From: Myxococcales bacterium
Lineage (GTDB): Bacteria; Myxococcota_A; Polyangia; Haliangiales; Haliangiaceae
Reading direction: 5' to 3'
DNA: 64,000 nt
Assembly: GCA_016794525.1 (NCBI GenBank)
Contig: JAEUJY010000062.1
Coordinates: 1 to 64,000 of the forward strand
Positions 1 to 64,000 of the stretch are shown here, piece after piece (position 1 is the stretch's first letter; every line of letters begins with the position of its first letter). Both the position numbers and the translations under genes were made by a program. The notes under the pieces are model-generated. The model had not been told where the DNA came from. It worked only from the letters and a program-made list of their open reading frames with translations, and did no database searches.

Positions 1-108
1 CCGGAGCGCTGGGCGCGGCACACCCGCCCCTGGGACCGCCCCAAGACCGTCGCCCTCAACCCGAAGGACGAAACCGCAGCAACGACCACCGACCGCCCTG
101 CTGCGTGA
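1..108 (+). CDS. C-terminal end of a truncated, unidentified protein
   Basis: Frame 1 is open from the first base to a TGA at 106-108 and gives a 35-residue basic, proline- and threonine-containing tail that ends in TDRPAA. The amino-acid composition is balanced, unlike the Arg/Ala/Gly runs of shadow frames, and the frame stops just before the palindrome array, so it is probably the 3' end of a gene entering from the left. Function cannot be told from this fragment. Confidence 0.4.
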   Translation, partial: PERWARHTRPWDRPKTVALNPKDETAATTTDRPAA

Positions 109-140
109 CGATTCACGCGACAACTACCTTGATTCCTGCC

Positions 141-558
141 GATCTGGCCGCGGCGGGGGCGGTCGCGCGGTCCCACGTGGGAGATCTGGCCGCGGCGGGG
201 GCCGGGGGCGGTCGCGCGGCCCCACGAGGGAGATCTGGCCGCGGCGGGGGCCGGGGGCGGTCGCGGGGTCCCACGTGGGAGATCCGGCCGCGGCGGTCGC
301 GCGGTCCCACGTGGGAGATCCGGCCGCGGCGGTCGCGCGGTCCCACGTGGGAGATCTGGCCGCGGCGGGGGCAGTCGCGCGGTCCCACGTGGGAGATCTG
401 GCCGCGGCGGGGGCCGGGGGCAGTCGCGCGGTCCCACGTGGGAGATCTGGTCGCGCGATCCCACGTGGGAGATCTGGCCGCGGCGGGGGCAGTCGCGCGG
501 TCTCACGCGGGAGATCTGGCCGCGGCGGGGGCGGTCGCGGGGTCCCACGTGGGAGCGC
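141..558. repeat. Array of ten 12-bp palindromes (TCCCACGTGGGA) with GATCTGGCCGCGGC linkers
   Basis: Perfect copies of TCCCACGTGGGA start at 171, 269, 305, 341, 383, 432, 459 and 543, and degenerate ones at 220 and 501. Each is followed by GATCTGGCCGCGGC or a close variant and then a G-rich linker. Centre-to-centre steps are 49, 49, 36, 36, 42, 49, 27, 42 and 42 bp, so the linker varies while the palindrome is kept. The stretch is open in several frames on both strands only because of its composition. It fills the 500-bp gap between the gene tail at 108 and the lipoprotein gene ending at 616, and no real gene is seen in it. Confidence 0.9.
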
Positions 559-615
559 CCGTCGGCCAGCCGCCCGGGGCTTCGGGAGGCGGGATGCGCT
601 AGCTTGGCCGGGGGG

Positions 616-2700
616 TTACGGCGCGCAGGTGCCGCCCTGGCAGGTGGTGCCGGTGGGGCAGGCGAGCACGCCGGCCGCGACCAGCGGATCGGCGCAGCTG
701 CCGCCGGCGGCCAGCGTGCCGCGCACGTTGAGCGTGTAGGCGCCGGCCGACGCGTTGAAGCCGTCGACGATCACCGCGTAGGTGCCGGCGGCCAGGTTGG
801 TGCGGGTGAGCAGCGACGTGTTGCCGGGGCCGGCGTCGTCGTCGCAGCCGAGCACCGGCGTGCAGGCGGCGGCGGCGAGCGACACTGTCGTGTCGTAGGC
901 CGAGCCGGTGGTGTCGACGGTGAGCGACGCGACCGGCACCTGCAGCGCGAGCAGGTAGACGCGATCGGGCGCGGTGCCGGTCGTCGCGCCGGTGCAGGTC
1001 GGCGCGAAGTTGTTGGTCGCGCCGACGGTGGTGCCGGTCGTGCTGGGCCCGGTCACCGCCAGCAGCGGATCGGTCTCGGCGCCGCAGGTCAGCTCGCTGG
1101 GCGACGACGCGGCGGTGCAGCCGGTGTCGGCCGGGTAGTCGGTCGCGCCGTCGCCGTCGTCGTCGACGCCGTTGGCGCAGGCGGGGCAGCCGGGGCCGGT
1201 CGGGCAGGCGTCGGTCTCGTCGTCGTCGCTGGTGCTCGTGCAGCCGGGGTCGGTCGGGAAGCCCGGGAAGCCGTCGCCGTCGGCGTCGACGGTGTCGCCG
1301 CAGGCCGCGAGCGAGCAGTGCTCGCCGCCGGCCGGGCCGGCGCAGCTGCCGCCGCCGGGGCACGCGAAGTACGGGATGGAGGGATCGCAGGCGGCGCCGA
1401 ACGCGTAGGTGCCGGCGACGTGCAGGGCGTACGTGCCGGCCGCGGCGCCGAAGCCGTCGACGGCGATCCGGTAGGTGCCGGCGGCGACGTTGGTGCGGCT
1501 GATGCGCGACTGGTTGCCGGGATCGCCGCTGTCGTCGTCGCACGCGATCGTCGCGGCGCAGCCGCCGTCGAGCAACGACACGACGGTGTCGAACGGCGAG
1601 GTGTTGGTGTCGATCACCAGCGACGCCAGCGGCAGCGGCACGGTCAGCGTGTGCACGCGCTCGGGGGCGGTCGAGTTGGTCACGCAGCTCGGCATGAGCT
1701 GGTTGGTCGCGCCGACGGTGGTGCCGCTGGTGGTGCCGGCGGTGATCGGGATCAGCGGGTCGGTCTCGGCGCCGCAGCGCTCCTCGCTGCCGCCCGACGC
1801 CGCGACGCAGCCGGTGTCGGCCGGGTAGTCGATCGCGCCGTCGCTGTCGTTGTCGAGGCCGTCGGCGCACACCGGGCAGCCGGGGCCGGTCGGGCAGGCG
1901 TCGTCCTCGCTGTCGTCGGCGGGGGACGCGCAGCCGGGATCGGCCGGGTAGTCGGTGTGGCCGTCGGCGTCGTCGTCGCGGCCGTCGTCGCACACCGGCG
2001 CCTCGCAGGTGAGCGTGGTCGCCGGCGGGATCGCGCGGCAGGTGTCGCCGGGGGCGCAGTCGGCGACGGTGGTGCACGGCGCGCCGCGGCCCTCGTACAT
2101 GCGCACGGTCAGCGTGTACGCGCCGGCCGAGCCGACGTTGCGGCCGTCGACGATCAGGTAGTAGGTGCCGGGCTGGAGCGCGACGGTCAGGTGCGAGCGC
2201 GGGTTGCCGGTGCCGACGTCGTCGGCGCACGCCAGCTCGGTGGTCGGCTCCTGGCAGGCGCTGCGCACGTACAGCACGGTGTCGAGCGTGGTCGCCAGGA
2301 CGTCGGTCGACGCGTCGAGCGTGACCGGGTGATCGACCGTCAGCAGGTACGCGGTCTCGGCGCCGCGGCCGTTGCACGTGGTCGAGCTGATGTTGCCGGG
2401 CGTCGCGGCGCTGGCGCTGCCGGTGGCGGTGCCGCTGGCGGGCAACGGGATGATCGAGGTGCCGGTGCCGCAGGCCAGCGGGTCGAGGCCGCCGTCGCCG
2501 GTCGCGGCGTCGATCGCGCGGGCGTCGGGGAGCGGGGCGTCGATCGCCGGGGCGTCGATCGCCGGGGCGTCACCGGCGGGGGCGTCGACCGGCGGTGGAT
2601 CGCTCGCGTCACCGGCGTCGACCGACAGGCCGCCGCCGCCACCCGAACACGCCGCCAGCAAGAGCACGAGGCCGATCGTCGAGGCGGACAGCGAGCGCAT
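616..2700 (-). CDS. Large surface lipoprotein with PPC-like beta modules and Asp-rich repeats
   Basis: The 694-residue product begins with a lipoprotein signal (hydrophobic stretch, lipobox LAAC at about residue 18, then a glycine run). A low-complexity linker rich in AIDAP/GDAP units (about 28-70) precedes three beta-sandwich-like modules, each closing with a pattern like GTYxxxVDGFxxxAGxYxLxV, as in bacterial pre-peptidase C-terminal (PPC) domains. Between them lie Asp/Gly/Cys-rich calcium-type repeats of the form DGxDDDxDGxxDYPADPGC. No catalytic motif is visible. It is probably an outer-surface adhesive or binding protein, but its ligand is unknown. The ATG at 2700 is preceded at 7 nt by TACGAC (2713-2708), the spacing seen at other probable leaderless starts here. 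It is divergent from the tetR gene at 2791. Confidence 0.85.
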   Translation of the reverse strand: MRSLSASTIGLVLLLAACSGGGGGLSVDAGDASDPPPVDAPAGDAPAIDAPAIDAPLPDARAIDAATGDGGLDPLACGTGTSIIPLPASGTATGSASAATPGNISSTTCNGRGAETAYLLTVDHPVTLDASTDVLATTLDTVLYVRSACQEPTTELACADDVGTGNPRSHLTVALQPGTYYLIVDGRNVGSAGAYTLTVRMYEGRGAPCTTVADCAPGDTCRAIPPATTLTCEAPVCDDGRDDDADGHTDYPADPGCASPADDSEDDACPTGPGCPVCADGLDNDSDGAIDYPADTGCVAASGGSEERCGAETDPLIPITAGTTSGTTVGATNQLMPSCVTNSTAPERVHTLTVPLPLASLVIDTNTSPFDTVVSLLDGGCAATIACDDDSGDPGNQSRISRTNVAAGTYRIAVDGFGAAAGTYALHVAGTYAFGAACDPSIPYFACPGGGSCAGPAGGEHCSLAACGDTVDADGDGFPGFPTDPGCTSTSDDDETDACPTGPGCPACANGVDDDGDGATDYPADTGCTAASSPSELTCGAETDPLLAVTGPSTTGTTVGATNNFAPTCTGATTGTAPDRVYLLALQVPVASLTVDTTGSAYDTTVSLAAAACTPVLGCDDDAGPGNTSLLTRTNLAAGTYAVIVDGFNASAGAYTLNVRGTLAAGGSCADPLVAAGVLACPTGTTCQGGTCAP

Positions 2701-2755
2701 GACCCTCGTCGTAACACGGCGGCGCGGCCGGCCGAAACGGGATCTCCGTGCCCTC

Positions 2756-2790
2756 TTGACTGAGCATGCTCAATGAGTATGCTCACGATC
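2756..2790 (+). promoter_or_regulatory. Promoter and double operator of the tetR-monooxygenase pair
   Basis: TTGACT (2756-2761), a 16-bp spacer and TATGCT (2778-2783) form a sigma-70-type promoter. Two copies of the palindrome TGAGYATGCTCA lie at 2761-2772 and 2774-2785, 13 bp apart, covering the spacer and the -10. The predicted transcript would begin at about 2790, directly at the ATG at 2791. The simplest reading is an autorepression site for the adjacent TetR protein; binding is inferred from position and symmetry only. Confidence 0.6.
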
Positions 2791-3402
2791 ATGCAACCCC
2801 GCACGCGCCCCCGGGCCGTCGCCGCCGGCGGCCGCGCCCAGCAGAAGGCCGCGACCCGGGCCGGCCTGCTCGCCGCGGCCCGGCGGGTGATCGCCAGGGA
2901 CGGCTTCGACCGCGCCACCACCCGCGCGGTGGCCGCCGAGGCCGGGGTCGCGGTCGGCACGGTGTTCGCGCACTTCCCCGACGTCGGCGCGCTGGCCGAG
3001 GCGCTGCTCGACGAGCACATCGGCGACGCGCTGGCCCGGGCCGAGCGCACCCGGCCGCGCAAGGGCGACGTCGTCACCCGGCTGGTGCACGTCGCGCGCG
3101 CGCTCTACGACTCGTACGACGTCGACCCGCCGCTGTCGAAGGCGTACCTCGCGGCGTCGCTGTTCCGGGCCGATCCCACCGGGCCCGCGGCGGCGCGACT
3201 GGCGGCCTTCGAGCGCTGGGTCGTCGACGAGCTCACCGCCCATGGGCCGCGCGGCCTCGACCCGCGGCTGGCGTTCACGACGTTCTTCGCGCTGTACTTC
3301 GCGCTGCTGGTCGCCGGGCTGCGCGGGCAGCTCGACCGCCGGCGCCAGCTGGCCACGCTCGAGGCCGGGCTGCGGCAGGCGTTCCGCCTGGAGACGCCGT
3401 GA
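2791..3402 (+). CDS. TetR-family transcriptional regulator
   Basis: The N-terminal helix-turn-helix is clear: a basic segment, then LLAAARRVIARDGFDRATTRAV continuing into AVGTVFAHFPDVGALAEALL, the usual TetR signature in which the recognition helix is followed by a YxHFxxKxxL-like motif. The C-terminal ligand domain is poorly conserved. ATGs at 2773, 2779 and 2791 are in frame; 2791 is preferred because the first two lie inside the promoter and operator palindromes, and it gives 203 residues. Its GTGA overlap with the FAD monooxygenase gene implies co-transcription, so it most likely controls its own operon in response to a monooxygenase substrate. Confidence 0.88.
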   Translation: MQPRTRPRAVAAGGRAQQKAATRAGLLAAARRVIARDGFDRATTRAVAAEAGVAVGTVFAHFPDVGALAEALLDEHIGDALARAERTRPRKGDVVTRLVHVARALYDSYDVDPPLSKAYLAASLFRADPTGPAAARLAAFERWVVDELTAHGPRGLDPRLAFTTFFALYFALLVAGLRGQLDRRRQLATLEAGLRQAFRLETP

Positions 3403-4535
3403 ACGTGCTCGTCGTCGGCGGCGGGATCGGCGGGCTGGCGGCCGCGATCGCGCTCGGGCGCGACGGTCACCGCGTCACGCTGCTCGAGCGGCAGCCGACG
3501 TTCGCGCCGATCGGCGCCGGCATCATCATGGCGCCCAACGCGGCGCGGGTGCTGGGCGCGCTCGGCGTCGACCTGGCGCCGCACGGCCGCGAGCTGACCG
3601 CGCTGGTCGTGCGGCGCGCCGATGGCCGCGCGCTGTCGCGGATCGAGCCGCGCCGCGCCGACCCGGCGTTCGGGCCGCTGTGGGCGCTGACCCGGCCGGC
3701 GCTGCACGCGGCGCTGGTCGCGGCGCTGCCGGCCTCGGTCGAGGTGGTCCACGGCGCCGCGGTCGATGCGGTCGCCGCCGACGCCAGCGGCGTCGAGGTC
3801 GCGGCGCTGCCCGGCCGTCGGTTCGACCTGGCGATCGGCGCCGATGGCCTGCGCTCGCGGGTGCGCGAGGCGACGGTCGGCGCGACCGTGCTGCGCTACA
3901 GCGGCGTCACGTGCTGGCGCGGCGTGATGCCCAACCCCGGCATCACCGACGCGATCGAGGCGTGGGGCGGCGCGGCGCGGATCGGCGTGGTGCCGCTCCG
4001 CGACGACCAGCTCTACTACTTCCTGGTGCTGACCGCGCCGCCGCGCGCGCCGGCGCTCGCGTGGCCCGACGGCTTCGCGGCGGCGTTCGGCCACATCGGC
4101 GGCGACGCGGGCCGGGTGCTGGAGGGGCTGACGGCTGCGCCGCCGCTGCACCACGACCTCGACGAGCTCGACCGGCCGGTGTGGGGCGGCGATCGCGTGT
4201 GGCTGATCGGCGACGCGGCCCACGCGATGACGCCCAACCAGGGCCAGGGCGCGGCGATGGCGATCGAGGACGGGCTGGCGATCGCGCTCGCGCTGCGGCC
4301 GGGCCTCGACGGCGCGCACGCCCGCTACGTCGCCGCGCGCCACGCCCGCGTGCGCAAGGTGCAGCTCGACTCGCGGCGGCTGGGCGCGGTGGCGCACTGG
4401 CGCAACCCGCTGGCGCGCGCGGCGCGCGACGCGCTGGTGCGGCTCGTGCCCGACGCGCTGGCGCGGGCGCAGTACCGCCAGCTGATCCGCCCCGGGCTCG
4501 CGCTCGCGGCGGCGGCGGCGGTCACGGCCCGGTGA
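3399..4535 (+). CDS. FAD-dependent aromatic-type monooxygenase
   Basis: The 378-residue protein has the three sequence marks of the flavin-binding PHBH/UbiH group: a Rossmann GxGxxG at the N terminus (GGGIGGLAAAIAL), a central GADGLRSRVR, and a C-terminal GDAAHAMTPNQGQGAAMAIED that binds the FAD ribityl/pyrophosphate. The family uses NAD(P)H and O2 to hydroxylate aromatic or polycyclic substrates; the substrate here cannot be told. The GTG start overlaps the tetR stop (GTGA), so translation is probably coupled. The 3' end overlaps the convergent tolC-like gene by 14 bp. Confidence 0.9.
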   Translation: MNVLVVGGGIGGLAAAIALGRDGHRVTLLERQPTFAPIGAGIIMAPNAARVLGALGVDLAPHGRELTALVVRRADGRALSRIEPRRADPAFGPLWALTRPALHAALVAALPASVEVVHGAAVDAVAADASGVEVAALPGRRFDLAIGADGLRSRVREATVGATVLRYSGVTCWRGVMPNPGITDAIEAWGGAARIGVVPLRDDQLYYFLVLTAPPRAPALAWPDGFAAAFGHIGGDAGRVLEGLTAAPPLHHDLDELDRPVWGGDRVWLIGDAAHAMTPNQGQGAAMAIEDGLAIALALRPGLDGAHARYVAARHARVRKVQLDSRRLGAVAHWRNPLARAARDALVRLVPDALARAQYRQLIRPGLALAAAAAVTAR

Positions 4536-5979
4536 GCGCGGCCAGCGCGGCCAGCGCCAGCCGGCGATCGGCGCGCGCGCGGGCCAGCGCGGCCTCGGCG
4601 GCGACCGCCTGGTCCTGGCGGATCAAGACGTCGAAGTTGGTGCCGGCGCCGGCCTGCCAGCGATCGCGCTCGAGCTCGACGGTGCGCTGGGCTAGCCGCG
4701 CGGCCTGGGTCGCCGCGGCGATCCGCCGCTCCGACAGCGCGACCGCGTCGACGGCGCGGGTGACCTCGGCGGTCAGCGCCCCGCGCAGCGCGGCGCCCTC
4801 GAGCTCGACCCGCTGCCGCGCGGCGCGGGCCACGTCGCGGCGGCCGGTGGCGGCGCGGTTGCCGACCGGCAGGCTGAACGACAGCGCCGCGCTCGCCTCG
4901 TAGCCGTCGAAGCGGCCGAGCTGCGCCCAGGCCTCGCCGGCGCTGTCGGCGTTGCCCATCGGCCCGCCGCGCACGATCAGATCGAGCCGCGGGCGGGTGT
5001 CGGCGGTCGCGACCGCCAGCTCGATCGTCGCGGCGCGGCCTTGGTGCTCGAGCGCGCGCAGCCGCGGCGCGAACGCCAGCGCGCGGGCCCGGGCGTCGGC
5101 GGTGGCCGGCGCCGCGACGTCGGCGGCCAGATCGTCGTCGGCGACCAGGCGCGCGTCGCCGGCCTCGTCGCCCAGCAGCACGCGCAGCGCGACCGCGCGG
5201 GCGGCGCGATCTTGCTCGGCGGCCAGCTGCGCGGCCTCGCGCGCGGCAATGGCCTGCTCGGCGGTCGCGACCTCGAGCTCGGCCACCTTGCCGACCTCGG
5301 CGCGGGCGCGCGTGACGCTCAGCTGATCGCGGGCCAGCGCCAGCGCGCTGGCGCGGATCTCGACCTCGCGCTCGGCGTAGGCCAGCTCCCAGTACGCGCG
5401 CTCGACGTCGTGGGCCAGCGCGACCTCGGCGGCGACCCGCGCGGCCTCCTCGGCCGACGCCGCGGCGGCGGCGCGCGCGGCGGGTGCCCCGTGGTTGGCG
5501 CGGCCGCGATCGCGCAGCAGCGGCTGCTGCCACACCAGCTCGGCGCGCGGCTGGTGCACGGTGGTGGTGATGTCGGTGACCGGGCCGCCCGCGGCGACGC
5601 GGACGCTGGTGCGCGCGACCTGCTCGGCGACCGAGACGCCGACCCGGCCGCCCCACGGCAGCGGCTGCCACAGCGCGACGTGGCCACCGACCGCGTCGAC
5701 GCCGGTCTCCTGGAAGAACGGGCCGGCCACCGGATCGGCGGCGCGGGTCAGGCCGTCGACGCCGGCCTCGAGGACGCGATCGTCGACGCCGGCGGCGCCG
5801 CGCACCTGGGCCGCCGCGCCGTCGCGGGCCGCGACCGCGGCCAGGTAGCCGGGGTTGTGGGCGCGCGCGGTGGCCAGCGCCTCGGCCAGCGTGATCGGCC
5901 GGGTGGTGTCGTCGGCGTGGGCGACGGCGGGCGCGGCGAGCGCGATCAGCGCGACCGCCAGCGCGGCGCGCGCGGTCAC
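4522..5979 (-). CDS. TolC-family outer-membrane efflux protein
   Basis: The 485-residue product starts with a signal peptide ending AHADD and then shows two Ala/Glu/Arg-rich repeats of coiled-coil character, beginning with ITLAEALATARAHNP and separated by a short beta-rich segment, the pattern of the OEP (PF02321) repeats of TolC-like channels. Conserved LxxALxxNP and GGRV-type features are visible. It is the last gene of the exporter set; its GTG start overlaps the TGA of the HlyD-type gene (GTGA). It would form the outer-membrane exit duct for the DevC/DevA/HlyD pump. Confidence 0.9.
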   Translation of the reverse strand: MTARAALAVALIALAAPAVAHADDTTRPITLAEALATARAHNPGYLAAVAARDGAAAQVRGAAGVDDRVLEAGVDGLTRAADPVAGPFFQETGVDAVGGHVALWQPLPWGGRVGVSVAEQVARTSVRVAAGGPVTDITTTVHQPRAELVWQQPLLRDRGRANHGAPAARAAAAASAEEAARVAAEVALAHDVERAYWELAYAEREVEIRASALALARDQLSVTRARAEVGKVAELEVATAEQAIAAREAAQLAAEQDRAARAVALRVLLGDEAGDARLVADDDLAADVAAPATADARARALAFAPRLRALEHQGRAATIELAVATADTRPRLDLIVRGGPMGNADSAGEAWAQLGRFDGYEASAALSFSLPVGNRAATGRRDVARAARQRVELEGAALRGALTAEVTRAVDAVALSERRIAAATQAARLAQRTVELERDRWQAGAGTNFDVLIRQDQAVAAEAALARARADRRLALAALAALTGP

Positions 5980-7037
5980 TGGCCACCGCCGATCGGCGCC
6001 AGCGCCACGTCCATGCGCAGCCCCAGCGGCAGCCGGTCGGCGCCGTCGAGCGCGACCACCACCTCGAGGACGCGGGTGTCGATGCGGGCGCGCGGATCGT
6101 CGAGCCGCTGGGTCTTGCGGCCCAGCTCGCCGAGCACGCGCACCACCTTGCCGGGGAACGCGCGATCGCCGTAGGCCAGCGCGCGGGCGGTCGCGGCCTG
6201 ACCGACCGCGACCCGGCCGACGTCGGTCTCGTCGACCTCGACCCGCAGCTCGAGGTGCGCGGTGTCGGCGAGGATCAGCACGGTGGTCGGCGGCATCGTC
6301 GTGACGTGCTCGCCGACCTCGTGCAGCCGGCGCACGATCACGCCGGCGCGCGGCGCGCGCAGCACGTGCTGGTCGAGCAGCGCGCGGGCCTCGTCGAGCT
6401 CGGCGGTGGCGGCGGCGACCGCGGCCTTGGCCTCGGCGATCAGCTCGCCGCGGGTGCCCTTCTTCACCAGCGCCGCGCGGGCGGTGGCGGCGGCGGCGGC
6501 GGCCTCGGCGGCCTCGGCCTGGCCGCGCACGGCGTCGACCTCGGCCAGCGCGACCGCGTCGGCGTTGGCGGCGTGGAGCGCGTCGGCGCGGCCGCGGGCC
6601 AGCGCGCGCTCGTGGGCGGTGGCGGCGGCGGCCCGGGCCTCGGCCTCGGCGGCGAGCCGCTCGTCGGGGCGGGCGCCGCGCACCGCCAGATCGCGGCGGG
6701 CGATCGCGGCGGCCAGGCCCGCCTCGGCGCGCGCGACCCGGGCCCGCGCGATGCGATCGTCGAGCCGCGCCAGCACCTGGCCGGCGGCCACGGCGTCGCC
6801 CTCGGCGGCGGTCAGCTCGACGATGCGGCCCGACGCCTCGAAGCCGAGCGCGATCCGCTCGCCCTGGGCCTCGACCAGGCCGGGCGCGACCAGCGCGGTG
6901 GGGGCGGCGGCGACCGACGGCGCGGCCGGGGCCGCGCGCTGCGACCACACGACGCCGGTGACGGCGAGGGCGGCGATCGCGCCGGCGGCGGTGAGCTTGG
7001 TGCGGGACGAACGGCGGGGAGCGGTGGTGGTCGTCAT
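5976..7037 (-). CDS. HlyD/DevB-type periplasmic membrane-fusion protein
   Basis: The 353-residue protein has an N-terminal membrane anchor (about residues 14-32), a lipoyl-like half (GFEASGRIVELTAAEGDAVAAGQVLARLDD), a long Ala/Arg/Glu coiled-coil hairpin (about 85-215), the second lipoyl half (HVLRAPRAGVIVRRLHEVGEHV) and a beta-barrel segment. This order is typical of adaptor subunits of DevBCA or MacAB-like ABC pumps. The ATG at 7037 has GAGG at a good distance, while an upstream in-frame extension is proline-rich and has no ribosome site. It lies 102 bp downstream of the ATPase gene and overlaps the tolC-like gene. Confidence 0.92.
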   Translation of the reverse strand: MTTTTAPRRSSRTKLTAAGAIAALAVTGVVWSQRAAPAAPSVAAAPTALVAPGLVEAQGERIALGFEASGRIVELTAAEGDAVAAGQVLARLDDRIARARVARAEAGLAAAIARRDLAVRGARPDERLAAEAEARAAAATAHERALARGRADALHAANADAVALAEVDAVRGQAEAAEAAAAAATARAALVKKGTRGELIAEAKAAVAAATAELDEARALLDQHVLRAPRAGVIVRRLHEVGEHVTTMPPTTVLILADTAHLELRVEVDETDVGRVAVGQAATARALAYGDRAFPGKVVRVLGELGRKTQRLDDPRARIDTRVLEVVVALDGADRLPLGLRMDVALAPIGGGQ

Positions 7038-7139
7038 GGGATCCTCAGGCAGGGCTGGTGGTGGCGGTGGTGTCTCGCGTCCCGGGTGGGGGCCCCGTCG
7101 GGGCATGCCCCCGACGGGGGAGGGCTCGGCGACGAGCCC

Positions 7140-7877
7140 TCAGGCAGCGTGGGGGTGCGAGATGGTGTCGACGGCGATGACCCGGCCGTCCTCGACGCGG
7201 GCGACCCGGTCGGCGAAGCGCTCGAGCCGCGGGTCGTGGGTGACGACGACGACCGCGCGGCCGTGCTCGCTGGCCAGCGAGCGCATCAGCGCCATGACGT
7301 CGAGCGCGGTCTTGGTGTCGAGCGCGGCGGTCGGCTCGTCGCCGACGATGATCGCCGGGTCGCCGGCCAGCGCGCGGGCGATCGCCACCCGCTGCTTCTG
7401 GCCGCCCGACAGATCGGCGGGCTTGTGGTGCATGCGGTTGGCCAGGCCGACCGCGGCGAGCAACCGCCGCGCCTCGGCGTCGGCGTTGCGCGCGCGCGGG
7501 TGCTTCATCTTGATCGCGATCGCGACGTTCTCCTGCGCGGTCAGCGCCGGGAACAGGTTGAAGCCCTGGAACACGAAGCCGAACGCGCCGGCGCGGATCG
7601 GCGGCAGGTCGCGCTCGCGCAGCGCGCTGACCCGCTCGCCGCGGATGAACACGTCGCCGCGGGTCGGGCGCATCAAGAGGCCGAGGATCGAGATCAGCGT
7701 GGTCTTGCCCGAGCCCGACGGGCCCTCGATGAGCAAGATCTCGCCGGGGTAGACCGACAGGTCGGCGTCGGCCAGCGCGGTGACCTGGGTGTCGCCGTCG
7801 CCGTAGATCTTGGTGACGCCGGCGAGCGAGGCGATGGGCGAGGCGATGGGAGAGGGGATGGGAGAGGTGGTGGGCAT
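7140..7877 (-). CDS. DevA/MacB/LolD-type ABC transporter ATPase
   Basis: All nucleotide-binding motifs are present in 245 residues: Walker A GPSGSGKTT, Q-loop FVFQGFNLFP, signature LSGGQKQRVAIARAL, Walker B IIVGDEPTAALD and an H-loop THD. The sequence type matches the DevA/LolD branch that powers FtsX-like permeases rather than classical importers. The first 15 residues are a repetitive SPI(A/P)SP segment from a short tandem repeat at about 7830-7870, so the start could be a little downstream. It sits 25 bp after the permease gene on the same strand. Confidence 0.93.
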   Translation of the reverse strand: MPTTSPIPSPIASPIASLAGVTKIYGDGDTQVTALADADLSVYPGEILLIEGPSGSGKTTLISILGLLMRPTRGDVFIRGERVSALRERDLPPIRAGAFGFVFQGFNLFPALTAQENVAIAIKMKHPRARNADAEARRLLAAVGLANRMHHKPADLSGGQKQRVAIARALAGDPAIIVGDEPTAALDTKTALDVMALMRSLASEHGRAVVVVTHDPRLERFADRVARVEDGRVIAVDTISHPHAA

Positions 7878-7902
7878 GGATGGCTCCGTGGGAGGCAGGG
7901 GG

Positions 7903-9024
7903 TCAGCCCTTGAAGACCGACGCGGGGTCGAGGCGCAGCACCTTCACCACCGACAGGAGCGCGGCGGCGCAGCACATCACCGCGGTGAGGATCGCGGTGC
8001 CGACCACCAGCGCCGGCGTCAGCTTGACGGTCAGGTTGGCCGCGACCATCGCGTGCTGGGCCAGCAGCGCCAGGCCGCCGCCGAGGACGAACCCGACCAG
8101 CGCCGAGATCAGCGCCTGGTAGACGATGACGCGGAGGATGGCGCTGTTGCGCGCGCCCATCGCCTTGAGCGTCCCGTACTCCTTCAGGTGCTCGAGCGTG
8201 CCGTTGTAGAGGATCTGGCCGACGACGACGAGCCCGACGATGATGCCGAGCGCGGCGGTGGTGAAGAAGCCGGCGCCGACGCCGGTGCGCGCCGACCAGT
8301 AGTGCTGCGCGCGGCCCGACATCTGCGGCGTGGTGTAGGCGTCGAGGTTGGGCAGCGCCGACAGCCGCCGCGCCAGCGCCTCGGGCGACACGCCCGGGGC
8401 GGCCTCGACCATGACGAAGTTGAAGCGATCGGCCGGGTACAGCGTGTAGGCCCGGGCGCTGTCGAGATCGGTCCACACGAACGGCGACGTGGTGAAGCTG
8501 CGGATGCCGGAGGTCAGCGCGACCACCTCGGCGCGGGCGCCGAAGATCTCGCGGCGCTCGCCGACGCGGTGGACCTTGAGCTTGGGCGCCTCGGTGATGT
8601 CGGTGACGATCGCGCCGGGTTCGCCGAGCCGGCGTACGTCGCCGGCGACCACGTGCCACGGCCGCAACAGCCGGGCGCCGGGGTCGAGGCCGATGACCTG
8701 CACGCCCTGGGTGCCGCCGTCGGCCAGCCGGAACTGGCCGAAGCCGAGCAGCATCCGCTCGGCGCGCGCCACGCCGGCCGTCGACGCGACCTTGTAGAAC
8801 GCGCGCTCGTCGATCGGCGCCGAGAAGTCGAAGTTCTCGCTGCCCTCGCCGGTGACCCAGACGTCGGCCGTCGAGTGATCGATCAGGTTCGATGCGTTCT
8901 GCATGAACCCGAGGTAGAGGCCGATCTGGACCAGCACCAGCATCACGCTGATCGACACGCCGGCCGCGGCCACCGTGAACTTGATGCGGTCGTGAAGCAG
9001 GATCTTGCGAGCCAGGGTCCACAC
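7903..9024 (-). CDS. DevC-type FtsX-like ABC permease
   Basis: The 373-residue protein has one N-terminal membrane helix (about 17-42), a large periplasmic MacB-core-like domain (about 45-245) and three C-terminal membrane helices, the second containing LVGFVLGGGLALLA. The EYGTLKAMGARNSAI segment is the conserved cytoplasmic coupling motif of DevC/FtsX permeases. With the downstream ATPase, adaptor and TolC genes it makes a complete tripartite exporter of the DevBCA kind, which in cyanobacteria exports glycolipids; the substrate here is not shown. The GTG start lies only 2-3 nt after the start point predicted from the -24/-12 promoter, so a slightly later start is possible. Confidence 0.9.
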   Translation of the reverse strand: MWTLARKILLHDRIKFTVAAAGVSISVMLVLVQIGLYLGFMQNASNLIDHSTADVWVTGEGSENFDFSAPIDERAFYKVASTAGVARAERMLLGFGQFRLADGGTQGVQVIGLDPGARLLRPWHVVAGDVRRLGEPGAIVTDITEAPKLKVHRVGERREIFGARAEVVALTSGIRSFTTSPFVWTDLDSARAYTLYPADRFNFVMVEAAPGVSPEALARRLSALPNLDAYTTPQMSGRAQHYWSARTGVGAGFFTTAALGIIVGLVVVGQILYNGTLEHLKEYGTLKAMGARNSAILRVIVYQALISALVGFVLGGGLALLAQHAMVAANLTVKLTPALVVGTAILTAVMCCAAALLSVVKVLRLDPASVFKG

Positions 9025-9036
9025 GCCCCTCGGTAG

Positions 9037-9052
9037 AGCACCTACCGTGCCG
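9037..9052 (-). promoter_or_regulatory. Sigma-54-type (-24/-12) promoter of the exporter operon
   Basis: Read on the minus strand the site is CGGCACGGTAGGTGCT, which matches 10 of the 12 defined positions of TGGCACG-N4-TTGCW, with GG and GC correctly spaced. The predicted start of transcription is near 9026, immediately before the permease gene. The adjacent regulator is an NtrC-type protein with a GAFTGA motif, which fits. Confidence 0.6.
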
Positions 9053-9103
9053 GGCCCCGGGCCGCGCGATCGCGCGCACTTGGCGCGCCGGCGCCGGCTG
9101 GCG

Positions 9104-9140
9104 GGTAACGATCCGTGGCCGCGGGTAACGAAGCGTTACC
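9104..9140. promoter_or_regulatory. Enhancer-like tandem palindromes GGTAACG-N3-CGTTACC
   Basis: A perfect 17-bp inverted repeat, GGTAACGAAGCGTTACC, occupies 9124-9140. A degenerate copy (GGTAACG-ATC-CGTGGCC) lies at 9104-9120, exactly 20 bp away, i.e. on the same DNA face. The centres are about 106 and 86 bp upstream of the predicted exporter transcription start. The same palindrome is found upstream of the response-regulator gene at 12478-12494, so it is probably the binding site of that regulator. Confidence 0.65.
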
Positions 9141-9143
9141 GTC

Positions 9144-11005
9144 TCAGGCCGCCGGCAACACGACCGAGAACGTCGAGCCTTGCCCCGGCTGCGACCGCAC
9201 GACGATCTCGCCGCCGTGGCCGCGCACGACCTTCTGGCAGATCGCCAGGCCCAGGCCGGTGCCGTCGGGGCGGGTCGTGAAGAACGGCTCGAAGATCCGC
9301 GGCAGGTCGGCGGCGGCGATGCCGGCGCCGTGATCGATCACGTCGATCGCGACGCGATCGCCGTCGCGCCGCGTGTGCAGCGTGATCGTCGCGCCCGCCG
9401 GCGACGCCTTGGCGGCGTTGTCGAGCAGGTTCCACACCACCTGCCGCACCCGCGGCGCGTCGATCGCGATCGCCGGCAGGTCGCCGGCGTGATCGCGGGC
9501 CAGCGTCTGGCCGCGCTCGTCGAGCACCGCCGCCACCGTGCGGGCCGCGTCGTCAGCGATCTCGCGCACGTCGACGGTCTCGCGGCGTAGCTGCAGCGGC
9601 TTGGCGTAGTCGAGCAGCTCGCGGACGTGGGCGTCGAGCCGGCGCAGCTCGGCCAGCGCGATGTCGAAGTACTCCATGTCGTCGGGCGGCAGGTCGACCT
9701 TGCCGCGCAGGATCTGGACGTTCATCTGCACGCTGGTCAGCGGCGTGCGGATGTCGTGGGCGATCGCCGCCGCGAACGCGCCGAGCGCGGCCAGCTGGCG
9801 CGCCTCGTCGAGGCGGGTCCGCAGCCGCTGGTGCTCGCAGGCGTCGGCCAGGCGGTCGGCGAGCTGCCGGGTCGCCTGCAGGCTCTCGCGATCGAGCACG
9901 CCCCCCGTGACCACCAGCGCGCCGTGCAGCTCGGCGCCGGTGCGCACGGCCACCGCCAGCTCGGCCAGCCCGCAGCGGCAGTCGACCGGGCCGGCCAGCG
10001 CGGCGCGCAGCTCGGCGTCGAGCTCGGCCAGCGGCACGAACCGCGCGGCGCCGCCGTCGGTGAGGTCGGTGAGGGCGCGGGTGGCGGCGGCGGCCACCGC
10101 GGCGGGCTCGTGGCTGCCGAGCGCCGGCTCCGCCGCGTCGATCAGATCGCGGCGGCGGGCCCGGCGCGGGTCGACGCCGCGCTCGAGCCGCGGCCGCAGC
10201 CGCTCGGCGCCGACGTAGACCAAGAGCGGCACCGCCGCCGACAGCATCAACAGCGGGCGCTCGATGCGCGGCCAGGTCGCGGCCAGCTTGCCTGCGCCGA
10301 GCACGCCGGCGCCCGTGAGCAACAGGCCGATCATCACGAACGCGCTCTCGAGCAGGAGCTCGCCGACGGCGCTGCGCGCGGTGAACAGGTTGGTGCGCAC
10401 CACCGCCAGGCCGACCAGCAGGAACGAGATCAGCACCACCACCGTCGACTCGACCCACAGGAGCAGCGCCCAGGTGTCGGTCGACAGCTGGCCGTACAGC
10501 GAGTACAGCGCGTTGGCGGTGAGCCAGCGCAGCGCCAGCGCGGCCAGCACCAGCCGCACGCCGGTGCGATCGCCGCTCATCCGCCGCAGGTTGCGCACCT
10601 GCAGCACCATGAACACCACCGACACCGGGATGAAGAACCCGAGGTTGAGCGCCATCGACGCGGTCAGCGTGTGGATCGTGATCATCACCGTCAGCGCGGC
10701 CGCGACCCAGACCATCAGCGGCGCCCGCCACCGCCACGGCATCGGCCGCGCGAACGGGAACGAGTAGGCGAACTCGATCGTCGCCCACGCCAGCAGCGGC
10801 GCCAGCAGCGAGCACGGGATGACCACCTCCGGGTCGAGCAGCGACGCGCCGAACAGCGAGGCGATGCCGCGGAACAGCGCGGTGGCGGCGTCGAGCAGCC
10901 CCAGCGCCGCGAACGCGCGGTTGTCCCACCGCCGCGGGTCGGCGCGCAGGATCAGCAGCGCGAACGCCAGCGCCAGCGCGCCGATCAAGATGTGCAGCGC
11001 CGGCG

Positions 11006-11009
<4 letters not shown>
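9144..11009 (-). CDS. Multi-pass membrane sensor histidine kinase (NtrB/PrsK-like)
   Basis: The 621-residue protein starts with a long run of about eight or nine membrane helices (residues 1-275), then a GAF-like soluble region (about 290-400) and a full kinase core: H-box AIAHDIRTPL (His near 418), N-box WNLLDNAAKA, G1 VIDHGAGIA, F-box FEPFFTT and G2 GTGLGLAI. The layout resembles PrsK-type kinases, which pair with NtrC-class regulators. Its GTG start overlaps the regulator stop (GTGA), so the two are co-translated. It presumably senses an envelope or lipid-soluble signal and phosphorylates the regulator; the signal is unknown. Confidence 0.92.
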
Positions 11010-12385
<1,376 letters not shown>

Positions 12386-12420
12386 GGGCCTCCGGCGCAG
12401 AGCATTTCGACGCGAAGCAA

Positions 12421-12436
12421 TACAAGCCGCGTGCCG
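12421..12436 (-). promoter_or_regulatory. Probable sigma-54-type promoter of the regulator/kinase operon
   Basis: Minus-strand CGGCACGCGGCTTGTA matches 10 of 12 defined positions of the -24/-12 consensus; the one important deviation is T for C in the -12 GC. The first seven bases are identical to the exporter promoter at 9052. The predicted start is near 12410, giving a 25-nt leader with a GGAGG site. Confidence 0.5.
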
Positions 12437-12477
12437 ACGCCCAAGCGGGCGAGATCCGGTGCGCGCGTGGCGCTGAT

Positions 12478-12494
12478 TGTAACGGAACGTTACC
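12478..12494. promoter_or_regulatory. Enhancer-like palindrome TGTAACG-GAA-CGTTACC
   Basis: A 17-bp inverted repeat with the same arms and the same 3-bp spacer length as the site at 9124-9140. It lies between the ATP-grasp gene end (12504) and the regulator start (12385), centred about 76 bp upstream of the predicted regulator transcription start. It is likely an autoregulatory binding site of the NtrC-type protein. Confidence 0.6.
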
Positions 12495-12503
12495 GGGCGC
12501 GCG

Positions 12504-13388
12504 CTACCGCGCCAGCAGCCACGCCGCCATCGCCGCCGTCAGCTCGCCCCCGCACGCCTGATCGAAGCGCGCGAACATCGGCCCGGTGTTGAGCTCGAGG
12601 AACACCAGCGCCCCGTCGGCGCGGCTCTTGAGATCGGCGGCGGCGAACTCGAGGCCGAGCTGGTGGGCCAGCGCGCGCACCTGCGCCGCGATCGGCGCCG
12701 GGCCGGCGCCCAGGTAGACCACCTCGACGTCGGGCGACGCCCGGTAGTCGAGCTCGGCCGAGCGCACCTCGAACGCCAGCGTGCGGTCGCCGACGACGAA
12801 CACCCGCACCTCGGGCGCGACCAGCCGCTCCTGGACGATCGCCGGCGCCGCCAGCACCGGCGCGTCGCCGGCCGCGGCCAGCGCGGCGTCGAGCCGCTGG
12901 GTCAGCTCGCCGCCGGCGACCGGCTTGGCGATGCCGCGGGTCGGATCGTCGCCGACCGCCGCCCGCGCGGTGGCGGCGTGGTTGGTCACGACCGTGCGCG
13001 GGATGGCCAGGCCGAGCGCGCGCGCCAGCACCAGCGTGTGCGGCTTGTTGTTCGCCGTCGCGGCGCGGTTGAAGCAGCGCACCGCGGGGTGCGCGAGCAG
13101 CCAGCCGTGGAGCGCGGTCGACCACGCCAGCGCGCGTTGCGCCGGCGCCGGCCGCGGATCGGCCAGCTGGGTGAACACGTCGTGGCGCAGGAACGCGGCC
13201 CGCGGCGCGACCGCGATCCCGTCGACGAGCAGCCGATCGTCGGCGAGGTCCCAGGCCACGCTCGGCCGCGTGGTCGCGCCGACCAGCAGCGGGCGCACCG
13301 GCGCGCCGGCCGCCGCGAGCGCGGCGAGCAACGCGTGGACGTTGGGATCGCGATCGCCGCCGATCACCAGCACCGCGTCGGGCGACAC
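12504..13388 (-). CDS. Graspetide ATP-grasp ligase (PsnB/MvdD type)
   Basis: The 294-residue protein has an N-terminal pre-ATP-grasp domain and a C-terminal ATP-grasp fold. Family marks are the NRAATANNKPHTLVLARALG helix followed by GLAIPRTVVTN, the IVQERLVAPEVRVFVVG segment, the LDYR motif, and the metal-binding FLELNTGPMF near the C terminus. These match ribosomal-peptide macrocyclases such as MvdC/MvdD and PsnB, which join Thr/Ser hydroxyls to Glu/Asp side chains of a precursor using ATP. Its GTG start shares one base with the precursor stop codon (TAGTG), so the two genes are translationally coupled. Residues contacting ATP appear intact. Confidence 0.9.
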   Translation of the reverse strand: MSPDAVLVIGGDRDPNVHALLAALAAAGAPVRPLLVGATTRPSVAWDLADDRLLVDGIAVAPRAAFLRHDVFTQLADPRPAPAQRALAWSTALHGWLLAHPAVRCFNRAATANNKPHTLVLARALGLAIPRTVVTNHAATARAAVGDDPTRGIAKPVAGGELTQRLDAALAAAGDAPVLAAPAIVQERLVAPEVRVFVVGDRTLAFEVRSAELDYRASPDVEVVYLGAGPAPIAAQVRALAHQLGLEFAAADLKSRADGALVFLELNTGPMFARFDQACGGELTAAMAAWLLAR

Positions 13389-14308
13389 TAGTACGCGCCG
13401 AACGGGCCGCCGCCGCCGCGCCCGCCGCCCCAGCCGCCGCGGGTGCGGATCCACCACGCCGGGCCGTACCAGCCGGGATCCTCGGCGCCGCCCATCGTCA
13501 CCATGCCGCCGCCCTCCTCGCCGGTGGCCATCGTCGTCGGGTCGCCGCCCTCCTCGCCGGTGGCCATCGTCGTCGGGTCCTCGGGCGCCATGCGGCCGCC
13601 GCCGCCACCGCCGCCGCCGCCCCACCGCGGGTCCTCCTCGCCGACCGCGAGCGTCGTCATCGGCGCGCCCTCCTCACCGACCGCGAGCGTCGTCGGCCGC
13701 GCGTCCTCCTCGCCGACCGCGAGCGTCGTCGGCCGCGCGTCCTCCTCGCCGATCGCCAGCGTGGTCATCGGCGGGCCTTCTTCGCCGAGGGCGAACGTGG
13801 TCATCGGCGGGCCTTCCTCGCCGACCGCGAGCGTCGTCGCCGTCGGGCCCTCCTCGCCGACCGCCAGCGTGGTCACGTCGGGCACGCGGCGGAACGTGAT
13901 CAGCCCGCCGGCGTTCTTCACGCGCACGACGTGGTGCGGGTAGCCGGGCGCGGTCAGCGCGTCGGGCGGCGTCGCCGGGCCGCTCGGGCCGCGCTCGACG
14001 TAGCTCACCTGGGTCTGCACGCCGACGAAGCCGCCGGTGATCTGGACGACCTCGACGATCTCGACCTCGTACGCGGGCGTGGGCCGGCTGCCCAGCGCGA
14101 CCGCGATCACCTTCTCGCGCTCGAAGCGCGGCTTGCTCGCCGCGAGCTGCGCCTGATCCTTGGCGTCGGTGCAGTCCTCGGCGTACTCGGCGAGCTCCTC
14201 GGCGTCGTCGATGACGTCGTTGACCGCCGCCCTGGGACCGCCGTGGCTGCGCACGACGGTGCGGAACTTCAGCGGGTGTGCCTGCGGCACGTTCGGATGC
14301 TGGTGCAC
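13388..14308 (-). CDS. Graspetide precursor with nine TTxxxGEE core repeats fused to a folded N-terminal domain
   Basis: The 306-residue product has three parts. Residues about 11-140 form a folded domain whose VIAVALGSRPTPAYEVEIVEV and YPHHVVRV segments resemble the PrcB C-terminal domain. Residues 146-265 carry nine copies of TT-x3-GEE, starting at 146, 158, 170, 182, 194, 206, 218, 246 and 258; the first seven are exactly 12 residues apart, and a degenerate tenth (VTMGGAED) lies at 270. Residues 229-238 are a polyglycine linker and 278-306 a Trp/Tyr/Gly-rich tail. TTxxxxEE is the core motif of plesiocin-type (group 2) graspetides, in which each Thr pair is esterified to the Glu pair. The GTG start follows GAGGAGG. 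The adjacent ATP-grasp gene makes the assignment strong. Known precursors are much shorter, and products of this class are typically protease inhibitors. Confidence 0.88.
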   Translation of the reverse strand: MHQHPNVPQAHPLKFRTVVRSHGGPRAAVNDVIDDAEELAEYAEDCTDAKDQAQLAASKPRFEREKVIAVALGSRPTPAYEVEIVEVVQITGGFVGVQTQVSYVERGPSGPATPPDALTAPGYPHHVVRVKNAGGLITFRRVPDVTTLAVGEEGPTATTLAVGEEGPPMTTFALGEEGPPMTTLAIGEEDARPTTLAVGEEDARPTTLAVGEEGAPMTTLAVGEEDPRWGGGGGGGGGRMAPEDPTTMATGEEGGDPTTMATGEEGGGMVTMGGAEDPGWYGPAWWIRTRGGWGGGRGGGGPFGAY

Positions 14309-14335
14309 GTGACCTCCTCGGCCCCGATGTTGGCC

Positions 14336-14348
14336 GCCGCCGATGCTA
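14336..14348 (-). promoter_or_regulatory. Probable -10 element of the graspetide operon
   Basis: Minus-strand TAGCAT (14348-14343) has the TAnnnT form found before many genes in this window. Transcription from about 14336 would give a 28-nt leader containing GAGGAGG before the GTG at 14308. No -35 or palindromic operator is evident between 14309 and 14404. Confidence 0.35.
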
Positions 14349-14404
14349 CCGCGGCGGCGCCGACGCCACCCGCGCGCGACCTCACCGCCGTGGGGTGATC
14401 GCGG

Positions 14405-15565
14405 TCACCGCGCCGCGCACGCGGCGACCTCGGCCTGGCAGGCGGCCTGCGGGTCGGCGTGGTTGGCGAAGCAGTTGAAGAGCGCCGAGGTCTCGCGCGA
14501 CACCGTCGGCGACGCGGCGTCCATGCAGTCGGTGATCGCCGCGAAGTCGCCGGCGCCCTGCAGGCAGGTCAGCGTCTGCGCGCAGGTCGCGGCGCCGTTG
14601 CCGATCAGCTCGCCGCCGAGGCCGCCGGCCGCGTCGAGGCAGTTGGCGGTGCGCGGATCGGCCGGGTAGTACGAGCCGATCAGCATGCACATCTCGTCGG
14701 TCGAGCGCGCGCCCTGGTAGACGTCGCGGGCCTCGTCGTTGTGGTAGTCGCAGTGGTAGTCGAGCGTGGCGCCGGCGGCGACCTGGAGGCCGGGGGTGAA
14801 CGTCGTGACCGGCACGTCCTGCCAGCGATCGGTGGCGTAGACCGGCGCGCCGCCGCTGATCGACGCCTCGTAGGCGACGCCGCGGCGGTGCATGTGCGAC
14901 TGCAGGTTGGCGATCGTGATGTCGGCGTGGACCGGGCACTTCCAGCGCGCGCGGCCGTCGCCGCGGGCCGGCACCTTGATGATCGGGTTGTACAGGAACA
15001 GCACGTCGCCCTCGGTCGTGACCTCGGCCGCCGGCCGCGTCCACAGGTTCACGCGGACCTCGGGATCGAGCGGCGCGTCCGACGCGTTCAGGTAGTGCGC
15101 GTTCATCAGGAGCACCGCGTGGGCGCGCACCGGCATCGCGACGCCGTCGGGGAACGCCAGGATCGACGGCCCGCTGCCGTTCTGCGAGCCGCCAATCAGC
15201 CGGGTGATCGACCAGCCTATCGTCGCGCCGGCGCTGCAGTCGAACACGCCCGAGGTGTCGATCGGCGTGCCGTCGTCGGTCGCGGTCGGGATCGCGTCGT
15301 ACGCGGTCTCGTACAGGAGGAAGTGGTGGCTGCCGGCGGTGAAGCGCACCTCGTCGCGCGCGACCCACATCGGCGCGGCGGGCGCCTGCACGAACTGGCA
15401 CCACTCGCCCTCGACGCCGGGCGCGATGTGGTGGGTCATCGTGAACTGCACGCCCTGGCCAGGCGGCGGCGGTTGCAGGCCGTCGTCGTCGGCCGGGTCG
15501 GGATCGGTGGCGCAGGCGGCGCCGGCGGCGAGGAGGAGGGCGAGCGGGAGCGTCAGGCGGGGCAT
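14405..15565 (-). CDS. Copper type II ascorbate-dependent monooxygenase-like lipoprotein
   Basis: The 386-residue protein has a lipoprotein-type signal (Cys near 19) and the histidine pattern of the PHM/DBH copper domains: GSHHFLLYE in the first half, then NAHYLN, QSHMHRRG and DYHCDYHN in the second, followed by a methionine-containing EMCMLIGSYYP that supplies the CuM ligand region. Such enzymes hydroxylate at two uncoupled copper sites. Several extra Cys residues fill the C-terminal 70 residues. It lies 96 bp upstream of the graspetide precursor on the same strand; a role in modifying that peptide is possible but purely positional, and similar lipoproteins occur alone in myxobacteria. Confidence 0.75.
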   Translation of the reverse strand: MPRLTLPLALLLAAGAACATDPDPADDDGLQPPPPGQGVQFTMTHHIAPGVEGEWCQFVQAPAAPMWVARDEVRFTAGSHHFLLYETAYDAIPTATDDGTPIDTSGVFDCSAGATIGWSITRLIGGSQNGSGPSILAFPDGVAMPVRAHAVLLMNAHYLNASDAPLDPEVRVNLWTRPAAEVTTEGDVLFLYNPIIKVPARGDGRARWKCPVHADITIANLQSHMHRRGVAYEASISGGAPVYATDRWQDVPVTTFTPGLQVAAGATLDYHCDYHNDEARDVYQGARSTDEMCMLIGSYYPADPRTANCLDAAGGLGGELIGNGAATCAQTLTCLQGAGDFAAITDCMDAASPTVSRETSALFNCFANHADPQAACQAEVAACAAR

Positions 15566-15602
15566 GTCGCGCAGTGCCCGCAGCGCGGCGGAACGTTGAG
15601 CG

Positions 15603-16076
15603 CGATCGCGGGGCGCAGATCACGGCGCGCAGATCGGGGACGTCTGCGGGGATCTCCATGCTTCGCAGCACCTCGGCCAGGCGCTGATTGATCTGCGCGA
15701 TCCGGGTCAGCGCGACCACACGATCGACCGGCCGGGTGGCGCTGGCCGCCGCGGCCTGCTCGGCGGCGATCGCGGCCTGCACCGTGGCGAGGCTGCGCTC
15801 GAGCCAGGTCTCGGCGCGTCGGATCGAGGCGGCGGTGAGGCTGGGGTCAAAGTTCAGTCCGCGGAGCGGCTGGAGCATCAGGGCCGCCACCAGCGTGGGC
15901 CGATCGCCGGGCGCCGCCCGGGTGATGACGGTGGTCGAGGTGGCGCACGCGTTGCGCAGCGGGACCGTGCGCTGGCGGAGGCCGCGCGTGCCCGGGACCG
16001 GGGTGGTCCGGGGCTCTGCGTGGACGATCCCGGCGAGCATCCCGATGATCAGCAGCGTTGTGAGGGGGGTGCCCAA
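15603..16076 (-). CDS. Probable secreted protein with unresolved 3' end
   Basis: A minus-strand frame starting at TTG 16076 behind GGAGGAG gives a signal peptide (LLIIGMLAGIVHA) and about 150 residues of soluble, helix-rich sequence with high third-position GC, i.e. it looks coding. The frame meets no stop and runs on into the out-of-frame copper monooxygenase gene; coding quality fades after about 15620, where CGA and TCA codons appear. A +1 shift there would reach a TGA quickly. Either the gene has a frameshift (real or from assembly) or the call is wrong. No family is recognised. The interval given ends where coding character is lost. Confidence 0.4.
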
Positions 16077-16110
16077 GGCGCACGCTCCTCCGACAACGGG
16101 CGGCTCGAGG

Positions 16111-16172
16111 CGGTTCACAGGTGTCCGCGCCGTCGTCGCAAGCTGGCAACATCGTTGCGGTTCACATCTGTC
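16111..16172. promoter_or_regulatory. Direct repeats and possible -24/-12 promoter ahead of the ApbE operon
   Basis: CGGTTCACAGGTGTC (16111-16125) and CGGTTCACATCTGTC (16158-16172) agree at 13 of 15 positions. Between them TGGCAACATCGTTGCG (16144-16159) matches 9 of 12 defined positions of the sigma-54 consensus and also contains the inverted repeat GCAAC-ATC-GTTGC (16146-16158). The predicted start is near 16170, 60 nt before the ATG at 16230. Confidence 0.4.
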
Positions 16173-16229
16173 TGATAGTCCGCGCGGCCGGGAGATGCAT
16201 CCATGCGGGGACACCCCGGAGGAATCGCG

Positions 16230-16655
16230 ATGGCCCCCAAGGAAACGCCCCCCGCTCCCGGCCGCACCGCGCAGATCGTCGCGGTCGCCAGCCTCACCCT
16301 GGCGATCGCCGTGACGGTCGCCGCCCTGACCGGACGCATCGGCCGAAAGGCCGAACCAGCAGCCGACCCCGCGCCGGCCGAGGCGCCCGCGCTGGTGCCG
16401 ACGCCGATGGCGGCGCAGCCCCCGGCCGAGGCGGTGTCGACCCCGGGATCGCCGGCCGGGCCGCTGCCCGCGCCGCAGCCGGTCCTGCTGGTGCCGGTGC
16501 AGCCGGCGGCCGACCAGGTGGTCGAGCCGGCGCTGCCGCCGTCGCCCGACGATCAGGTCGCGCGCTGGCGCGGCGAAGACGACGACGACGATGACGAGGA
16601 GCGCGAGCACCACGGCCGCCGCCACCACGAGGACGACGACGATGACGACGACTGA
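16230..16655 (+). CDS. Small membrane protein with Asp/His-rich tail
   Basis: The 141-residue protein has one membrane helix near the N terminus (about 11-32), a long Pro/Ala linker and a C-terminal tail alternating acidic runs with HH and RRHH pairs, ending in seven Asp. Such tails usually bind divalent metal. The ATG at 16230 follows GGAGGAA at a good distance; an upstream ATG at 16203 has none. It is the first gene of the ApbE/ferric-reductase-like operon and overlaps the next gene by 14 bp. No family is recognised; a role in metal supply or electron transfer is only suggested by its neighbours. Confidence 0.7.
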   Translation: MAPKETPPAPGRTAQIVAVASLTLAIAVTVAALTGRIGRKAEPAADPAPAEAPALVPTPMAAQPPAEAVSTPGSPAGPLPAPQPVLLVPVQPAADQVVEPALPPSPDDQVARWRGEDDDDDDEEREHHGRRHHEDDDDDDD

Positions 16656-17025
16656 CGAGCGGCCGGCGCGGCGCGGCCCGCGGTGGAACGTCGATGGCCG
16701 CGCGCTGCGGCTGTGGACGATCAGCGGGCTCGCGACCACCTACCTGGTGGCGTGGTGGTGCTTCGCGCCGGCGCCGACCACCGCGCCCGCGGCCGACGAG
16801 CCGCTGCCCGCGGCGGCGCCGACCGCGCAGGTTGCGCCGAGCGGCCCGATCCCGCCCGCGGTGTGGTGGCACGATCTGCCGCCGTCGGAGCGGCCGGCGA
16901 TCGCGCTGCCGTCGGGCTGGGTCGTCACCGCGACCAAGCCCGGCGATGGTCCGACGCTGGCGCCGGCGCCGATCGCGCGGCGTCCGCCCGCGCGGCGCGT
17001 GCGGGTGCGCACCCGGAGCTCGTGA
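16642..17025 (+). CDS. Small single-pass membrane protein of the ApbE operon
   Basis: The 127-residue protein has an N-terminal basic segment, one membrane helix (about 25-42, LWTISGLATTYLVAWWCFA) and a proline-rich periplasmic part containing WWHDLPPSERPAIALPSGWVVT. It is not a known family. It overlaps the preceding gene by 14 bp, and the following apbE-like gene begins at its stop codon, so the four genes are translated as a unit. It may be an assembly partner of the membrane reductase. Confidence 0.65.
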   Translation: MTTTDERPARRGPRWNVDGRALRLWTISGLATTYLVAWWCFAPAPTTAPAADEPLPAAAPTAQVAPSGPIPPAVWWHDLPPSERPAIALPSGWVVTATKPGDGPTLAPAPIARRPPARRVRVRTRSS

Positions 17026-17927
17026 TGGTCGAGCTGCGCGCCATGGGCACGACGGTCACCGTCCACGCGCCGACGCTGTCGGTCGAGGGCGAGGCCGCCG
17101 CCGCGGCCGAGGTGGGCGCGCTGTTCGCCACCGCCGAGGCGCGCTTCAGCCGGTTCCGACCCGACAGCGAGCTGGCGCAGCTCAACTGCGCCACCGGGCC
17201 GTTCGCCGCGTCGCCGGCGATGATGGCGGCGCTGGCCCGCGCCCGCGCGTACGTCGAGCTGACCGGTGGCCGCTTCGATCCCGCGGTGGGCGGGGCGATG
17301 ATCGCCGCCGGCTACGACCGCGGGTTCGCGCCGGGCGCGCTCGATCGCGCCACGGCCGCGGCGGCAGCGCCGCCGGCGCGGTTCGCCGACGTCACGCTCG
17401 ATCTGGAGCGCGGCCTGGTGGTGCGACCGCCGCACGTGCAGCTCGACCTCGGCGGCATGATCAAGGGCGCCACCGTCGATCTCGCCGCGCGCCACCTGCC
17501 GGAGATCGCCGCGCTCGACGCGGGCGGCGACGCGGCGCTGCGCGGCGCCGGCCCCGAGGGCGACGGCTGGTACGTCGACGTCGAGGATCCCGCCGATCCG
17601 AGCCGCGTGGTGGTCACGCTGGTGGTGCGCGATCGCGCGGTCGCGACCAGCGCCGCCAACCGCCGGCGCTGGCGGCGTGGCGACGCCTGGGCCCATCACC
17701 TGATCGATCCCGCGACCGGCGCGCCGGCCGCGACCGATCTGGCGCAGGTGACGATCGTCGCGCACCGCGCCGAGCGCGCCGAGATCCTCGCCAAGGCGGT
17801 GTTCATCGCCGGCGCGCGCGCCGGCCGCGCGCTGCTCGCCAACTTGCCCACGATCGGGGCCGTGCTCGTCGACCATCGCGGCGACGTCGAGCTGATCGGC
17901 CCCCTGGAGGTCGCACCCGATGCGTAA
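17025..17927 (+). CDS. apbE: ApbE-family FAD:protein FMN transferase
   Basis: The 300-residue product carries the ApbE marks in order: MGTTV at the N terminus, FDPAVGG, LDLGGMIKGATVD, the ALDAGGDAALRG flavin-binding loop, and HLIDPATGAPA. These proteins split FAD and attach FMN through a phosphoester to Thr/Ser of a target protein outside the cytoplasm. There is no clear signal peptide, so export or membrane association is uncertain. The ATG at 17025 follows GGAG by 6 nt and overlaps the previous TGA. No flavinylation target domain (FMN_bind) is seen in the window, so the acceptor is unknown. Confidence 0.88.
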   Translation: MVELRAMGTTVTVHAPTLSVEGEAAAAAEVGALFATAEARFSRFRPDSELAQLNCATGPFAASPAMMAALARARAYVELTGGRFDPAVGGAMIAAGYDRGFAPGALDRATAAAAAPPARFADVTLDLERGLVVRPPHVQLDLGGMIKGATVDLAARHLPEIAALDAGGDAALRGAGPEGDGWYVDVEDPADPSRVVVTLVVRDRAVATSAANRRRWRRGDAWAHHLIDPATGAPAATDLAQVTIVAHRAERAEILAKAVFIAGARAGRALLANLPTIGAVLVDHRGDVELIGPLEVAPDA

Positions 17928-18570
17928 GACGATCCTGTCCGGCCTGGTGGCCGGGACCCTGCTGGTGTTGCTGCTCGGCGCGATCGGCGCGCGGCTCGGC
18001 GTGGTGGCCGCGCCGCCGCGACCCGACGGGCCGTGGATGTGGGTCGCGACCCGGGCCGCCGGCGTCACGGCGCTGCTGGCGCTGACCCTCGACGTGGCGC
18101 TCGGGCTGGTGCTGTCGACCGGCGTGCTCGACGCGTGGCTCGCGCGGGCCCGCAGCCTCGAGCTCCACCGCACGCTGTCGGCGACCGCGCTGGCGCTGAC
18201 CGCCGGCCACGTGCTCGTGCTGCTGCTCGATCCGTTCATCCGCTACGACGCGCTCGACGTCGCGGTGCCCGGCATGTCGAGCTACCGGCCGTGGGCGGTG
18301 GCCGCCGGCATCGGCGCGGCGTACCTGGCGCTGGTCATCCACGTCAGCTTCGGGCTGCGCGCGCGGATCGGCGCCCGGTGGTGGCGCCGCCTGCACTACG
18401 GCTCGTTCGCGGTGCTGGTGGGCGCGCTGGGCCACGGCATCGCCGCCGGGAGTGATACCGGTCGGACCGGGATGCAGGTGCTCTACGTGATCCTCGCAGG
18501 CGTCGTCGGTGCGCTGGTCGCGCTGCGCGCCGTCCTCGCGGTAGGCGCGGCTCCCGCGACCGAGCCCTGA
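17920..18570 (+). CDS. Ferric-reductase-like haem membrane protein
   Basis: The 216-residue protein has about six membrane helices and conserved His residues in the right places (LELHRTLSATALALTAGHVLV and LHYGSFAVLVGALGHGIAAG), as in the ferric-reductase-like transmembrane domain that includes MsrQ and YedZ. Two His pairs would hold b-type haem. It overlaps apbE by 8 bp. Pairings of ApbE with such haem proteins pass electrons across the membrane to extracytoplasmic flavoproteins. A C-terminal flavin/NADPH domain is absent, so an electron donor must come from elsewhere. Confidence 0.8.
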   Translation: MRKTILSGLVAGTLLVLLLGAIGARLGVVAAPPRPDGPWMWVATRAAGVTALLALTLDVALGLVLSTGVLDAWLARARSLELHRTLSATALALTAGHVLVLLLDPFIRYDALDVAVPGMSSYRPWAVAAGIGAAYLALVIHVSFGLRARIGARWWRRLHYGSFAVLVGALGHGIAAGSDTGRTGMQVLYVILAGVVGALVALRAVLAVGAAPATEP

Positions 18571-18640
18571 AACTATTTTGCAGGAGGACGGCATTTTTCT
18601 GCGACGATGATCACGCTCGGGGCGACTGACCGAGTGACGG

Positions 18641-18820
18641 ATGCCCAAGTCGTACGACCCGAACGCGGCGAACCCCTCGCGGGTCGTCGAGCTGCTGCGG
18701 CAGCTCGGCCAGCGTCGCGACTCCGCGCCGATGCAGGCGGTCGAGCCCGCGGCCGAGGTCGAGGAGACGCCCGACGATCCAGGCAGCGGGCCGATGCGCG
18801 CGCCCGATCCGTCGCGCTGA
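18641..18820 (+). CDS. Small hypothetical protein
   Basis: An ATG-to-TGA frame of 59 residues begins MPKSYDPNAANPSRVVELLRQLG and has a balanced, mildly acidic composition unlike the Arg/Ala-rich shadow frames around it. There is no good ribosome site. The preceding 18571-18640 contains an unusually AT-rich patch (18572-18600) that may be a promoter. Function unknown. Confidence 0.45.
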   Translation: MPKSYDPNAANPSRVVELLRQLGQRRDSAPMQAVEPAAEVEETPDDPGSGPMRAPDPSR

Positions 18821-18860
18821 CGCGGTGGCGACGGCCGTGGGCTCGGGCTACCCTGCGCAG

Positions 18861-19487
18861 GTGAGCTTGACCCGCCGCATCCTCGAGGGCGCCCGCTCGG
18901 GGCTGTCGTCGCTGACCTCGCTGGTGATCGTCGACGACGAGCCGCTGTCGAGCGTGGAGGCGGCGGCCCTCGAGGTCGAGCTGGCGGCGCGCAAGAAGGC
19001 GCACACCGGCGAGCCCGGGCGCTCGGCGATCGCGAAGCTGGCCGGTCCCGGCGCCCGCGCCGATCGTGCGCGGCAGGCGGCCGAGCGCGCGCAGCGGATC
19101 AACGGCGCGCGCGCGGCGAAGGCGGCGGCCGAGCAGCGCGTCGCCGACGAGGCGTTCCGGCGGATGAAGGAGCAGGCGGCGCGCGGCGGCGGTGGGAGCA
19201 GCGGCGGGAGCAGCGGCGGGAGCAGCGGCGGCGGCGCCAGCAGCGGCGGCGCGCGGCCCAGGCCGCGGTCGGGCAACGACGCGCAGATCGCCGAGTGGTA
19301 CAAGGCGCTCAACCTGCAGCCGGGCGCGGACCTCGGCGAGATCAAGAGCGCGTACCGCCAGCTCATGCGCAAGTACCACCCCGACATGCACGCCGGGAAC
19401 CCGGGCAAGCAGAAGGCGGCCAACGAGCTGTCGATGCGGGTGACCGCGGCCTACAACGGGCTGCAAGAACACCTCGGCAAGTCGTAG
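18861..19487 (+). CDS. J-domain (DnaJ-like) protein
   Basis: The C-terminal 65 residues form a J-domain: WYKALNLQPGADLGEIKSAYRQLMRKYHPD followed by the helix-IV region. The HPD motif that stimulates DnaK ATPase is intact. The N-terminal 115 residues are Ala/Arg/Glu-rich and helical and are joined to the J-domain by a Gly-Ser repeat linker. The domain is C-terminal, unlike DnaJ itself, so this is a specialised co-chaperone with unknown client. The GTG at 18861 lies 6 nt after TACCCT, the typical leaderless arrangement here; the product is 208 residues. An ATG upstream at 18825 would include non-coding sequence. Confidence 0.82.
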   Translation: MSLTRRILEGARSGLSSLTSLVIVDDEPLSSVEAAALEVELAARKKAHTGEPGRSAIAKLAGPGARADRARQAAERAQRINGARAAKAAAEQRVADEAFRRMKEQAARGGGGSSGGSSGGSSGGGASSGGARPRPRSGNDAQIAEWYKALNLQPGADLGEIKSAYRQLMRKYHPDMHAGNPGKQKAANELSMRVTAAYNGLQEHLGKS

Positions 19488-19496
19488 GCTCGGGCG

Positions 19497-19814
19497 ATGC
19501 GCTCCCTCGCGGCCGCCTTCGTCGTCGCCCTCGCGTGCAGCAGCAGCGCGCCGCACCCCGCCGGTGGGCCGGGCGGTGGGGCCGCGGGCGGCCCGGCGCC
19601 GCGGATGGACCTGCACTGCACGCCGCAGGACGACTTCGACGAGGCGGCGTGCGCGGCGCGCGGCGACGGCTGCGGCTACGGTCCGCCGCTGGTGTGCAGC
19701 GGCGTCGACGATCCCGAGGGCCGTGAAGGCGAGCGGCGGGCGTACGAGGCCGGCACCGCGCCGTGCACCTGCGTGTGCCCGGCCGACGTGCGCGCGTGCG
19801 CGATGGTGCCGTGA
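19497..19814 (+). CDS. Small Cys-rich lipoprotein
   Basis: The 105-residue product has a short signal with lipobox VALAC (Cys near 14), a Gly/Pro linker and six further Cys residues in a compact domain (LHCTPQDD..., CTCVCP) that would form disulphides. The family is not recognised. The TAGGCT -10 element overlaps the stop codon of the J-domain gene and is exactly 6 nt from the ATG. Confidence 0.7.
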   Translation: MRSLAAAFVVALACSSSAPHPAGGPGGGAAGGPAPRMDLHCTPQDDFDEAACAARGDGCGYGPPLVCSGVDDPEGREGERRAYEAGTAPCTCVCPADVRACAMVP

Positions 19815-19841
19815 ACGGCGCGATGCGCGATCAGCGCGTGA

Positions 19842-20489
19842 TCAGCGCGTGATCGACATCCGCAGCGCGTAGCAACCCGCGGCGCCGGCGCTCGACGCGT
19901 CGACGACGAGGTAGTAGGTGCCGGTCGTCGTGATCGCGATCGTCGCCTGATCGATCGCGCCGGCGCCCAGCGCGTCCGCCCCGCCGCGGCAGGTCGCGGT
20001 GAGGCTGCAGCCGTCGAGGAGGTAGATCGCGCCGTCGTGGCCGGTCGTGCGCAGCTCGGCGTGCAGCGTGTCGCCGGCGGAGAGCGCCAGCCGGTAGACG
20101 GCGTCGGGGCCGGGCTCGGGCGAGCCGGTGCAGCCGGGCAGCACCGACGGCGCCAGGTCGTTGGCGTAGCCGGTGGTGTCGCCGTAACGCTCGACCTCGG
20201 TGGTCGTCACGGTGACGTCGATCGCCGCGGCGCAGCGATCGTTGTCAGGCTGCTGCGCGGCCAGCTCGCACACCGACGCGTCGGGGCCGGCGGCGTCGAT
20301 CGCCGGCGGCGCGGTGGTGCGGCAGGTGCCGGCGACGCACTGGTAGCCGTCGGGGCACCGCGGATCGACGTCGGCGCAGGTGACCGTGGCGCCGGTGTAG
20401 TCGGCGTCGAAGCCGCAGCCCGCGGCGATCGCGACGGCGGCCGCGACGAGCCAGGGCGGGCAGGCACGTTGGCGGGGACGACGGGCCAC
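19842..20489 (-). CDS. Secreted lipoprotein with PPC-like domain
   Basis: The 215-residue protein starts at GTG 20489 with a signal peptide ending AAGC (lipobox), then a Cys-rich segment (CADVDPRCPDGYQCVAGTC) of the kind common in myxobacterial lipoproteins, and a PPC-like beta domain ending GTYYLVVDASSAGAAGCYAL. It shares the last pattern with the large lipoprotein at 616-2700. No enzymatic motif is present. It is divergent from the kinase gene at 20532; 42 bp separate the starts. Confidence 0.75.
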   Translation of the reverse strand: MARRPRQRACPPWLVAAAVAIAAGCGFDADYTGATVTCADVDPRCPDGYQCVAGTCRTTAPPAIDAAGPDASVCELAAQQPDNDRCAAAIDVTVTTTEVERYGDTTGYANDLAPSVLPGCTGSPEPGPDAVYRLALSAGDTLHAELRTTGHDGAIYLLDGCSLTATCRGGADALGAGAIDQATIAITTTGTYYLVVDASSAGAAGCYALRMSITR

Positions 20490-20531
20490 GGTGTAGACTC
20501 GCGCGTCGAGGATAGCGCGCCCGCGCTTGCG

Positions 20532-22043
20532 ATGTCGAACGCCGTCCCGCCCACGATCGGTCGCTACCAGGTGATCGCGCCGCTCGCGACCGGCGGCATG
20601 GGCGAGCTGTTCGTCGCGCGGCGCGCCGGCGCCGGCGGCTTCGCGCGGCTGGTCGTGCTCAAGCGGCTGCGGGTCGAGCTGGGGGCGACCGCCGGCTACC
20701 GCGCGATGTTCTTCGACGAGGCGCGCCTGGCCGCGCGGCTGACCCACCCCAACGTCTGCGAGGTGACCGACCTCGAGGACGTCGGCGACGATCACTACCT
20801 GGTGATGCCGTACCTCGAGGGCGTCGCGCTCGGCGCGGTGGTCGGCGCCGGCGCCGGCGCGACCCCGGCCGACGCCGCCGAGGCGCGGATCGTCGCCGGG
20901 CTGCTGGTGCAGGCGTGCGACGGGCTCGACCACGCGCACGAGCTGACCGACGACGCCGGCGCGCCGCTCGGCGTCGTGCACCGCGACGTCTCGCCGGGGA
21001 ACGTCTTCGTCACCACCGACGGCGTGGTCAAGCTGCTGGACTTCGGCGTCGCCAAGGCCAACGACGCGTCGACGACGACCGACCAGGGCGTCGTCAAGGG
21101 CAAGCTCGCGTACATGGCGCCGGAGCAGCTGGCCGGCGGCGCGATCGATCGCCGCGCCGATCTGTTCGCGCTGGGCGTGGTCGGCTGGGAGGCGCTGACC
21201 GGGCGGTCGCTGTTCGCGCGCGGCTCGGCGTCGCTGACCGCGGCGGCGGTGCTCGACGAGCCGATCCCGCGGGTCGACGCGATCGCGCCGGCGGTGCCGC
21301 CGGCGCTGGCCGACGTGCTGGCCCGGGCGCTCGATCGCGCGCCGGCGCGCCGGCCGGCGACCGCGGCGGCGTTGCGCGAGGCGCTGGAGGCGGCGCTGCG
21401 CGATCACGGCGGCGTGGCCCGCGCGCCGGAGCTGGCGAAGGTGGTCGCGGCGCGGTGCGGGCCGGCGATCGCGGCCGCCCGCGAGCGGGTGCGCGCCGCG
21501 GCGCCGGCGCGGCCCGAGGTGGCGGCGCCGGCGACCACCGCCGAGCGCCCCGACGCGATGCCGACGACGGTGTGGACCGGCGCGCGCCCGGGGCGCGCCG
21601 CGCGCTGGCCGTGGGCGGCGGGCGTGGCCGCGGTGGCGACGCTCGGTGCGACGGCGCTGGCGTGGCGCGGCTGCGGGCGCGCTGGCTCGACGGCGGTGGC
21701 GATCGACGCCGCGGCGATCGCGATCGACGCCGGGGCCGCGCCGGTCGACGCGGCCGTCGACGGGCCGGTCGCCCCGGACGCCGCGGCGGTGGCGATCGAC
21801 GCCGGCGCGCCTCTCGACACCGGCCCGCGAGTGCGCAAGCCTGGCTGGGTGAGCATCGACTCGACGCCGTACGCCGAGCTGACGATCGACGGCAGGGCGG
21901 TCGGGCCCACGCCGTACATCCACAAGCCGCTGGCCGCGGGTCGCCACCGCGTGCGCGCGACGCTGGCCGACGGCCGCTCGCGCACGCTCACCGTCGACGT
22001 ACCCGAGGGCGGCAGCGCGGCGCCGCTGGATCTGCGATGGTGA
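20532..22043 (+). CDS. Transmembrane Ser/Thr protein kinase with C-terminal PEGA domain
   Basis: The 503-residue protein has a Hanks-type kinase domain (about 10-285): glycine loop ATGGMGE, VVLKRL lysine, HRDVSPGNVFV catalytic loop, DFGVAK, and APEQ. A membrane helix (about 358-377) is followed by an Ala/Asp-rich spacer with IDA repeats and a PEGA domain (VSIDSTPYAELTIDGRAVGPTPY), a beta domain found in myxobacterial kinases. HRDVSPGN rather than HRDLKPxN is common in myxobacterial kinases. It overlaps the next gene by 7 bp. A TAGACT element lies at 20494-20499. Confidence 0.92.
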   Translation: MSNAVPPTIGRYQVIAPLATGGMGELFVARRAGAGGFARLVVLKRLRVELGATAGYRAMFFDEARLAARLTHPNVCEVTDLEDVGDDHYLVMPYLEGVALGAVVGAGAGATPADAAEARIVAGLLVQACDGLDHAHELTDDAGAPLGVVHRDVSPGNVFVTTDGVVKLLDFGVAKANDASTTTDQGVVKGKLAYMAPEQLAGGAIDRRADLFALGVVGWEALTGRSLFARGSASLTAAAVLDEPIPRVDAIAPAVPPALADVLARALDRAPARRPATAAALREALEAALRDHGGVARAPELAKVVAARCGPAIAAARERVRAAAPARPEVAAPATTAERPDAMPTTVWTGARPGRAARWPWAAGVAAVATLGATALAWRGCGRAGSTAVAIDAAAIAIDAGAAPVDAAVDGPVAPDAAAVAIDAGAPLDTGPRVRKPGWVSIDSTPYAELTIDGRAVGPTPYIHKPLAAGRHRVRATLADGRSRTLTVDVPEGGSAAPLDLRW

Positions 22044-22981
22044 GCCGCGGCGCGTGGGTGATCGCGGCGCTGGCGCTGGCCGCCGGCGGGGCCGCCGCCG
22101 ACGAGGCCGCGGTGGCGAGCCACCTGGCCGCGGCGCAGCGCGCGCGGGCCGCGTTGCGCTACGACGCCGCGCTCGACGAGGTCGCGCGGGCGCTGGCCGC
22201 CGGCGACGCGACGCCGGCGCAGGTCGCGGCGCTGTACCGCCTGGGCGGCGAGCTGGCGGCGGGCCTCGATCGACCCGACGAGGCCGCCGCGTGGTTCGCG
22301 CGCTGGTTGACGGTCGAGCCCGCCGGCGCGCTGCCCGCCGGCGCGTCGCCCAAGCTCGCCGCGGCGCTGGAGGCCGCGCGCGCGCAGGCGTCGCCGCTGG
22401 CCCTCACCGCGCGGCGCGCCGGCGACGCGATCGTCGCGACGGTCGGCGCGACCGTCGGTGCGACCGCCGGCGTCGTGCGCGCGATCCGCGTCGCGGCCGA
22501 CCCGCGCGCCCGCGGCGTCGACGGTGGCGTCGGTCAGCCGCTGCCGTGGCCGCGCGGGCAGGCCGCGGTGGTGATCGCCCTCGACGAGCACGGCAACCAC
22601 CTGGCCTACGCCGCGGTGCCGGTGGCGGCGCGGCGCGGCGGCGGCACTCCGTCGACGCCGCTCCACCGGCGCTGGCAGCCCTACGCCGGCGTCGCGCTCG
22701 GCTGCGGCGTGCTCGGCGGCGTCTTCGCGTGGCGCACCGCCGTCGCCCAGGACGAGTTCGACGCGCTGCGCGCCGATCCGCAGGGCCACCCGCTCGACGT
22801 CTACGAGGCGGTGCGCGCCCGTGGCGAACGAAACGCGCTGATCGCCAACCTCGGCTTCGCCGGCGCCGGCGCGTTCGCGGTGGTCGCGGCGATCGTGTGG
22901 TGGCAGCGCCCGCAGGCCACGACGCTCGCGATCGAGCCGTCGGCCGACGGAGGCGCCGTCACGCTGCGCGGCCAGTTCTGA
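22037..22981 (+). CDS. Secreted/anchored TPR-like partner of the PEGA kinase
   Basis: The 314-residue product has a signal peptide, an Ala-rich helical region with TPR-like repeats (about 25-115), a beta-sandwich segment and a C-terminal hairpin of two membrane helices (about 215-232 and 275-295). This layout recurs next to PEGA-type kinases in myxobacteria. It overlaps the kinase stop by 7 bp and is therefore co-translated. Function is unknown; an envelope scaffold or sensor for the kinase is a reasonable guess. Confidence 0.72.
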   Translation: MVSRGAWVIAALALAAGGAAADEAAVASHLAAAQRARAALRYDAALDEVARALAAGDATPAQVAALYRLGGELAAGLDRPDEAAAWFARWLTVEPAGALPAGASPKLAAALEAARAQASPLALTARRAGDAIVATVGATVGATAGVVRAIRVAADPRARGVDGGVGQPLPWPRGQAAVVIALDEHGNHLAYAAVPVAARRGGGTPSTPLHRRWQPYAGVALGCGVLGGVFAWRTAVAQDEFDALRADPQGHPLDVYEAVRARGERNALIANLGFAGAGAFAVVAAIVWWQRPQATTLAIEPSADGGAVTLRGQF

Positions 22982-23007
22982 GTGCCAGGAGGTGCGTCGC
23001 CGCACCC

Positions 23008-24507
23008 TCACGCCCGCGCGCGCCGGCGCCGCACCAGGCCGAGCACCAGCAGGCTGACGCCGAGCATGCCGACCGCGCCGCCGCCGGTCTCGGCGCGACA
23101 CCCGCACGGGATCGGGTCGACGGTGCTGGGATCGCCGGGGTTGCCGGTCGCGGCAGCCACGACGACGGTGATGCCGTCGGTCGCCGACACCTCGAAGCGG
23201 TCGTAGACGACGGCCTCGATCGTGTGCTCGCCGTCGTCGACGTTGGCGGTCTGCCAGCGGTAGGTGTACGGCGCGGTCCCGTCGGAGCCCTTGAGCACGC
23301 CGTCGATCTTGAACTCGACCCGGGCCACGCCGTCGCCGGCGCTGGCGTCGGCGCTGAGCGTGACCGCGCCGCTGACCTCGGCGCCGTCGGCCGGCGCGGT
23401 CAGGCGCACCGTCGGCGCGCCCGGCACCGCGGCGTCGATCGGCGGCGCGCTGGCGTCGGGTCCGACCCCGGCGTCGACCGGCCCGGCGTCGACGCCGCCC
23501 ATCGGCGCGTCGATCACGCCGGCGTCCATCGGCGGCTCGACCACGCCGCCGGTGAGGTTGAAGAACTGCGCCGCGCGGTACGCCGCGCACAGGTTGCGGC
23601 TCTCGGTGTACGTGCCGGCCGGCGCGCACGCGTGCTCGGGGTCGTTGCCCATCGCCACCGCGTGGCCCATCGACACGAGCCTCCACGACTCGACCACCAC
23701 CGTCGCGCCGTTCTTGTAGCGGGTGCGCTCGTGGCCGCTGACGGTCGCGGTCTCGTCGGCGGTCTGGTCGGCGCCGCCGACGTTGGTCCACTGATCGATC
23801 AGCTCGACCTGGTTGTCGGGGCTGACCGTCGAGTCGGTGGTGCCGTGGAAGATCACCACCCGCGGCCGCGCGCCGGCGTAGCCGGGGAACGCGTTGCGCA
23901 CGAGGTCGCCCCACTCGGCCGGCGTGTGCTTGAGCTCGGGGTGGGTGTTGAGCTGCTGGCAGGCGTAGGCGCCGTTGACCGTCGTCGCGCAGCGGAACGG
24001 CAGCCCCGACATGATCGCGCCGCCGGCGAAGACGTCGGGCCAGGTCGCGAGCATGACGCTGGTGAAGCCCGCGCCGGCCGAGAACCCGGCGACGTAGACG
24101 CGCGCGGCGTCGATCGCGAAGTCGGCCTTCATCTTGTCGACCATCTGCTTCACCGACAGGTTCTCGCCCTGGCCGCGGGTGAGGTTGGCGACGTCGCCGT
24201 ACTCGCCGGCCCAGTTGAAGCACTTGATCGGGTTGTTGGCGGTGGCCTGCTCGGGGAACACCACGTAGAAGCCGTACTGATCGGCGAGCTGGGTCCAGCC
24301 GACCGCCGCGGCGTCGGTGTGGCTCTGGCTGCAGCCGTGCATGAACACCACCAGCGGCGCGTTGGCCGCCGGCGTGGTCGGGCGGTACCGCCACATCGCC
24401 AGCGCGCCGGGGTTCGACCCGAAGCCGGTGACCTGCTCGAGGGTGCCGGCGGCGGCGGTGCCGGCCAGCGCGACGATCGTGGCGGTGATGATGGCGAGGT
24501 GGCGCAT
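23008..24507 (-). CDS. Secreted PHB-depolymerase-type esterase with MYXO-CTERM tail
   Basis: The 499-residue protein has a signal peptide, an alpha/beta-hydrolase domain of the PHB-depolymerase/feruloyl-esterase (LpqC) type with VVFMHGCSQS oxyanion region, nucleophile elbow GFSAG, and later Asp and His (VSMGHAVA). An Asp/Ala/Pro linker with VDAG units follows, then an Ig-like Big domain (VRLTAPADGAEVSG...), and a C-terminal CGCRAETGGG, membrane helix, RRRRARA: the MYXO-CTERM sorting signal. It is therefore an extracellular, surface-sorted polyester or aryl-ester hydrolase. It is third in an operon behind a barrel protein and a lipase, 11 bp after the barrel gene. Confidence 0.9.
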   Translation of the reverse strand: MRHLAIITATIVALAGTAAAGTLEQVTGFGSNPGALAMWRYRPTTPAANAPLVVFMHGCSQSHTDAAAVGWTQLADQYGFYVVFPEQATANNPIKCFNWAGEYGDVANLTRGQGENLSVKQMVDKMKADFAIDAARVYVAGFSAGAGFTSVMLATWPDVFAGGAIMSGLPFRCATTVNGAYACQQLNTHPELKHTPAEWGDLVRNAFPGYAGARPRVVIFHGTTDSTVSPDNQVELIDQWTNVGGADQTADETATVSGHERTRYKNGATVVVESWRLVSMGHAVAMGNDPEHACAPAGTYTESRNLCAAYRAAQFFNLTGGVVEPPMDAGVIDAPMGGVDAGPVDAGVGPDASAPPIDAAVPGAPTVRLTAPADGAEVSGAVTLSADASAGDGVARVEFKIDGVLKGSDGTAPYTYRWQTANVDDGEHTIEAVVYDRFEVSATDGITVVVAAATGNPGDPSTVDPIPCGCRAETGGGAVGMLGVSLLVLGLVRRRRARA

Positions 24508-24518
24508 GGGGGTGATCC

Positions 24519-25826
24519 TCAGATGGAGGTACGCAAGGTGATGAAGAAGGAGCGCTCGCCGTCGACGGTGCAGGTGTCGCCGGAGCGCACCTCGCAGCGG
24601 CGGTACAGCGCGAAGCGCGAGCCGATCGCGGTGGTCGGCGACAGCCAGTAGGTGGAGCCGACGTTGACGTAGAGCTGGCTGGCGACCGGGTTGGTGCCCT
24701 GGCGATCGCTGACCAGCACGACCTGGGCGCCGGCGCCGGCGCGCTCGTTGAGCGCGGTGACGTCGAAGCCGCCGCCGATCGAGGTGCCGGTGTAGATCTC
24801 GCCCGACAGCCGCTGGCCGTCGTCGGGATCGACCACCTCGTTCTGGACGATCGACGCGTTGGCGAACGCGCGCAGCCGGCGATCGAAGAACCGGCCCATC
24901 ACCGAGCCGCGGGCGTTGAAGCCGTCGATGTTCTGGTCGTCCGACCGCGAGGTGTCGGTGTTGACCTGGAACATCTGCAGCGCGGCGTGGATCGCGAACC
25001 GATCCTTGTCGACCAGGAACGACGGCGTCACCACGGTGAAGTGGTACTCGTCGGCCGGGAAGTTGGCGGCGTCGCGGCCGACGTACTGGTACGGCGCGAA
25101 GTAGAAGCGCGCGAACGGCGGGAACGTGCCGCCGACCACGAGGCTCTGGGTGGTCGACACCGGGTTCGCCGCGTTGACCGTCAGCCCGAACCGCACGCCC
25201 GGCACCACCGCGACCTGGCCGAGCACGCCGTTGCCGCGGTTGAAGCCGCTGGCCAGGAGCGACGCGCGGGTGAAGCCGTCGGTGAGCAGCTGGTCCTGGA
25301 CGTTGTCGGAGACGAAGTCGAGGCTGGCCGGGTCGGTGATGCGGCCCGCGTCGACGCGGATCCGCCCGCGCTCGACGCGCACCAGCTGGTTGCGCACCGA
25401 CATCGCGGCCTGGCCCTCCCACGCGCTCGAGCCGTGGGGGCCGGCGTTGGCCTCGAACTCGCTCTCGATCGTGATGCCGCGCGCGACGCCGGCGCGCAGC
25501 CCGAACCGCGACAGCGCGACGGTCACGAACCGGCCCTCGCGGGTGTCGCCGGGCGCGTTGTCGAGCGTCTCGAACTTGAAGCCGCCGACCACCGCGGCGA
25601 ACGGCCGGATCCACGGCTGGTCCTCGGCGAGGATCGCGTCGGGGGCCTCGTCGACGACCGCGTCGCTGGTGGGGCCGATCCGCGGCACCGCCGCCACCCG
25701 GCGCGGGGGCGCGGCCGCCGGGGCGTCGTCGGGCGCGGGCGTGGCGACGCCGTCATCGGCGTGGGCGGCGGTCGCGCCGGCGGTCAACGCCAGCGCCAGG
25801 CACAGGGTGGGCTTCCGCGGGTTCAT
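24519..25826 (-). CDS. Outer-membrane beta-barrel protein
   Basis: The 435-residue protein has a signal peptide ending AHADD, an Ala/Pro-rich N-terminal spacer and about 370 residues of alternating amphipathic strands rich in aromatic residues, ending in a terminal strand SFFITLRTSI, as expected for an outer-membrane barrel. Its type resembles phosphate-selective porin O-like barrels but the match is loose. GGAGG lies 7 nt before the ATG. It sits between two esterase genes and overlaps the lipase gene by 4 bp (ATGA), so it may take up released hydroxy acids. Confidence 0.8.
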   Translation of the reverse strand: MNPRKPTLCLALALTAGATAAHADDGVATPAPDDAPAAAPPRRVAAVPRIGPTSDAVVDEAPDAILAEDQPWIRPFAAVVGGFKFETLDNAPGDTREGRFVTVALSRFGLRAGVARGITIESEFEANAGPHGSSAWEGQAAMSVRNQLVRVERGRIRVDAGRITDPASLDFVSDNVQDQLLTDGFTRASLLASGFNRGNGVLGQVAVVPGVRFGLTVNAANPVSTTQSLVVGGTFPPFARFYFAPYQYVGRDAANFPADEYHFTVVTPSFLVDKDRFAIHAALQMFQVNTDTSRSDDQNIDGFNARGSVMGRFFDRRLRAFANASIVQNEVVDPDDGQRLSGEIYTGTSIGGGFDVTALNERAGAGAQVVLVSDRQGTNPVASQLYVNVGSTYWLSPTTAIGSRFALYRRCEVRSGDTCTVDGERSFFITLRTSI

Positions 25827-26884
25827 CGCAGCACCTCCATCGCGATCGCCAGCGCCGCCTCGGAGCGGCACGCGCCGTAGTGGTTCTTGAGCAGCCCGCC
25901 GAAGAAGTAGCCGCTCTGGTCGACGTCCTCGAGGCCGACCGTGCGGTTGTCGGCGCCGGTCAGCGCCGCCGACGCCTGCGACACGAACTCGTCCTGGTAC
26001 GAGCCGTTGGCGATGTCGCGCATCACGACCGTCGTGTAGTGGACGGTGTGGCCGCCGCAGGCGTCGTCGCCGAACGCGGTCTGGCCGTCCCCGCACGGCG
26101 TCTCGTAGGCGCCGTCGTCGCCGTTGAGCGCCAGCAAGAAGTCGGTCGGCGAGTAGCCGTCGCGGTTGCCCATCTGGCACGCGACCTGGCCGCGCATCGT
26201 CGGGTTCTTGCCGCACAGCCGCGCGAACGACGACACGCCGTGGTTGGCGCCGGCCAGCAGCACGACGTCGTCGAGCCGCGGCCACAGCGTCACCCCGCCG
26301 GCGGCGTGGATCCGGCGCAGCGCGTCGCGCACCGTCGTCACCCCGAGCGAGAAGCCGACCAGCGACACCTGGCGATCGGGGTGCGCGGTCAGCACCGCCT
26401 CGAGCAGGTGCTGCACCAGCGGCACCGACCAGCCGTGGTCGACGTTGCGCGCGGCGTTCTCGGTGTCGTTGTTGCCCTGCGGGTCGTCGACCTTGTCGAT
26501 GCGCAGGTCGACGGCGTAGGTGCGGACGCCGGCGGCGGCCAGCCGCTCGGCGAGCATCGGCGCGCCGTCCTCGAACCGCTCCCACTCCTCGGGCGCGTCG
26601 GAGTTGCCGTGGACCAGGATGACGATCGGCGCGCCGGAGTCCTCGCTGACGCCGCCCGGGAACGGGTAGGCCTTGGCCGCGCAGCGGTAGCCGGTGATCG
26701 TCGCCGCCGGGTAGTCGAGGCCGGCGGTCGTGCAGCCGGGGTGGGCCGCGAGGTCGTCGCGGTACTCGATGGCGTCGTCGAGCGACCACCCGCCGTGATC
26801 GTCGCCGCCGGGTGGGGCGACGCTGGAGAAGCACGCGGTGGTCGTCACCAGCGCGGCGACGAGCGTGCGGGTCGAGAGCAGCAT
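25823..26884 (-). CDS. Lipoprotein alpha/beta-hydrolase (lipase/esterase)
   Basis: The 353-residue product has a lipoprotein signal (lipobox TTAC), then the hydrolase core IVILVHGNSDAPEEW, nucleophile elbow VGFSLG and a later His in GGHTVHYTTV. Extra Cys pairs suggest an extracytoplasmic fold. It looks like a triacylglycerol-lipase or polyester-hydrolase type. It is the first gene of the lipase-barrel-esterase operon, whose -24/-12 promoter predicts a transcript starting only 3 nt before the ATG. Confidence 0.82.
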   Translation of the reverse strand: MLLSTRTLVAALVTTTACFSSVAPPGGDDHGGWSLDDAIEYRDDLAAHPGCTTAGLDYPAATITGYRCAAKAYPFPGGVSEDSGAPIVILVHGNSDAPEEWERFEDGAPMLAERLAAAGVRTYAVDLRIDKVDDPQGNNDTENAARNVDHGWSVPLVQHLLEAVLTAHPDRQVSLVGFSLGVTTVRDALRRIHAAGGVTLWPRLDDVVLLAGANHGVSSFARLCGKNPTMRGQVACQMGNRDGYSPTDFLLALNGDDGAYETPCGDGQTAFGDDACGGHTVHYTTVVMRDIANGSYQDEFVSQASAALTGADNRTVGLEDVDQSGYFFGGLLKNHYGACRSEAALAIAMEVLR

Positions 26885-26897
26885 GGGACGCACGCTG

Positions 26898-26913
26898 AGC
26901 AAGCCTCGGACCA
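26898..26913 (-). promoter_or_regulatory. Sigma-54-type promoter of the lipase operon
   Basis: Minus-strand TGGTCCGAGGCTTGCT matches 10 of 12 defined positions of TGGCACG-N4-TTGCW, with both the -24 TGG and the -12 TTGC intact. The predicted start is near 26887. The divergent gene at 27036 encodes a sigma-54 activator, which supports the call. Confidence 0.6.
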
Positions 26914-26954
26914 CGCGGCGACCGCCTGGATCGCGGCGCGGGCAGGGTGTGGCT

Positions 26955-27005
26955 GTTGGCGCCGGCCAACGATCGCCGCCGGCCCCTGTTGGCGCGGGCC
27001 AACAG
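26955..27005. promoter_or_regulatory. Paired enhancer-like palindromes GTTGGC-N4-GCCAAC
   Basis: GTTGGCGCCGGCCAAC (26955-26970) and CTGTTGGCGCGGGCCAACAG (26986-27005, eight-base arms, 4-bp spacer) have centres 33 bp apart, about three helical turns, and lie about 76 and 109 bp upstream of the predicted lipase-operon start. The second palindrome is next to the -10 of the activator gene. They are likely binding sites for the FHA-sigma54 activator. Confidence 0.62.
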
Positions 27006-27023
27006 GTCGGCCGGGCGAGCGGG

Positions 27024-27035
27024 TAGGATGCCGCG
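27024..27035 (+). promoter_or_regulatory. -10 element of the FHA activator gene, leaderless start
   Basis: TAGGAT (27024-27029) is followed by 6 nt and the ATG at 27036, so transcription should begin at or next to the start codon. No ribosome-binding sequence precedes the ATG. Confidence 0.5.
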
Positions 27036-28361
27036 ATGGATCCCGCCGGCCCCACCACGCTGCAGGCCCGCCCGGTGCGGGCGGTGCGGCTGGTCGCGGC
27101 GCGGGTCGAGGCCGGCCCCGACGCCGGCCGCGCCCTCGACGACGGCGCCCGGGTGCTGACGATCGGCACCTCGCCCGACTGCGACCTGGCGCTCACCGAT
27201 CCCACCGTCAGCCGCTACCACCTCGAGGTCCGCCACGCGGCCGACGGCCTGGCGGTGGTCGATCTGGGCAGCACCAACGGCACGATGGTCGGCACCACCC
27301 GCATCGAGCGCGCGACGGTGGCGCCCGGCACCCGCCTGCGGCTGGGGGCGACGACGCTGGTGGTCGACGACGCCGGCGCGCGCGCCGCGCCGGCCGCCGC
27401 CGAGCCGCTGCCCGGCGTCATCGCGCACAGCCCGGCGATGCGCGAGGTCGTGGCGCTGGCGCGCAAGCTGGCGATGGTCGGCACGTCGGTCTTGCTCGAG
27501 GGCGAGACCGGCGTCGGCAAGGAGGTCGTCGCGCGGGCGATCCACGACGCCGGGCCGCGCCGCGATCGGCCGTTCGTCGTGGTCGACTGCGGCTCGCTGC
27601 CGGCGACGCTGATCGCCGCGCAGCTGTTCGGCCACGAGAAGGGCGCGTTCACCGGCGCCGACGCGCGGCGGCCCGGCGCCTTCGAGCGCGCGGCCGGCGG
27701 CACGGTGTTCCTCGACGAGATCGGCGAGCTGCCGCTGGATCTGCAGCCGGCGCTGCTCGGCGTGCTCGAGCGCCACCGCTTCACCCGCGTCGGCGGCGCC
27801 GAGCCGATCGACGTCGACGTGCGGGTGCTGGCCGCGACCCACCGCGACCTGCGCGGCGAGGTCAACGCCGGGGCGTTCCGCGCCGACCTGTACTTCCGGC
27901 TCGCGGTCGCGCGCCTGACGATCCCGCCGCTGCGCGAGCGCGCCGACGATCTCGAGCCGCTGGTGATCGCGCTGGCCGAGCGCTTCACCGGCGTCGCCGG
28001 CGACAACCCGCTGGCCCACGCCATGCCGGCGCTGCGCCAGCAGCGGTGGCCGGGCAACGTCCGCGAGCTGCGCAACGTCGTCGAGGCGGCGCTGGTGCTG
28101 GGCCAGCTGCCGGGGCCGACCGGCGCGCTCGACGGCGCGCCCGGTGGGCCGCCGCTGGCGATCGCCGACGCGCCTGACCCGTCCGCCGCGCTGGCGTCGT
28201 ACCGCGAGGCCAAGGCGGCGGCGCTCACCGACTTCGAGCGCGACTACCTCGCGCGGCTGCTGGCCGCCGCGGCCGGCAACGTCTCGGCGGCGGCGCGGCT
28301 GGCGCAGATGGATCGCCCGTACCTGATCCAGCTCCTGCGGCGCCACGGCCTGAAGCCGTGA
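27036..28361 (+). CDS. FHA-domain sigma-54-dependent activator
   Basis: The 441-residue protein has an FHA domain (about 40-110; VSRYHLEV and GSTNGT) in place of a receiver, an AAA+ domain with Walker A GETGVGKE, sigma-54 contact loop KGAFTGAD, Walker [14 protein letters not shown], arginine-finger region and WPGNVREL, and a C-terminal Fis-type helix-turn-helix ([23 protein letters not shown]). Such proteins, common in myxobacteria, are controlled by binding a phosphothreonine partner, usually a Ser/Thr kinase. It is divergent from the lipase operon and probably activates it through the palindromes at 26955-27005. Confidence 0.93.
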
Positions 28362-28444
28362 GCGGCCGCGGCACCTGACCGCTACCCGACGCGGCGGGGC
28401 GGTGCGCTTGTGCCGCCCCGGGGGCCGCTCGTACGATCGCGACG

Positions 28445-29044
28445 ATGCGCTGGCTGTATCCGTGCCTGTGCCTGGCTGGGTGCACCAGCTACGGCTATGG
28501 CGCGTCGCAGACCTCGATGGTCGGGCGCGCCTCGAACTCGACCGACACCGCCGATCTCACCGTCGAGCAGCGCAGCGTCGAGGTGACGATGTTCGCGACG
28601 GTGGGCCGGGTGCTGCTGTTCGGCGAGGGCGGGCTGTCGGCGTTCACGGTGCGCGAGCGCCGCGGCGGCGACGCGATGGAGCCCGACGACATCGGGCTCG
28701 GCGATCGCAGCGCGATCGGCGGCGGCTACATGCTGCCGCTCGACATGGTCACGGTGACGCCGTTCGCGAGCTACTCGATCTCGCTGGCCAACTCGGCGCT
28801 GACCGGCACCAGCGAGGGTGACGACCTGCTCGAGAGCACGCTCTACGGCGGCCCGGGCGCCGGCGTCGAGGTGCTGCTGCGACGCGACGGCGTCACGCCG
28901 TACGTGCGCGCCGGCGTCGAGCGCCTGCGCGGCGCGGTGCTGCCCGGCCTGTTCGACGCCACCGGCGGCGACGCCGGCACCGCGTTCACCGCGACCGCGG
29001 TGATGTTCACCGTCGGCCTGCGCGGGGAGATGTACCACCAATGA
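28445..29044 (+). CDS. Lipoprotein, small envelope beta-rich protein
   Basis: The 199-residue product begins MRWLYPCLCLAGC, a short lipoprotein signal, and continues as a beta-rich domain with alternating strands, perhaps a small barrel or lipocalin-like fold. The family is not recognised. A TACGAT element lies 7 nt before the ATG. The ATGA overlap with the next gene shows an operon of three envelope proteins (28445-30736). Confidence 0.72.
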   Translation: MRWLYPCLCLAGCTSYGYGASQTSMVGRASNSTDTADLTVEQRSVEVTMFATVGRVLLFGEGGLSAFTVRERRGGDAMEPDDIGLGDRSAIGGGYMLPLDMVTVTPFASYSISLANSALTGTSEGDDLLESTLYGGPGAGVEVLLRRDGVTPYVRAGVERLRGAVLPGLFDATGGDAGTAFTATAVMFTVGLRGEMYHQ

Positions 29045-29925
29045 AGTTGTGGCTCCTCGCGGCGCTCTTGGCTGGGCTCGCCGCCACCGGCTGCGGCGTC
29101 ACCTACGGCGTCGGCGCTGGCAACGCGCTGGTCGCGCCCGGCACCACCAGCGGCACCACCGGCACGATCAAGCTGATCGATCGCGGCGGGCCGGTCAGCC
29201 GGCTGGTGCTGCGGACGATCGCGGCCTACGGCGCCGCGGCGTCGGCGATCGACAGCTCGTCGACGACGACCACGGTCTCGACCCACACCGAGTGCTACGG
29301 CTCGAGCTGCCAGCGGGTCGAGGTCACCGACGTCCGCACCACCTACGTGATCGATCCGGCCAAGGCGGCGCAGGCGCAGCGCGACTACGAGCGGCTCGAC
29401 GAGGCGATCAGCAACACGCCGTACCGCGGCTTCCCGTTCGAGACGATCCTCGAGATCAGCTCGCGCGATCTGGGCGGCGACACCTCGGGCTGGATGTTCT
29501 GGTACTGGTTCCACGCCACGCCGCGGCGGGTCGGCCCGGTGGCGGTCGGCTTCTCGGCCGGCTTCGGCACCGGCAGCCTCGACTTCCACGACCGCACGCG
29601 CACGACGCTGGTCGGCGACAGCACCAACGTCGCGCCGGTCGAGGCGATGGTCACGCCGGAGCACTTCTACCTGGGCACGCCGGTGCGGGTGTCGGTCTAC
29701 GCGCGCAACAACCTCTGGTTCTACCTGCAGCCCGATCTCAACTGGGCGTCGGTGTTCGAGGACTGGTTCGCGGTCGCCGACGGCAGCGAGGACATCGAGG
29801 CCAACCCGTGGCGGCTGGGCGCGCGGCTCCGGCTCAAGGGCTTCGAGCTCGGCGCCGAGCTGCTCACCGACGGCATGAGCGCGCAGTCGCGCACGCTGTC
29901 CGCGGAGGCCGGCTATGTCTTCTAG
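29041..29925 (+). CDS. Lipoprotein of unknown family
   Basis: The 294-residue product has a lipoprotein signal (lipobox ATGC, Cys near 18), a Ser/Thr-rich segment with one Cys pair (ECYGSSCQR) and a C-terminal part of alternating strands rich in aromatic residues (WMFWYWFHATP; LWFYLQPDLNW) that ends in AGYVF, the pattern of an outer-membrane or surface beta structure. Overlaps of 4 bp upstream and 11 bp downstream link it to its neighbours. Confidence 0.75.
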   Translation: MKLWLLAALLAGLAATGCGVTYGVGAGNALVAPGTTSGTTGTIKLIDRGGPVSRLVLRTIAAYGAAASAIDSSSTTTTVSTHTECYGSSCQRVEVTDVRTTYVIDPAKAAQAQRDYERLDEAISNTPYRGFPFETILEISSRDLGGDTSGWMFWYWFHATPRRVGPVAVGFSAGFGTGSLDFHDRTRTTLVGDSTNVAPVEAMVTPEHFYLGTPVRVSVYARNNLWFYLQPDLNWASVFEDWFAVADGSEDIEANPWRLGARLRLKGFELGAELLTDGMSAQSRTLSAEAGYVF

Positions 29926-30736
29926 GGCCGCCACCGTGGCGCTCGCGCTGGCCGCGCTGGCCGCGCCGGCGATCGCGCAGCCGACCCCCGCCGCGGGGCC
30001 GCCCGCCGCCGAGCCGCCCGCCGTCGAGCCGACCCCCGGCGACGCCGGCCCGGTCGCGCCGACCCCGGACGAGCCCGCGCCGATCGAGGCGACGCCTGCG
30101 CCGGCGGTGCTCGTCGAGCCGCCGCCACCCGTGGCGCCGCCGCCGGTGATCGTCGCGCCGCCCCCGCCACCGGCGCCCGGCGCGGCGCGCGGCCCGGTGT
30201 TCGGCCTCGAGGTCGGCGTCGGCGTGACGCCCGGCGGCGACGGCCTGTTCGGCCCCGGCGTCGGCAAGGCGTTCATGGTCGGCTACCGCGCCAACCGCTG
30301 GACGTTCGAGTTCCGCTTCGGCGAGTCGTACGATCAGGGCGCCAGCGACGAGCGCCTGGCCGACGCCGGCGTGCGCGGGCCGCTGCGGATCTCCAGCGCG
30401 GGCTTCCGGCGGCTGCTGGTCGGCGGGCCGGTCCTGCCCGAGCTGTTCGTCGGCGGCGCGCGCATCGAGCGGCCGCTGCTGGTCAACGCCGGCGTGGTCC
30501 GCCAGCACGGCGTCGGCGTGGTCGTCGGCGGCGCGCTGACTCGCCCGATCGCCGGCGGCCTGCTGCTCGGCGCCGAGCTGCGCGCCTACCTGGTGCGCTG
30601 GGACAACCCGCCCGGGCCGGTGTCGACCGAGCCGATGGACGGCGCGAACCCCGGCAGCGTCACGTTCACGCCCACCACCGACGTCGGCAGCGCGCTGCCG
30701 GTCACGCTCACCGTCGGGCTCCGGGTGCTGCTCTAG
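29915..30736 (+). CDS. Secreted protein with proline-rich linker and beta-barrel-like C-terminal half
   Basis: The 273-residue product has a signal peptide ending AIAQP, about 60 residues of Pro/Ala/Glu-rich linker (a possible periplasmic or cell-wall-spanning segment) and a C-terminal domain of about 180 residues with alternating glycine-rich strands (VFGLEVGVGVTPGG ... LTVGLRVLL), typical of an eight-stranded outer-membrane barrel. It is the last gene of the three-gene envelope operon. Function unknown. Confidence 0.75.
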   Translation: MSSRAATVALALAALAAPAIAQPTPAAGPPAAEPPAVEPTPGDAGPVAPTPDEPAPIEATPAPAVLVEPPPPVAPPPVIVAPPPPPAPGAARGPVFGLEVGVGVTPGGDGLFGPGVGKAFMVGYRANRWTFEFRFGESYDQGASDERLADAGVRGPLRISSAGFRRLLVGGPVLPELFVGGARIERPLLVNAGVVRQHGVGVVVGGALTRPIAGGLLLGAELRAYLVRWDNPPGPVSTEPMDGANPGSVTFTPTTDVGSALPVTLTVGLRVLL

Positions 30737-30767
30737 CCGCACGTCCCGGGTCGTCGCGCTCGGCCAG

Positions 30768-31409
30768 CTACGCCGCGCGCACGAACGGGTTGGCGCGGGC
30801 CTCGTCGCCCAGCGTCGTAGTCGGGCCGTGGCCGGGGATGACCAGCGCGTCGAGGTCGCGGGTGTAGAGCTTGTCCTTGATCGACTGGCGCAGCTGGCCG
30901 GCGTCGCCGCCCGGCAGATCGGTGCGGCCGACGCTGCGCCGGAACAGCGTGTCGCCGGCGAAGACCCGCGTGCGCTCGCCGGGCGCGGCGATCTCGAAGC
31001 ACACCGAGCCGGGCGTGTGGCCGGGCGTGTGCACGACCAGCGCGCCGTGCGCGCCGAACCGCAGCGTGTCGCCGTCGGCGAGCCAGCGCTCGACGCTGGT
31101 CATGGTCGGCGGCGCCCAGCCGAACATCGCGGCCTGCACCGCCGCGGCGTCGTAGAGCGGCCGGTCGCCCGGGTGCAGGCAGACGCTGCCGCCGTGGGCC
31201 TGCTTGACCGCCGCGGTCTCGTAGATGTGATCGAGGTGCGCGTGGGTGTGGACGATCGCGGCGACGATCAGATCGTTGGCGCGCACGATCGCCGCGATGC
31301 GCGCGGTCTCGCCACCGGGGTCGATGACGATCGCCTCGCGGGTGGCCGGGTCGGCGACGATCGAGCAGTTGCACTGGAACCGGCCGGCCGCGAACGTCTC
31401 GCACAGCAT
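30768..31409 (-). CDS. Metallo-beta-lactamase-fold hydrolase (glyoxalase II-like)
   Basis: The 213-residue protein has the metal motif HTHAHLDH, then a downstream His (HTPGHTPGS), an Asp (FAGDTLF) and a final His (VIPGHGP): the complete HxHxDH-H-D-H set of glyoxalase II-like enzymes. The ATG at 31409 gives MLCETFAAGRFQCNCSIVADP, the usual start of this family. A GTG at 31454 is possible but adds codons that are rare here (CGA, CTT). It is convergent with the envelope operon, 31 bp apart. Confidence 0.88.
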   Translation of the reverse strand: MLCETFAAGRFQCNCSIVADPATREAIVIDPGGETARIAAIVRANDLIVAAIVHTHAHLDHIYETAAVKQAHGGSVCLHPGDRPLYDAAAVQAAMFGWAPPTMTSVERWLADGDTLRFGAHGALVVHTPGHTPGSVCFEIAAPGERTRVFAGDTLFRRSVGRTDLPGGDAGQLRQSIKDKLYTRDLDALVIPGHGPTTTLGDEARANPFVRAA

Positions 31410-31525
31410 CTCGACGTTGTAGCGCAGCCGCTCGGTAAGGGCGGCTCGGCCCACGATCGTCCGCGCGCGATTCGCAAGTGCCTAGAATTACGTGGCAACA
31501 CCCGATCGATCACCGGGTGCAAACC

Positions 31526-31553
31526 TTGACTCCCAGGCGGGTTTGGCCAAACT
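31526..31553 (+). promoter_or_regulatory. Sigma-70-type promoter of a tiny membrane-peptide gene
   Basis: TTGACT (31526-31531), 16-bp spacer and CAAACT (31548-31553). The predicted start is at about 31560, which is the GTG of the small frame described next. Confidence 0.4.
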
Positions 31554-31559
31554 GCCCCC

Positions 31560-31661
31560 GTGCCCATGACCCCTCCCCGCCAGCGCGAAGTCAGCGTCGG
31601 CACGTTCGCGCTGGCCCTGACCGCTCTGTCGCTCGCGCTCGTCGCCTACTTCGGCGCCTAG
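31560..31661 (+). CDS. 33-residue single-pass membrane peptide
   Basis: A GTG-to-TAG frame (or ATG at 31566) gives a short polar head, MTPPRQREVSVG, followed by a hydrophobic helix TFALALTALSLALVAYFGA. The composition and the helix fit a genuine small membrane protein. The promoter upstream places the transcript start at the GTG. It sits just before the hairpin array. Function unknown. Confidence 0.5.
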   Translation: MPMTPPRQREVSVGTFALALTALSLALVAYFGA

Positions 31662-31706
31662 CCCCGGGCCGCGCGCGGCGCTGTCCGGTCGCCCGCGAGC
31701 CGTCCT

Positions 31707-32217
31707 GACGATCGGATGGGGATCGTCGGGTCCTGCGTCCTGACGATCGGATGGGGATCGTCGGGTCCTCAGTCCGGATTGGGTCCTGGTCCTGACGATC
31801 GGATGGGGATCGTCGGGTCCTGACGATCGGATGGGGATCGTCCGGTCCTGCGTCCTGACGATCGGATGGGGATCGTCGGGTCCTGACGATCGGATGGGGA
31901 TCGTCGGGGCCTGCGGGTCCTGACGATCGGATAGGGATCGTCGGGTCCTGACGGTCGGATGGGGATCGTCGGGGCCTGACGATCGGATGGGGATCGTCGG
32001 GGCCTGACGATCGGATGGGGATCGTCCAGTCCGGATTGGGTCCTGGTCCTGACGATCGGATGGGAATCGTCGGGTCCTGACGATCGGATGGGGACCGTCG
32101 GGTCCTGACGATCGGATGGGGATCGTCGGGTCCTGACGATCGGATGGGGAACGTCCAGTCCGGATTGGCGGTCCTGACGATCGATCGTCGGGTCCTGACG
32201 ATCGGATGGGGATCGTC
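31707..32217. repeat. Tandem array of 16 hairpin units (GACGATC-GGATGGG-GATCGTC)
   Basis: Fifteen full 21-nt units start at 31707, 31742, 31794, 31822, 31857, 31885, 31922, 31950, 31978, 32006, 32051, 32079, 32107, 32135 and 32197, plus one truncated 14-nt unit at 32176. Each is an inverted repeat with 7-base arms and a 7-base loop, mostly on a 28-bp period (with TCCT before and GGG after) and interrupted by a second element TCCGGATTGGGTCCTGG. A few units carry single changes. The array fills the gap between the small ORF (31661) and a convergent gene end (32248). No coding sequence is seen in it. Confidence 0.93.
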
Positions 32218-32247
32218 GGGTCCGGATTGGCGGGCGCGTCGGGGGGC

Positions 32248-32664
32248 CTAGGCGCGGCGCGCGCGGTAGCCCGCCCAGTCGCCCTCGGCGATCACCGGCG
32301 CGCCGTGGGCGAGCTCGGACGACAGCAGCACGTACATCCAGGCCCAGCCGCGGCCCGCCGCGGTGGTGATCTCGGCCAGGATGCGCGTGAAGTCGTCGCC
32401 CTCGTACGCGTCGAGGGCGGGCAGCGCGTCCGCCAGCTCGCGCAGCGTGAGCAGCTCGCCGTGGATCACGCCGCGATCGTCGGCGACCACGCCGGGGTAG
32501 CCCGCCGGCAGCGCGTACATCGTGCCGAGCGCGGTGGCGCGCACCGCCTGGATCACGTACGGCGCGACGACCGCGTGCGCGGCCTCGCCGGCGCGCAGCG
32601 TGCCGTACACGAACAGCCGGTCCACCACGGTGGACGGGACGGTGGTGCGATCGTCCGGCGCCAC
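32248..32664 (-). CDS. Gamma-glutamylcyclotransferase-like (AIG2/GGACT) protein
   Basis: The 138-residue protein has LFVYGTLRAGE near the N terminus, the substrate-binding YGTL motif of the family, and later a catalytic-type Glu in LDAYEGDDFTRI. Members release 5-oxoproline from gamma-glutamyl peptides or amines. The GTG start at 32664 lies 6 nt after TACAAC (32676-32671, minus strand), the leaderless pattern. It is divergent from the CHASE2 cyclase gene. Confidence 0.85.
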   Translation of the reverse strand: MAPDDRTTVPSTVVDRLFVYGTLRAGEAAHAVVAPYVIQAVRATALGTMYALPAGYPGVVADDRGVIHGELLTLRELADALPALDAYEGDDFTRILAEITTAAGRGWAWMYVLLSSELAHGAPVIAEGDWAGYRARRA

Positions 32665-32720
32665 CCCGTGGTTGTAGCAGCTCGCCGCGGCCTCCGCGGG
32701 CCTCGTGTTACCGTGCCGCC

Positions 32721-35309
32721 GTGCGCGTGACGTTGTCGCCTCGGGCCAAGAAGCTGGCGGCCGCCGGGCTGGTGGGCGTGCTGGTCGGCCTGGTCGCGGC
32801 GGTGCTGGCGTTCCTGCGCCCGCGCAGCCTCGAGGGCATCGAGCTGTGGACCTACGATCAGCGCGCCAAGGTGGTGGCGCGCCAGGGCGTGGCGTCGAGC
32901 GACATCGTCCTGATCGAGGTGTCGGAGCAGGACATCGAGGACGCCGAGGACAAGCTCGACGTCACGTGGCCGTGGCCGCGCGCGATGTACGGCTACATCG
33001 CGGCGTACTGCAAGACCGCCGGCGCCAAGGTCGTCGTGTTCGACTGGCTGTTCCAGGATCGCGGCCAGTACTCGGTCGGCGACGCCGAGGAGTTCGCCCA
33101 GGCGATGCGCGACGCCGGCAACGTGGTGATCGGCCTCGCGCTGACCCGCGATCCGCTGGTGGCCCGGCCGCGCTCGGGCGCGTGGGCAGCGCCGCTGCGC
33201 ACGTTCGCCACCGCCGCCGAGGCCGAGACCGCGGCGCAGAAGCTGCTCGCCTGGAACACCCGCGTGTTCGTGGTGCCCGAGGGCGCCGGCGCGACGGTGT
33301 GGTACGGCGGCAAGGACCACGCCGAGGACGTCGTGGCGGCCTGGCGGCGGATGTCGTCGGCGGAGGAGCTGGCCGAGCTGTTCACGCCGCCGAGCGATCC
33401 GCCCCCGCCGGGCGACGCCCCGCCGGGCGACGCCCCGCCGCCGAGCGACGCCCCGCCGCCGAGCGACGCCCCGCCGACGGATCCCGCCGAGCCACCGCCG
33501 CCGGTCGAGCCGACCCCGCGCCAGCTCACCGCCGCCGAGCTGGCCACCGAGCTGACCGCGACGACGATCATCACCCGCCGCGACGGCGTGGTCGGCGGCG
33601 ACGGCGGCATGCGGCTCGAGCGCAAGGACGGCCTCGACCCGCCGCTGGCGGTGATCGCCGCGGGCCCGGCGCGCAGCGGCAACGTCTACCAGGGCACCGA
33701 CGCCGACGGCATCATGCGCCAGCACGCGCCGCTGGTGCGCCACGGCGATCGGCTGTACCCGTCGCTCGCGCTGGCCGCGTACCTGGTCGCGCACCCCGGC
33801 GTGATGCCGAGCCTGCGCGACGGCCAGCTGGTGCTGGCGACCGGCATCGACGACGACCTGCCGGTGACGATCCCGCTCGACGAGCACGGCCGCTTCAGCC
33901 TGCGCTTCCACCGCGCCGGCGCGTACCCGCGGATCTCGGCCTACGAGGTGCTGCGCTCGCAGGCGCAGCTCGACGAGGGGCAGGCGCCGGCGATCGCCTT
34001 CGAGCGGCTGCGCGGCAAGTACGTGATCGTCGCCGCCACCGGCCAGGCGCTGCGCGACGTGCGCATCACGCCGCTCGGCACGCCGGTCCCCGGCTCCGAG
34101 ATCCAGGCCACCGCGATCGACAACCTCGAGGCCGCGCAGGTCATCCGGCGCGCGAGCCGCGGCGGCGACGCGGCGGCGGCGCTGGCGCTGTGCACGCTGG
34201 TCGCGCTGGGCGTCACCGGCGTGTGGATGGCCACCCGCAAGACCACGATCGCGCTGGCCGCGACCACCGCGATCACCGGCGGCTCGCTGCTCGGCTACTG
34301 GTGGCTGGCCCGCTGGCTGTTCATCCACGACGGCCTGTGGATCGGCGTCGCCATCCCGGCCACCGGCGCGGTGGCGTCGGTGTTCGCGATCATCCTGGTG
34401 ACCTCGGCCGCCGAGCGGCGCAACCGCCGCTTCGTGCAGGAGGCGCTCGGCCGCTACACCTCGGCGGCGCTGGTCAAGGAGCTGATGGAGCACCCCGAGC
34501 ACCTGTCGCTCGAGTGGGGCGAGCGGCGCGGCATGTCGGTGTACTTCTCCGACATCGCGGGGTTCACGAGCTTCAGCGAGAACATGCCGCCCGAGGATCT
34601 GGTGCGGCTGCTCAACGACTACCTGACCCACATGACCGACCTCGTGCTCGAGCACGGCGGCGTCGTCGACAAGTACATCGGCGACGCGGTGATGGCGTTC
34701 TGGGGCGCGCCGATCCCCAACGCCGATCACGCGGCGGCGGCGGTGCGCTGCGCGATCGCGATGCGCGACCGCTGCGCCGAGCTGCGCCCGGGCTGGAAGG
34801 AGCGCTACGGCGTCGACGTGTTCGCCCGCGCCGGCCTGTCGTCCGGCGACGCCGTCGTCGGCAACATGGGCTCGAAGCACAAGTACAACTACACGGTGAT
34901 GGGCGACATGGTGAACCTGGCGTCGCGGCTCGAGGGCGCCAACAAGGCCTACGGCACGGCGCTGATGATCTCCGAGGCCTGCTACGAGCCGGTCAAGCAC
35001 CTGGTCGTCACCCGCGAGCTCGACCTGCTCGCGGTGAAGGGCAAGGACAAGCCGGTGCGCGTGTACGAGGTGTTCGGCGAGGTCGGCAAGGTCGACGCCG
35101 ACGTGATCGCGCTCACCGAGGCGTTCGCCGCCGCGCTGGCGCTGTACCGCGGCCGCGATTTCGCTGGCGCCGAGGCGGCCTTCCGAGACATCTTGGTGAA
35201 GAATCCCGACGACGGCCCGTCCAAGACCTACGTCGAACGCTGCCGGCACCTCGCGGCCGAGCCGCCGGGCGACGACTGGGACGGCGTGTGGCACCTGAAG
35301 GAGAAGTGA
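32721..35309 (+). CDS. CHASE2-domain adenylate/guanylate cyclase
   Basis: The 862-residue protein has an N-terminal membrane helix, a periplasmic CHASE2 domain (about 40-445), three membrane helices (about 475-570) and a class III cyclase domain (about 605-790). Metal aspartates are in VYFSDIAGFTSF and DKYIGDAVMAFWG; the NYTVMGDMVNLASRLEG loop fits an ATP- or GTP-using cyclase, with Lys-Asp type residues more like an adenylate cyclase. A Pro/Asp/Ala repeat (PPSDAPPPSDAPP) of about 40 residues interrupts the CHASE2 domain at 33390-33510. The GTG start is 6 nt after TACCGT. The stop overlaps the next gene (TGATG). Confidence 0.92.
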   Translation: MRVTLSPRAKKLAAAGLVGVLVGLVAAVLAFLRPRSLEGIELWTYDQRAKVVARQGVASSDIVLIEVSEQDIEDAEDKLDVTWPWPRAMYGYIAAYCKTAGAKVVVFDWLFQDRGQYSVGDAEEFAQAMRDAGNVVIGLALTRDPLVARPRSGAWAAPLRTFATAAEAETAAQKLLAWNTRVFVVPEGAGATVWYGGKDHAEDVVAAWRRMSSAEELAELFTPPSDPPPPGDAPPGDAPPPSDAPPPSDAPPTDPAEPPPPVEPTPRQLTAAELATELTATTIITRRDGVVGGDGGMRLERKDGLDPPLAVIAAGPARSGNVYQGTDADGIMRQHAPLVRHGDRLYPSLALAAYLVAHPGVMPSLRDGQLVLATGIDDDLPVTIPLDEHGRFSLRFHRAGAYPRISAYEVLRSQAQLDEGQAPAIAFERLRGKYVIVAATGQALRDVRITPLGTPVPGSEIQATAIDNLEAAQVIRRASRGGDAAAALALCTLVALGVTGVWMATRKTTIALAATTAITGGSLLGYWWLARWLFIHDGLWIGVAIPATGAVASVFAIILVTSAAERRNRRFVQEALGRYTSAALVKELMEHPEHLSLEWGERRGMSVYFSDIAGFTSFSENMPPEDLVRLLNDYLTHMTDLVLEHGGVVDKYIGDAVMAFWGAPIPNADHAAAAVRCAIAMRDRCAELRPGWKERYGVDVFARAGLSSGDAVVGNMGSKHKYNYTVMGDMVNLASRLEGANKAYGTALMISEACYEPVKHLVVTRELDLLAVKGKDKPVRVYEVFGEVGKVDADVIALTEAFAAALALYRGRDFAGAEAAFRDILVKNPDDGPSKTYVERCRHLAAEPPGDDWDGVWHLKEK

Positions 35310-35803
35310 TGCAGCGAGTCCGAACGAGCAAGCAGTGGTTCGCGGTGATCGCCGCCGGGCTGGCGCTGGCCGGCGCGGTGGCGGTGGCCGCCCCCAAGAC
35401 CGGCAGCACGGTGACCGTGCGGGTGATGAGCGCGAAGGTGATGAAGTCGCCCAAGTTCATCGGCCCGGCGGCGGGCTCGGTGTCGCGCGGCGATCAGCTG
35501 ACGATCGCCGAGATCAAGGGCGACTGGTACCGGGTGACCGGCGCCAAGACCGGCTGGATCAACCGCACCAGCGTCGTCGAGGGCAAGGTCGCGCTGTCGA
35601 GCTCGCCGGGCGGCGGCGGCGCGGCGTCGCGCGACGAGGTCGAGCTGGCCGGCCGCGGGTTCACGCCGGACGTCGAGGAGGAGTACCGGGGCAAGCACCC
35701 CGACCTCGACTTCAGCCACGTCGAGGCGATCGAGAAGACCGGCATCGACCTGTCGGAGCTGGGCGCGTTCGTCGACGAGGGCGGGCTGGGAGGTGACCAG
35801 TGA
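35309..35803 (+). CDS. Secreted bacterial SH3-domain protein
   Basis: The 164-residue product has a signal peptide ending AVAAPK and a bacterial SH3 (SH3_3) domain at about 35-90 (VRVMSAKVMKSPKFIG ... GDWYRVTGAKTGWINRTSV), followed by an acidic tail. SH3_3 domains bind peptidoglycan or cell-wall peptides. It starts at the stop codon of the cyclase gene and overlaps the following peptidase gene by 4 bp. Confidence 0.85.
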   Translation: MQRVRTSKQWFAVIAAGLALAGAVAVAAPKTGSTVTVRVMSAKVMKSPKFIGPAAGSVSRGDQLTIAEIKGDWYRVTGAKTGWINRTSVVEGKVALSSSPGGGGAASRDEVELAGRGFTPDVEEEYRGKHPDLDFSHVEAIEKTGIDLSELGAFVDEGGLGGDQ

Positions 35804-36690
35804 GGCGCGCGCTCCTGCTCGCGGCGATGCTGGTGCTCGGCTCGTGCAAGGTGCAGCTGACCCCCGAGGGGCTGGCCAAGACCTGGGACGCGATCACCGA
35901 CGCGCAGAAGGACCTGACGCCGGAGAACGAGTACTGGACCGGGCGCTCGGTGGCGACCAACCTCTTGGCCCGCCACGAGTACCGCTACCACGACGCCGAC
36001 GCGCTGCAGGACGGCCGGCTCGAGGGCGCGACCGCGTACGTCTCGGCGGTCGGCGGCGTGCTGGCGGCGTCGGCGATGGAGACCACGCGCAAGGGCGATC
36101 GCCCGGCGCCGATCGCCGGCTGGCACTTCACGATCATCGAGAGCGACACGATCAACGCGTTCGCCGCCCCCGGCGGCTGGGTGTTCGTCACCACCGCGGC
36201 GATCGAGGCGGCGCAGAGCGAGGACGAGCTGGCCGCGGTGCTGGCCCACGAGATCGCCCACGTCGTGCGCGGCCACGCGCTCGGCTCGATCAAGAAGGGC
36301 CGCTGGGCCAACGTCGCCAAGACCGCGCTCGACACCAGCGTCCAGCTCGACGAGCAGTCGCTGGGTGAGCTGACCCAGGTGTTCGAGGGCGCGATGGACG
36401 ACATGATCGACGGCATCCTGGTGAAGGGCTACTCGAAGGACACCGAGTACGAGGCCGATCGCGTCGGGCTCGAGATCATGGCCCACGCCGGCTACGACCC
36501 GCAGGCGCTGGTGCGCTACCTGAAGACGCTCGACGCCGAGCAGGGCGGTGGCGGCGGCGGCTTCCAGGCCACCCACCCCAAGGCCTCCGATCGCATCTCC
36601 AAGATCCAGGGCAAGGCCCAGGAGCTGGGCAAGGTCGAGATCCCCCAGGTGCGGTTCGCGCGGTTCAAGGCGGCGGTCGAGGAGCTGTAG
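35800..36690 (+). CDS. M48-family zinc metallopeptidase lipoprotein
   Basis: The 296-residue product has a lipobox LGSC, then an M48 (LoiP/BepA-type) domain: NAFAAPGGWVFVTTAAI, zinc motif HEIAH with the third ligand Glu in EYEADRVG, and a C-terminal THPKASDRI. It would act in the periplasm on misfolded envelope proteins. The GTG start follows GGGAGG. It is the third gene of the cyclase-SH3-peptidase operon; the stop overlap suggests coupled translation. Confidence 0.92.
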   Translation: MRRALLLAAMLVLGSCKVQLTPEGLAKTWDAITDAQKDLTPENEYWTGRSVATNLLARHEYRYHDADALQDGRLEGATAYVSAVGGVLAASAMETTRKGDRPAPIAGWHFTIIESDTINAFAAPGGWVFVTTAAIEAAQSEDELAAVLAHEIAHVVRGHALGSIKKGRWANVAKTALDTSVQLDEQSLGELTQVFEGAMDDMIDGILVKGYSKDTEYEADRVGLEIMAHAGYDPQALVRYLKTLDAEQGGGGGGFQATHPKASDRISKIQGKAQELGKVEIPQVRFARFKAAVEEL

Positions 36691-36698
36691 CCGGCGAG

Positions 36699-37193
36699 CT
36701 ACGTCGGCGGGGCGGCGCGCAGCCGCAGCGACGTCAAGAGGTCGCCCCACCACATCCCCATCGAGCGGATGAACCGCGGCACGTCGGCGCCGTGGCGCAC
36801 CGGGTGATCGGCGGGCAGCGACGCCCAGCCGCGGTGGACCACGGTGACGTCGGTGGCGTCGCCGCGGTCGACGAACGCCACCTCGACGGTCGTGACCTCG
36901 GTCGGCGCGAAGTTGACCGCGCGCCACTCGAACGCGAGGTGGCGCGGCGGATCCCACGCCGTGACCCGACCGGTCTCGACGATGATCGGCGCGCCGCCGC
37001 GCTCGAACGACTCGAACAGCCGGCCGCCGACGCCAGGCTCGAGCCGGACGAACCCGCGCTCGCCTTCGGCCATACGGAAGCGCCGGCCGCGCCGCCACCA
37101 CTGATCGATCTCCTCGGTGAAGATCCGGAACGCGGCGTCGATCGGCACCTCGACCGAGACCGTCACCCGCACCTGATCGCCGGGCGCGGTCAT
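36699..37193 (-). CDS. SRPBCC/AHSA1-type protein
   Basis: The 164-residue product has the START-like pattern of the AHSA1 group: VTVSVEVPIDAAFRIFTEEIDQWW, GRVTAWDPPRHLAFEW, VEVAFVDRGDATDVTVVHRGW. These proteins often pair with ArsR repressors; the ligand is unknown. Its ATG overlaps the arsR stop (ATGA), so the pair is co-translated. Confidence 0.88.
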   Translation of the reverse strand: MTAPGDQVRVTVSVEVPIDAAFRIFTEEIDQWWRRGRRFRMAEGERGFVRLEPGVGGRLFESFERGGAPIIVETGRVTAWDPPRHLAFEWRAVNFAPTEVTTVEVAFVDRGDATDVTVVHRGWASLPADHPVRHGADVPRFIRSMGMWWGDLLTSLRLRAAPPT

Positions 37194-37525
37194 TTCGGCG
37201 ACCTCGACCGCTCGGCGTGGCGCTTGAACGCGGCCAGCTCGTCGGTCCAGAACGCCTCGACCTCGGTGAGCCAGCTCCTCACCGCGGCGAACGGCTGCGG
37301 GCGCAGCGCGATGCTGCGGCCGCGCGCGTCGTCGACCAGCACCCGCTCCTCGACGACGCCGGCCCGGCGCAGCACGGCGAGGTGCTTGGACACCGTCGGT
37401 CGCGGCAGCCCGAGCGCGGCGGCCAGCTCGCCCGAGCGCGCCGGCCCGCGCCGCAGCCGGTCGACCAGCGCGCGCCGCACCGGATCGGCCAGCGCCGCCA
37501 GAGTCTGATCGAGATCAGCCTGCAC
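37190..37525 (-). CDS. ArsR-family transcriptional repressor
   Basis: The 111-residue winged helix has the standard core LAALADPVRRALVDRLRRGPARSGELAAALGLPRPTVSKHLAVLRRAGVVEERVLV. The metal-binding Cys motif of ArsR/SmtB is absent, so it belongs to the SdpR/AHSA1-associated type without a metal. It overlaps the VOC gene by 11 bp and the SRPBCC gene by 4 bp. It probably represses the promoter at 38007-38036. Confidence 0.9.
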   Translation of the reverse strand: MQADLDQTLAALADPVRRALVDRLRRGPARSGELAAALGLPRPTVSKHLAVLRRAGVVEERVLVDDARGRSIALRPQPFAAVRSWLTEVEAFWTDELAAFKRHAERSRSPK

Positions 37526-37976
37526 GCGGCGCCTGGTCGCGGACCCGCTGCATGAACCACCAGTGGTGGCCCTCGAGGTCGATCGCGCGGTAGCTGCGGT
37601 CGCTCCAGTAGTCGTCGCCGTAGTCGTGGGTGGTCGGCTCCTCGGCGATGATCGCGCCGGCGGCCCGGGCCCGCGCGCAGTGGGCGTCGGCGTCGTCGAC
37701 GCACACGCACAGCGCCTGGGTCAGGCGATCGCCGATCGCGCGCGGGCTGGCGCTCGGCAGCGGCGCCGGCCGCGACGCCTTGCCGGCGGCCTCGCCCACC
37801 ATGATCAGGCCGTCGCCGTAGGTCAGCTCGGAGTGCTCGATGCGGCCCCCCTCGCCCTCGATGCGCAGGCGCACCCGGAAGTCGAAGGCGCGCACCAGCC
37901 AGTCGATCGCCGCGGCGGCGTCGTCGTAGAAGAGCGAGGACGAGATCCGGGGCCAGCCGGTGGGAGGCGGTTTCAT
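37515..37976 (-). CDS. VOC-superfamily (glyoxalase/PhnB-like) protein
   Basis: The 153-residue product has a betaalphabetabetabeta pattern beginning SSSLFYDDAAAAIDWLVRAFDF, with HSELTYGDGLIMVGE and RAIDLEGHHWWFMQRV. PhnB-like members lack clear metal-binding enzymes' full set, so activity is uncertain (bleomycin-resistance or glyoxalase-like). It is the first gene of the VOC-ArsR-SRPBCC operon. Confidence 0.86.
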   Translation of the reverse strand: MKPPPTGWPRISSSLFYDDAAAAIDWLVRAFDFRVRLRIEGEGGRIEHSELTYGDGLIMVGEAAGKASRPAPLPSASPRAIGDRLTQALCVCVDDADAHCARARAAGAIIAEEPTTHDYGDDYWSDRSYRAIDLEGHHWWFMQRVRDQAPRAG

Positions 37977-38000
37977 CGCAGTGGCTCCTGTTCCTGTGTG

Positions 38001-38036
38001 CGGAAACAGTTACCAGAAACGGAAACGATATGTCAA
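38001..38036 (-). promoter_or_regulatory. Promoter and possible ArsR operator of the VOC operon
   Basis: Minus-strand TTGACA (38036-38031), an 18-bp spacer and TAACTG (38012-38007). The spacer and -10 hold three GAAAC units (plus strand GGAAACAG, AGAAACGG, GGAAACG) and the near-palindrome GTTTCTGGTAAC. This is much more AT-rich than its surroundings. The ArsR protein of the same operon is the obvious candidate to bind it. Confidence 0.55.
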
Positions 38037-38068
38037 GCCGCCGTCGTGCGCGCGGCGGCGCGCGGCCG

Positions 38069-38692
38069 TCAGTCGCGGCTGCCCAGGCCCTCGGCCTTGG
38101 CCAGCGCGCGCAGCTCGTCCTTGATCCGCTCGAAGCGCTTGCGCAGCGTCGCCGCGCGCCGCACCAGCTCGGCCTCGGTCAGCGCCTCGCCCTCGTCGCC
38201 GAGGATCGTCGCGATCTCGCGCCACGCCAGGTCGCGGTCGACCCGCAGGATCAAGATCGTCTGATCCTCGGGCGACAGCCGCAGCCGCAGCTCGCGCACG
38301 CGATCCTTCACCGCGGTGCGCAGGTGATCGGCGGTGCGGCTGTGGATCTGCGCCGCCAGCTCGCCCAGCTGCTGCGACGGCAGCGGCTGGTTGCGGCGGC
38401 GGGCCGGATCGCGCCGCACCCGGCCCAGCGCGTGGCGGGCCAGGCGGTAGCACCACGTCCGCAGGCTGGCCTCCCAGCGGAAGCCGGGCAGGCCGCGCCA
38501 CACGTCGATCGCGCACTGCGCGAACGCGTCGCCGCCGTCGGTGTCGCTGCGCGCGACCGCGGCCAGGTACTCGGCCAGCTCGTCGCCGTAGGCCCGCAAC
38601 GTCGCGGCGGTGGCGTCGTCCCAGCGGCCGGCGGCCGCGAGCGCGCGGACCTCGGCCTCGACGTCGGGGCTGGGCGGCAGCGGCGTGTCCAC
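38069..38692 (-). CDS. RNA polymerase sigma factor, sigma-70/ECF type
   Basis: The 207-residue protein has a region-2-like part (DAFAQCAIDVWRGLPGFRWEASLRTWCYRLARHALGRVRRD) and a region-4-like part (RLRLSPEDQTILILRVDRDLAWREIATILGDEGEALTEAELVRRAATLRKRFERIKDEL). The insertion within region 4 is unusual. The GTG start at 38692 lies 8 nt after TACCAT (38706-38701). It is adjacent to, and on the same strand as, the transglutaminase-like lipoprotein gene, 38 bp downstream of it. Confidence 0.85.
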   Translation of the reverse strand: MDTPLPPSPDVEAEVRALAAAGRWDDATAATLRAYGDELAEYLAAVARSDTDGGDAFAQCAIDVWRGLPGFRWEASLRTWCYRLARHALGRVRRDPARRRNQPLPSQQLGELAAQIHSRTADHLRTAVKDRVRELRLRLSPEDQTILILRVDRDLAWREIATILGDEGEALTEAELVRRAATLRKRFERIKDELRALAKAEGLGSRD

Positions 38693-38730
38693 GTCGGCCC
38701 ATGGTACCGGGTCGGCGGCGGCCGCGACAA

Positions 38731-40236
38731 TCACATCGCGGCGGCGATCGTGATCGTGCCCATCGCGCTCGAGGCGTTGCCGCGGCCGTCGACGTCGAAG
38801 GCGAGGTGCCCGACGTCGGCCACCGGCTGGCCCCAGGCCCCGTCGACGGCGACCCAGCGGCCGTCGAGCGCGACCTGCGCCCACGCGTGCCAGTAGAAGC
38901 GGCCGGTGGTGTCCTCGTACATCAGCCCGCCGACGTCGCGCGCCGGGATGCCGGCGGCGCGGGCCAGCGCCACCACCAGCAGCGTGTGCTCGGTGCAGTC
39001 GCCGCGGCCGTGGCTCAGCACCTGCGACGCGGTGGCCAGCTCGGTCGACAGGTCCTTGCCGAGGTTGGTGTAGACCCACATGACGATCCGCTCGACCCGC
39101 TCGCGGTCGCTGGTCGCGCCGGCGACGATCTGCTGGGCGCGGGCGGCGATCGCCGGGGCGTCGGCGTCGAACGCGGCGGTCGGCGCCAGCGCTCGGGCCC
39201 GCTCGGCGGCGGTGACCGCGGCGCCCGGGCCGCGGCGCACGGTGACCCGGTGGCGCCCGTCGGGCAGCCGCTCGTCGAGCTGGGTGGGGCCGGTGGGCAG
39301 GGCGAGGTCGCCGGCGGCGCCGACGATCAGCGTCAGCTCGTCGCGCTGCGACAGGTCGCCGAGGCGCTGATCGATCGGCACCGACGTGTCCATCATCGAC
39401 ACCGCCTCGATCTGCGCCTGCGCGACCGCGCGATCGGCCAGCTCGAGGCGCAGGCCCGGCCCGAGCGCGATGGCCAGCGCCAGCCCGTCGGCCACCCGCA
39501 CCCGCATCGGCACCGAGTCGCCATCCTCGAGCAGCTCGACGGTCACCACCGGCACCTTGACGCCGGCGATGACCTCGTCGGCGACCGCGGCCACGGTGAC
39601 GTCGGTGCGCTGATCGGCCTCGGCGTCGTCGTCGAACGTCGCGTAGCTGGTGCGCTGGCCCGGTCGCAGCGTCGCCGGCGCCGCCATCGACAGCACCTGC
39701 GACACGACGGACTCGGCGGTGGCCGGCAGCTTGCGCGGCGGCGCGGCCTGGCCGTCGGTGGTGATCACCAGCTCGACGTGATCGGGGCGCGCGCGGTAGG
39801 TCCGCTCGGTGCGGCCGGCGTCGCTGGTCTCGACCTGCCGCTTCTCGACGAGGCCGAACGGCGGCGCGCCGGCGTAGTACGCGGCGTCGGACAGCTCCAT
39901 CACGCTGAGCCGGCCGTCGTCGTTGGTCTCGAGGTGCGCCAGCGCCTGCACCAGGTAGGCGCCGGGCTCGCCGGCGGTGGTCGGCCGCATCTCGACGTGG
40001 GCCCAGCCGGCCTTGCGGGTCGACAGGTACAGCGAGTACCAGGCGTCCTGGCGGTGATCGGCGACGAACGCGGCGAGCTGCGCGTCGGTGAGCAGCGCGG
40101 CGCTGGCGGCGTTGGTAGCGGGCGCGGCGTCGGCCGGGGCGCTGGGCGGCGGTGGCGGTGCCTTGGCCCGAGAGCCGCACGCGGCGGTGGCGATGGTGAC
40201 GACGGCGGCGACGACGACCCGACCAGCTGTGCGCAT
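38731..40236 (-). CDS. Transglutaminase-like lipoprotein
   Basis: The 501-residue product has a lipoprotein signal (lipobox TAAC), a beta-rich N-terminal half and a transglutaminase core near the C terminus with catalytic Cys in SHGRGDCTEHTLLVV, His in YWHAWAQV and Asp in VAVDGAWGQP. Such enzymes act as cysteine proteases or cross-linkers in the envelope. It lies between a sigma factor on its own strand and a divergent sigma factor. Confidence 0.88.
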   Translation of the reverse strand: MRTAGRVVVAAVVTIATAACGSRAKAPPPPPSAPADAAPATNAASAALLTDAQLAAFVADHRQDAWYSLYLSTRKAGWAHVEMRPTTAGEPGAYLVQALAHLETNDDGRLSVMELSDAAYYAGAPPFGLVEKRQVETSDAGRTERTYRARPDHVELVITTDGQAAPPRKLPATAESVVSQVLSMAAPATLRPGQRTSYATFDDDAEADQRTDVTVAAVADEVIAGVKVPVVTVELLEDGDSVPMRVRVADGLALAIALGPGLRLELADRAVAQAQIEAVSMMDTSVPIDQRLGDLSQRDELTLIVGAAGDLALPTGPTQLDERLPDGRHRVTVRRGPGAAVTAAERARALAPTAAFDADAPAIAARAQQIVAGATSDRERVERIVMWVYTNLGKDLSTELATASQVLSHGRGDCTEHTLLVVALARAAGIPARDVGGLMYEDTTGRFYWHAWAQVALDGRWVAVDGAWGQPVADVGHLAFDVDGRGNASSAMGTITIAAAM

Positions 40237-40332
40237 CGCCTCGAAAGCTAACGCGAAAGCCCCGCCGCGCAATCGCGGGGTGCCGCCGCGCCCCCGCGGC
40301 GTAATAATCGGTCGGCTCGCGACCTCTCCCCC

Positions 40333-40857
40333 GTGATGACCCCGGCCTGTTGCTGCAGCGAATGGATCGGCGACCTGGCGCGGCGGCACACCCGCCGGCT
40401 GGCCGCGGTGGCGCGCCGCGAGGGGCTGGGCGGCGACGACGCGCTCGATGCGGTGCAGGACGGGTTCCGCACGCTGCTGGCCCGGCCCGACGCCGACGCG
40501 CTGCGCGACGCGCCGACCGAGGCCGCGCGGCTGCTCACCGCGATCGTCCGCAACGCGGCCCGCAACCTGCGCCGGCGCCACCACCGCGCCGCGCCGCACC
40601 GCCCGCTCGGCGACGGTGACCTCGCCGACGCGCGGACCCCGGCCGACGGCCTGGCCGACGCGGCGACCACCGCGCAGCTCAGCGGCTGCCTGGCCGGGCT
40701 GTCCGAGGTCCACCGCCAGGTGGTCGCGCTGCGCGTGCTCGAGGAGCTGTCGGGCGCCGACGCGGCCCGCGCGCTGGGCCTGACGCCGGGCCACGTCGCG
40801 GTGCTGCTGCACCGGGCGCGGGCGCAGCTCGAGCGGTGCATGACCGACGCGCCGTAG
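40333..40857 (+). CDS. ECF-type RNA polymerase sigma factor with Cys-rich N terminus
   Basis: The 174-residue protein (GTG 40333, or ATG 40336) has a short region 2 (DALDAVQDGFRTLLARPDADALRDAPTEAARLLTAIVRNAARNLRRR) and region 4 (LAGLSEVHRQVVALRVLEELSGADAARALGLTPGHVAVLLHRARAQLERC). It starts with three consecutive Cys residues (PACCCSEW) and has more Cys in region 4. AT-rich TAATAAT lies upstream at 40301. No anti-sigma gene is adjacent. Confidence 0.85.
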   Translation: MMTPACCCSEWIGDLARRHTRRLAAVARREGLGGDDALDAVQDGFRTLLARPDADALRDAPTEAARLLTAIVRNAARNLRRRHHRAAPHRPLGDGDLADARTPADGLADAATTAQLSGCLAGLSEVHRQVVALRVLEELSGADAARALGLTPGHVAVLLHRARAQLERCMTDAP

Positions 40858-40870
40858 TCCTGGCGCGCGC

Positions 40871-41242
40871 TCACCCGCCGGTGATCGCGACGTCGCCGGC
40901 CAGCGCGCGATCGAGGGCGCCGGCGATCACCTTGCGCGCGCGCAGCCCGACGATGCGGCCGACCTCGCGGCCGTCGCGCACCAGCACCAGCGTCGGCATG
41001 GACGTGACCCGGAACGCCTGGGCGACGGCGGGGTGATCCTGGACGTCGATCGCCGCGATGCGCGCGCGGCCGGCGTAGGCCGCGGCCAGCTCGCCCAGCA
41101 CCGGCGCGAGGGCGTGGCAGGGCGCGCACCACGGCGCGGTGAAGTCGAGCAGCGTGACGCCGCGCGCGGCCAGGACGGCGGGCAGGTCGGGCGCGGTGAG
41201 GTGGACGAGCGCGGGTGGCGTGGACGCGATGGCAGCTTGCAT
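40871..41242 (-). CDS. Thioredoxin-family protein
   Basis: The 123-residue product has the active site FTAPWCAPCH (CxxC with Ala-Pro), the cis-Pro in TSMPTLVLV and a normal thioredoxin length. It has no export signal when started at ATG 41242; an upstream in-frame extension is proline/glycine-rich and looks non-coding. It is convergent with the Cys-rich sigma gene, 13 bp apart. Confidence 0.88.
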   Translation of the reverse strand: MQAAIASTPPALVHLTAPDLPAVLAARGVTLLDFTAPWCAPCHALAPVLGELAAAYAGRARIAAIDVQDHPAVAQAFRVTSMPTLVLVRDGREVGRIVGLRARKVIAGALDRALAGDVAITGG

Positions 41243-41380
41243 GACGGGAGAGGTCCCGAGCCGCGCCGGGGTTACAGGCCCCCCGCCGGTTGACCCGCGC
41301 GGGCCCCCCTGCGACGATGGTCCTTCGCAGCCGGCCGAGCGGGGACTCACCGGGAGGGCTGCGTTCGTCGGGGGTCCTTC

Positions 41381-43240
<1,860 letters not shown>

Positions 43241-43244
43241 GCGG

Positions 43245-45443
43245 CTACTGCCGGGCCCAGGCGGCGTAGGCGCCGCACTCGCGCAGCACCTCCTGGTAGT
43301 ACTGCGTGTCGGCGAAGGTCTTGACCACCGGGTACCAGGTGGTCGGCACCGGCAGCACCGAGGCCTCCTCGTAGGGCTGGTACTGCTTGGTGATCAGCGC
43401 CTGCAGCTCGGCCTTGGCGGCGTAGAACGCGGCCTTGGCCTTGAACTCGCGGCTCTTGCCCTGCTCGTAGGCGCGCTTGTACCAGCGCGCGGCCTGCGCG
43501 GTGTCGCGGGTGGTCTGGTGGGTGCCGTCGAGGACGATCCGGGCGTTGCCGTACCAGGTCATGTTGTAGAACGCGTTGCCGAGCTCGAGCGCCGCGTCGG
43601 CGGCCGGCTGGCCCTTGCCGTTGGCGATCTTCACCAGCGCCGCCATGCGCGCCACCATCGTCTCGTGGGTCCACGGCGCGTTGCCGTAGGTGGCGTGGTC
43701 GCAGTCGTGGCAGTCGACGATGTGGGTGACGAACGGGTCGGTGCCGAGCGGGCTCGACGCCGCGCGCTTGGTCGCGAACGCCTTGGCGGCGTCGGCGAAC
43801 TTGCCGTCGAGCAGGCTGCGCAGCGCCAGCTCCTGCTCGAGCGCGGCGCGGGTGTACGAGCTGCCGGTGACGAAGCGGTCGAACGCGGTCGCGTTCTTGT
43901 TGGCCCGCGCGATCATCTGCTTGAGGAACTTGGCGTCGGTCCACTTCGAGGCGTTCGCCGGGTCGTCGGGGCGCAGGAACTCGGCGTCGACCGGGCGGCC
44001 GGCCTTGAGCGCGGCGGCGGCCAGCCGGCCGCGCACGTCGAGCGTCAGCGCGCTCATCCGTCCGAAATCCGGACCGACCGCGGTCATCGTGCGGGCCAGC
44101 TCGTCGCCCAGCGAGCCGCCCAGCGGACCGCTCTGCGCCAGCGCCAGCGCCAGCGACGCGCGGGCCTGGCCGGTGACCTTGGCGTCGTTGGGCCGCAGCT
44201 GCTGGGCCGCGGCCAGCCGGGCGCGGGCGGCCTTGAGGTCGCCGCGGCGCGCCGCCAGGTGCCCCGCGACCAGCTGCATCAGCCACGGCCGATCGGCGCC
44301 GGGGGCGGCGGCGATCGTCGTCGCGAGCTGCTCGAGGTTCGCGGCCGCCTTCTGCGCCGCCGCGACGGCGGCCGGATCCGGCGTGCCCCACACGCCGGCC
44401 GCCGTGCTCTCGATGCGCGCCAGCTCGCGCACCGCCAGCAGCCCGACCAGGCTCGACGTCGGGTCGAGCTTGACGATCTCCTGCGCGGCGCCGAGGCCGT
44501 CGAGCTTGAGCCCGACCAGGCGCCACAGCTCGGTCCGCTCGCGCACGTCCTTGGCCAGCGCCAGGGTCGCCTTCCAGTCCTTGTCCTCCATCGGCTGGAA
44601 GTCCTGGGCGGCGACGCCGGCCAGCGACGGCGTCGACCCGTGGACCCGGGCCAGCTCGAGGTTGGCGCGGGCCAGGTCGCCCTGCTGCCGCAGCGCGCCG
44701 GCGGCGTAGTAGCGCGCGCGGCCGGCGAGGTCGGCGGACGGCTTGGCCAGCGCCGCGGCGCGGCTGTCGAAGGCGGCGATCGTGGCCTGCCAATCGCGCG
44801 CGTAGAACGCCAGGCGCACCTGCTGGAAGCCGAACCGCTGCGCCATGAACGCGTCGCCGGCCTTGGCCGCGGCCTTCTCGCCGACGGTGGCCAGCGCCTT
44901 GAGCCGCTTGACCTCGGCGGCGCTGGGCGCGCTGGTGTCGAAGCTGGCGAACGCCTCGGTGGCGCGGGCCAGCGCGACGTAGTCGAGCGCGCGCAGCGCC
45001 TGGTCGCGCATCGACGTGCGGCTGGCGACGGCGTTGGCCAGGGCCTCGTAGCCGCGCGGCGCCTTGCCGCCGCTGGCCACCGCGGCGCGCAGCGCGGCCA
45101 GGTCGCGGGCGGTCGCGCCGTACAGCACCTTGTCCCAGTCGGCGCCGGTGATCGCCGCGCCGAAGTACGCGCCCCAGTCGACGGCCATCGCGGTGCGCGC
45201 GCAGTCGTCGCACGGCCCGCCGAAGCCGGCGACGAACGGGTCGTACTGCAGGCCGTCGCCGCCGCGCTCGCCGGCCACCGCCGGGTCGAACGTGGTCAGG
45301 TCCTCGATGACCGGGCCGCTCCAGCCGCAGGCGTCGGCGCGCTGGTCGCGCACCGCCGCGTTGCCGGCGATCAGCGCGGTCGAGGCCAGCGCGATCGTGC
45401 TAGCGAGCCGTCTGGAAGACGTGGTCGAGGCTTTCGGTGCCAT
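43245..45443 (-). CDS. Large secreted helical-repeat protein of unknown function
   Basis: The 732-residue product has a signal peptide, a conserved N-terminal Cys cluster ([18 protein letters not shown]), and about 550 residues of Ala-rich helical repeats resembling TPR/SEL1 units. Near residue 560 it has [10 protein letters not shown], a CxxC motif that may bind metal or haem. A tail with [17 protein letters not shown] follows. No family is recognised. It overlaps the DUF3142-like gene by 44 bp; this is long, and a start further inside is possible. Confidence 0.78.
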
Positions 45444-46458
45444 GGCGGGCGAGGTTCCTTTCGGACAGGTCGAACAGGGCGATGGTGCGAGGCGTCCCGG
45501 TCGCGGCGAGGTGCCGCGCGAGCATACCGGCTGCGGTCAGGGTCTCGGCGGGGCCGGTGACCTCGATCTTCAAGATGTCGCCAGCCCGCACGAAGCTTCC
45601 GTGGAGGAAGGTCGAGCGGGTGACCTCGAACCGGTCGGCGCCGGCCGGGCGCAGGAACTCGACGTCGGCCAGCTCGGCCGGATCGGTGCTCTGCATCAGG
45701 CCCTCGACCGCGCCGTCGCGCAGGTGGATGACCCACGACCAGATCGGCAGCGCGCCGTCGAGCGGCAGCGGGTAGTCGCGCAGCCGGGCGAGGTAGCGGG
45801 CCGCCGAGCGCTCGTCGAAGATGGCCCGCGCCTCGGGATCGGCGCTGAACGTGCCCATGTTGTAGAACATCAGCATGCCGCGATCGACCGGCGGCACGCC
45901 GGTGCGCTCGCGGTACTTGATCTGGTGCAGGCGGATCGTCGCCGACAGCGTCGTGCCGGCGGCCACCGCGCCGCGCAGCGCGGTCAGGAACGCGAAGTAG
46001 CGGGCGCGGGTGGTGTCGGTCCAGTCGCAGTCGAGCTGCAGCTCGCGCGGCGTGACGCCGAGCCGCGCCGCGCGGGCGCCGACCTCGCGCACGACCAGCG
46101 CGGCGAGCGCCGGCACGCCGGCGTCGTCGAGCTGCTTGAACAGCTCGTTGGTCAGGTAGACGGTCGGCACCACCGCGACGCCGGGCGGCGCGGTCGCGCC
46201 GTCGGGGATCGTCAGCGGCCCGAGCACGGTCGGCGCGCCATCGGCCCAGCCGACGTCGAACATCCGCAGGTACAGCGTGCCGACGTGGAGGTCGGCCAGC
46301 GCGGCGCGCTCGGCCGGCGCCAGCGCGAACGTCGTGCGCCAGAAGTAGAACGCGCGCTGCGCCGGCGGCTTGGCCGGCGCGCGGTCGTGGCCGCACGCGA
46401 CCAGCGCGATCGACAGGGCGATCGCGAGCGTCCACCAGCCGCCGTGGCGCGCGCGCAT
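45400..46458 (-). CDS. DUF3142-like lipoprotein (putative TIM-barrel glycan enzyme)
   Basis: The 352-residue protein has a lipoprotein signal ending LVAC, then RAFYFWRTTF, HVGTLYLRMFDVGW, PTVYLTNELF, ELQLDCDWTDTTRARYFAFL, MFYNMGTF, which together resemble DUF3142. The DCDWT segment carries acidic residues that might be catalytic in a glycoside-hydrolase-like barrel. ATG 46458 is 6 nt after minus-strand TACCGC, favouring it over an ATG at 46494. It overlaps the next gene downstream. Confidence 0.72.
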   Translation of the reverse strand: MRARHGGWWTLAIALSIALVACGHDRAPAKPPAQRAFYFWRTTFALAPAERAALADLHVGTLYLRMFDVGWADGAPTVLGPLTIPDGATAPPGVAVVPTVYLTNELFKQLDDAGVPALAALVVREVGARAARLGVTPRELQLDCDWTDTTRARYFAFLTALRGAVAAGTTLSATIRLHQIKYRERTGVPPVDRGMLMFYNMGTFSADPEARAIFDERSAARYLARLRDYPLPLDGALPIWSWVIHLRDGAVEGLMQSTDPAELADVEFLRPAGADRFEVTRSTFLHGSFVRAGDILKIEVTGPAETLTAAGMLARHLAATGTPRTIALFDLSERNLARHGTESLDHVFQTAR

Positions 46459-46594
46459 GGCGCTGCGGTACCACGCCGACGCGCCCATCGCCACGCCGCG
46501 CCGCGCCCGGCGCGGGCCGGGAAGATCGCGCGGCGGCTGCGCGTTGCACGGTGTCGGCGTGACGCGGCCCGGGGGGCTGCGCTAGGGTCGATGG

Positions 46595-47527
46595 GTGAAC
46601 GCCTTCGCGGCCGGCGCGCCACGCCCGATGGTGGTCGGGCATCGCGGCGTGCCGCGGCTGCACCAGGAGAACACGCTGGCCGGCTTCCGCCGCGCGGCGG
46701 CCCTGGGCATCCCGGCGATCGAGCTCGACGTCGTGCTGTCGGCCGACGGCGTGCCGGTGGTGTTCCACGACGCCGACGTCGATCGGCTCACCGACGGCCG
46801 CGGCGCGGTGGCCGACCTGACGTGGGATCAGCTGGCCCGGCTGCGGATCAAGACCGAGCTCGCGTACGGCGCGGTCGGCGGCGGCGCGCCGGTGGTGATG
46901 CGCTACGCGCGGCCCGAGCCGATCGCGCGCCTCGACGAGGTGCTGGCCGAGCTGGCCGGGCGGGTGGCGATCAACGTCGAGATCAAGATCGGGCTGCCGC
47001 GGTGGTGGCGCACCGACGTCGCCGCGCGCACCGCCGAGGTGATCGCCGCCGCCGGCGCCACCGACGCGGTCATCGTGACGTCGTTCGATCCGCGCAAGCT
47101 GGCGGTCGCGCGGCGCGTCCACCCGGCGCTGCGGGTCGGCTTCTGCTTCGACGACACGATGCTCGACTTCACGCGGCCGGTGCTCGATCGGCTGGCGCCG
47201 TGGCGGTCGTGGCGGTCGCCCGAGCACGCGGCCCGGGCCAACCCGCACGTCGCGCTCGAGCGGCTGCTGGGCGCCGACGTCGTCGGCCGGCTGCTCGGCA
47301 CGCGGGTGGTCGGCGCCGAGCACACGCTGGTCGGCGCGGCGGCGGTGGCGGCGCTGCACGCGCGCGGCGTGGCGGTCGGCGCCCACACGCTGTTCCCGCT
47401 GGGCGCCTCGGGGCGCAAGCACCCGTCGCTCAGCGCCAGCGCGCCGGCCGAGGTGGCGCGGCTGGTCGCGGCCGGCGTCGACTGGATCGAGACCGACGAT
47501 CCCGAGCGGCTGTTGGCGATGCTGTGA
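46595..47527 (+). CDS. Glycerophosphodiester phosphodiesterase
   Basis: The 310-residue TIM barrel has VVGHRGVPRLHQENTLAGFRRA with metal- and phosphate-binding HRG...EN, IELDVVLSADGVPVVFHDADVDRLTDGRG, and INVEIKIG. These residues define the GDPD family that releases glycerol 3-phosphate from glycerophosphodiesters. No signal peptide is visible, so the protein is probably cytoplasmic. GTG 46595 lies exactly 6 nt after TAGGGT. It is divergent from the DUF3142-like gene. Confidence 0.93.
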   Translation: MNAFAAGAPRPMVVGHRGVPRLHQENTLAGFRRAAALGIPAIELDVVLSADGVPVVFHDADVDRLTDGRGAVADLTWDQLARLRIKTELAYGAVGGGAPVVMRYARPEPIARLDEVLAELAGRVAINVEIKIGLPRWWRTDVAARTAEVIAAAGATDAVIVTSFDPRKLAVARRVHPALRVGFCFDDTMLDFTRPVLDRLAPWRSWRSPEHAARANPHVALERLLGADVVGRLLGTRVVGAEHTLVGAAAVAALHARGVAVGAHTLFPLGASGRKHPSLSASAPAEVARLVAAGVDWIETDDPERLLAML

Positions 47528-47547
47528 TGCGCTAAGCTGCGCCGTCC

Positions 47548-50500
47548 ATGGCCACCGGCGACGAGCTCGGCGAGACTGCGACCAGCGCGCCGAGCCTGGC
47601 GGGGCCGGCGCGCGCGGCCGACTCGTTCCGCGCCGGCGACCAGCTCGGGCGCTACACGATCGAGCGGGTGCTGGGCGCGGGCGGGATGGGCCTGGTCTAC
47701 GCGGCGCACGATCCCGACCTCGATCGACGGGTCGCGATCAAGGTGCTGCGCGGGGACGCGTCGGAGGAGTCGCGGGTGCGGCTCTTGCGCGAGGCGCGGG
47801 CGATGGCCAAGCTCAGCCACCCGAACGTCATCACGGTCTACGAGGTCGGCACCGCCAACGGCGTCGACTTCGTCGCGATGGAGCTGCTCGAGGGCGGCAC
47901 GCTGGCCGAGTGGCTGCGCGCCGAGCGCCGGCCGCCGGCCGAGGTGATGAAGCGGTTCCGCGCCGCCGGCGCCGGGCTGGTCGCCGCCCACGCCCGCGGG
48001 CTGGTGCACCGCGACTTCAAGCCGGCCAACGTGCTGCTCGGGCGCGACGGCCAGGTCGTCGTCACCGACTTCGGCCTGGCCCGCGGCTTCGACAGCGAGG
48101 TCAACGCCGAGACGCTGCCGGCGCCGGCGCCGGTGGCGGCCCCGTCGGCGCCCACGAAGCCGGCCGCGGCGTCGGTCGCGCTCGACGAGACGATGGCCGC
48201 GCCGCCGACGCCGACGCCCGCGCCGCGCTCGCGCCCCGGCGATCTGTCGACGACGCTGACCCGCACCGGCGCGGTGCTGGGGACGCCGGCGTACATGGCG
48301 CCCGAGCAGTTCGCCGGGCAGCAGGTGGGCCCGGCCGCCGATCAGTTCGCGTTCGCGGTGGCGATGTGGGAGGGCCTGACCGGCGCGCGCCCGTTCCGCG
48401 GCGACACGCTCGAGCAGATGCGCGCCGCCGTCGAGCGCGGCGCGCCGTCGGCCGCGGTGCTGCCGCGCGCGGTGCGGCCGGTGCTGGTGCGCGCGCTGGC
48501 CCGCGACGCCGCGGCGCGCTGGCCCGACATGGCGGCGCTCCTGGCCGCGCTCGACCGCCGCACCCGCCGGCCCGGGCGCCTGGCCGGGATCGCCGTCGTG
48601 CTGGCGGGCGTCGCCGGTGCGTCGGCGCTGGTCGCGAGCCGCGATCGCGGCGCCGCCTCGCCGCCGGTCGCGGCCTGCGTGCTCGACGACGCCGAGCTGA
48701 CCGCCACGTGGACCCCCGCGGTGCGCGATCGCCTGGCGGCGCGCTTCGCCGGCGAGCCGATCTGGGCCGTGGTCGCGGGCGCGCTCGACGGCTTCGCCGC
48801 GGCGTGGCGCCGCGAGCGCCAGGACGCGTGCGCGACGCCCGCCGCCCCGAACCACCACGGCCGGATCGCGTGCCTGGCCGGCCTGCGCGACGAGCTGGTG
48901 GGCGCGCTCGGGTTGCTCGAGCAGGTCCCGCCCGAGGCGCTGCGCCACGCCGATCCGGCCGATCTGCTGCCGTCGCCCGACACCTGCCGCAGCGGCCGCC
49001 GCGCCGCGATGCCGCCGCTGCCCGCCGACGCCGCGGTCCGGGCCCGGCTGTCGGCGCTGGTGGTCGAGACGACGCGCGCGCGGCTGATGGCGCACGGTCC
49101 GCAGCCCGACGCCGCCAAGGCGACGGCGGAGGCCGCCGTCGCGAAGGCCCGCGAGCTCGCCGCGGTCTACCCGCCGGCGCTGGCGATCGGGCTCGAGGCG
49201 CTGGCGTCGGTCGTGCAGATCACCGGCGACTGCGACGGCGCGGTGCCGCTGTTCGAGGAGACCGCGACCGCGGCCGAGGCGGCCAGCGCCGACGGCATCC
49301 GGGCGATGGCGCGGCTCGGCGTGCTCGAGTGCACGATCGCGAACTCCACCGACCTGCCGCTGATCCAGCGCCAGGTCGACCAGACCCGCGCGGCGATCCA
49401 GCGCGCCGGCGACGACGCGCTGCTCACCGCCGCGCTCGAGATGACCGTCGCCGATCTCGACGCCAGCGCCGGCGAGATCGATCGCGCGATCGAGCGGCTG
49501 GGTCGCGCCCGCGCCACGCTGATCGCGTTGCCCGACTGGCGGCGCGCCGGCATCGCCGCGCTGCGCGAGGCCGGCTACCGCTCGTGGCGCGACGACGCCG
49601 GCGATCACGACCGCGCGATCGAGCTGATGCGCGACGCGTTGACCAACTACGAGCGCAGCTACGGCGCCGGCAACGTGCGCACCGAGGCGCTGCGGATGCA
49701 GCTGGGCTTGACGCTGGTCGATCGCGATCCGGACGCCGGCCGCGCGATGGTCGCGACCGCGCGGGCGGCGCTGCCGCGCGAGCCGCTGCCGGCCGACGCG
49801 GTCGAGGTGCGGGGTCGCGTCGTCGACGAGGCCGGCCGGCCGGTCGCGGGCGCGACGGTGACCGCCGCCGCGCAGCTGCTGGCCGGCTACGACGGCGTCG
49901 TCGTGCCGACGTACGGCGCGCCGTACGCGTCGGCGACCTCGGCCGCCGACGGCGGCTTCACGCTCACCGCCCGCCGCGCCTGGGCCGTGGCGGCGTCGCG
50001 CGACGGCGCGCGCAGCGGGGTCACCGAGCTGCGGCGGTCGGGCGTCGAGCTGCGGCTGCGGCCCGGCGTCCCCGCGACGGCGCGCACGCGGATCACCGCG
50101 CCGACCACGCCGACCAGCGACCCCGCGATCGCGCGCGCGCGGCGCGCCAGCGTCTTCGCGGTCGCGATGGTGCACGGGCCGACGATGGCGTCGATGATGT
50201 CGTTCGGCCGGCGGGCCGACGATCGCTGGATCTTCGAGGGCCAGCCGCCGGGCCCGGCGACGCTGATGGCCTTCGCCCGGTCGCGGGTCGACGATCGCAT
50301 GCTGCTGGTGCGGTCGGTGACGCTGGCCGCGACGCCGCCGCTCGACGTGACGCTGGAGACGGTCGCCGACGGCGTCCTGCTCGACGTCATCGTCCGCGCC
50401 GACCGCGGCAAGATCCCGACCGCGCAGGTGTTCGTCTACCCCGGCGTCGCCAGCGTCCTGCCGGCCACCGTCGCGCAGATGATGGATCGCGTCCGCGCGA

Positions 50501-50790
50501 TCCCACGCACCAACCTCGGCACCGCGGTCGCGCTGGCGCCGTCGACCCGGACCGCGGCCGGCGAGGCGCTCTACCGCGCCGACGACATCCACGCGCGCAT
50601 CGGGTCGGTCCCGCCCGGCCCGGCCACCGCCTGCGTGCTGCCGTTCGCCGGCGACATCGGGGACCAGTCGTACGCGGCCACGCTCGGCACCGCCGCCGAG
50701 TTCGAGGTGCGGTGCACGGCGATCACCGTGACCGACGCGCCGGTGCAGGCGCTGGTGCTGCAGGCGCCGCCCGCGAAGAACCTGCCGTAG
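47548..50790 (+). CDS. Large transmembrane Ser/Thr protein kinase with TPR-like and carboxypeptidase-regulatory domains
   Basis: The 1080-residue protein has a kinase domain (about 36-330): [33 protein letters not shown] (174-179), APEQ (251-254). The gap between DFG and APE is 77 residues and Pro/Thr/Ala-rich, far longer than usual. A membrane helix (about 348-368) is followed by Ala-rich helical repeats (about 430-740), a CarboxypepD_reg-like beta domain ([25 protein letters not shown]) and further beta-sandwich sequence. TAAGCT lies 9 nt before the ATG. The substrate is unknown. Confidence 0.9.
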
Positions 50791-50830
50791 CGCGCCGCGA
50801 CGAACCGTCGCAGCCGCGCCCCGCCCGCGC

Positions 50831-51466
50831 TCACGACCCCGGGATCAGATCGATCGTGTCGCCGGCGACCTTCTTGCCGCGCAGCACGCGGTAGTCGGCG
50901 CCCCACTGCTCGACCACCGCGGTGTCGTCGCCCGACGACTGGTACAGCCACCAGCGGCAGCGCTCGACCGAGCCCTCGGGCTTGGTGCCCTTGCTGCCGA
51001 GCAGCGCGCCGACGTCGCCGTGCAACTTGCAGGTCGCGGTGCCGCGCTTGTCGAGCGTGAACCGCACGTCGCCCAGCACCAGCACCTCGGGCGGGTAGCC
51101 CGCGACGTCGGTGGGATCGGCGGTCAGCATCCGCACCACCTGCGAGCCGACGCGCTCGAGCCCGACCACGCACCACACGACCTCCTGGCCGTCGACCAGC
51201 CGCCCGCACACCCAGCGGTGGCCGTCCTCGTCGTAGGAGATCGCGCCCTCGCACAGCAGATCCCGCCCGTCCATCGTCACGACGTCGCCCACGCGCAGGT
51301 CGCGCAGGCCGCGCTCGATCAGCGTGTCGGACGACGGCGCCGGCAGCGCCTGGCGTTCGCCGCCGCCCAGGCCGCGGCGACGCTTCTCGGTGCGGTACGC
51401 GACGGCGCCGTAGCCGGCGCTGCCCGCCGCGACCACCAGCGCGGCGATGATCAAGATCGTGAACAT
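50831..51466 (-). CDS. Membrane-anchored DUF4178-like protein
   Basis: The 211-residue product has an N-terminal membrane helix (about 3-22) followed by RDLRVGDVVTMDGRDLLCEGAISYDEDGHRWVCGRLVDGQEVVWCVV and a second similar beta unit, resembling DUF4178. Function is unknown. GGAGG lies 4 nt before the ATG; TATGGT upstream (minus strand, 51488-51483) could be the -10. It is convergent with the kinase gene and divergent from the branched-chain dehydrogenase operon. Confidence 0.75.
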   Translation of the reverse strand: MFTILIIAALVVAAGSAGYGAVAYRTEKRRRGLGGGERQALPAPSSDTLIERGLRDLRVGDVVTMDGRDLLCEGAISYDEDGHRWVCGRLVDGQEVVWCVVGLERVGSQVVRMLTADPTDVAGYPPEVLVLGDVRFTLDKRGTATCKLHGDVGALLGSKGTKPEGSVERCRWWLYQSSGDDTAVVEQWGADYRVLRGKKVAGDTIDLIPGS

Positions 51467-51548
51467 CGATCCTCCGGGTCGGACCATAGCGCACTGCGGC
51501 GCGACGCGTGCGTAGCGCGCGACGCACGCGGATGCCGCGCGCGCGCCA

Positions 51549-51578
51549 TTGACACGTGCGGACGGCACTCGCTACACC
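51549..51578 (+). promoter_or_regulatory. Sigma-70-type promoter of the branched-chain dehydrogenase operon
   Basis: TTGACA (51549-51554), an 18-bp spacer and TACACC (51573-51578). The predicted start near 51585 gives a leader of about 64 nt containing GGAGG before the ATG at 51649. Confidence 0.6.
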
Positions 51579-51648
51579 GTGCGCCGACGCGGCCTTCCGC
51601 GTCGCCGACCGAACCCCCACCGCCGAGCCACCTCGGCGCGGAGGCCCC

Positions 51649-52761
51649 ATGGTAGCCGTGCAAGCTCAGGACGACCTGCGCCGCGTACTCGACGACGAAG
51701 GCCGCGTGCTCCCCGGCGCGCGTGTCCCCGACGTCGCCGACGACGTGCTGCGCAACATCTTCGACAAGATGACGCTGGTGCGCGTCATGGACGACCGCAT
51801 GATGCGGTTGCAGCGCCAGGGCCGCCTCGGCTTCTACATGAAGGCGATCGGCGAGGAGGCCACGCACTTCGCGACCGCGCCGCTGCGCTCGACCGACTGG
51901 GTCTACCCCAGCTACCGCGAGCAAGGCGCGTGGTTCTACCGCGGCTACACGATCAAGCAGTTCGTCGATCAGCTGTTCGGCAACGCCAACGACCCGGTCA
52001 AGGGTCGGCAGATGCCGGTCCACCACTCGGCCAACTGGCTGAACCTGGTGTCGATCAGCTCGCCGGTCGGCACCCAGATCCCGCAGGCCGTGGGCTCGGC
52101 CTACGCCGCGAAGATCATGGGCAAGGACGACGTGTCGATGGTGTACTTCGGCGAGGGCACGTCCTCGACCGGCGAGTTCCACGTCGGCCTGAACTTCGCG
52201 GGCGTGTGGAAGGCGCCGTGCGTCTTCATCTGCCGCAACAACGGCTGGGCGATCAGCGTCCCGCGCGAGAAGCAGACCGCGGCCAAGACCTTCGCGTCGA
52301 AGGCGGTCGGCTACGGCATGCCCGGCATCCGCGTCGACGGCAACGACATCCTGGCCGTGCTGCAGGTCGCGCAAGAGGCGATCGACCGCGCCCGCGCCGG
52401 CGACGGCCCGACGCTGATCGAGGCGCTGACCTACCGCGTCCAGGGCCACTCGAGCTCGGACGACCCGTCGGTCTACCGCGACCCGAAGGAGCCCGAGATC
52501 TGGGAGAAGCGCGACCCGCTCAACCGGATGCGCAACTACCTGACCCACCGCGGGCTGTGGGACCAGGCCTGGGAGCAGGGCCTGATCGATCGCTACAACC
52601 AGGAGATCACCGACGCGCTGGCCGCCTCCGACGCGACGCCGCCGCCGCCGGTCGAGACGATGTTCGACGACGTCTTCGAAGAGATGCCGTGGCACATCCG
52701 CGAGCAGAAGGCCTGGCTGATGGCGCAGGCCCGCACCAAGTCCCCCCACCACCACGGCTGA
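51649..52761 (+). CDS. bkdA: Branched-chain 2-oxo-acid dehydrogenase E1 alpha
   Basis: The 370-residue protein has the thiamine-diphosphate motif GEGTSSTGEFHVGLNFAGVWKAPCVFICRNNGW (GDGxxxxxxFxxxNN type, as GEG), and the phosphorylation-loop region YRVQGHSSSDDPSVYRD, where GHSxSDDPSxYR marks the branched-chain rather than pyruvate enzyme. MPVHHSANWL and PQAVGSAYAAKI are also typical. It decarboxylates branched-chain 2-oxo acids and passes the acyl group to E2. ATG 51649 follows GGAGG. The operon E1alpha-E1beta-E2 is complete, but no E3 is present. The product feeds iso-fatty acid synthesis, important in myxobacteria. Confidence 0.92.
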   Translation: MVAVQAQDDLRRVLDDEGRVLPGARVPDVADDVLRNIFDKMTLVRVMDDRMMRLQRQGRLGFYMKAIGEEATHFATAPLRSTDWVYPSYREQGAWFYRGYTIKQFVDQLFGNANDPVKGRQMPVHHSANWLNLVSISSPVGTQIPQAVGSAYAAKIMGKDDVSMVYFGEGTSSTGEFHVGLNFAGVWKAPCVFICRNNGWAISVPREKQTAAKTFASKAVGYGMPGIRVDGNDILAVLQVAQEAIDRARAGDGPTLIEALTYRVQGHSSSDDPSVYRDPKEPEIWEKRDPLNRMRNYLTHRGLWDQAWEQGLIDRYNQEITDALAASDATPPPPVETMFDDVFEEMPWHIREQKAWLMAQARTKSPHHHG

Positions 52762-52774
52762 GCGGAGAGCACCA

Positions 52775-53749
52775 ATGCCCGTCATGAACATCATCCAGGC
52801 GGTCAACGACGCGCTGCGGCTGCAGATGCGTCAGGACCCGCGCACGGTCGTGCTCGGCGAGGACGTCGGCAAGTTCGGCGGCGTCTTCCGCGCCACCAGC
52901 GGCCTCTACGAGGAGTTCGGCGGCGAGCGCGTGATCGACACGCCGCTGGCCGAGGCCGGCATCATCGGCACCGCGATCGGCATGGCGCTCTACGGCCTGC
53001 GCCCGGTCCCGGAGATCCAGTTCGGCGACTTCATCTTCCCGGCCTTCGATCAGATCGTGAACGAGCTGGCGAAGTTCCGGTACCGCTCGGGCGGCCAGTA
53101 CCCGTGCCCGGTCATCATCCGCACGCCGGTCGGCGGCGGCATCCGCGGCGGCCACTACCACTCGCAGTCGCCCGAGGCGCTGTTCATCCACACGCCCGGC
53201 CTCAAGGTGATCGCGCCGTCGAACCCGTACGACGCCAAGGGCCTGCTCCTGGCGTGCATGCGCCAGAACGACCCGGTGCTGTTCATGGAGCCCAAGCGCA
53301 TCTACCGCGCCAGCAAGGGCGAGGTGCCGGAGGGCGACTACACGCTCGAGCTGGGCAAGCTGGCGGTGACCCGCCCCGGCACCCAGGTCACGCTGATCGC
53401 GTGGAGCGGCATGGTGTCGATCGCCGAGGAGACCGCGGCCAAGGCCGAGGCCGCCGGCATCTCGGTCGAGGTGCTCGACCTGCGCTCGCTGATGCCGTTC
53501 GACATCGACGGCATCCTGGCCTCGGTCAAGAAGACCGGCCGCTGCGTGATCGTCCAGGAGGCGCCCAAGACCTGCGGCTTCGGCGCCGAGCTGATCGCGT
53601 CGATCCAGGAGCGCGCGATGGAGCACCTCGAGGCGCCCATCGCCCGCGTCTGCGGCTTCGACACGCCGTTCCCGTACACGCTCGAGCACGAGTACATGCC
53701 CAACGCCGATCGCGTCCTCGGCGCGATCCGCCAGACCCTGGAGTGGTGA
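52775..53749 (+). CDS. bkdB: Branched-chain 2-oxo-acid dehydrogenase E1 beta
   Basis: The 324-residue subunit shows the standard transketolase-C layout: NIIQAVNDALRLQMRQDPRTVVLGEDVGKFGGVFRAT, ERVIDTPLAEAGIIGTAIGMALYGLRPVPEIQFGDFIFPAFDQI, PVGGGIRGGHYHSQSPEALF, and the C-terminal VTLIAWSGMVSIAEE / VEVLDLRSLMPFD / RCVIVQEAPKTCGFGAEL. It forms the alpha2beta2 E1 with the preceding subunit. It begins 14 bp after the E1 alpha stop. Confidence 0.94.
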   Translation: MPVMNIIQAVNDALRLQMRQDPRTVVLGEDVGKFGGVFRATSGLYEEFGGERVIDTPLAEAGIIGTAIGMALYGLRPVPEIQFGDFIFPAFDQIVNELAKFRYRSGGQYPCPVIIRTPVGGGIRGGHYHSQSPEALFIHTPGLKVIAPSNPYDAKGLLLACMRQNDPVLFMEPKRIYRASKGEVPEGDYTLELGKLAVTRPGTQVTLIAWSGMVSIAEETAAKAEAAGISVEVLDLRSLMPFDIDGILASVKKTGRCVIVQEAPKTCGFGAELIASIQERAMEHLEAPIARVCGFDTPFPYTLEHEYMPNADRVLGAIRQTLEW

Positions 53750-53750
53750 C

Positions 53751-55058
<1,308 letters not shown>

Positions 55059-55102
55059 CCAGCGGCGCGACGTTGGGCCGCGCGGCGGTGGTATCGTCGC
55101 GC

Positions 55103-55666
55103 ATGGCCCGATTCGTCGCGGTGACCTTGGCGCTGGTGGTGGCGGGTGGGCTGGTGGGCGGCTGCGGCGGCGCGGCGGCGCCGGTCGTCGGGCCGTCCAA
55201 CGGCGGCGGCGGTGGTAGCGGCGCGGCGGTCGGCGCCCGCGCGACGGCGATCCCGGGGCGGTCGGCCGGGCCGATCGAGCTCGGCATGGCCCCAGCGGCG
55301 GTGCGCGCGGCGCTCGGCGTCCCCGACAGCGACGACGGCGAGTTCATGCAGTACTACCGCCACGGCCTGTCGATCGCGCTGGCCGGCGGCGTCGTCGACG
55401 CGATCCACGTCTACCGCGGCGTGCCCGGCGGCTACGAGAACGAGCCGTGGCACGAGTTCCGGCTGCGCCTGCCCAACGGCCTCGGGTGGGAGGCGACCGA
55501 GGCCGAGGCGCGCGCCGCCTACGGCGCGGCGGTCGCGGCCGGCGACCTCGCCGGCGCGCCGATCCCGTCGAAGTGGGTCGACTTCGGCGGGATCATGTTC
55601 GACTTCCGCATCGACGACGGGCGGATGTTCCACTTGGTCGTGATGGCGCCGCGCGCCGCCGAGTAG
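55103..55666 (+). CDS. Small lipoprotein
   Basis: The 187-residue product has a lipobox VGGC, a Gly-rich linker and a globular C-terminal half beginning GPIELGMAPAAVRAALGVPDSDDGEFMQYYRHGLSIALAGGVVDAIHVYRG, resembling the outer-membrane-assembly type SmpA/BamE fold in its pattern (short repeat 'GMxxxxVxxxLGxPD'), though the match is loose. ATG 55103 lies 5 nt after TATCGT; the longer upstream reading from 55073 has no such signal. Confidence 0.72.
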   Translation: MARFVAVTLALVVAGGLVGGCGGAAAPVVGPSNGGGGGSGAAVGARATAIPGRSAGPIELGMAPAAVRAALGVPDSDDGEFMQYYRHGLSIALAGGVVDAIHVYRGVPGGYENEPWHEFRLRLPNGLGWEATEAEARAAYGAAVAAGDLAGAPIPSKWVDFGGIMFDFRIDDGRMFHLVVMAPRAAE

Positions 55667-55674
55667 CCGCGCCG

Positions 55675-56397
55675 TCAGCGCCGGGTCGGCGGTGGCGTGT
55701 GGACCGCGTCGACGAAGCCGCGCAGCGAGCGCTCGAGCGTGTCGTCGGTGGTGGCGTCGACGGCGGGCCGCGGCTCGGTGGTGCGGCGGGCCCGCGGCGG
55801 ATCGGCGGCCGACAGCGCGTCGGCGATCACCGCGAGCCGGATGCCGGGGTTGGTCTCGGCGACGAACTCGCACAGCTCCTCGCCGTCGGTCTGCGTCAGG
55901 TGCTCGGCGACCGCGACGCCGGCGATGTGGCTCGACGGTCGCTCGATCAGATCGATCGCCTCGAGCGGCGTGGCGGCCTCGTACGGGTCGCAGCCCGCGG
56001 CGCGCAGCTTCTCGGCGATGTGGTGGCGGCGCGCGGCGGACGGATCGACGACCAGCAGGCGCGGCCGGCTCACCGACGCCAGCACCGCGCGGATCTCCTC
56101 GTCGATCAGCCGGGCCACCGCGTCGGCGACCGGATCGAACGCGATCGCGAGATCGGAGAAGTCGCAGCGCACGACGCGGCCGTCCTGCGCGACCCAGCCG
56201 CTGGGGCCGAGCTCGAGCTCGACCAGCGCGGCGGTGCCGACCGCCGGACACGGGACGTCGTCGTCGAGCCGACGGATCCGCACGCCGCCCCGCGACAGGT
56301 CGACGCTCTTGCCGCGCACCACCGTGCCGGCGGCGTGCAGCCGCGCGCCCAGCTCGGTGTCGGCGCGAAAGTGGCGACGTCGCTCCTCGTGGTCCAT
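55675..56397 (-). CDS. PilZ protein with a degenerate receiver domain
   Basis: The 240-residue protein has an N-terminal PilZ-like domain (RRRHFRADTELGARLH ... SVDLSRGGVRIRR) whose RxxxR...DxSxxG pattern binds cyclic-di-GMP, followed by a receiver-like fold (RLLVVDPSAARRHHIAEKLRAAGCDPYEAATPLEAIDLIE) in which the phospho-acceptor Asp of strand 3 is replaced (VAVAEHL). So it probably does not take phosphate. GGGAGGA precedes the ATG. Confidence 0.85.
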   Translation of the reverse strand: MDHEERRRHFRADTELGARLHAAGTVVRGKSVDLSRGGVRIRRLDDDVPCPAVGTAALVELELGPSGWVAQDGRVVRCDFSDLAIAFDPVADAVARLIDEEIRAVLASVSRPRLLVVDPSAARRHHIAEKLRAAGCDPYEAATPLEAIDLIERPSSHIAGVAVAEHLTQTDGEELCEFVAETNPGIRLAVIADALSAADPPRARRTTEPRPAVDATTDDTLERSLRGFVDAVHTPPPTRR

Positions 56398-56530
56398 GCG
56401 TCCTCCCCCCAGCCAGTGTAGGGGACCACGCGTGATCAGATCACTCGAAAAGGTCATCGACTCGGGCGAGGACCAGCCACCTCACCGTCGACGAGTCGCG
56501 TGTTGCAGCGACACGAGAAAAATCCGGCGA

Positions 56531-56731
56531 TCAGTCGCCGCCGCCGAGATCCCACGCGTGCTCGGCGGTGACCGGCTCGTCGTGGGACTCGATGCAGGCG
56601 ACGCAGAACACCGCGGCCAGGTGCTGTTCGCCTGGCCGTGTCGTGTATGGCTCGCCGCAGGCCCGACAGACCTGGTGCGTGCGCGCGCGCGCGAGCCCCG
56701 AACGAACCTTCAGCAGCGGCTGCGTCACCAT
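56531..56731 (-). CDS. Small two-CxxC zinc-ribbon protein
   Basis: The 66-residue protein has CRACG and, 23 residues later, CVACIE, a likely four-Cys zinc site. GGGAGG lies 5 nt before the ATG. It resembles small zinc-ribbon proteins of unknown function. It lies between the PilZ gene at 56397 and a gap (56732-56951) in which nothing recognisable was seen. Confidence 0.7.
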   Translation of the reverse strand: MVTQPLLKVRSGLARARTHQVCRACGEPYTTRPGEQHLAAVFCVACIESHDEPVTAEHAWDLGGGD

Positions 56732-56951
56732 GGCGACCTCCCGTGCGTGTGGGTGAACCCGACGGCCCCTCGACCATCCCCATGGTGGCTCCCGCTCGTC
56801 GACGAGCGCAACCGGATTCGTCTCGCGCGCCGCCAGCGGTGTGGGCGCTGACTTCGACGGTGAGGAACCCCGCGGACCCTGGCCAGCCGGGCGTGGGTCG
56901 GGATGTGGGTGCGCGACACGGCGTCGCGGCTCGGCGAGCGCCTCCGGGAAG

Positions 56952-57197
56952 TCAGGCGGCGAGGATCGGCGCGGCCAGCGCGGCGGCGGCCAGGAGCAGC
57001 GCCATCGCGATCAGCGCCGCGCGGCCGCGGGGCGACGTCGACGCGGTCGTCGGCGTCGTCGGGCGCGCGACCCGCGTCAGATCGCTGCGGCAGTGGCGGC
57101 AGCGACCGGCGATCGGGTGCACGGGCAGGCCGCACAGCGGGCAGGGGACGCGGCCAGGCGACATGGCGACAGGAGCGGCCATGTGGAGGAGACGCAC
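56952..57197 (-). CDS. Small zinc-ribbon protein with C-terminal membrane helix
   Basis: The 81-residue product has CPLCG and CRHCRS, a zinc-ribbon-like pair, and a C-terminal membrane helix AALIAMALLLAAAALAAPILAA. The start could also be ATG 57182 or 57164. It lies 20 bp downstream of the PilZ-domain gene on the same strand and is probably in its operon. Confidence 0.65.
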   Translation of the reverse strand: MRLLHMAAPVAMSPGRVPCPLCGLPVHPIAGRCRHCRSDLTRVARPTTPTTASTSPRGRAALIAMALLLAAAALAAPILAA

Positions 57198-57217
57198 GAT
57201 CGCGGTCGGCTATTGCA

Positions 57218-59059
57218 TCATTTCTGCAGCCGCTCGAGCTCGGCGATCAGCTCCGGCGGCGGCGCGTCGAGCGCGAGGCCGTAGCCGCGCGACTCCCGGC
57301 GCACGACGCGCGCGCGGGTGCGGTAGCGGCGCTCGCCCCAGGCCTCGGCCGCGGGGGTCTCGACGGTGAAGTCGATGGTCGCGCCGAGCTGGAGCGCGGC
57401 GTCGGTCAGCACGAACACGCCGGTGGTGCTGATGTCGCGGCACACGACCGGCAGCGCGGGTTGGCCGGCGCGCTCGATGGTGGCGTCGAGGGGGAGCGCG
57501 AGGCGCGGCGCGCGCGGGCGCGCGTCGGGGCGCGGCGGGATCGGCGGCAACGCCGGCAGCGAGCCGCGCTGCCCGAGCGCGGTGCGCGCGCTGCTCGGGA
57601 TCAGGCTGCCGGCCGGCGGGCGCGGCGGCGTGGCAGGCGGCGGCGGCGCGGCGGCCGCCGCGGGCGTGGCGGACGTGGTCGCGGGCGGTGGTCGCGCGGC
57701 GGCGGGCGGCGGCGGCGCGCCGACCGGGAGGCGTGGCGGCTGCGGGCGGGCCCGCGCGGCCGCGGCGACCGCGGCGGTGGTGGCTGCGATCGCGGCGGTC
57801 GCGATCGCCATCGCGCGGCCCGGCGCCGGCGCCGTCTCGTGCAGATCGTCGACGGGGATGTCCACCGACGTCGCCGGCTCGGCGTGATCGACCGCGCCGC
57901 GCAGCGCCGCCAGCACCGGATCCAGCGACAGCGAGCGCGAGCTGGTCGCGGCCGGCTCGTAGGCCCGATCGAGGTACACCAGCCCGTCGTCGATCGGCGC
58001 GCGCAGCGCCGCCTCCACCGCGGCGACGCACGGGTGGTCGGGCGCGTGCTCGGCGACCACCGCGGCCCACGCCTGCGCCACCTCGGGCGCGCCGCCGTCG
58101 ACCAGCGCGATGTCGGCGCCCAGCGCCGCCAGCCAGATCCGATCGTCGAGCGGCAGCTCGCGGTCGAGCGCCGCGGTGGCCAGCGCCAGCAGCGAGCGGC
58201 GCGCGCCGGCCTCGGTGGCGTGCTCGACCAGCAGCGTCCACAGCGCGAGGTGGCCGCCGGGGACCGCCAGCCCGTGCTCGTAGGTGAGCGTCAGGGCGGC
58301 GCGGATCAGCCGCAGGCCGAGGCCGCGGACGCCGGGGCGCAGGACCAGCGCGCGGCCCATGCCGCTGGCCGTCGCGACCCACGCGGCCGGTGGTTGATCG
58401 TGCAGCCGGGTGCGGACCAGCTGGTGCAGCGCGGCCTCGTCGTCGAGCTCGTGCAGCGCCATCGCCAGCACGACCGGCTCGTCGGGCGCCAGCTGCGCCG
58501 CGCGGGCCAGCGCCGCCTGGAAGCCGCCCGCGTCGCCGACCATCCGCGCCAGCCGCACCCGCGCCAGCGCCGCCCGCGGATCGTCGCCGGCCTGCGCGGC
58601 GACCACGTCCGCCAGCACGGCCGGCGCGGCGTCGCCCCGCACCGCGCCGTCGAGCAGCGCCAGCCATGGATCGCTCGGCGCCGCGGCCCGGGCCTCGGCC
58701 GCCACCATCGCCGCCAGCATCGGCTCGCCGGCGTCGAGCCACGCGCCCAGCTCGTCGACCGCCAGCCCCGCGGCGCCGGTGCGCGCGCGCTCGGCCTGGG
58801 CCAGCCGCGCCACCGCCGGCCACCACGCCAGCTCGACGGCCAGCGCGCGCGCGCGCGCCAGCAGCTCGGGGCCACCGCTGGCGTAGGCGGCGATCGCGCG
58901 CCGACGATCCGGCGCGACGTGCTCGCACGCGGCGCCCAGGGCCAGCGCCCGCTCGTCGCGGTCGCCGCCGCCGGTGCCGGTGGCGTGGAGGACCCGCCGC
59001 AGCGCCAGGTCCCAGTCGCGCTCGCCCCACAGCATCGGGCGCAGCCAGGGCGCGATCAT
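57218..59059 (-). CDS. Helical-repeat protein with C-terminal PilZ domain
   Basis: The 613-residue protein has about 400 residues of Ala-rich helical repeats, a Pro/Ala-rich low-complexity linker (about 415-500) and a PilZ domain at the C terminus (RLALPLDATIERAGQPALPVVCRDISTTGVFVLTD ... RTRARVVRRESRGYGLAL), with a DISTTG motif that fits the cyclic-di-GMP-binding DxSxxG. TATCCT lies 8 nt before the ATG on the minus strand. Confidence 0.85.
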   Translation of the reverse strand: MIAPWLRPMLWGERDWDLALRRVLHATGTGGGDRDERALALGAACEHVAPDRRRAIAAYASGGPELLARARALAVELAWWPAVARLAQAERARTGAAGLAVDELGAWLDAGEPMLAAMVAAEARAAAPSDPWLALLDGAVRGDAAPAVLADVVAAQAGDDPRAALARVRLARMVGDAGGFQAALARAAQLAPDEPVVLAMALHELDDEAALHQLVRTRLHDQPPAAWVATASGMGRALVLRPGVRGLGLRLIRAALTLTYEHGLAVPGGHLALWTLLVEHATEAGARRSLLALATAALDRELPLDDRIWLAALGADIALVDGGAPEVAQAWAAVVAEHAPDHPCVAAVEAALRAPIDDGLVYLDRAYEPAATSSRSLSLDPVLAALRGAVDHAEPATSVDIPVDDLHETAPAPGRAMAIATAAIAATTAAVAAAARARPQPPRLPVGAPPPPAAARPPPATTSATPAAAAAPPPPATPPRPPAGSLIPSSARTALGQRGSLPALPPIPPRPDARPRAPRLALPLDATIERAGQPALPVVCRDISTTGVFVLTDAALQLGATIDFTVETPAAEAWGERRYRTRARVVRRESRGYGLALDAPPPELIAELERLQK

Positions 59060-59122
59060 CGTCGTCGAGGATACCGCGCCGTCGCGCGGGTTGGTATCGC
59101 GGCGCGGGGCTACACGCCGCGC

Positions 59123-60196
59123 CTACACCACGCCGTGGGCGATCATGCTCTCGCCCATGTCGACCACCATCGCCTCGAGGCTGCGCGGCTGCCAGCCGAG
59201 CACGGTCCGCGCGCGCGCGTTCGACAGATCCTGGCGCTTGCCGAACTCCTGGATGGCCAGCCGGGCGGTCTTGTCCCACACCGCGACCAGCCGGAGCAGC
59301 CACGCCGGCACGCGCCGCGTCGGGATCTTGTAGCCGCGCGGGCCGAAGTGCGTCGCGAGGATGGTCGCGATGTCGCGCATCGAGGCGTGCTCGACCGCCG
59401 CGATGAAGCGCTGGCCCGCGGCCTCGGGCGCGGTCATCGCCGCGACGTGCGCCGTCGCGACGTCGCGGACGTCGACCACCGCGAAGCCGACGTCGGGGCA
59501 GCCCGGCAGCTCGCGCTTCATCAGCTTGCGGACCACCTCGCCCGAGGTGCTGAAGTCGGCCGACAGCACCGGGCCGAGGACCAGGCCGGGGTTGACGGTG
59601 ACCAGCTCGATGCGCTCCTCGGGCGCGAGCGTGTCGAGGTAGGCCCACGCGGCGCGCTCGGCGATCGTCTTGCTCTGCTCGTAGGCGCCGACGTCCGGCG
59701 TCAGCTTCGACCAGTCGGCCTCGTCGTAGGTCCGGCTGCCGTCGCGGGCGTGGCCGTACAGGACCGCGGCGACCGACGAGGTCATCACGACGCGGGCGAC
59801 CCGCTCGGCCACCGCCGCGCGCAGCACCCGCAGCGCGCCATCGCGGGCCGGGACGATCAGCTCGTCGGCGTGCTTGGGCGGCCGCGACGGCAGCGGCGAC
59901 GCCATGTGCAGCACGTAGCGGCAGCCGCGGCACGCCTCGCGCCAGCCAGCGTCGGAGGTCAGCTCGGCCTCGACCAGCGTGAAGCGATCCGTGGCGGCGT
60001 CGCCCAGCACGCGGCGGATCTCGTCGCCGCGCTTGAGCGAGCGGACCGTGCCGCGGACGCGGTACCCCGCGGCGAGCAGCGCGAGGATGGTGTGCTGGGC
60101 GATGAAGCCCGACGCGCCGGTGACCAGGACGGTCGTCGCGGCGGGGTCAGGCTGGCTGGGCTGGCTGGGCTGGCTGGGCTGGCTGGGCTGGCTCAT
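59123..60196 (-). CDS. NAD(P)-dependent epimerase/dihydroflavonol-reductase-like protein
   Basis: The 357-residue short-chain dehydrogenase (extended type) has VLVTGASGFIAQHT at the nucleotide site, TSSVAAVLYG, and the catalytic YEQSKTIAE (YxxxK). It resembles dihydroflavonol 4-reductase-type enzymes, acting on aldehydes or ketones. The first 16 residues are five Ser-Gln-Pro repeats from a 9-bp microsatellite (60150-60193). A divergent TetR gene with three shared operators controls it. Confidence 0.9.
   Translation of the reverse strand: MSQPSQPSQPSQPSQPDPAATTVLVTGASGFIAQHTILALLAAGYRVRGTVRSLKRGDEIRRVLGDAATDRFTLVEAELTSDAGWREACRGCRYVLHMASPLPSRPPKHADELIVPARDGALRVLRAAVAERVARVVMTSSVAAVLYGHARDGSRTYDEADWSKLTPDVGAYEQSKTIAERAAWAYLDTLAPEERIELVTVNPGLVLGPVLSADFSTSGEVVRKLMKRELPGCPDVGFAVVDVRDVATAHVAAMTAPEAAGQRFIAAVEHASMRDIATILATHFGPRGYKIPTRRVPAWLLRLVAVWDKTARLAIQEFGKRQDLSNARARTVLGWQPRSLEAMVVDMGESMIAHGVV
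60150..60193. repeat. 9-bp microsatellite in the reductase N terminus
   Basis: About five tandem copies of CTGGCTGGG, read on the minus strand as Ser-Gln-Pro repeats. The copy number is a whole number of codons, so length changes would not break the frame. Confidence 0.8.
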
Positions 60197-60210
60197 GGGG
60201 TCACCTTTGG

Positions 60211-60253
60211 AGAACGGTGGTCTCTTATTAAGAGAACATCGTTCTTTTGTCAA
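60211..60253 (-). promoter_or_regulatory. Reductase promoter with two TetR operators
   Basis: Minus-strand TTGACA (60253-60248), a 17-bp spacer and TAATAA (60230-60225) form a very good sigma-70 promoter. AGAAC-ATC-GTTCT (60233-60245) lies in the spacer and AGAAC-GGT-GGTCT (60211-60223, imperfect) at the transcription start, so bound repressor would block it. Confidence 0.68.
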
Positions 60254-60299
60254 CGGGTGATCGACCGATGACGACCAGGAGCCTCGCAACGATTCGGAC

Positions 60300-60340
60300 T
60301 TGCAAGGTTCTTCGCGTCGTAATAAAAGAACGGTGTTCTC
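60300..60340 (+). promoter_or_regulatory. Promoter and operator of the divergent tetR gene
   Basis: TTGCAA (60300-60305), 17-bp spacer and TAAAAG (60323-60328). AGAAC-GGT-GTTCT (60327-60339) has the same arms as the operators in the reductase promoter and ends 1 nt before the tetR ATG, indicating autorepression. Confidence 0.6.
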
Positions 60341-61027
60341 ATGTCGGCCACCGAGACGTTCCAGCGGGCCCGCGATCCCGAGCAGAAGGCCCAGCGCCGA
60401 GAGGAGCTGCTCGGCGCCGCCCGCACGCTGCTGACCACCGAGGGCCTGGCCGGCGTCGGGCTGTCGGCCATCGCCCGGGCCGCCGGCCTGGCCAAGTCGA
60501 ACGTCTATCGCTACTTCGGCAGCCGCGAGGAGATCCTCATGGCGCTCCTGGCCGACGACGCGTTCGCGTGGCTGGCCGAGTTCGAGCGCGAGATCGCGCC
60601 GCTGGCCGGGCGCAACGACGCCGCCCAGGTCGCGGCGGTCCTCGCCCGCACGATCAGCGCTCACGCGCTGACCTGTCAGCTGATCGCCGTGGTCGCTGGC
60701 GTGCTCGAGCACAACACCTCGGAGGTCGCCGCCGCCGAGTTCAAGCAGCAGATGCTCGATCTGTCGATCCGCATCCGCAACGCGATCCACGCCGCGCTGC
60801 CCGCGATCCCGATCGACCGCGTCATCGCGTTCGTGCGCTACCTGCACGCGCTGATCGCCGGCCTGTGGCCGATGGCGCACCCCGCGCCGATGATGGCGCC
60901 GCTGTTGCGCCGGCCCGAGTACGCCAGCCTGGCGTCGGACTTCGAGACCGATCTGCGCGGCTGCCTGCGGCCGCTGCTCGACGGCCTGTGTCGCGCCGGC
61001 GCGCTGGTGGTCCCGCTCGCCGAGTAG
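60341..61027 (+). CDS. TetR-family regulator
   Basis: The 228-residue protein has the TetR helix-turn-helix (RREELLGAARTLLTTEGLAGVGLSAIARAAGLAKSNVYRYFGSREEILMALL), with the typical YRYFGSREE recognition region, and a helical C-terminal ligand domain with a conserved TetR_C type WPMAHPAPMMAPLLRRPEY. It is the obvious regulator of the divergent reductase, through three AGAAC-N3-GTTCT sites. The ligand is unknown. Confidence 0.93.
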   Translation: MSATETFQRARDPEQKAQRREELLGAARTLLTTEGLAGVGLSAIARAAGLAKSNVYRYFGSREEILMALLADDAFAWLAEFEREIAPLAGRNDAAQVAAVLARTISAHALTCQLIAVVAGVLEHNTSEVAAAEFKQQMLDLSIRIRNAIHAALPAIPIDRVIAFVRYLHALIAGLWPMAHPAPMMAPLLRRPEYASLASDFETDLRGCLRPLLDGLCRAGALVVPLAE

Positions 61028-61043
61028 CGAGTAGACTCGCGCC

Positions 61044-62207
61044 GTGAAGCCCGCGAACCCCACGCTCGCCGCCTCCGGCACCACCATCTTCGAGTCGATG
61101 TCGGCGCTGGCGCGCGCGCACCAGGCGGTCAACCTGGGCCAGGGCTTCCCCGACGATCGCGGCCCCGAGGCGCTGCGCGCCGCGGCCGCGGCCTACGTCG
61201 TCGACGGCCACAACCAGTACCCGCCGATGATGGGCCTGCCGGCGCTGCGCCAGGCGGTCGCCGCCCACGCCCGCCGCCACTACGACCTCGACCTCGATCC
61301 CGATCGCGAGGTGCTGATCACCTCGGGCGCCACCGAGGCGCTGCTCGACTGCTTCCTCGGGTTGCTCGACGCCGGCGACGAGGTCGTCCTGCTCGAGCCG
61401 GCCTACGACACCTACGCGCCGGTGGTGCGCCGCCTGGGCGCGATCCCGCGCGCGGTGCGGCTCGAGCCGCCGCGCTGGGAGCTGCCGCGCGCCGCGCTCG
61501 CCGCGGCGCTGTCGCCGAAGACCAAGCTGCTGGTGCTCAACTCGCCGATGAACCCGACCGGCAAGGTGTTCGCGCGCGACGAGCTGGCGTGGCTGGCCGA
61601 GCAGCTGATCGCCCACGACGTCTACGCGGTCTGTGACGAGGTCTACGAGCACCTGGTGTTCGACGGCGCGACCCACGTGCCGCTGATGACGCTGCCCGGC
61701 ATGCGCGAGCGCACCGTGCGCATCGGCTCGGCCGGCAAGACCTTCTCGCTCACCGGCTGGAAGGTCGGCTACGTCAGCGGCCCCGAGGCGATGATCCGCC
61801 CGATCGCCAAGGCCCACCAGCTGGTGACGTTCACGACCCCGCCCAACCTGCAGCACGCGGTCGCGCTCGGGCTCGGCGTCGACGCGACCCACTACGCCGG
61901 CCTGGCCGCGGCGATGGCGCCCGGCCGCGCGCGCCTGGCCGCCGGCCTGCGCGACCTCGGCGTCGAGGTGATCGCCGGCGACGGCACGTACTTCCTGGTG
62001 GCCGACGTCGCCGGGTGGATGCGCCCCGACGAGGACGACGTCGGCTTCGCCCGCCGGCTGGTCACCGAGGCCGGCGTCGTCGTCATCCCGATGAGCGCGT
62101 TCTACGCCGCCGCGCCGCCGCGCTCGCTGGTGCGCTTCTGCTTCTGCAAGGACCTGGCGACGATCGACGCCGCGCTCACCCGGCTGCGCGCCTGGCGCGG
62201 CCGCTGA
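61044..62207 (+). CDS. PLP-dependent class I/II aminotransferase
   Basis: The 387-residue protein has VNLGQGFPDDRGPE, NQYPPMMGLPALRQAVA, NSPMNPTGKVF, VCDEVYEHLVFDG and the PLP lysine in GSAGKTFSLTGWKVGY. These are the marks of the YbdL/kynurenine-aminotransferase/DapC group: methionine, kynurenine or N-succinyl-diaminopimelate aminotransferase. GTG 61044 follows TAGACT by exactly 6 nt. The substrate cannot be fixed from sequence. Confidence 0.92.
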   Translation: MKPANPTLAASGTTIFESMSALARAHQAVNLGQGFPDDRGPEALRAAAAAYVVDGHNQYPPMMGLPALRQAVAAHARRHYDLDLDPDREVLITSGATEALLDCFLGLLDAGDEVVLLEPAYDTYAPVVRRLGAIPRAVRLEPPRWELPRAALAAALSPKTKLLVLNSPMNPTGKVFARDELAWLAEQLIAHDVYAVCDEVYEHLVFDGATHVPLMTLPGMRERTVRIGSAGKTFSLTGWKVGYVSGPEAMIRPIAKAHQLVTFTTPPNLQHAVALGLGVDATHYAGLAAAMAPGRARLAAGLRDLGVEVIAGDGTYFLVADVAGWMRPDEDDVGFARRLVTEAGVVVIPMSAFYAAAPPRSLVRFCFCKDLATIDAALTRLRAWRGR

Positions 62208-62234
62208 GCGGCGCGGCGCACCGCGCCGCGCCGC
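62208..62234 (+). terminator. Perfect 12-bp stem hairpin after the aminotransferase gene
   Basis: GCGGCGCGGCGC-ACC-GCGCCGCGCCGC starts at the base after the TGA stop. The arms are a perfect 12-bp inverted repeat with a 3-base loop. No U tract follows, so it may block readthrough or protect the transcript end rather than be a classic terminator. Confidence 0.5.
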
Positions 62235-62320
62235 GACGACTCGCCGCGGGTGCCAGCGGTTGCCGCAAGATCGCGATCATCTCCTCCCGGCAGGGTGAAC
62301 TCGGTGCGATGATGGGGTCG

Positions 62321-63448
62321 ATGAGCATGCCCACCGTCGTCGTCACCCTCGGGACCTCGCAGGTCGCGCTCGACGCGCAGAACAACCGCATCTTCGTCGG
62401 CCGCGATCCGGCGGCGTCGCAGCTGGCGTTCCTGAACCCCGGCCTGTCGCGCCGCCACGCCGAGGTGTGGCTGGGCCAGGGCCAGGTGTTCATCCGCGAC
62501 CTCGGCTCGGCCAACGGCACCTGGGTCAACGGCCAGCACATCGGCCAGAACGTCGTCGCGCTCGGGCCGGGCATGCAGGTCAGCCTGGGCTCGGTGCCGC
62601 TCGAGCTGGCGTTCCCGGGGGGCGGGCGCATCGCGGCGTTCGCCCCGGCGCCGGCGTTCCAGCAGCAGGTCGCGCAGTACCAGGCGCAGCAGGTCGCCGC
62701 GGCGGCCGCGCCGATGACCGGGCCGATGGCGTCGGAGCCGCTGCCCCGCGAGTTCTCGTACCGCCGCCAGGACGCCAACGGCAACGGCGTCGTGCTGCTC
62801 GCGCTGCGCCAGGACACCGCCTTCGCCGGCACGATCCTCGAGGGCTTCGTCGAGTTCACCGCGCTCGACAACGAGTCGGTCGCGTCGATCACCGTCGATC
62901 TGATCGAGCGCCACGAGGACGGCGCCAGCAAGGGCCACGTCTGGGACCGCGTGCTGGTGCGCCAGGGCCCGTGGAAGTCGATGAAGGGCGACGTGCTGCC
63001 GCTGCCGTTCAAGATCGAGGTGCCGAGCGGCGTCGCCTCGTCGAACCGCGCCTCGCGCTGGTGCCTGCACGCGGTGGTCGACATCAACTGGGCGTCCGAC
63101 GTCGACGTCGAGCTCGACATCACGATGCGCAACCCCGACCTCGAGCGGATCCGCGACGCGATGGGCTCGCTCGACTACCGGTTCAGCGAGTGGAAGTCCA
63201 AGCCCCACGCGCAGCGCTACGACGCCGGGTTCCAGCCGCCGGCGCAGCACAAGAACCGCATCAACGAGGTCAAGATCGGCATCGAGTACCTGGGCGCGCA
63301 GGTCAAGCTCTTGCTCGACATCGACAAGAAGGGCTTCGACAAGGAGGGCGCCGTCGCGCTCGACCTGGCCCAGCTGCGCACCGCCTCGATCGAGGTGCTG
63401 GCGGCGACGCTCAACAAGGTCATCACCGACGCGATGGCGGGCAAGTAG
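62321..63448 (+). CDS. FHA-domain protein with arrestin-like (Spo0M) C-terminal half
   Basis: The 375-residue protein has an FHA domain (about 15-90; [24 protein letters not shown] and [12 protein letters not shown]), a short Gln/Ala linker and a C-terminal beta-sandwich half (about 130-320: [61 protein letters not shown]) with the pattern of arrestin-like/Spo0M proteins. FHA would bind a phosphothreonine protein, linking it to the Ser/Thr kinases. GATGAT lies 7 nt before the ATG at 62321. Confidence 0.85.
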
Positions 63449-63455
63449 CGCGCGC

Positions 63456-63479
63456 GCCGGCGGGCCGCGGGCCGCCGGC
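63456..63479 (+). terminator. Hairpin downstream of the FHA gene
   Basis: GCCGGCGGGCCGCGGGCCGCCGGC is a near-perfect inverted repeat (two mismatched bases) located 8 bp after the TAG stop of the FHA gene, without a U tract. Confidence 0.35.
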
Positions 63480-63498
63480 TTCGTGCGATGCTCGGGCG

Positions 63499-64000
63499 AT
63501 GGAGCTCGACCGTCGGCAGCGCGCGCAGGTCGCGATCATGAAGCCCGTCGCGCGGGCGCTCGTCAACGCGACCGCGGTGCGCCGCCACTTCCTGGCCCGC
63601 CACCGCCAGGAGCTCGACGCCGGGCTCGATCCCGATCTGGTCGTGCTGGCCGCGCTCGACCGCAAGACCGGCGACTCGCAGGTGTGGCACCACACGCCGG
63701 TCGAGGCGCGCCGCCGGATGTGCACGTCGGTGATCATCGCCGACGATCCCGGCCGCGACCTGCCGGTCACGGTGGCGCCGGCGCGGGTGCGCGGCGCGAT
63801 CGGCCCGCTGCCGGCGCGCGTCTACCGCCCGCGCGACCTGCCGACGCCGGCGCCGACGCTGGTGTTCCTCCACGGCGGCGGCTGGGTGGTCGGCGACCTC
63901 GACACCCACGACGGCCTGTGTCGCAAGCTCGCGGCGCACGGCCGGGTGCAGGTGATCGCCGTCGACTACCGGCTGGCGCCCGAGCACCCGTACCCGGCGG
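63499..64000 (+). CDS. Start of an alpha/beta-hydrolase (HSL/acetyl-esterase type), cut by window end
   Basis: The frame is open to the window end and gives a basic N-terminal region, then [26 protein letters not shown] and [16 protein letters not shown]: the HGGG oxyanion-hole motif and [11 protein letters not shown] of the hormone-sensitive-lipase group. The nucleophile GxSxG lies beyond the edge. GATGCT lies 6 nt before the ATG at 63499. No signal peptide is seen. Confidence 0.85.

Follow-up and report, generated by a model that had tools for sequence, protein, structure and literature searches.

Two overlapping genes on the minus strand of the window, a 64,000-nucleotide stretch of DNA from a Myxococcales bacterium (GCA_016794525.1, contig JAEUJY010000062.1), probably encode a distinct follower-directed graspetide system, in which the ligase would dock on a C-terminal tag of its precursor and form bicyclic hairpins on a folded head, giving what is likely a protease-inhibitor array. 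Judging from sequence and predicted fold, we put the probability of this reading at about 0.68. Four things were observed directly: how the genes are laid out, which family and fold the ligase has, that the tail type co-segregates with the ligase clade, and that short relatives lack a leader. The most distinctive feature of the system is its C-terminal PFG tag. The features of the locus are as follows:

12504..13388, minus strand: ATP-grasp macrocyclase (graspetide synthetase), 294 aa (TIGR04187, PsnB 7DRM, Foldseek)
13388..14308, minus strand: precursor gene, 306 aa, GTG start and TAG stop, from the open reading frame and its translation; same layout in the homologue at locus L031
13877..14308, minus strand: N-terminal PrcB-like domain, aa 1-144 (PF14343 PrcB_C match); no signal peptide apparent
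13634..13873, minus strand: core units 1-7, TT-x3-GEE with a 12-residue period
13514..13573, minus strand: core units 8-9, TTMATGEE twice, after a poly-Gly linker
13478..13501, minus strand: degenerate tenth unit VTMGGAED, aa 270-277
13391..13408, minus strand: C-terminal GPFGAY, proposed ligase-recognition "follower" tag; the tail type recurs in the ligase clade

The precursor and its array

An AGGAGG Shine-Dalgarno sequence, read directly from the DNA, lies at 14318-14313 ahead of the precursor GTG, and the GTG of the ligase shares one G with the TAG of the precursor (TAGTG at 13388), confirming the one-base overlap with an adjacent ATP-grasp gene that an earlier note on this DNA had reported. 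The first residues of the TT-x3-GEE units are aa 146, 158, 170, 182, 194, 206, 218, 246 and 258, giving six steps of 12 residues, one of 28 and a last one of 12. Translation and unit positions thus agree with that note's description of nine units in a 306-residue precursor, the first seven strictly 12 residues apart, a polyGly linker ahead of the last two (the 28-residue step is Gly-rich) and a degenerate tenth unit, and the TTxxxxEE core that it had named is supported. So is its fused domain, since the array follows a folded, PrcB-like head at the N-terminus, but the note left that head unnamed and did not mention the C-terminal GPFGAY.

Comparing the units of the window with one another gave 43, 14 and 86 differences at codon positions 1, 2 and 3, with 74 synonymous against 45 non-synonymous codon differences, while T, T, G, E and E were never altered. 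Because the differences are mainly at third positions and these five residues are untouched, the array is kept by selection on the protein, and is not a simple DNA minisatellite or merely a recent DNA duplication. Residue 3 of the window units is Leu, Phe or Met.

The ligase

The best NCBIfam match of the ligase is TIGR04187 (1.6e-27, yet below that model's own cut-off), followed by MvdD and MvdC. By profile, the best solved structure is PsnB, the plesiocin cyclase (7DRM, 1e-27), which is also the top Foldseek match of the AlphaFold model of the ligase (pLDDT 79; 1.5e-18, probability 1.00). K155, R195, D252, K254, E265 and N267 are invariant across the ligase clade described below and are matched in PsnB. 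The presence of a dedicated graspetide ligase beside the precursor, as the earlier note had it, is hence supported by both profile and fold. The locus holds an ATP-grasp ligase homologous to characterised macrocyclases, together with Thr donors and Glu acceptors in the known TTxxxxEE pattern. As a positive control, the analysis recovered the genuine psn locus (L004), which comes from the window's own class; there, a ligase whose tree distance from PsnB is zero lies beside a precursor with the LFIEDLGQVTGG leader and a TTLALGEE core. As the ligase is closest to PsnB by profile and fold, and this control was recovered, Thr-Glu ester chemistry of the plesiocin type is well supported as the predicted chemistry of the window system.

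One might suppose that the acidic repeat tail stays unmodified while the ligase targets something else; given that the core letters are the same in kind as those of the plesiocin-type core beside PsnB, and that the pairing of precursor and ligase recurs in 18 loci of three phyla, we give this supposition almost no credence.

A ligase clade with a C-terminal tail

Genome scans for relatives of the ligase covered Myxococcota, Acidobacteriota and Gemmatimonadota. In the resulting tree the ligases of 18 loci form one clade with 100/100 support, separate from the PsnB/LFIED N-leader clade. The clade is rare and patchy, being found in 4 of 251 sampled genomes of the window's class and, for one class of Gemmatimonadota, in 5 of the 256 sampled; a plasmid search found no ligase relative, and nothing was found in a phage-family library. 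The earlier note had placed the system in the plesiocin group, and an ordinary member of that group with an enlarged leader would indeed share the TTxxxxEE core and have PsnB as its nearest solved ligase. The fully supported position of the ligase outside the PsnB/LFIED clade, the lack of an LFIEDLGQ..GG leader and the distinct tail argue against that placement, which was not borne out and which we now regard as very improbable.

What the clade shares instead is a C-terminus. The motif [PA][FL]G-x(0-2) terminates 22 of 23 precursors at 17 of the 18 loci, with PFG proper in 17-18, a count that is slightly biased in that the precursors of L032, L034, L085 and L087/88 were picked partly by their tail. 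The commonest form is N/G-PFG-x-F/Y-stop, and the PFG endings include GPFGAY, NPFGAF, NPFGSF, VDPFGQF and ENPFGEF; the window precursor ends in GGGGPFGAY and its nearest relative, L031, in RGPFG. As background, the loose motif ends 8 of 1765 open reading frames in non-clade loci, and 2 of 744 within the window, one of which is the precursor itself. The core-bearing precursor of L078 ends in RPPPEY, lacks the tag and misfits the pattern, and L087/L088, with KT-x4-EE cores, have the weaker tail AFGEK.

In at least nine short precursors of the clade (for example MSFTTLAIGEE and MSDATTNYYGEE) the first core begins at residue 3-7, which leaves no room for a leader, so that a classical leader is impossible in them. 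No N-terminal leader motif of the Phhx(1,2)h type was seen in aa 1-144 of the window precursor, where PFG occurs at the extreme C-terminus only. That motif is usual but not universal, having been found in only about 50% of the precursors of one study (PMC8939145), and its absence is therefore no bar to graspetide membership. In fuscimiditide biosynthesis, recognition is proposed to depend chiefly on the leader motif RPFG of ThfA, and the ThfA leader still guides ThfB once engineered to the C-terminus (PMC13003496). We propose, as the simplest and best reading of these sequences, that the ligase clade is a naturally follower-directed graspetide family.

Folded heads and arrays in relatives

The head of the window precursor scores E=0.0055 and 17.3 bits against PF14343 PrcB_C, below the 24-bit cut-off, while the head of L031, 49% identical to it, passes that cut-off with 27.3 bits; the family domain thus forms the N-terminus of the L031 homologue, and the PrcB-like copy in the window, unlike the PrcB family, continues into a graspetide array. 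An AlphaFold model of the PrcB-like head, built from two sequences, reached a pLDDT of 37 and was left out of the fold search. At L031 (5037-5995, a metagenome assembly) the reading frame of the repeats shifts after the third unit, through either a mistake in the assembly or a genuine lesion.

Across the clade the folded heads are PrcB-like (window, L031), tyrosinase-like (L077), a vanadium bromoperoxidase (L078) or none. At L077 (167-1513) a tyrosinase fold is fused to the array (1e-70 to 6J2U). The CuB histidines are kept, and Y, R and N occupy the places of the CuA histidines, the copper-binding positions being those generally known for tyrosinases; given the loss of the three CuA histidines, this head is probably not an active tyrosinase. 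The head of L078, in contrast, is a complete vanadium bromoperoxidase (6.6e-98) that keeps the QK..HRRLRPE, GHA and GRN.AGVH stretches of 1QHB, and its array begins past the end of the enzyme.

These heads bear on an alternative in which the graspetide modification proceeds as proposed, but it is the PrcB-like head that, in the manner of a folded leader, recruits the ligase, and the PFG tail serves elsewhere, for example as a secretion or processing signal. Aromatic C-termini can carry sorting signals, and the 49% conservation between the window and L031 heads would agree with a recruiting head. We nevertheless hold this alternative to be improbable, as the heads are wholly different across a clade in which ligase and tail stay constant, and short members carry no head at all.

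The earlier note had described known group members as having few repeats on short precursors, and the nine repeats and fused domain as unusual. The first statement is not supported, given the headless L086, where 334 aa hold 23 strict units, and the large multi-motif graspetide precursors already reported (corallotide, groups 34/35; PMC13097080); nor are nine repeats or a fused domain unique to the window, since both recur within the ligase clade. At the small end, L007 (1168-1491) is a 108-aa open reading frame with two TTMAVGEE units behind a head of about 65 aa, and its ligase is weakly placed between the clades; a dodecin-like reading of this head was dropped, as the head matches no family.

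The clade members L037/L087 and L038/L088 have KT-x4-EE cores (EYKTMAIPEE twice), which could yield one ester and one amide. Ahead of them lie an HTH-like gene and another, of 159 aa, that matches no known family.

Proposed mechanism and function

In the mechanism that we propose, GPFGAY at the C-terminus of the precursor is the docking site for the ligase, which would use ATP to phosphorylate Glu side chains in every TT-x3-GEE unit. The Thr hydroxyls would then attack the activated Glu, forming two omega-esters and a bicyclic hairpin per unit, or up to about 18 esters across the whole array. Recognition at the C-terminus would leave the N-terminus free for a folded protein, here the PrcB-like domain, so that the product would be a folded head followed by an array of cross-linked hairpins. 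Tag docking, ester formation and protease inhibition are all inferred, and inhibition is the weakest of these steps.

Most likely the array would, like plesiocin, bind serine proteases multivalently and inhibit them, while the head would determine location or partner. Plesiocin is a serine protease inhibitor whose potency rises with repeat number (PMC13097080). The 107 strict units of the clade vary most at residue 3 (3.2 bits). T, G, E and E are fixed in them, either naturally or because the search pattern required it; at residues 2, 6 and 8 the pattern allowed alternatives, of which almost none occurred. A variable residue 3 would fit a diversified or selectable inhibitor loop.

A different role, which rivals the functional step only, is structural: the cross-linked array could belong to a coat or matrix stiffened by ester hairpins and, in relatives, oxidatively cured. 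The Gly/Trp/Tyr-rich stretches in the precursors of the window, L083 and L078 and the fusions to a haloperoxidase and a tyrosinase fold would suit such a material, as would the collagen-like properties reported for corallotide (PMC13097080). However, the tyrosinase-like head without its three CuA histidines is probably no oxidase, and those graspetides that have been characterised reportedly inhibit proteases (PMC8939145), which leaves the structural role a serious but unlikely candidate.

Beyond this locus, opinion could fall either way on whether ester cross-linking is here a form of protein modification, in which a natural family of synthetases directed by C-terminal tags equips folded proteins and enzymes (PrcB-like, tyrosinase-like, haloperoxidase) with bicyclic hairpin arrays at their tails, and these arrays may stay attached instead of being released as peptides. 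If true, a peptide natural-product pathway would have become a protein-modification system, offering ready-made enzymes that cross-link tails onto other proteins via a tag of about six residues, and mining for short leader-core precursors may miss such fusions.

Comparison with known graspetides

Plesiocin (PsnA2-PsnB, graspetide group 2) resembles the window system in its TTxxxxEE repeats and in its single ATP-grasp ligase of the same fold. The PsnB clade, however, has an N-terminal LFIEDLGQVTGG leader and short precursors with about four cores, whereas the window has a C-terminal PFG tail, a separate ligase clade and a PrcB-like head. Leaders of the LFIEDLGQVTGG type occur in L003-L006, L008, L009 and L011, and as LFIEELEEV in L056/L057, and are absent in the window. 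With the graspimiditides (fuscimiditide ThfA/ThfB) the window shares the PFG recognition letters and TIGR04187 as the family of its ligase's best match. In ThfA, though, the motif belongs to an N-terminal leader, and a single stem-loop with an aspartimide makes up the core, whereas PFG is naturally C-terminal in the window; no PIMT-type methyltransferase was found among the neighbouring window open reading frames that were scanned. Corallotide and groups 34/35/41, which were compared by description, also have large precursors, and in several of these a cross-link motif is repeated (PMC13097080), but corallotide differs in its KxxxD lactams plus hydroxylation.

In the literature surveyed here graspetide recognition is described as N-terminal, and a 2026 study that shifted it to the C-terminus presents this as engineering (PMC13003496). 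The texts searched describe no natural C-terminal graspetide recognition tag or enzyme fusion, and the clade may already bear a group number. No paper was found that links graspetides to PrcB or dodecin; the papers listed for tyrosinase or haloperoxidase contained no graspetide, and those shown for the tail and core strings contained none of these strings. The proposed logic of a follower and of fusion to proteins is the interesting part, long repeat-bearing graspetide precursors being already catalogued (groups 34, 35, 41).

Neighbourhood and other loci

Downstream of the ligase and on the same minus strand (5976-12385) lie a histidine kinase, an NtrC-type response regulator, a MacB/FtsX-type ABC exporter and an HlyD-like partner. 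This two-component system and MacB-type exporter were rejected as a conserved part of the system, as they are not conserved in relatives, and no conserved dedicated exporter or protease was found near the clade loci. A sigma-54 promoter search gave fewer matches than expected by chance, and a sigma-70-type search gave none.

Other arrangements were seen at further loci. At L018 (115-1034, minus strand) a very divergent ligase adjoins two small precursors in tandem (TTKYAIGEE, TSRYAIGEE), which have a common LREVLKLVREKLSRDAEAGCG start. In Acidobacteriota, at L056 (1238-1367) and L057, PsnB-clade ligases adjoin Cys-rich precursors with the leader RELFIEELEEVTGG and a core beginning CKCCLPTTMACCEE, in which the TTxxxxEE core is set among cysteines.
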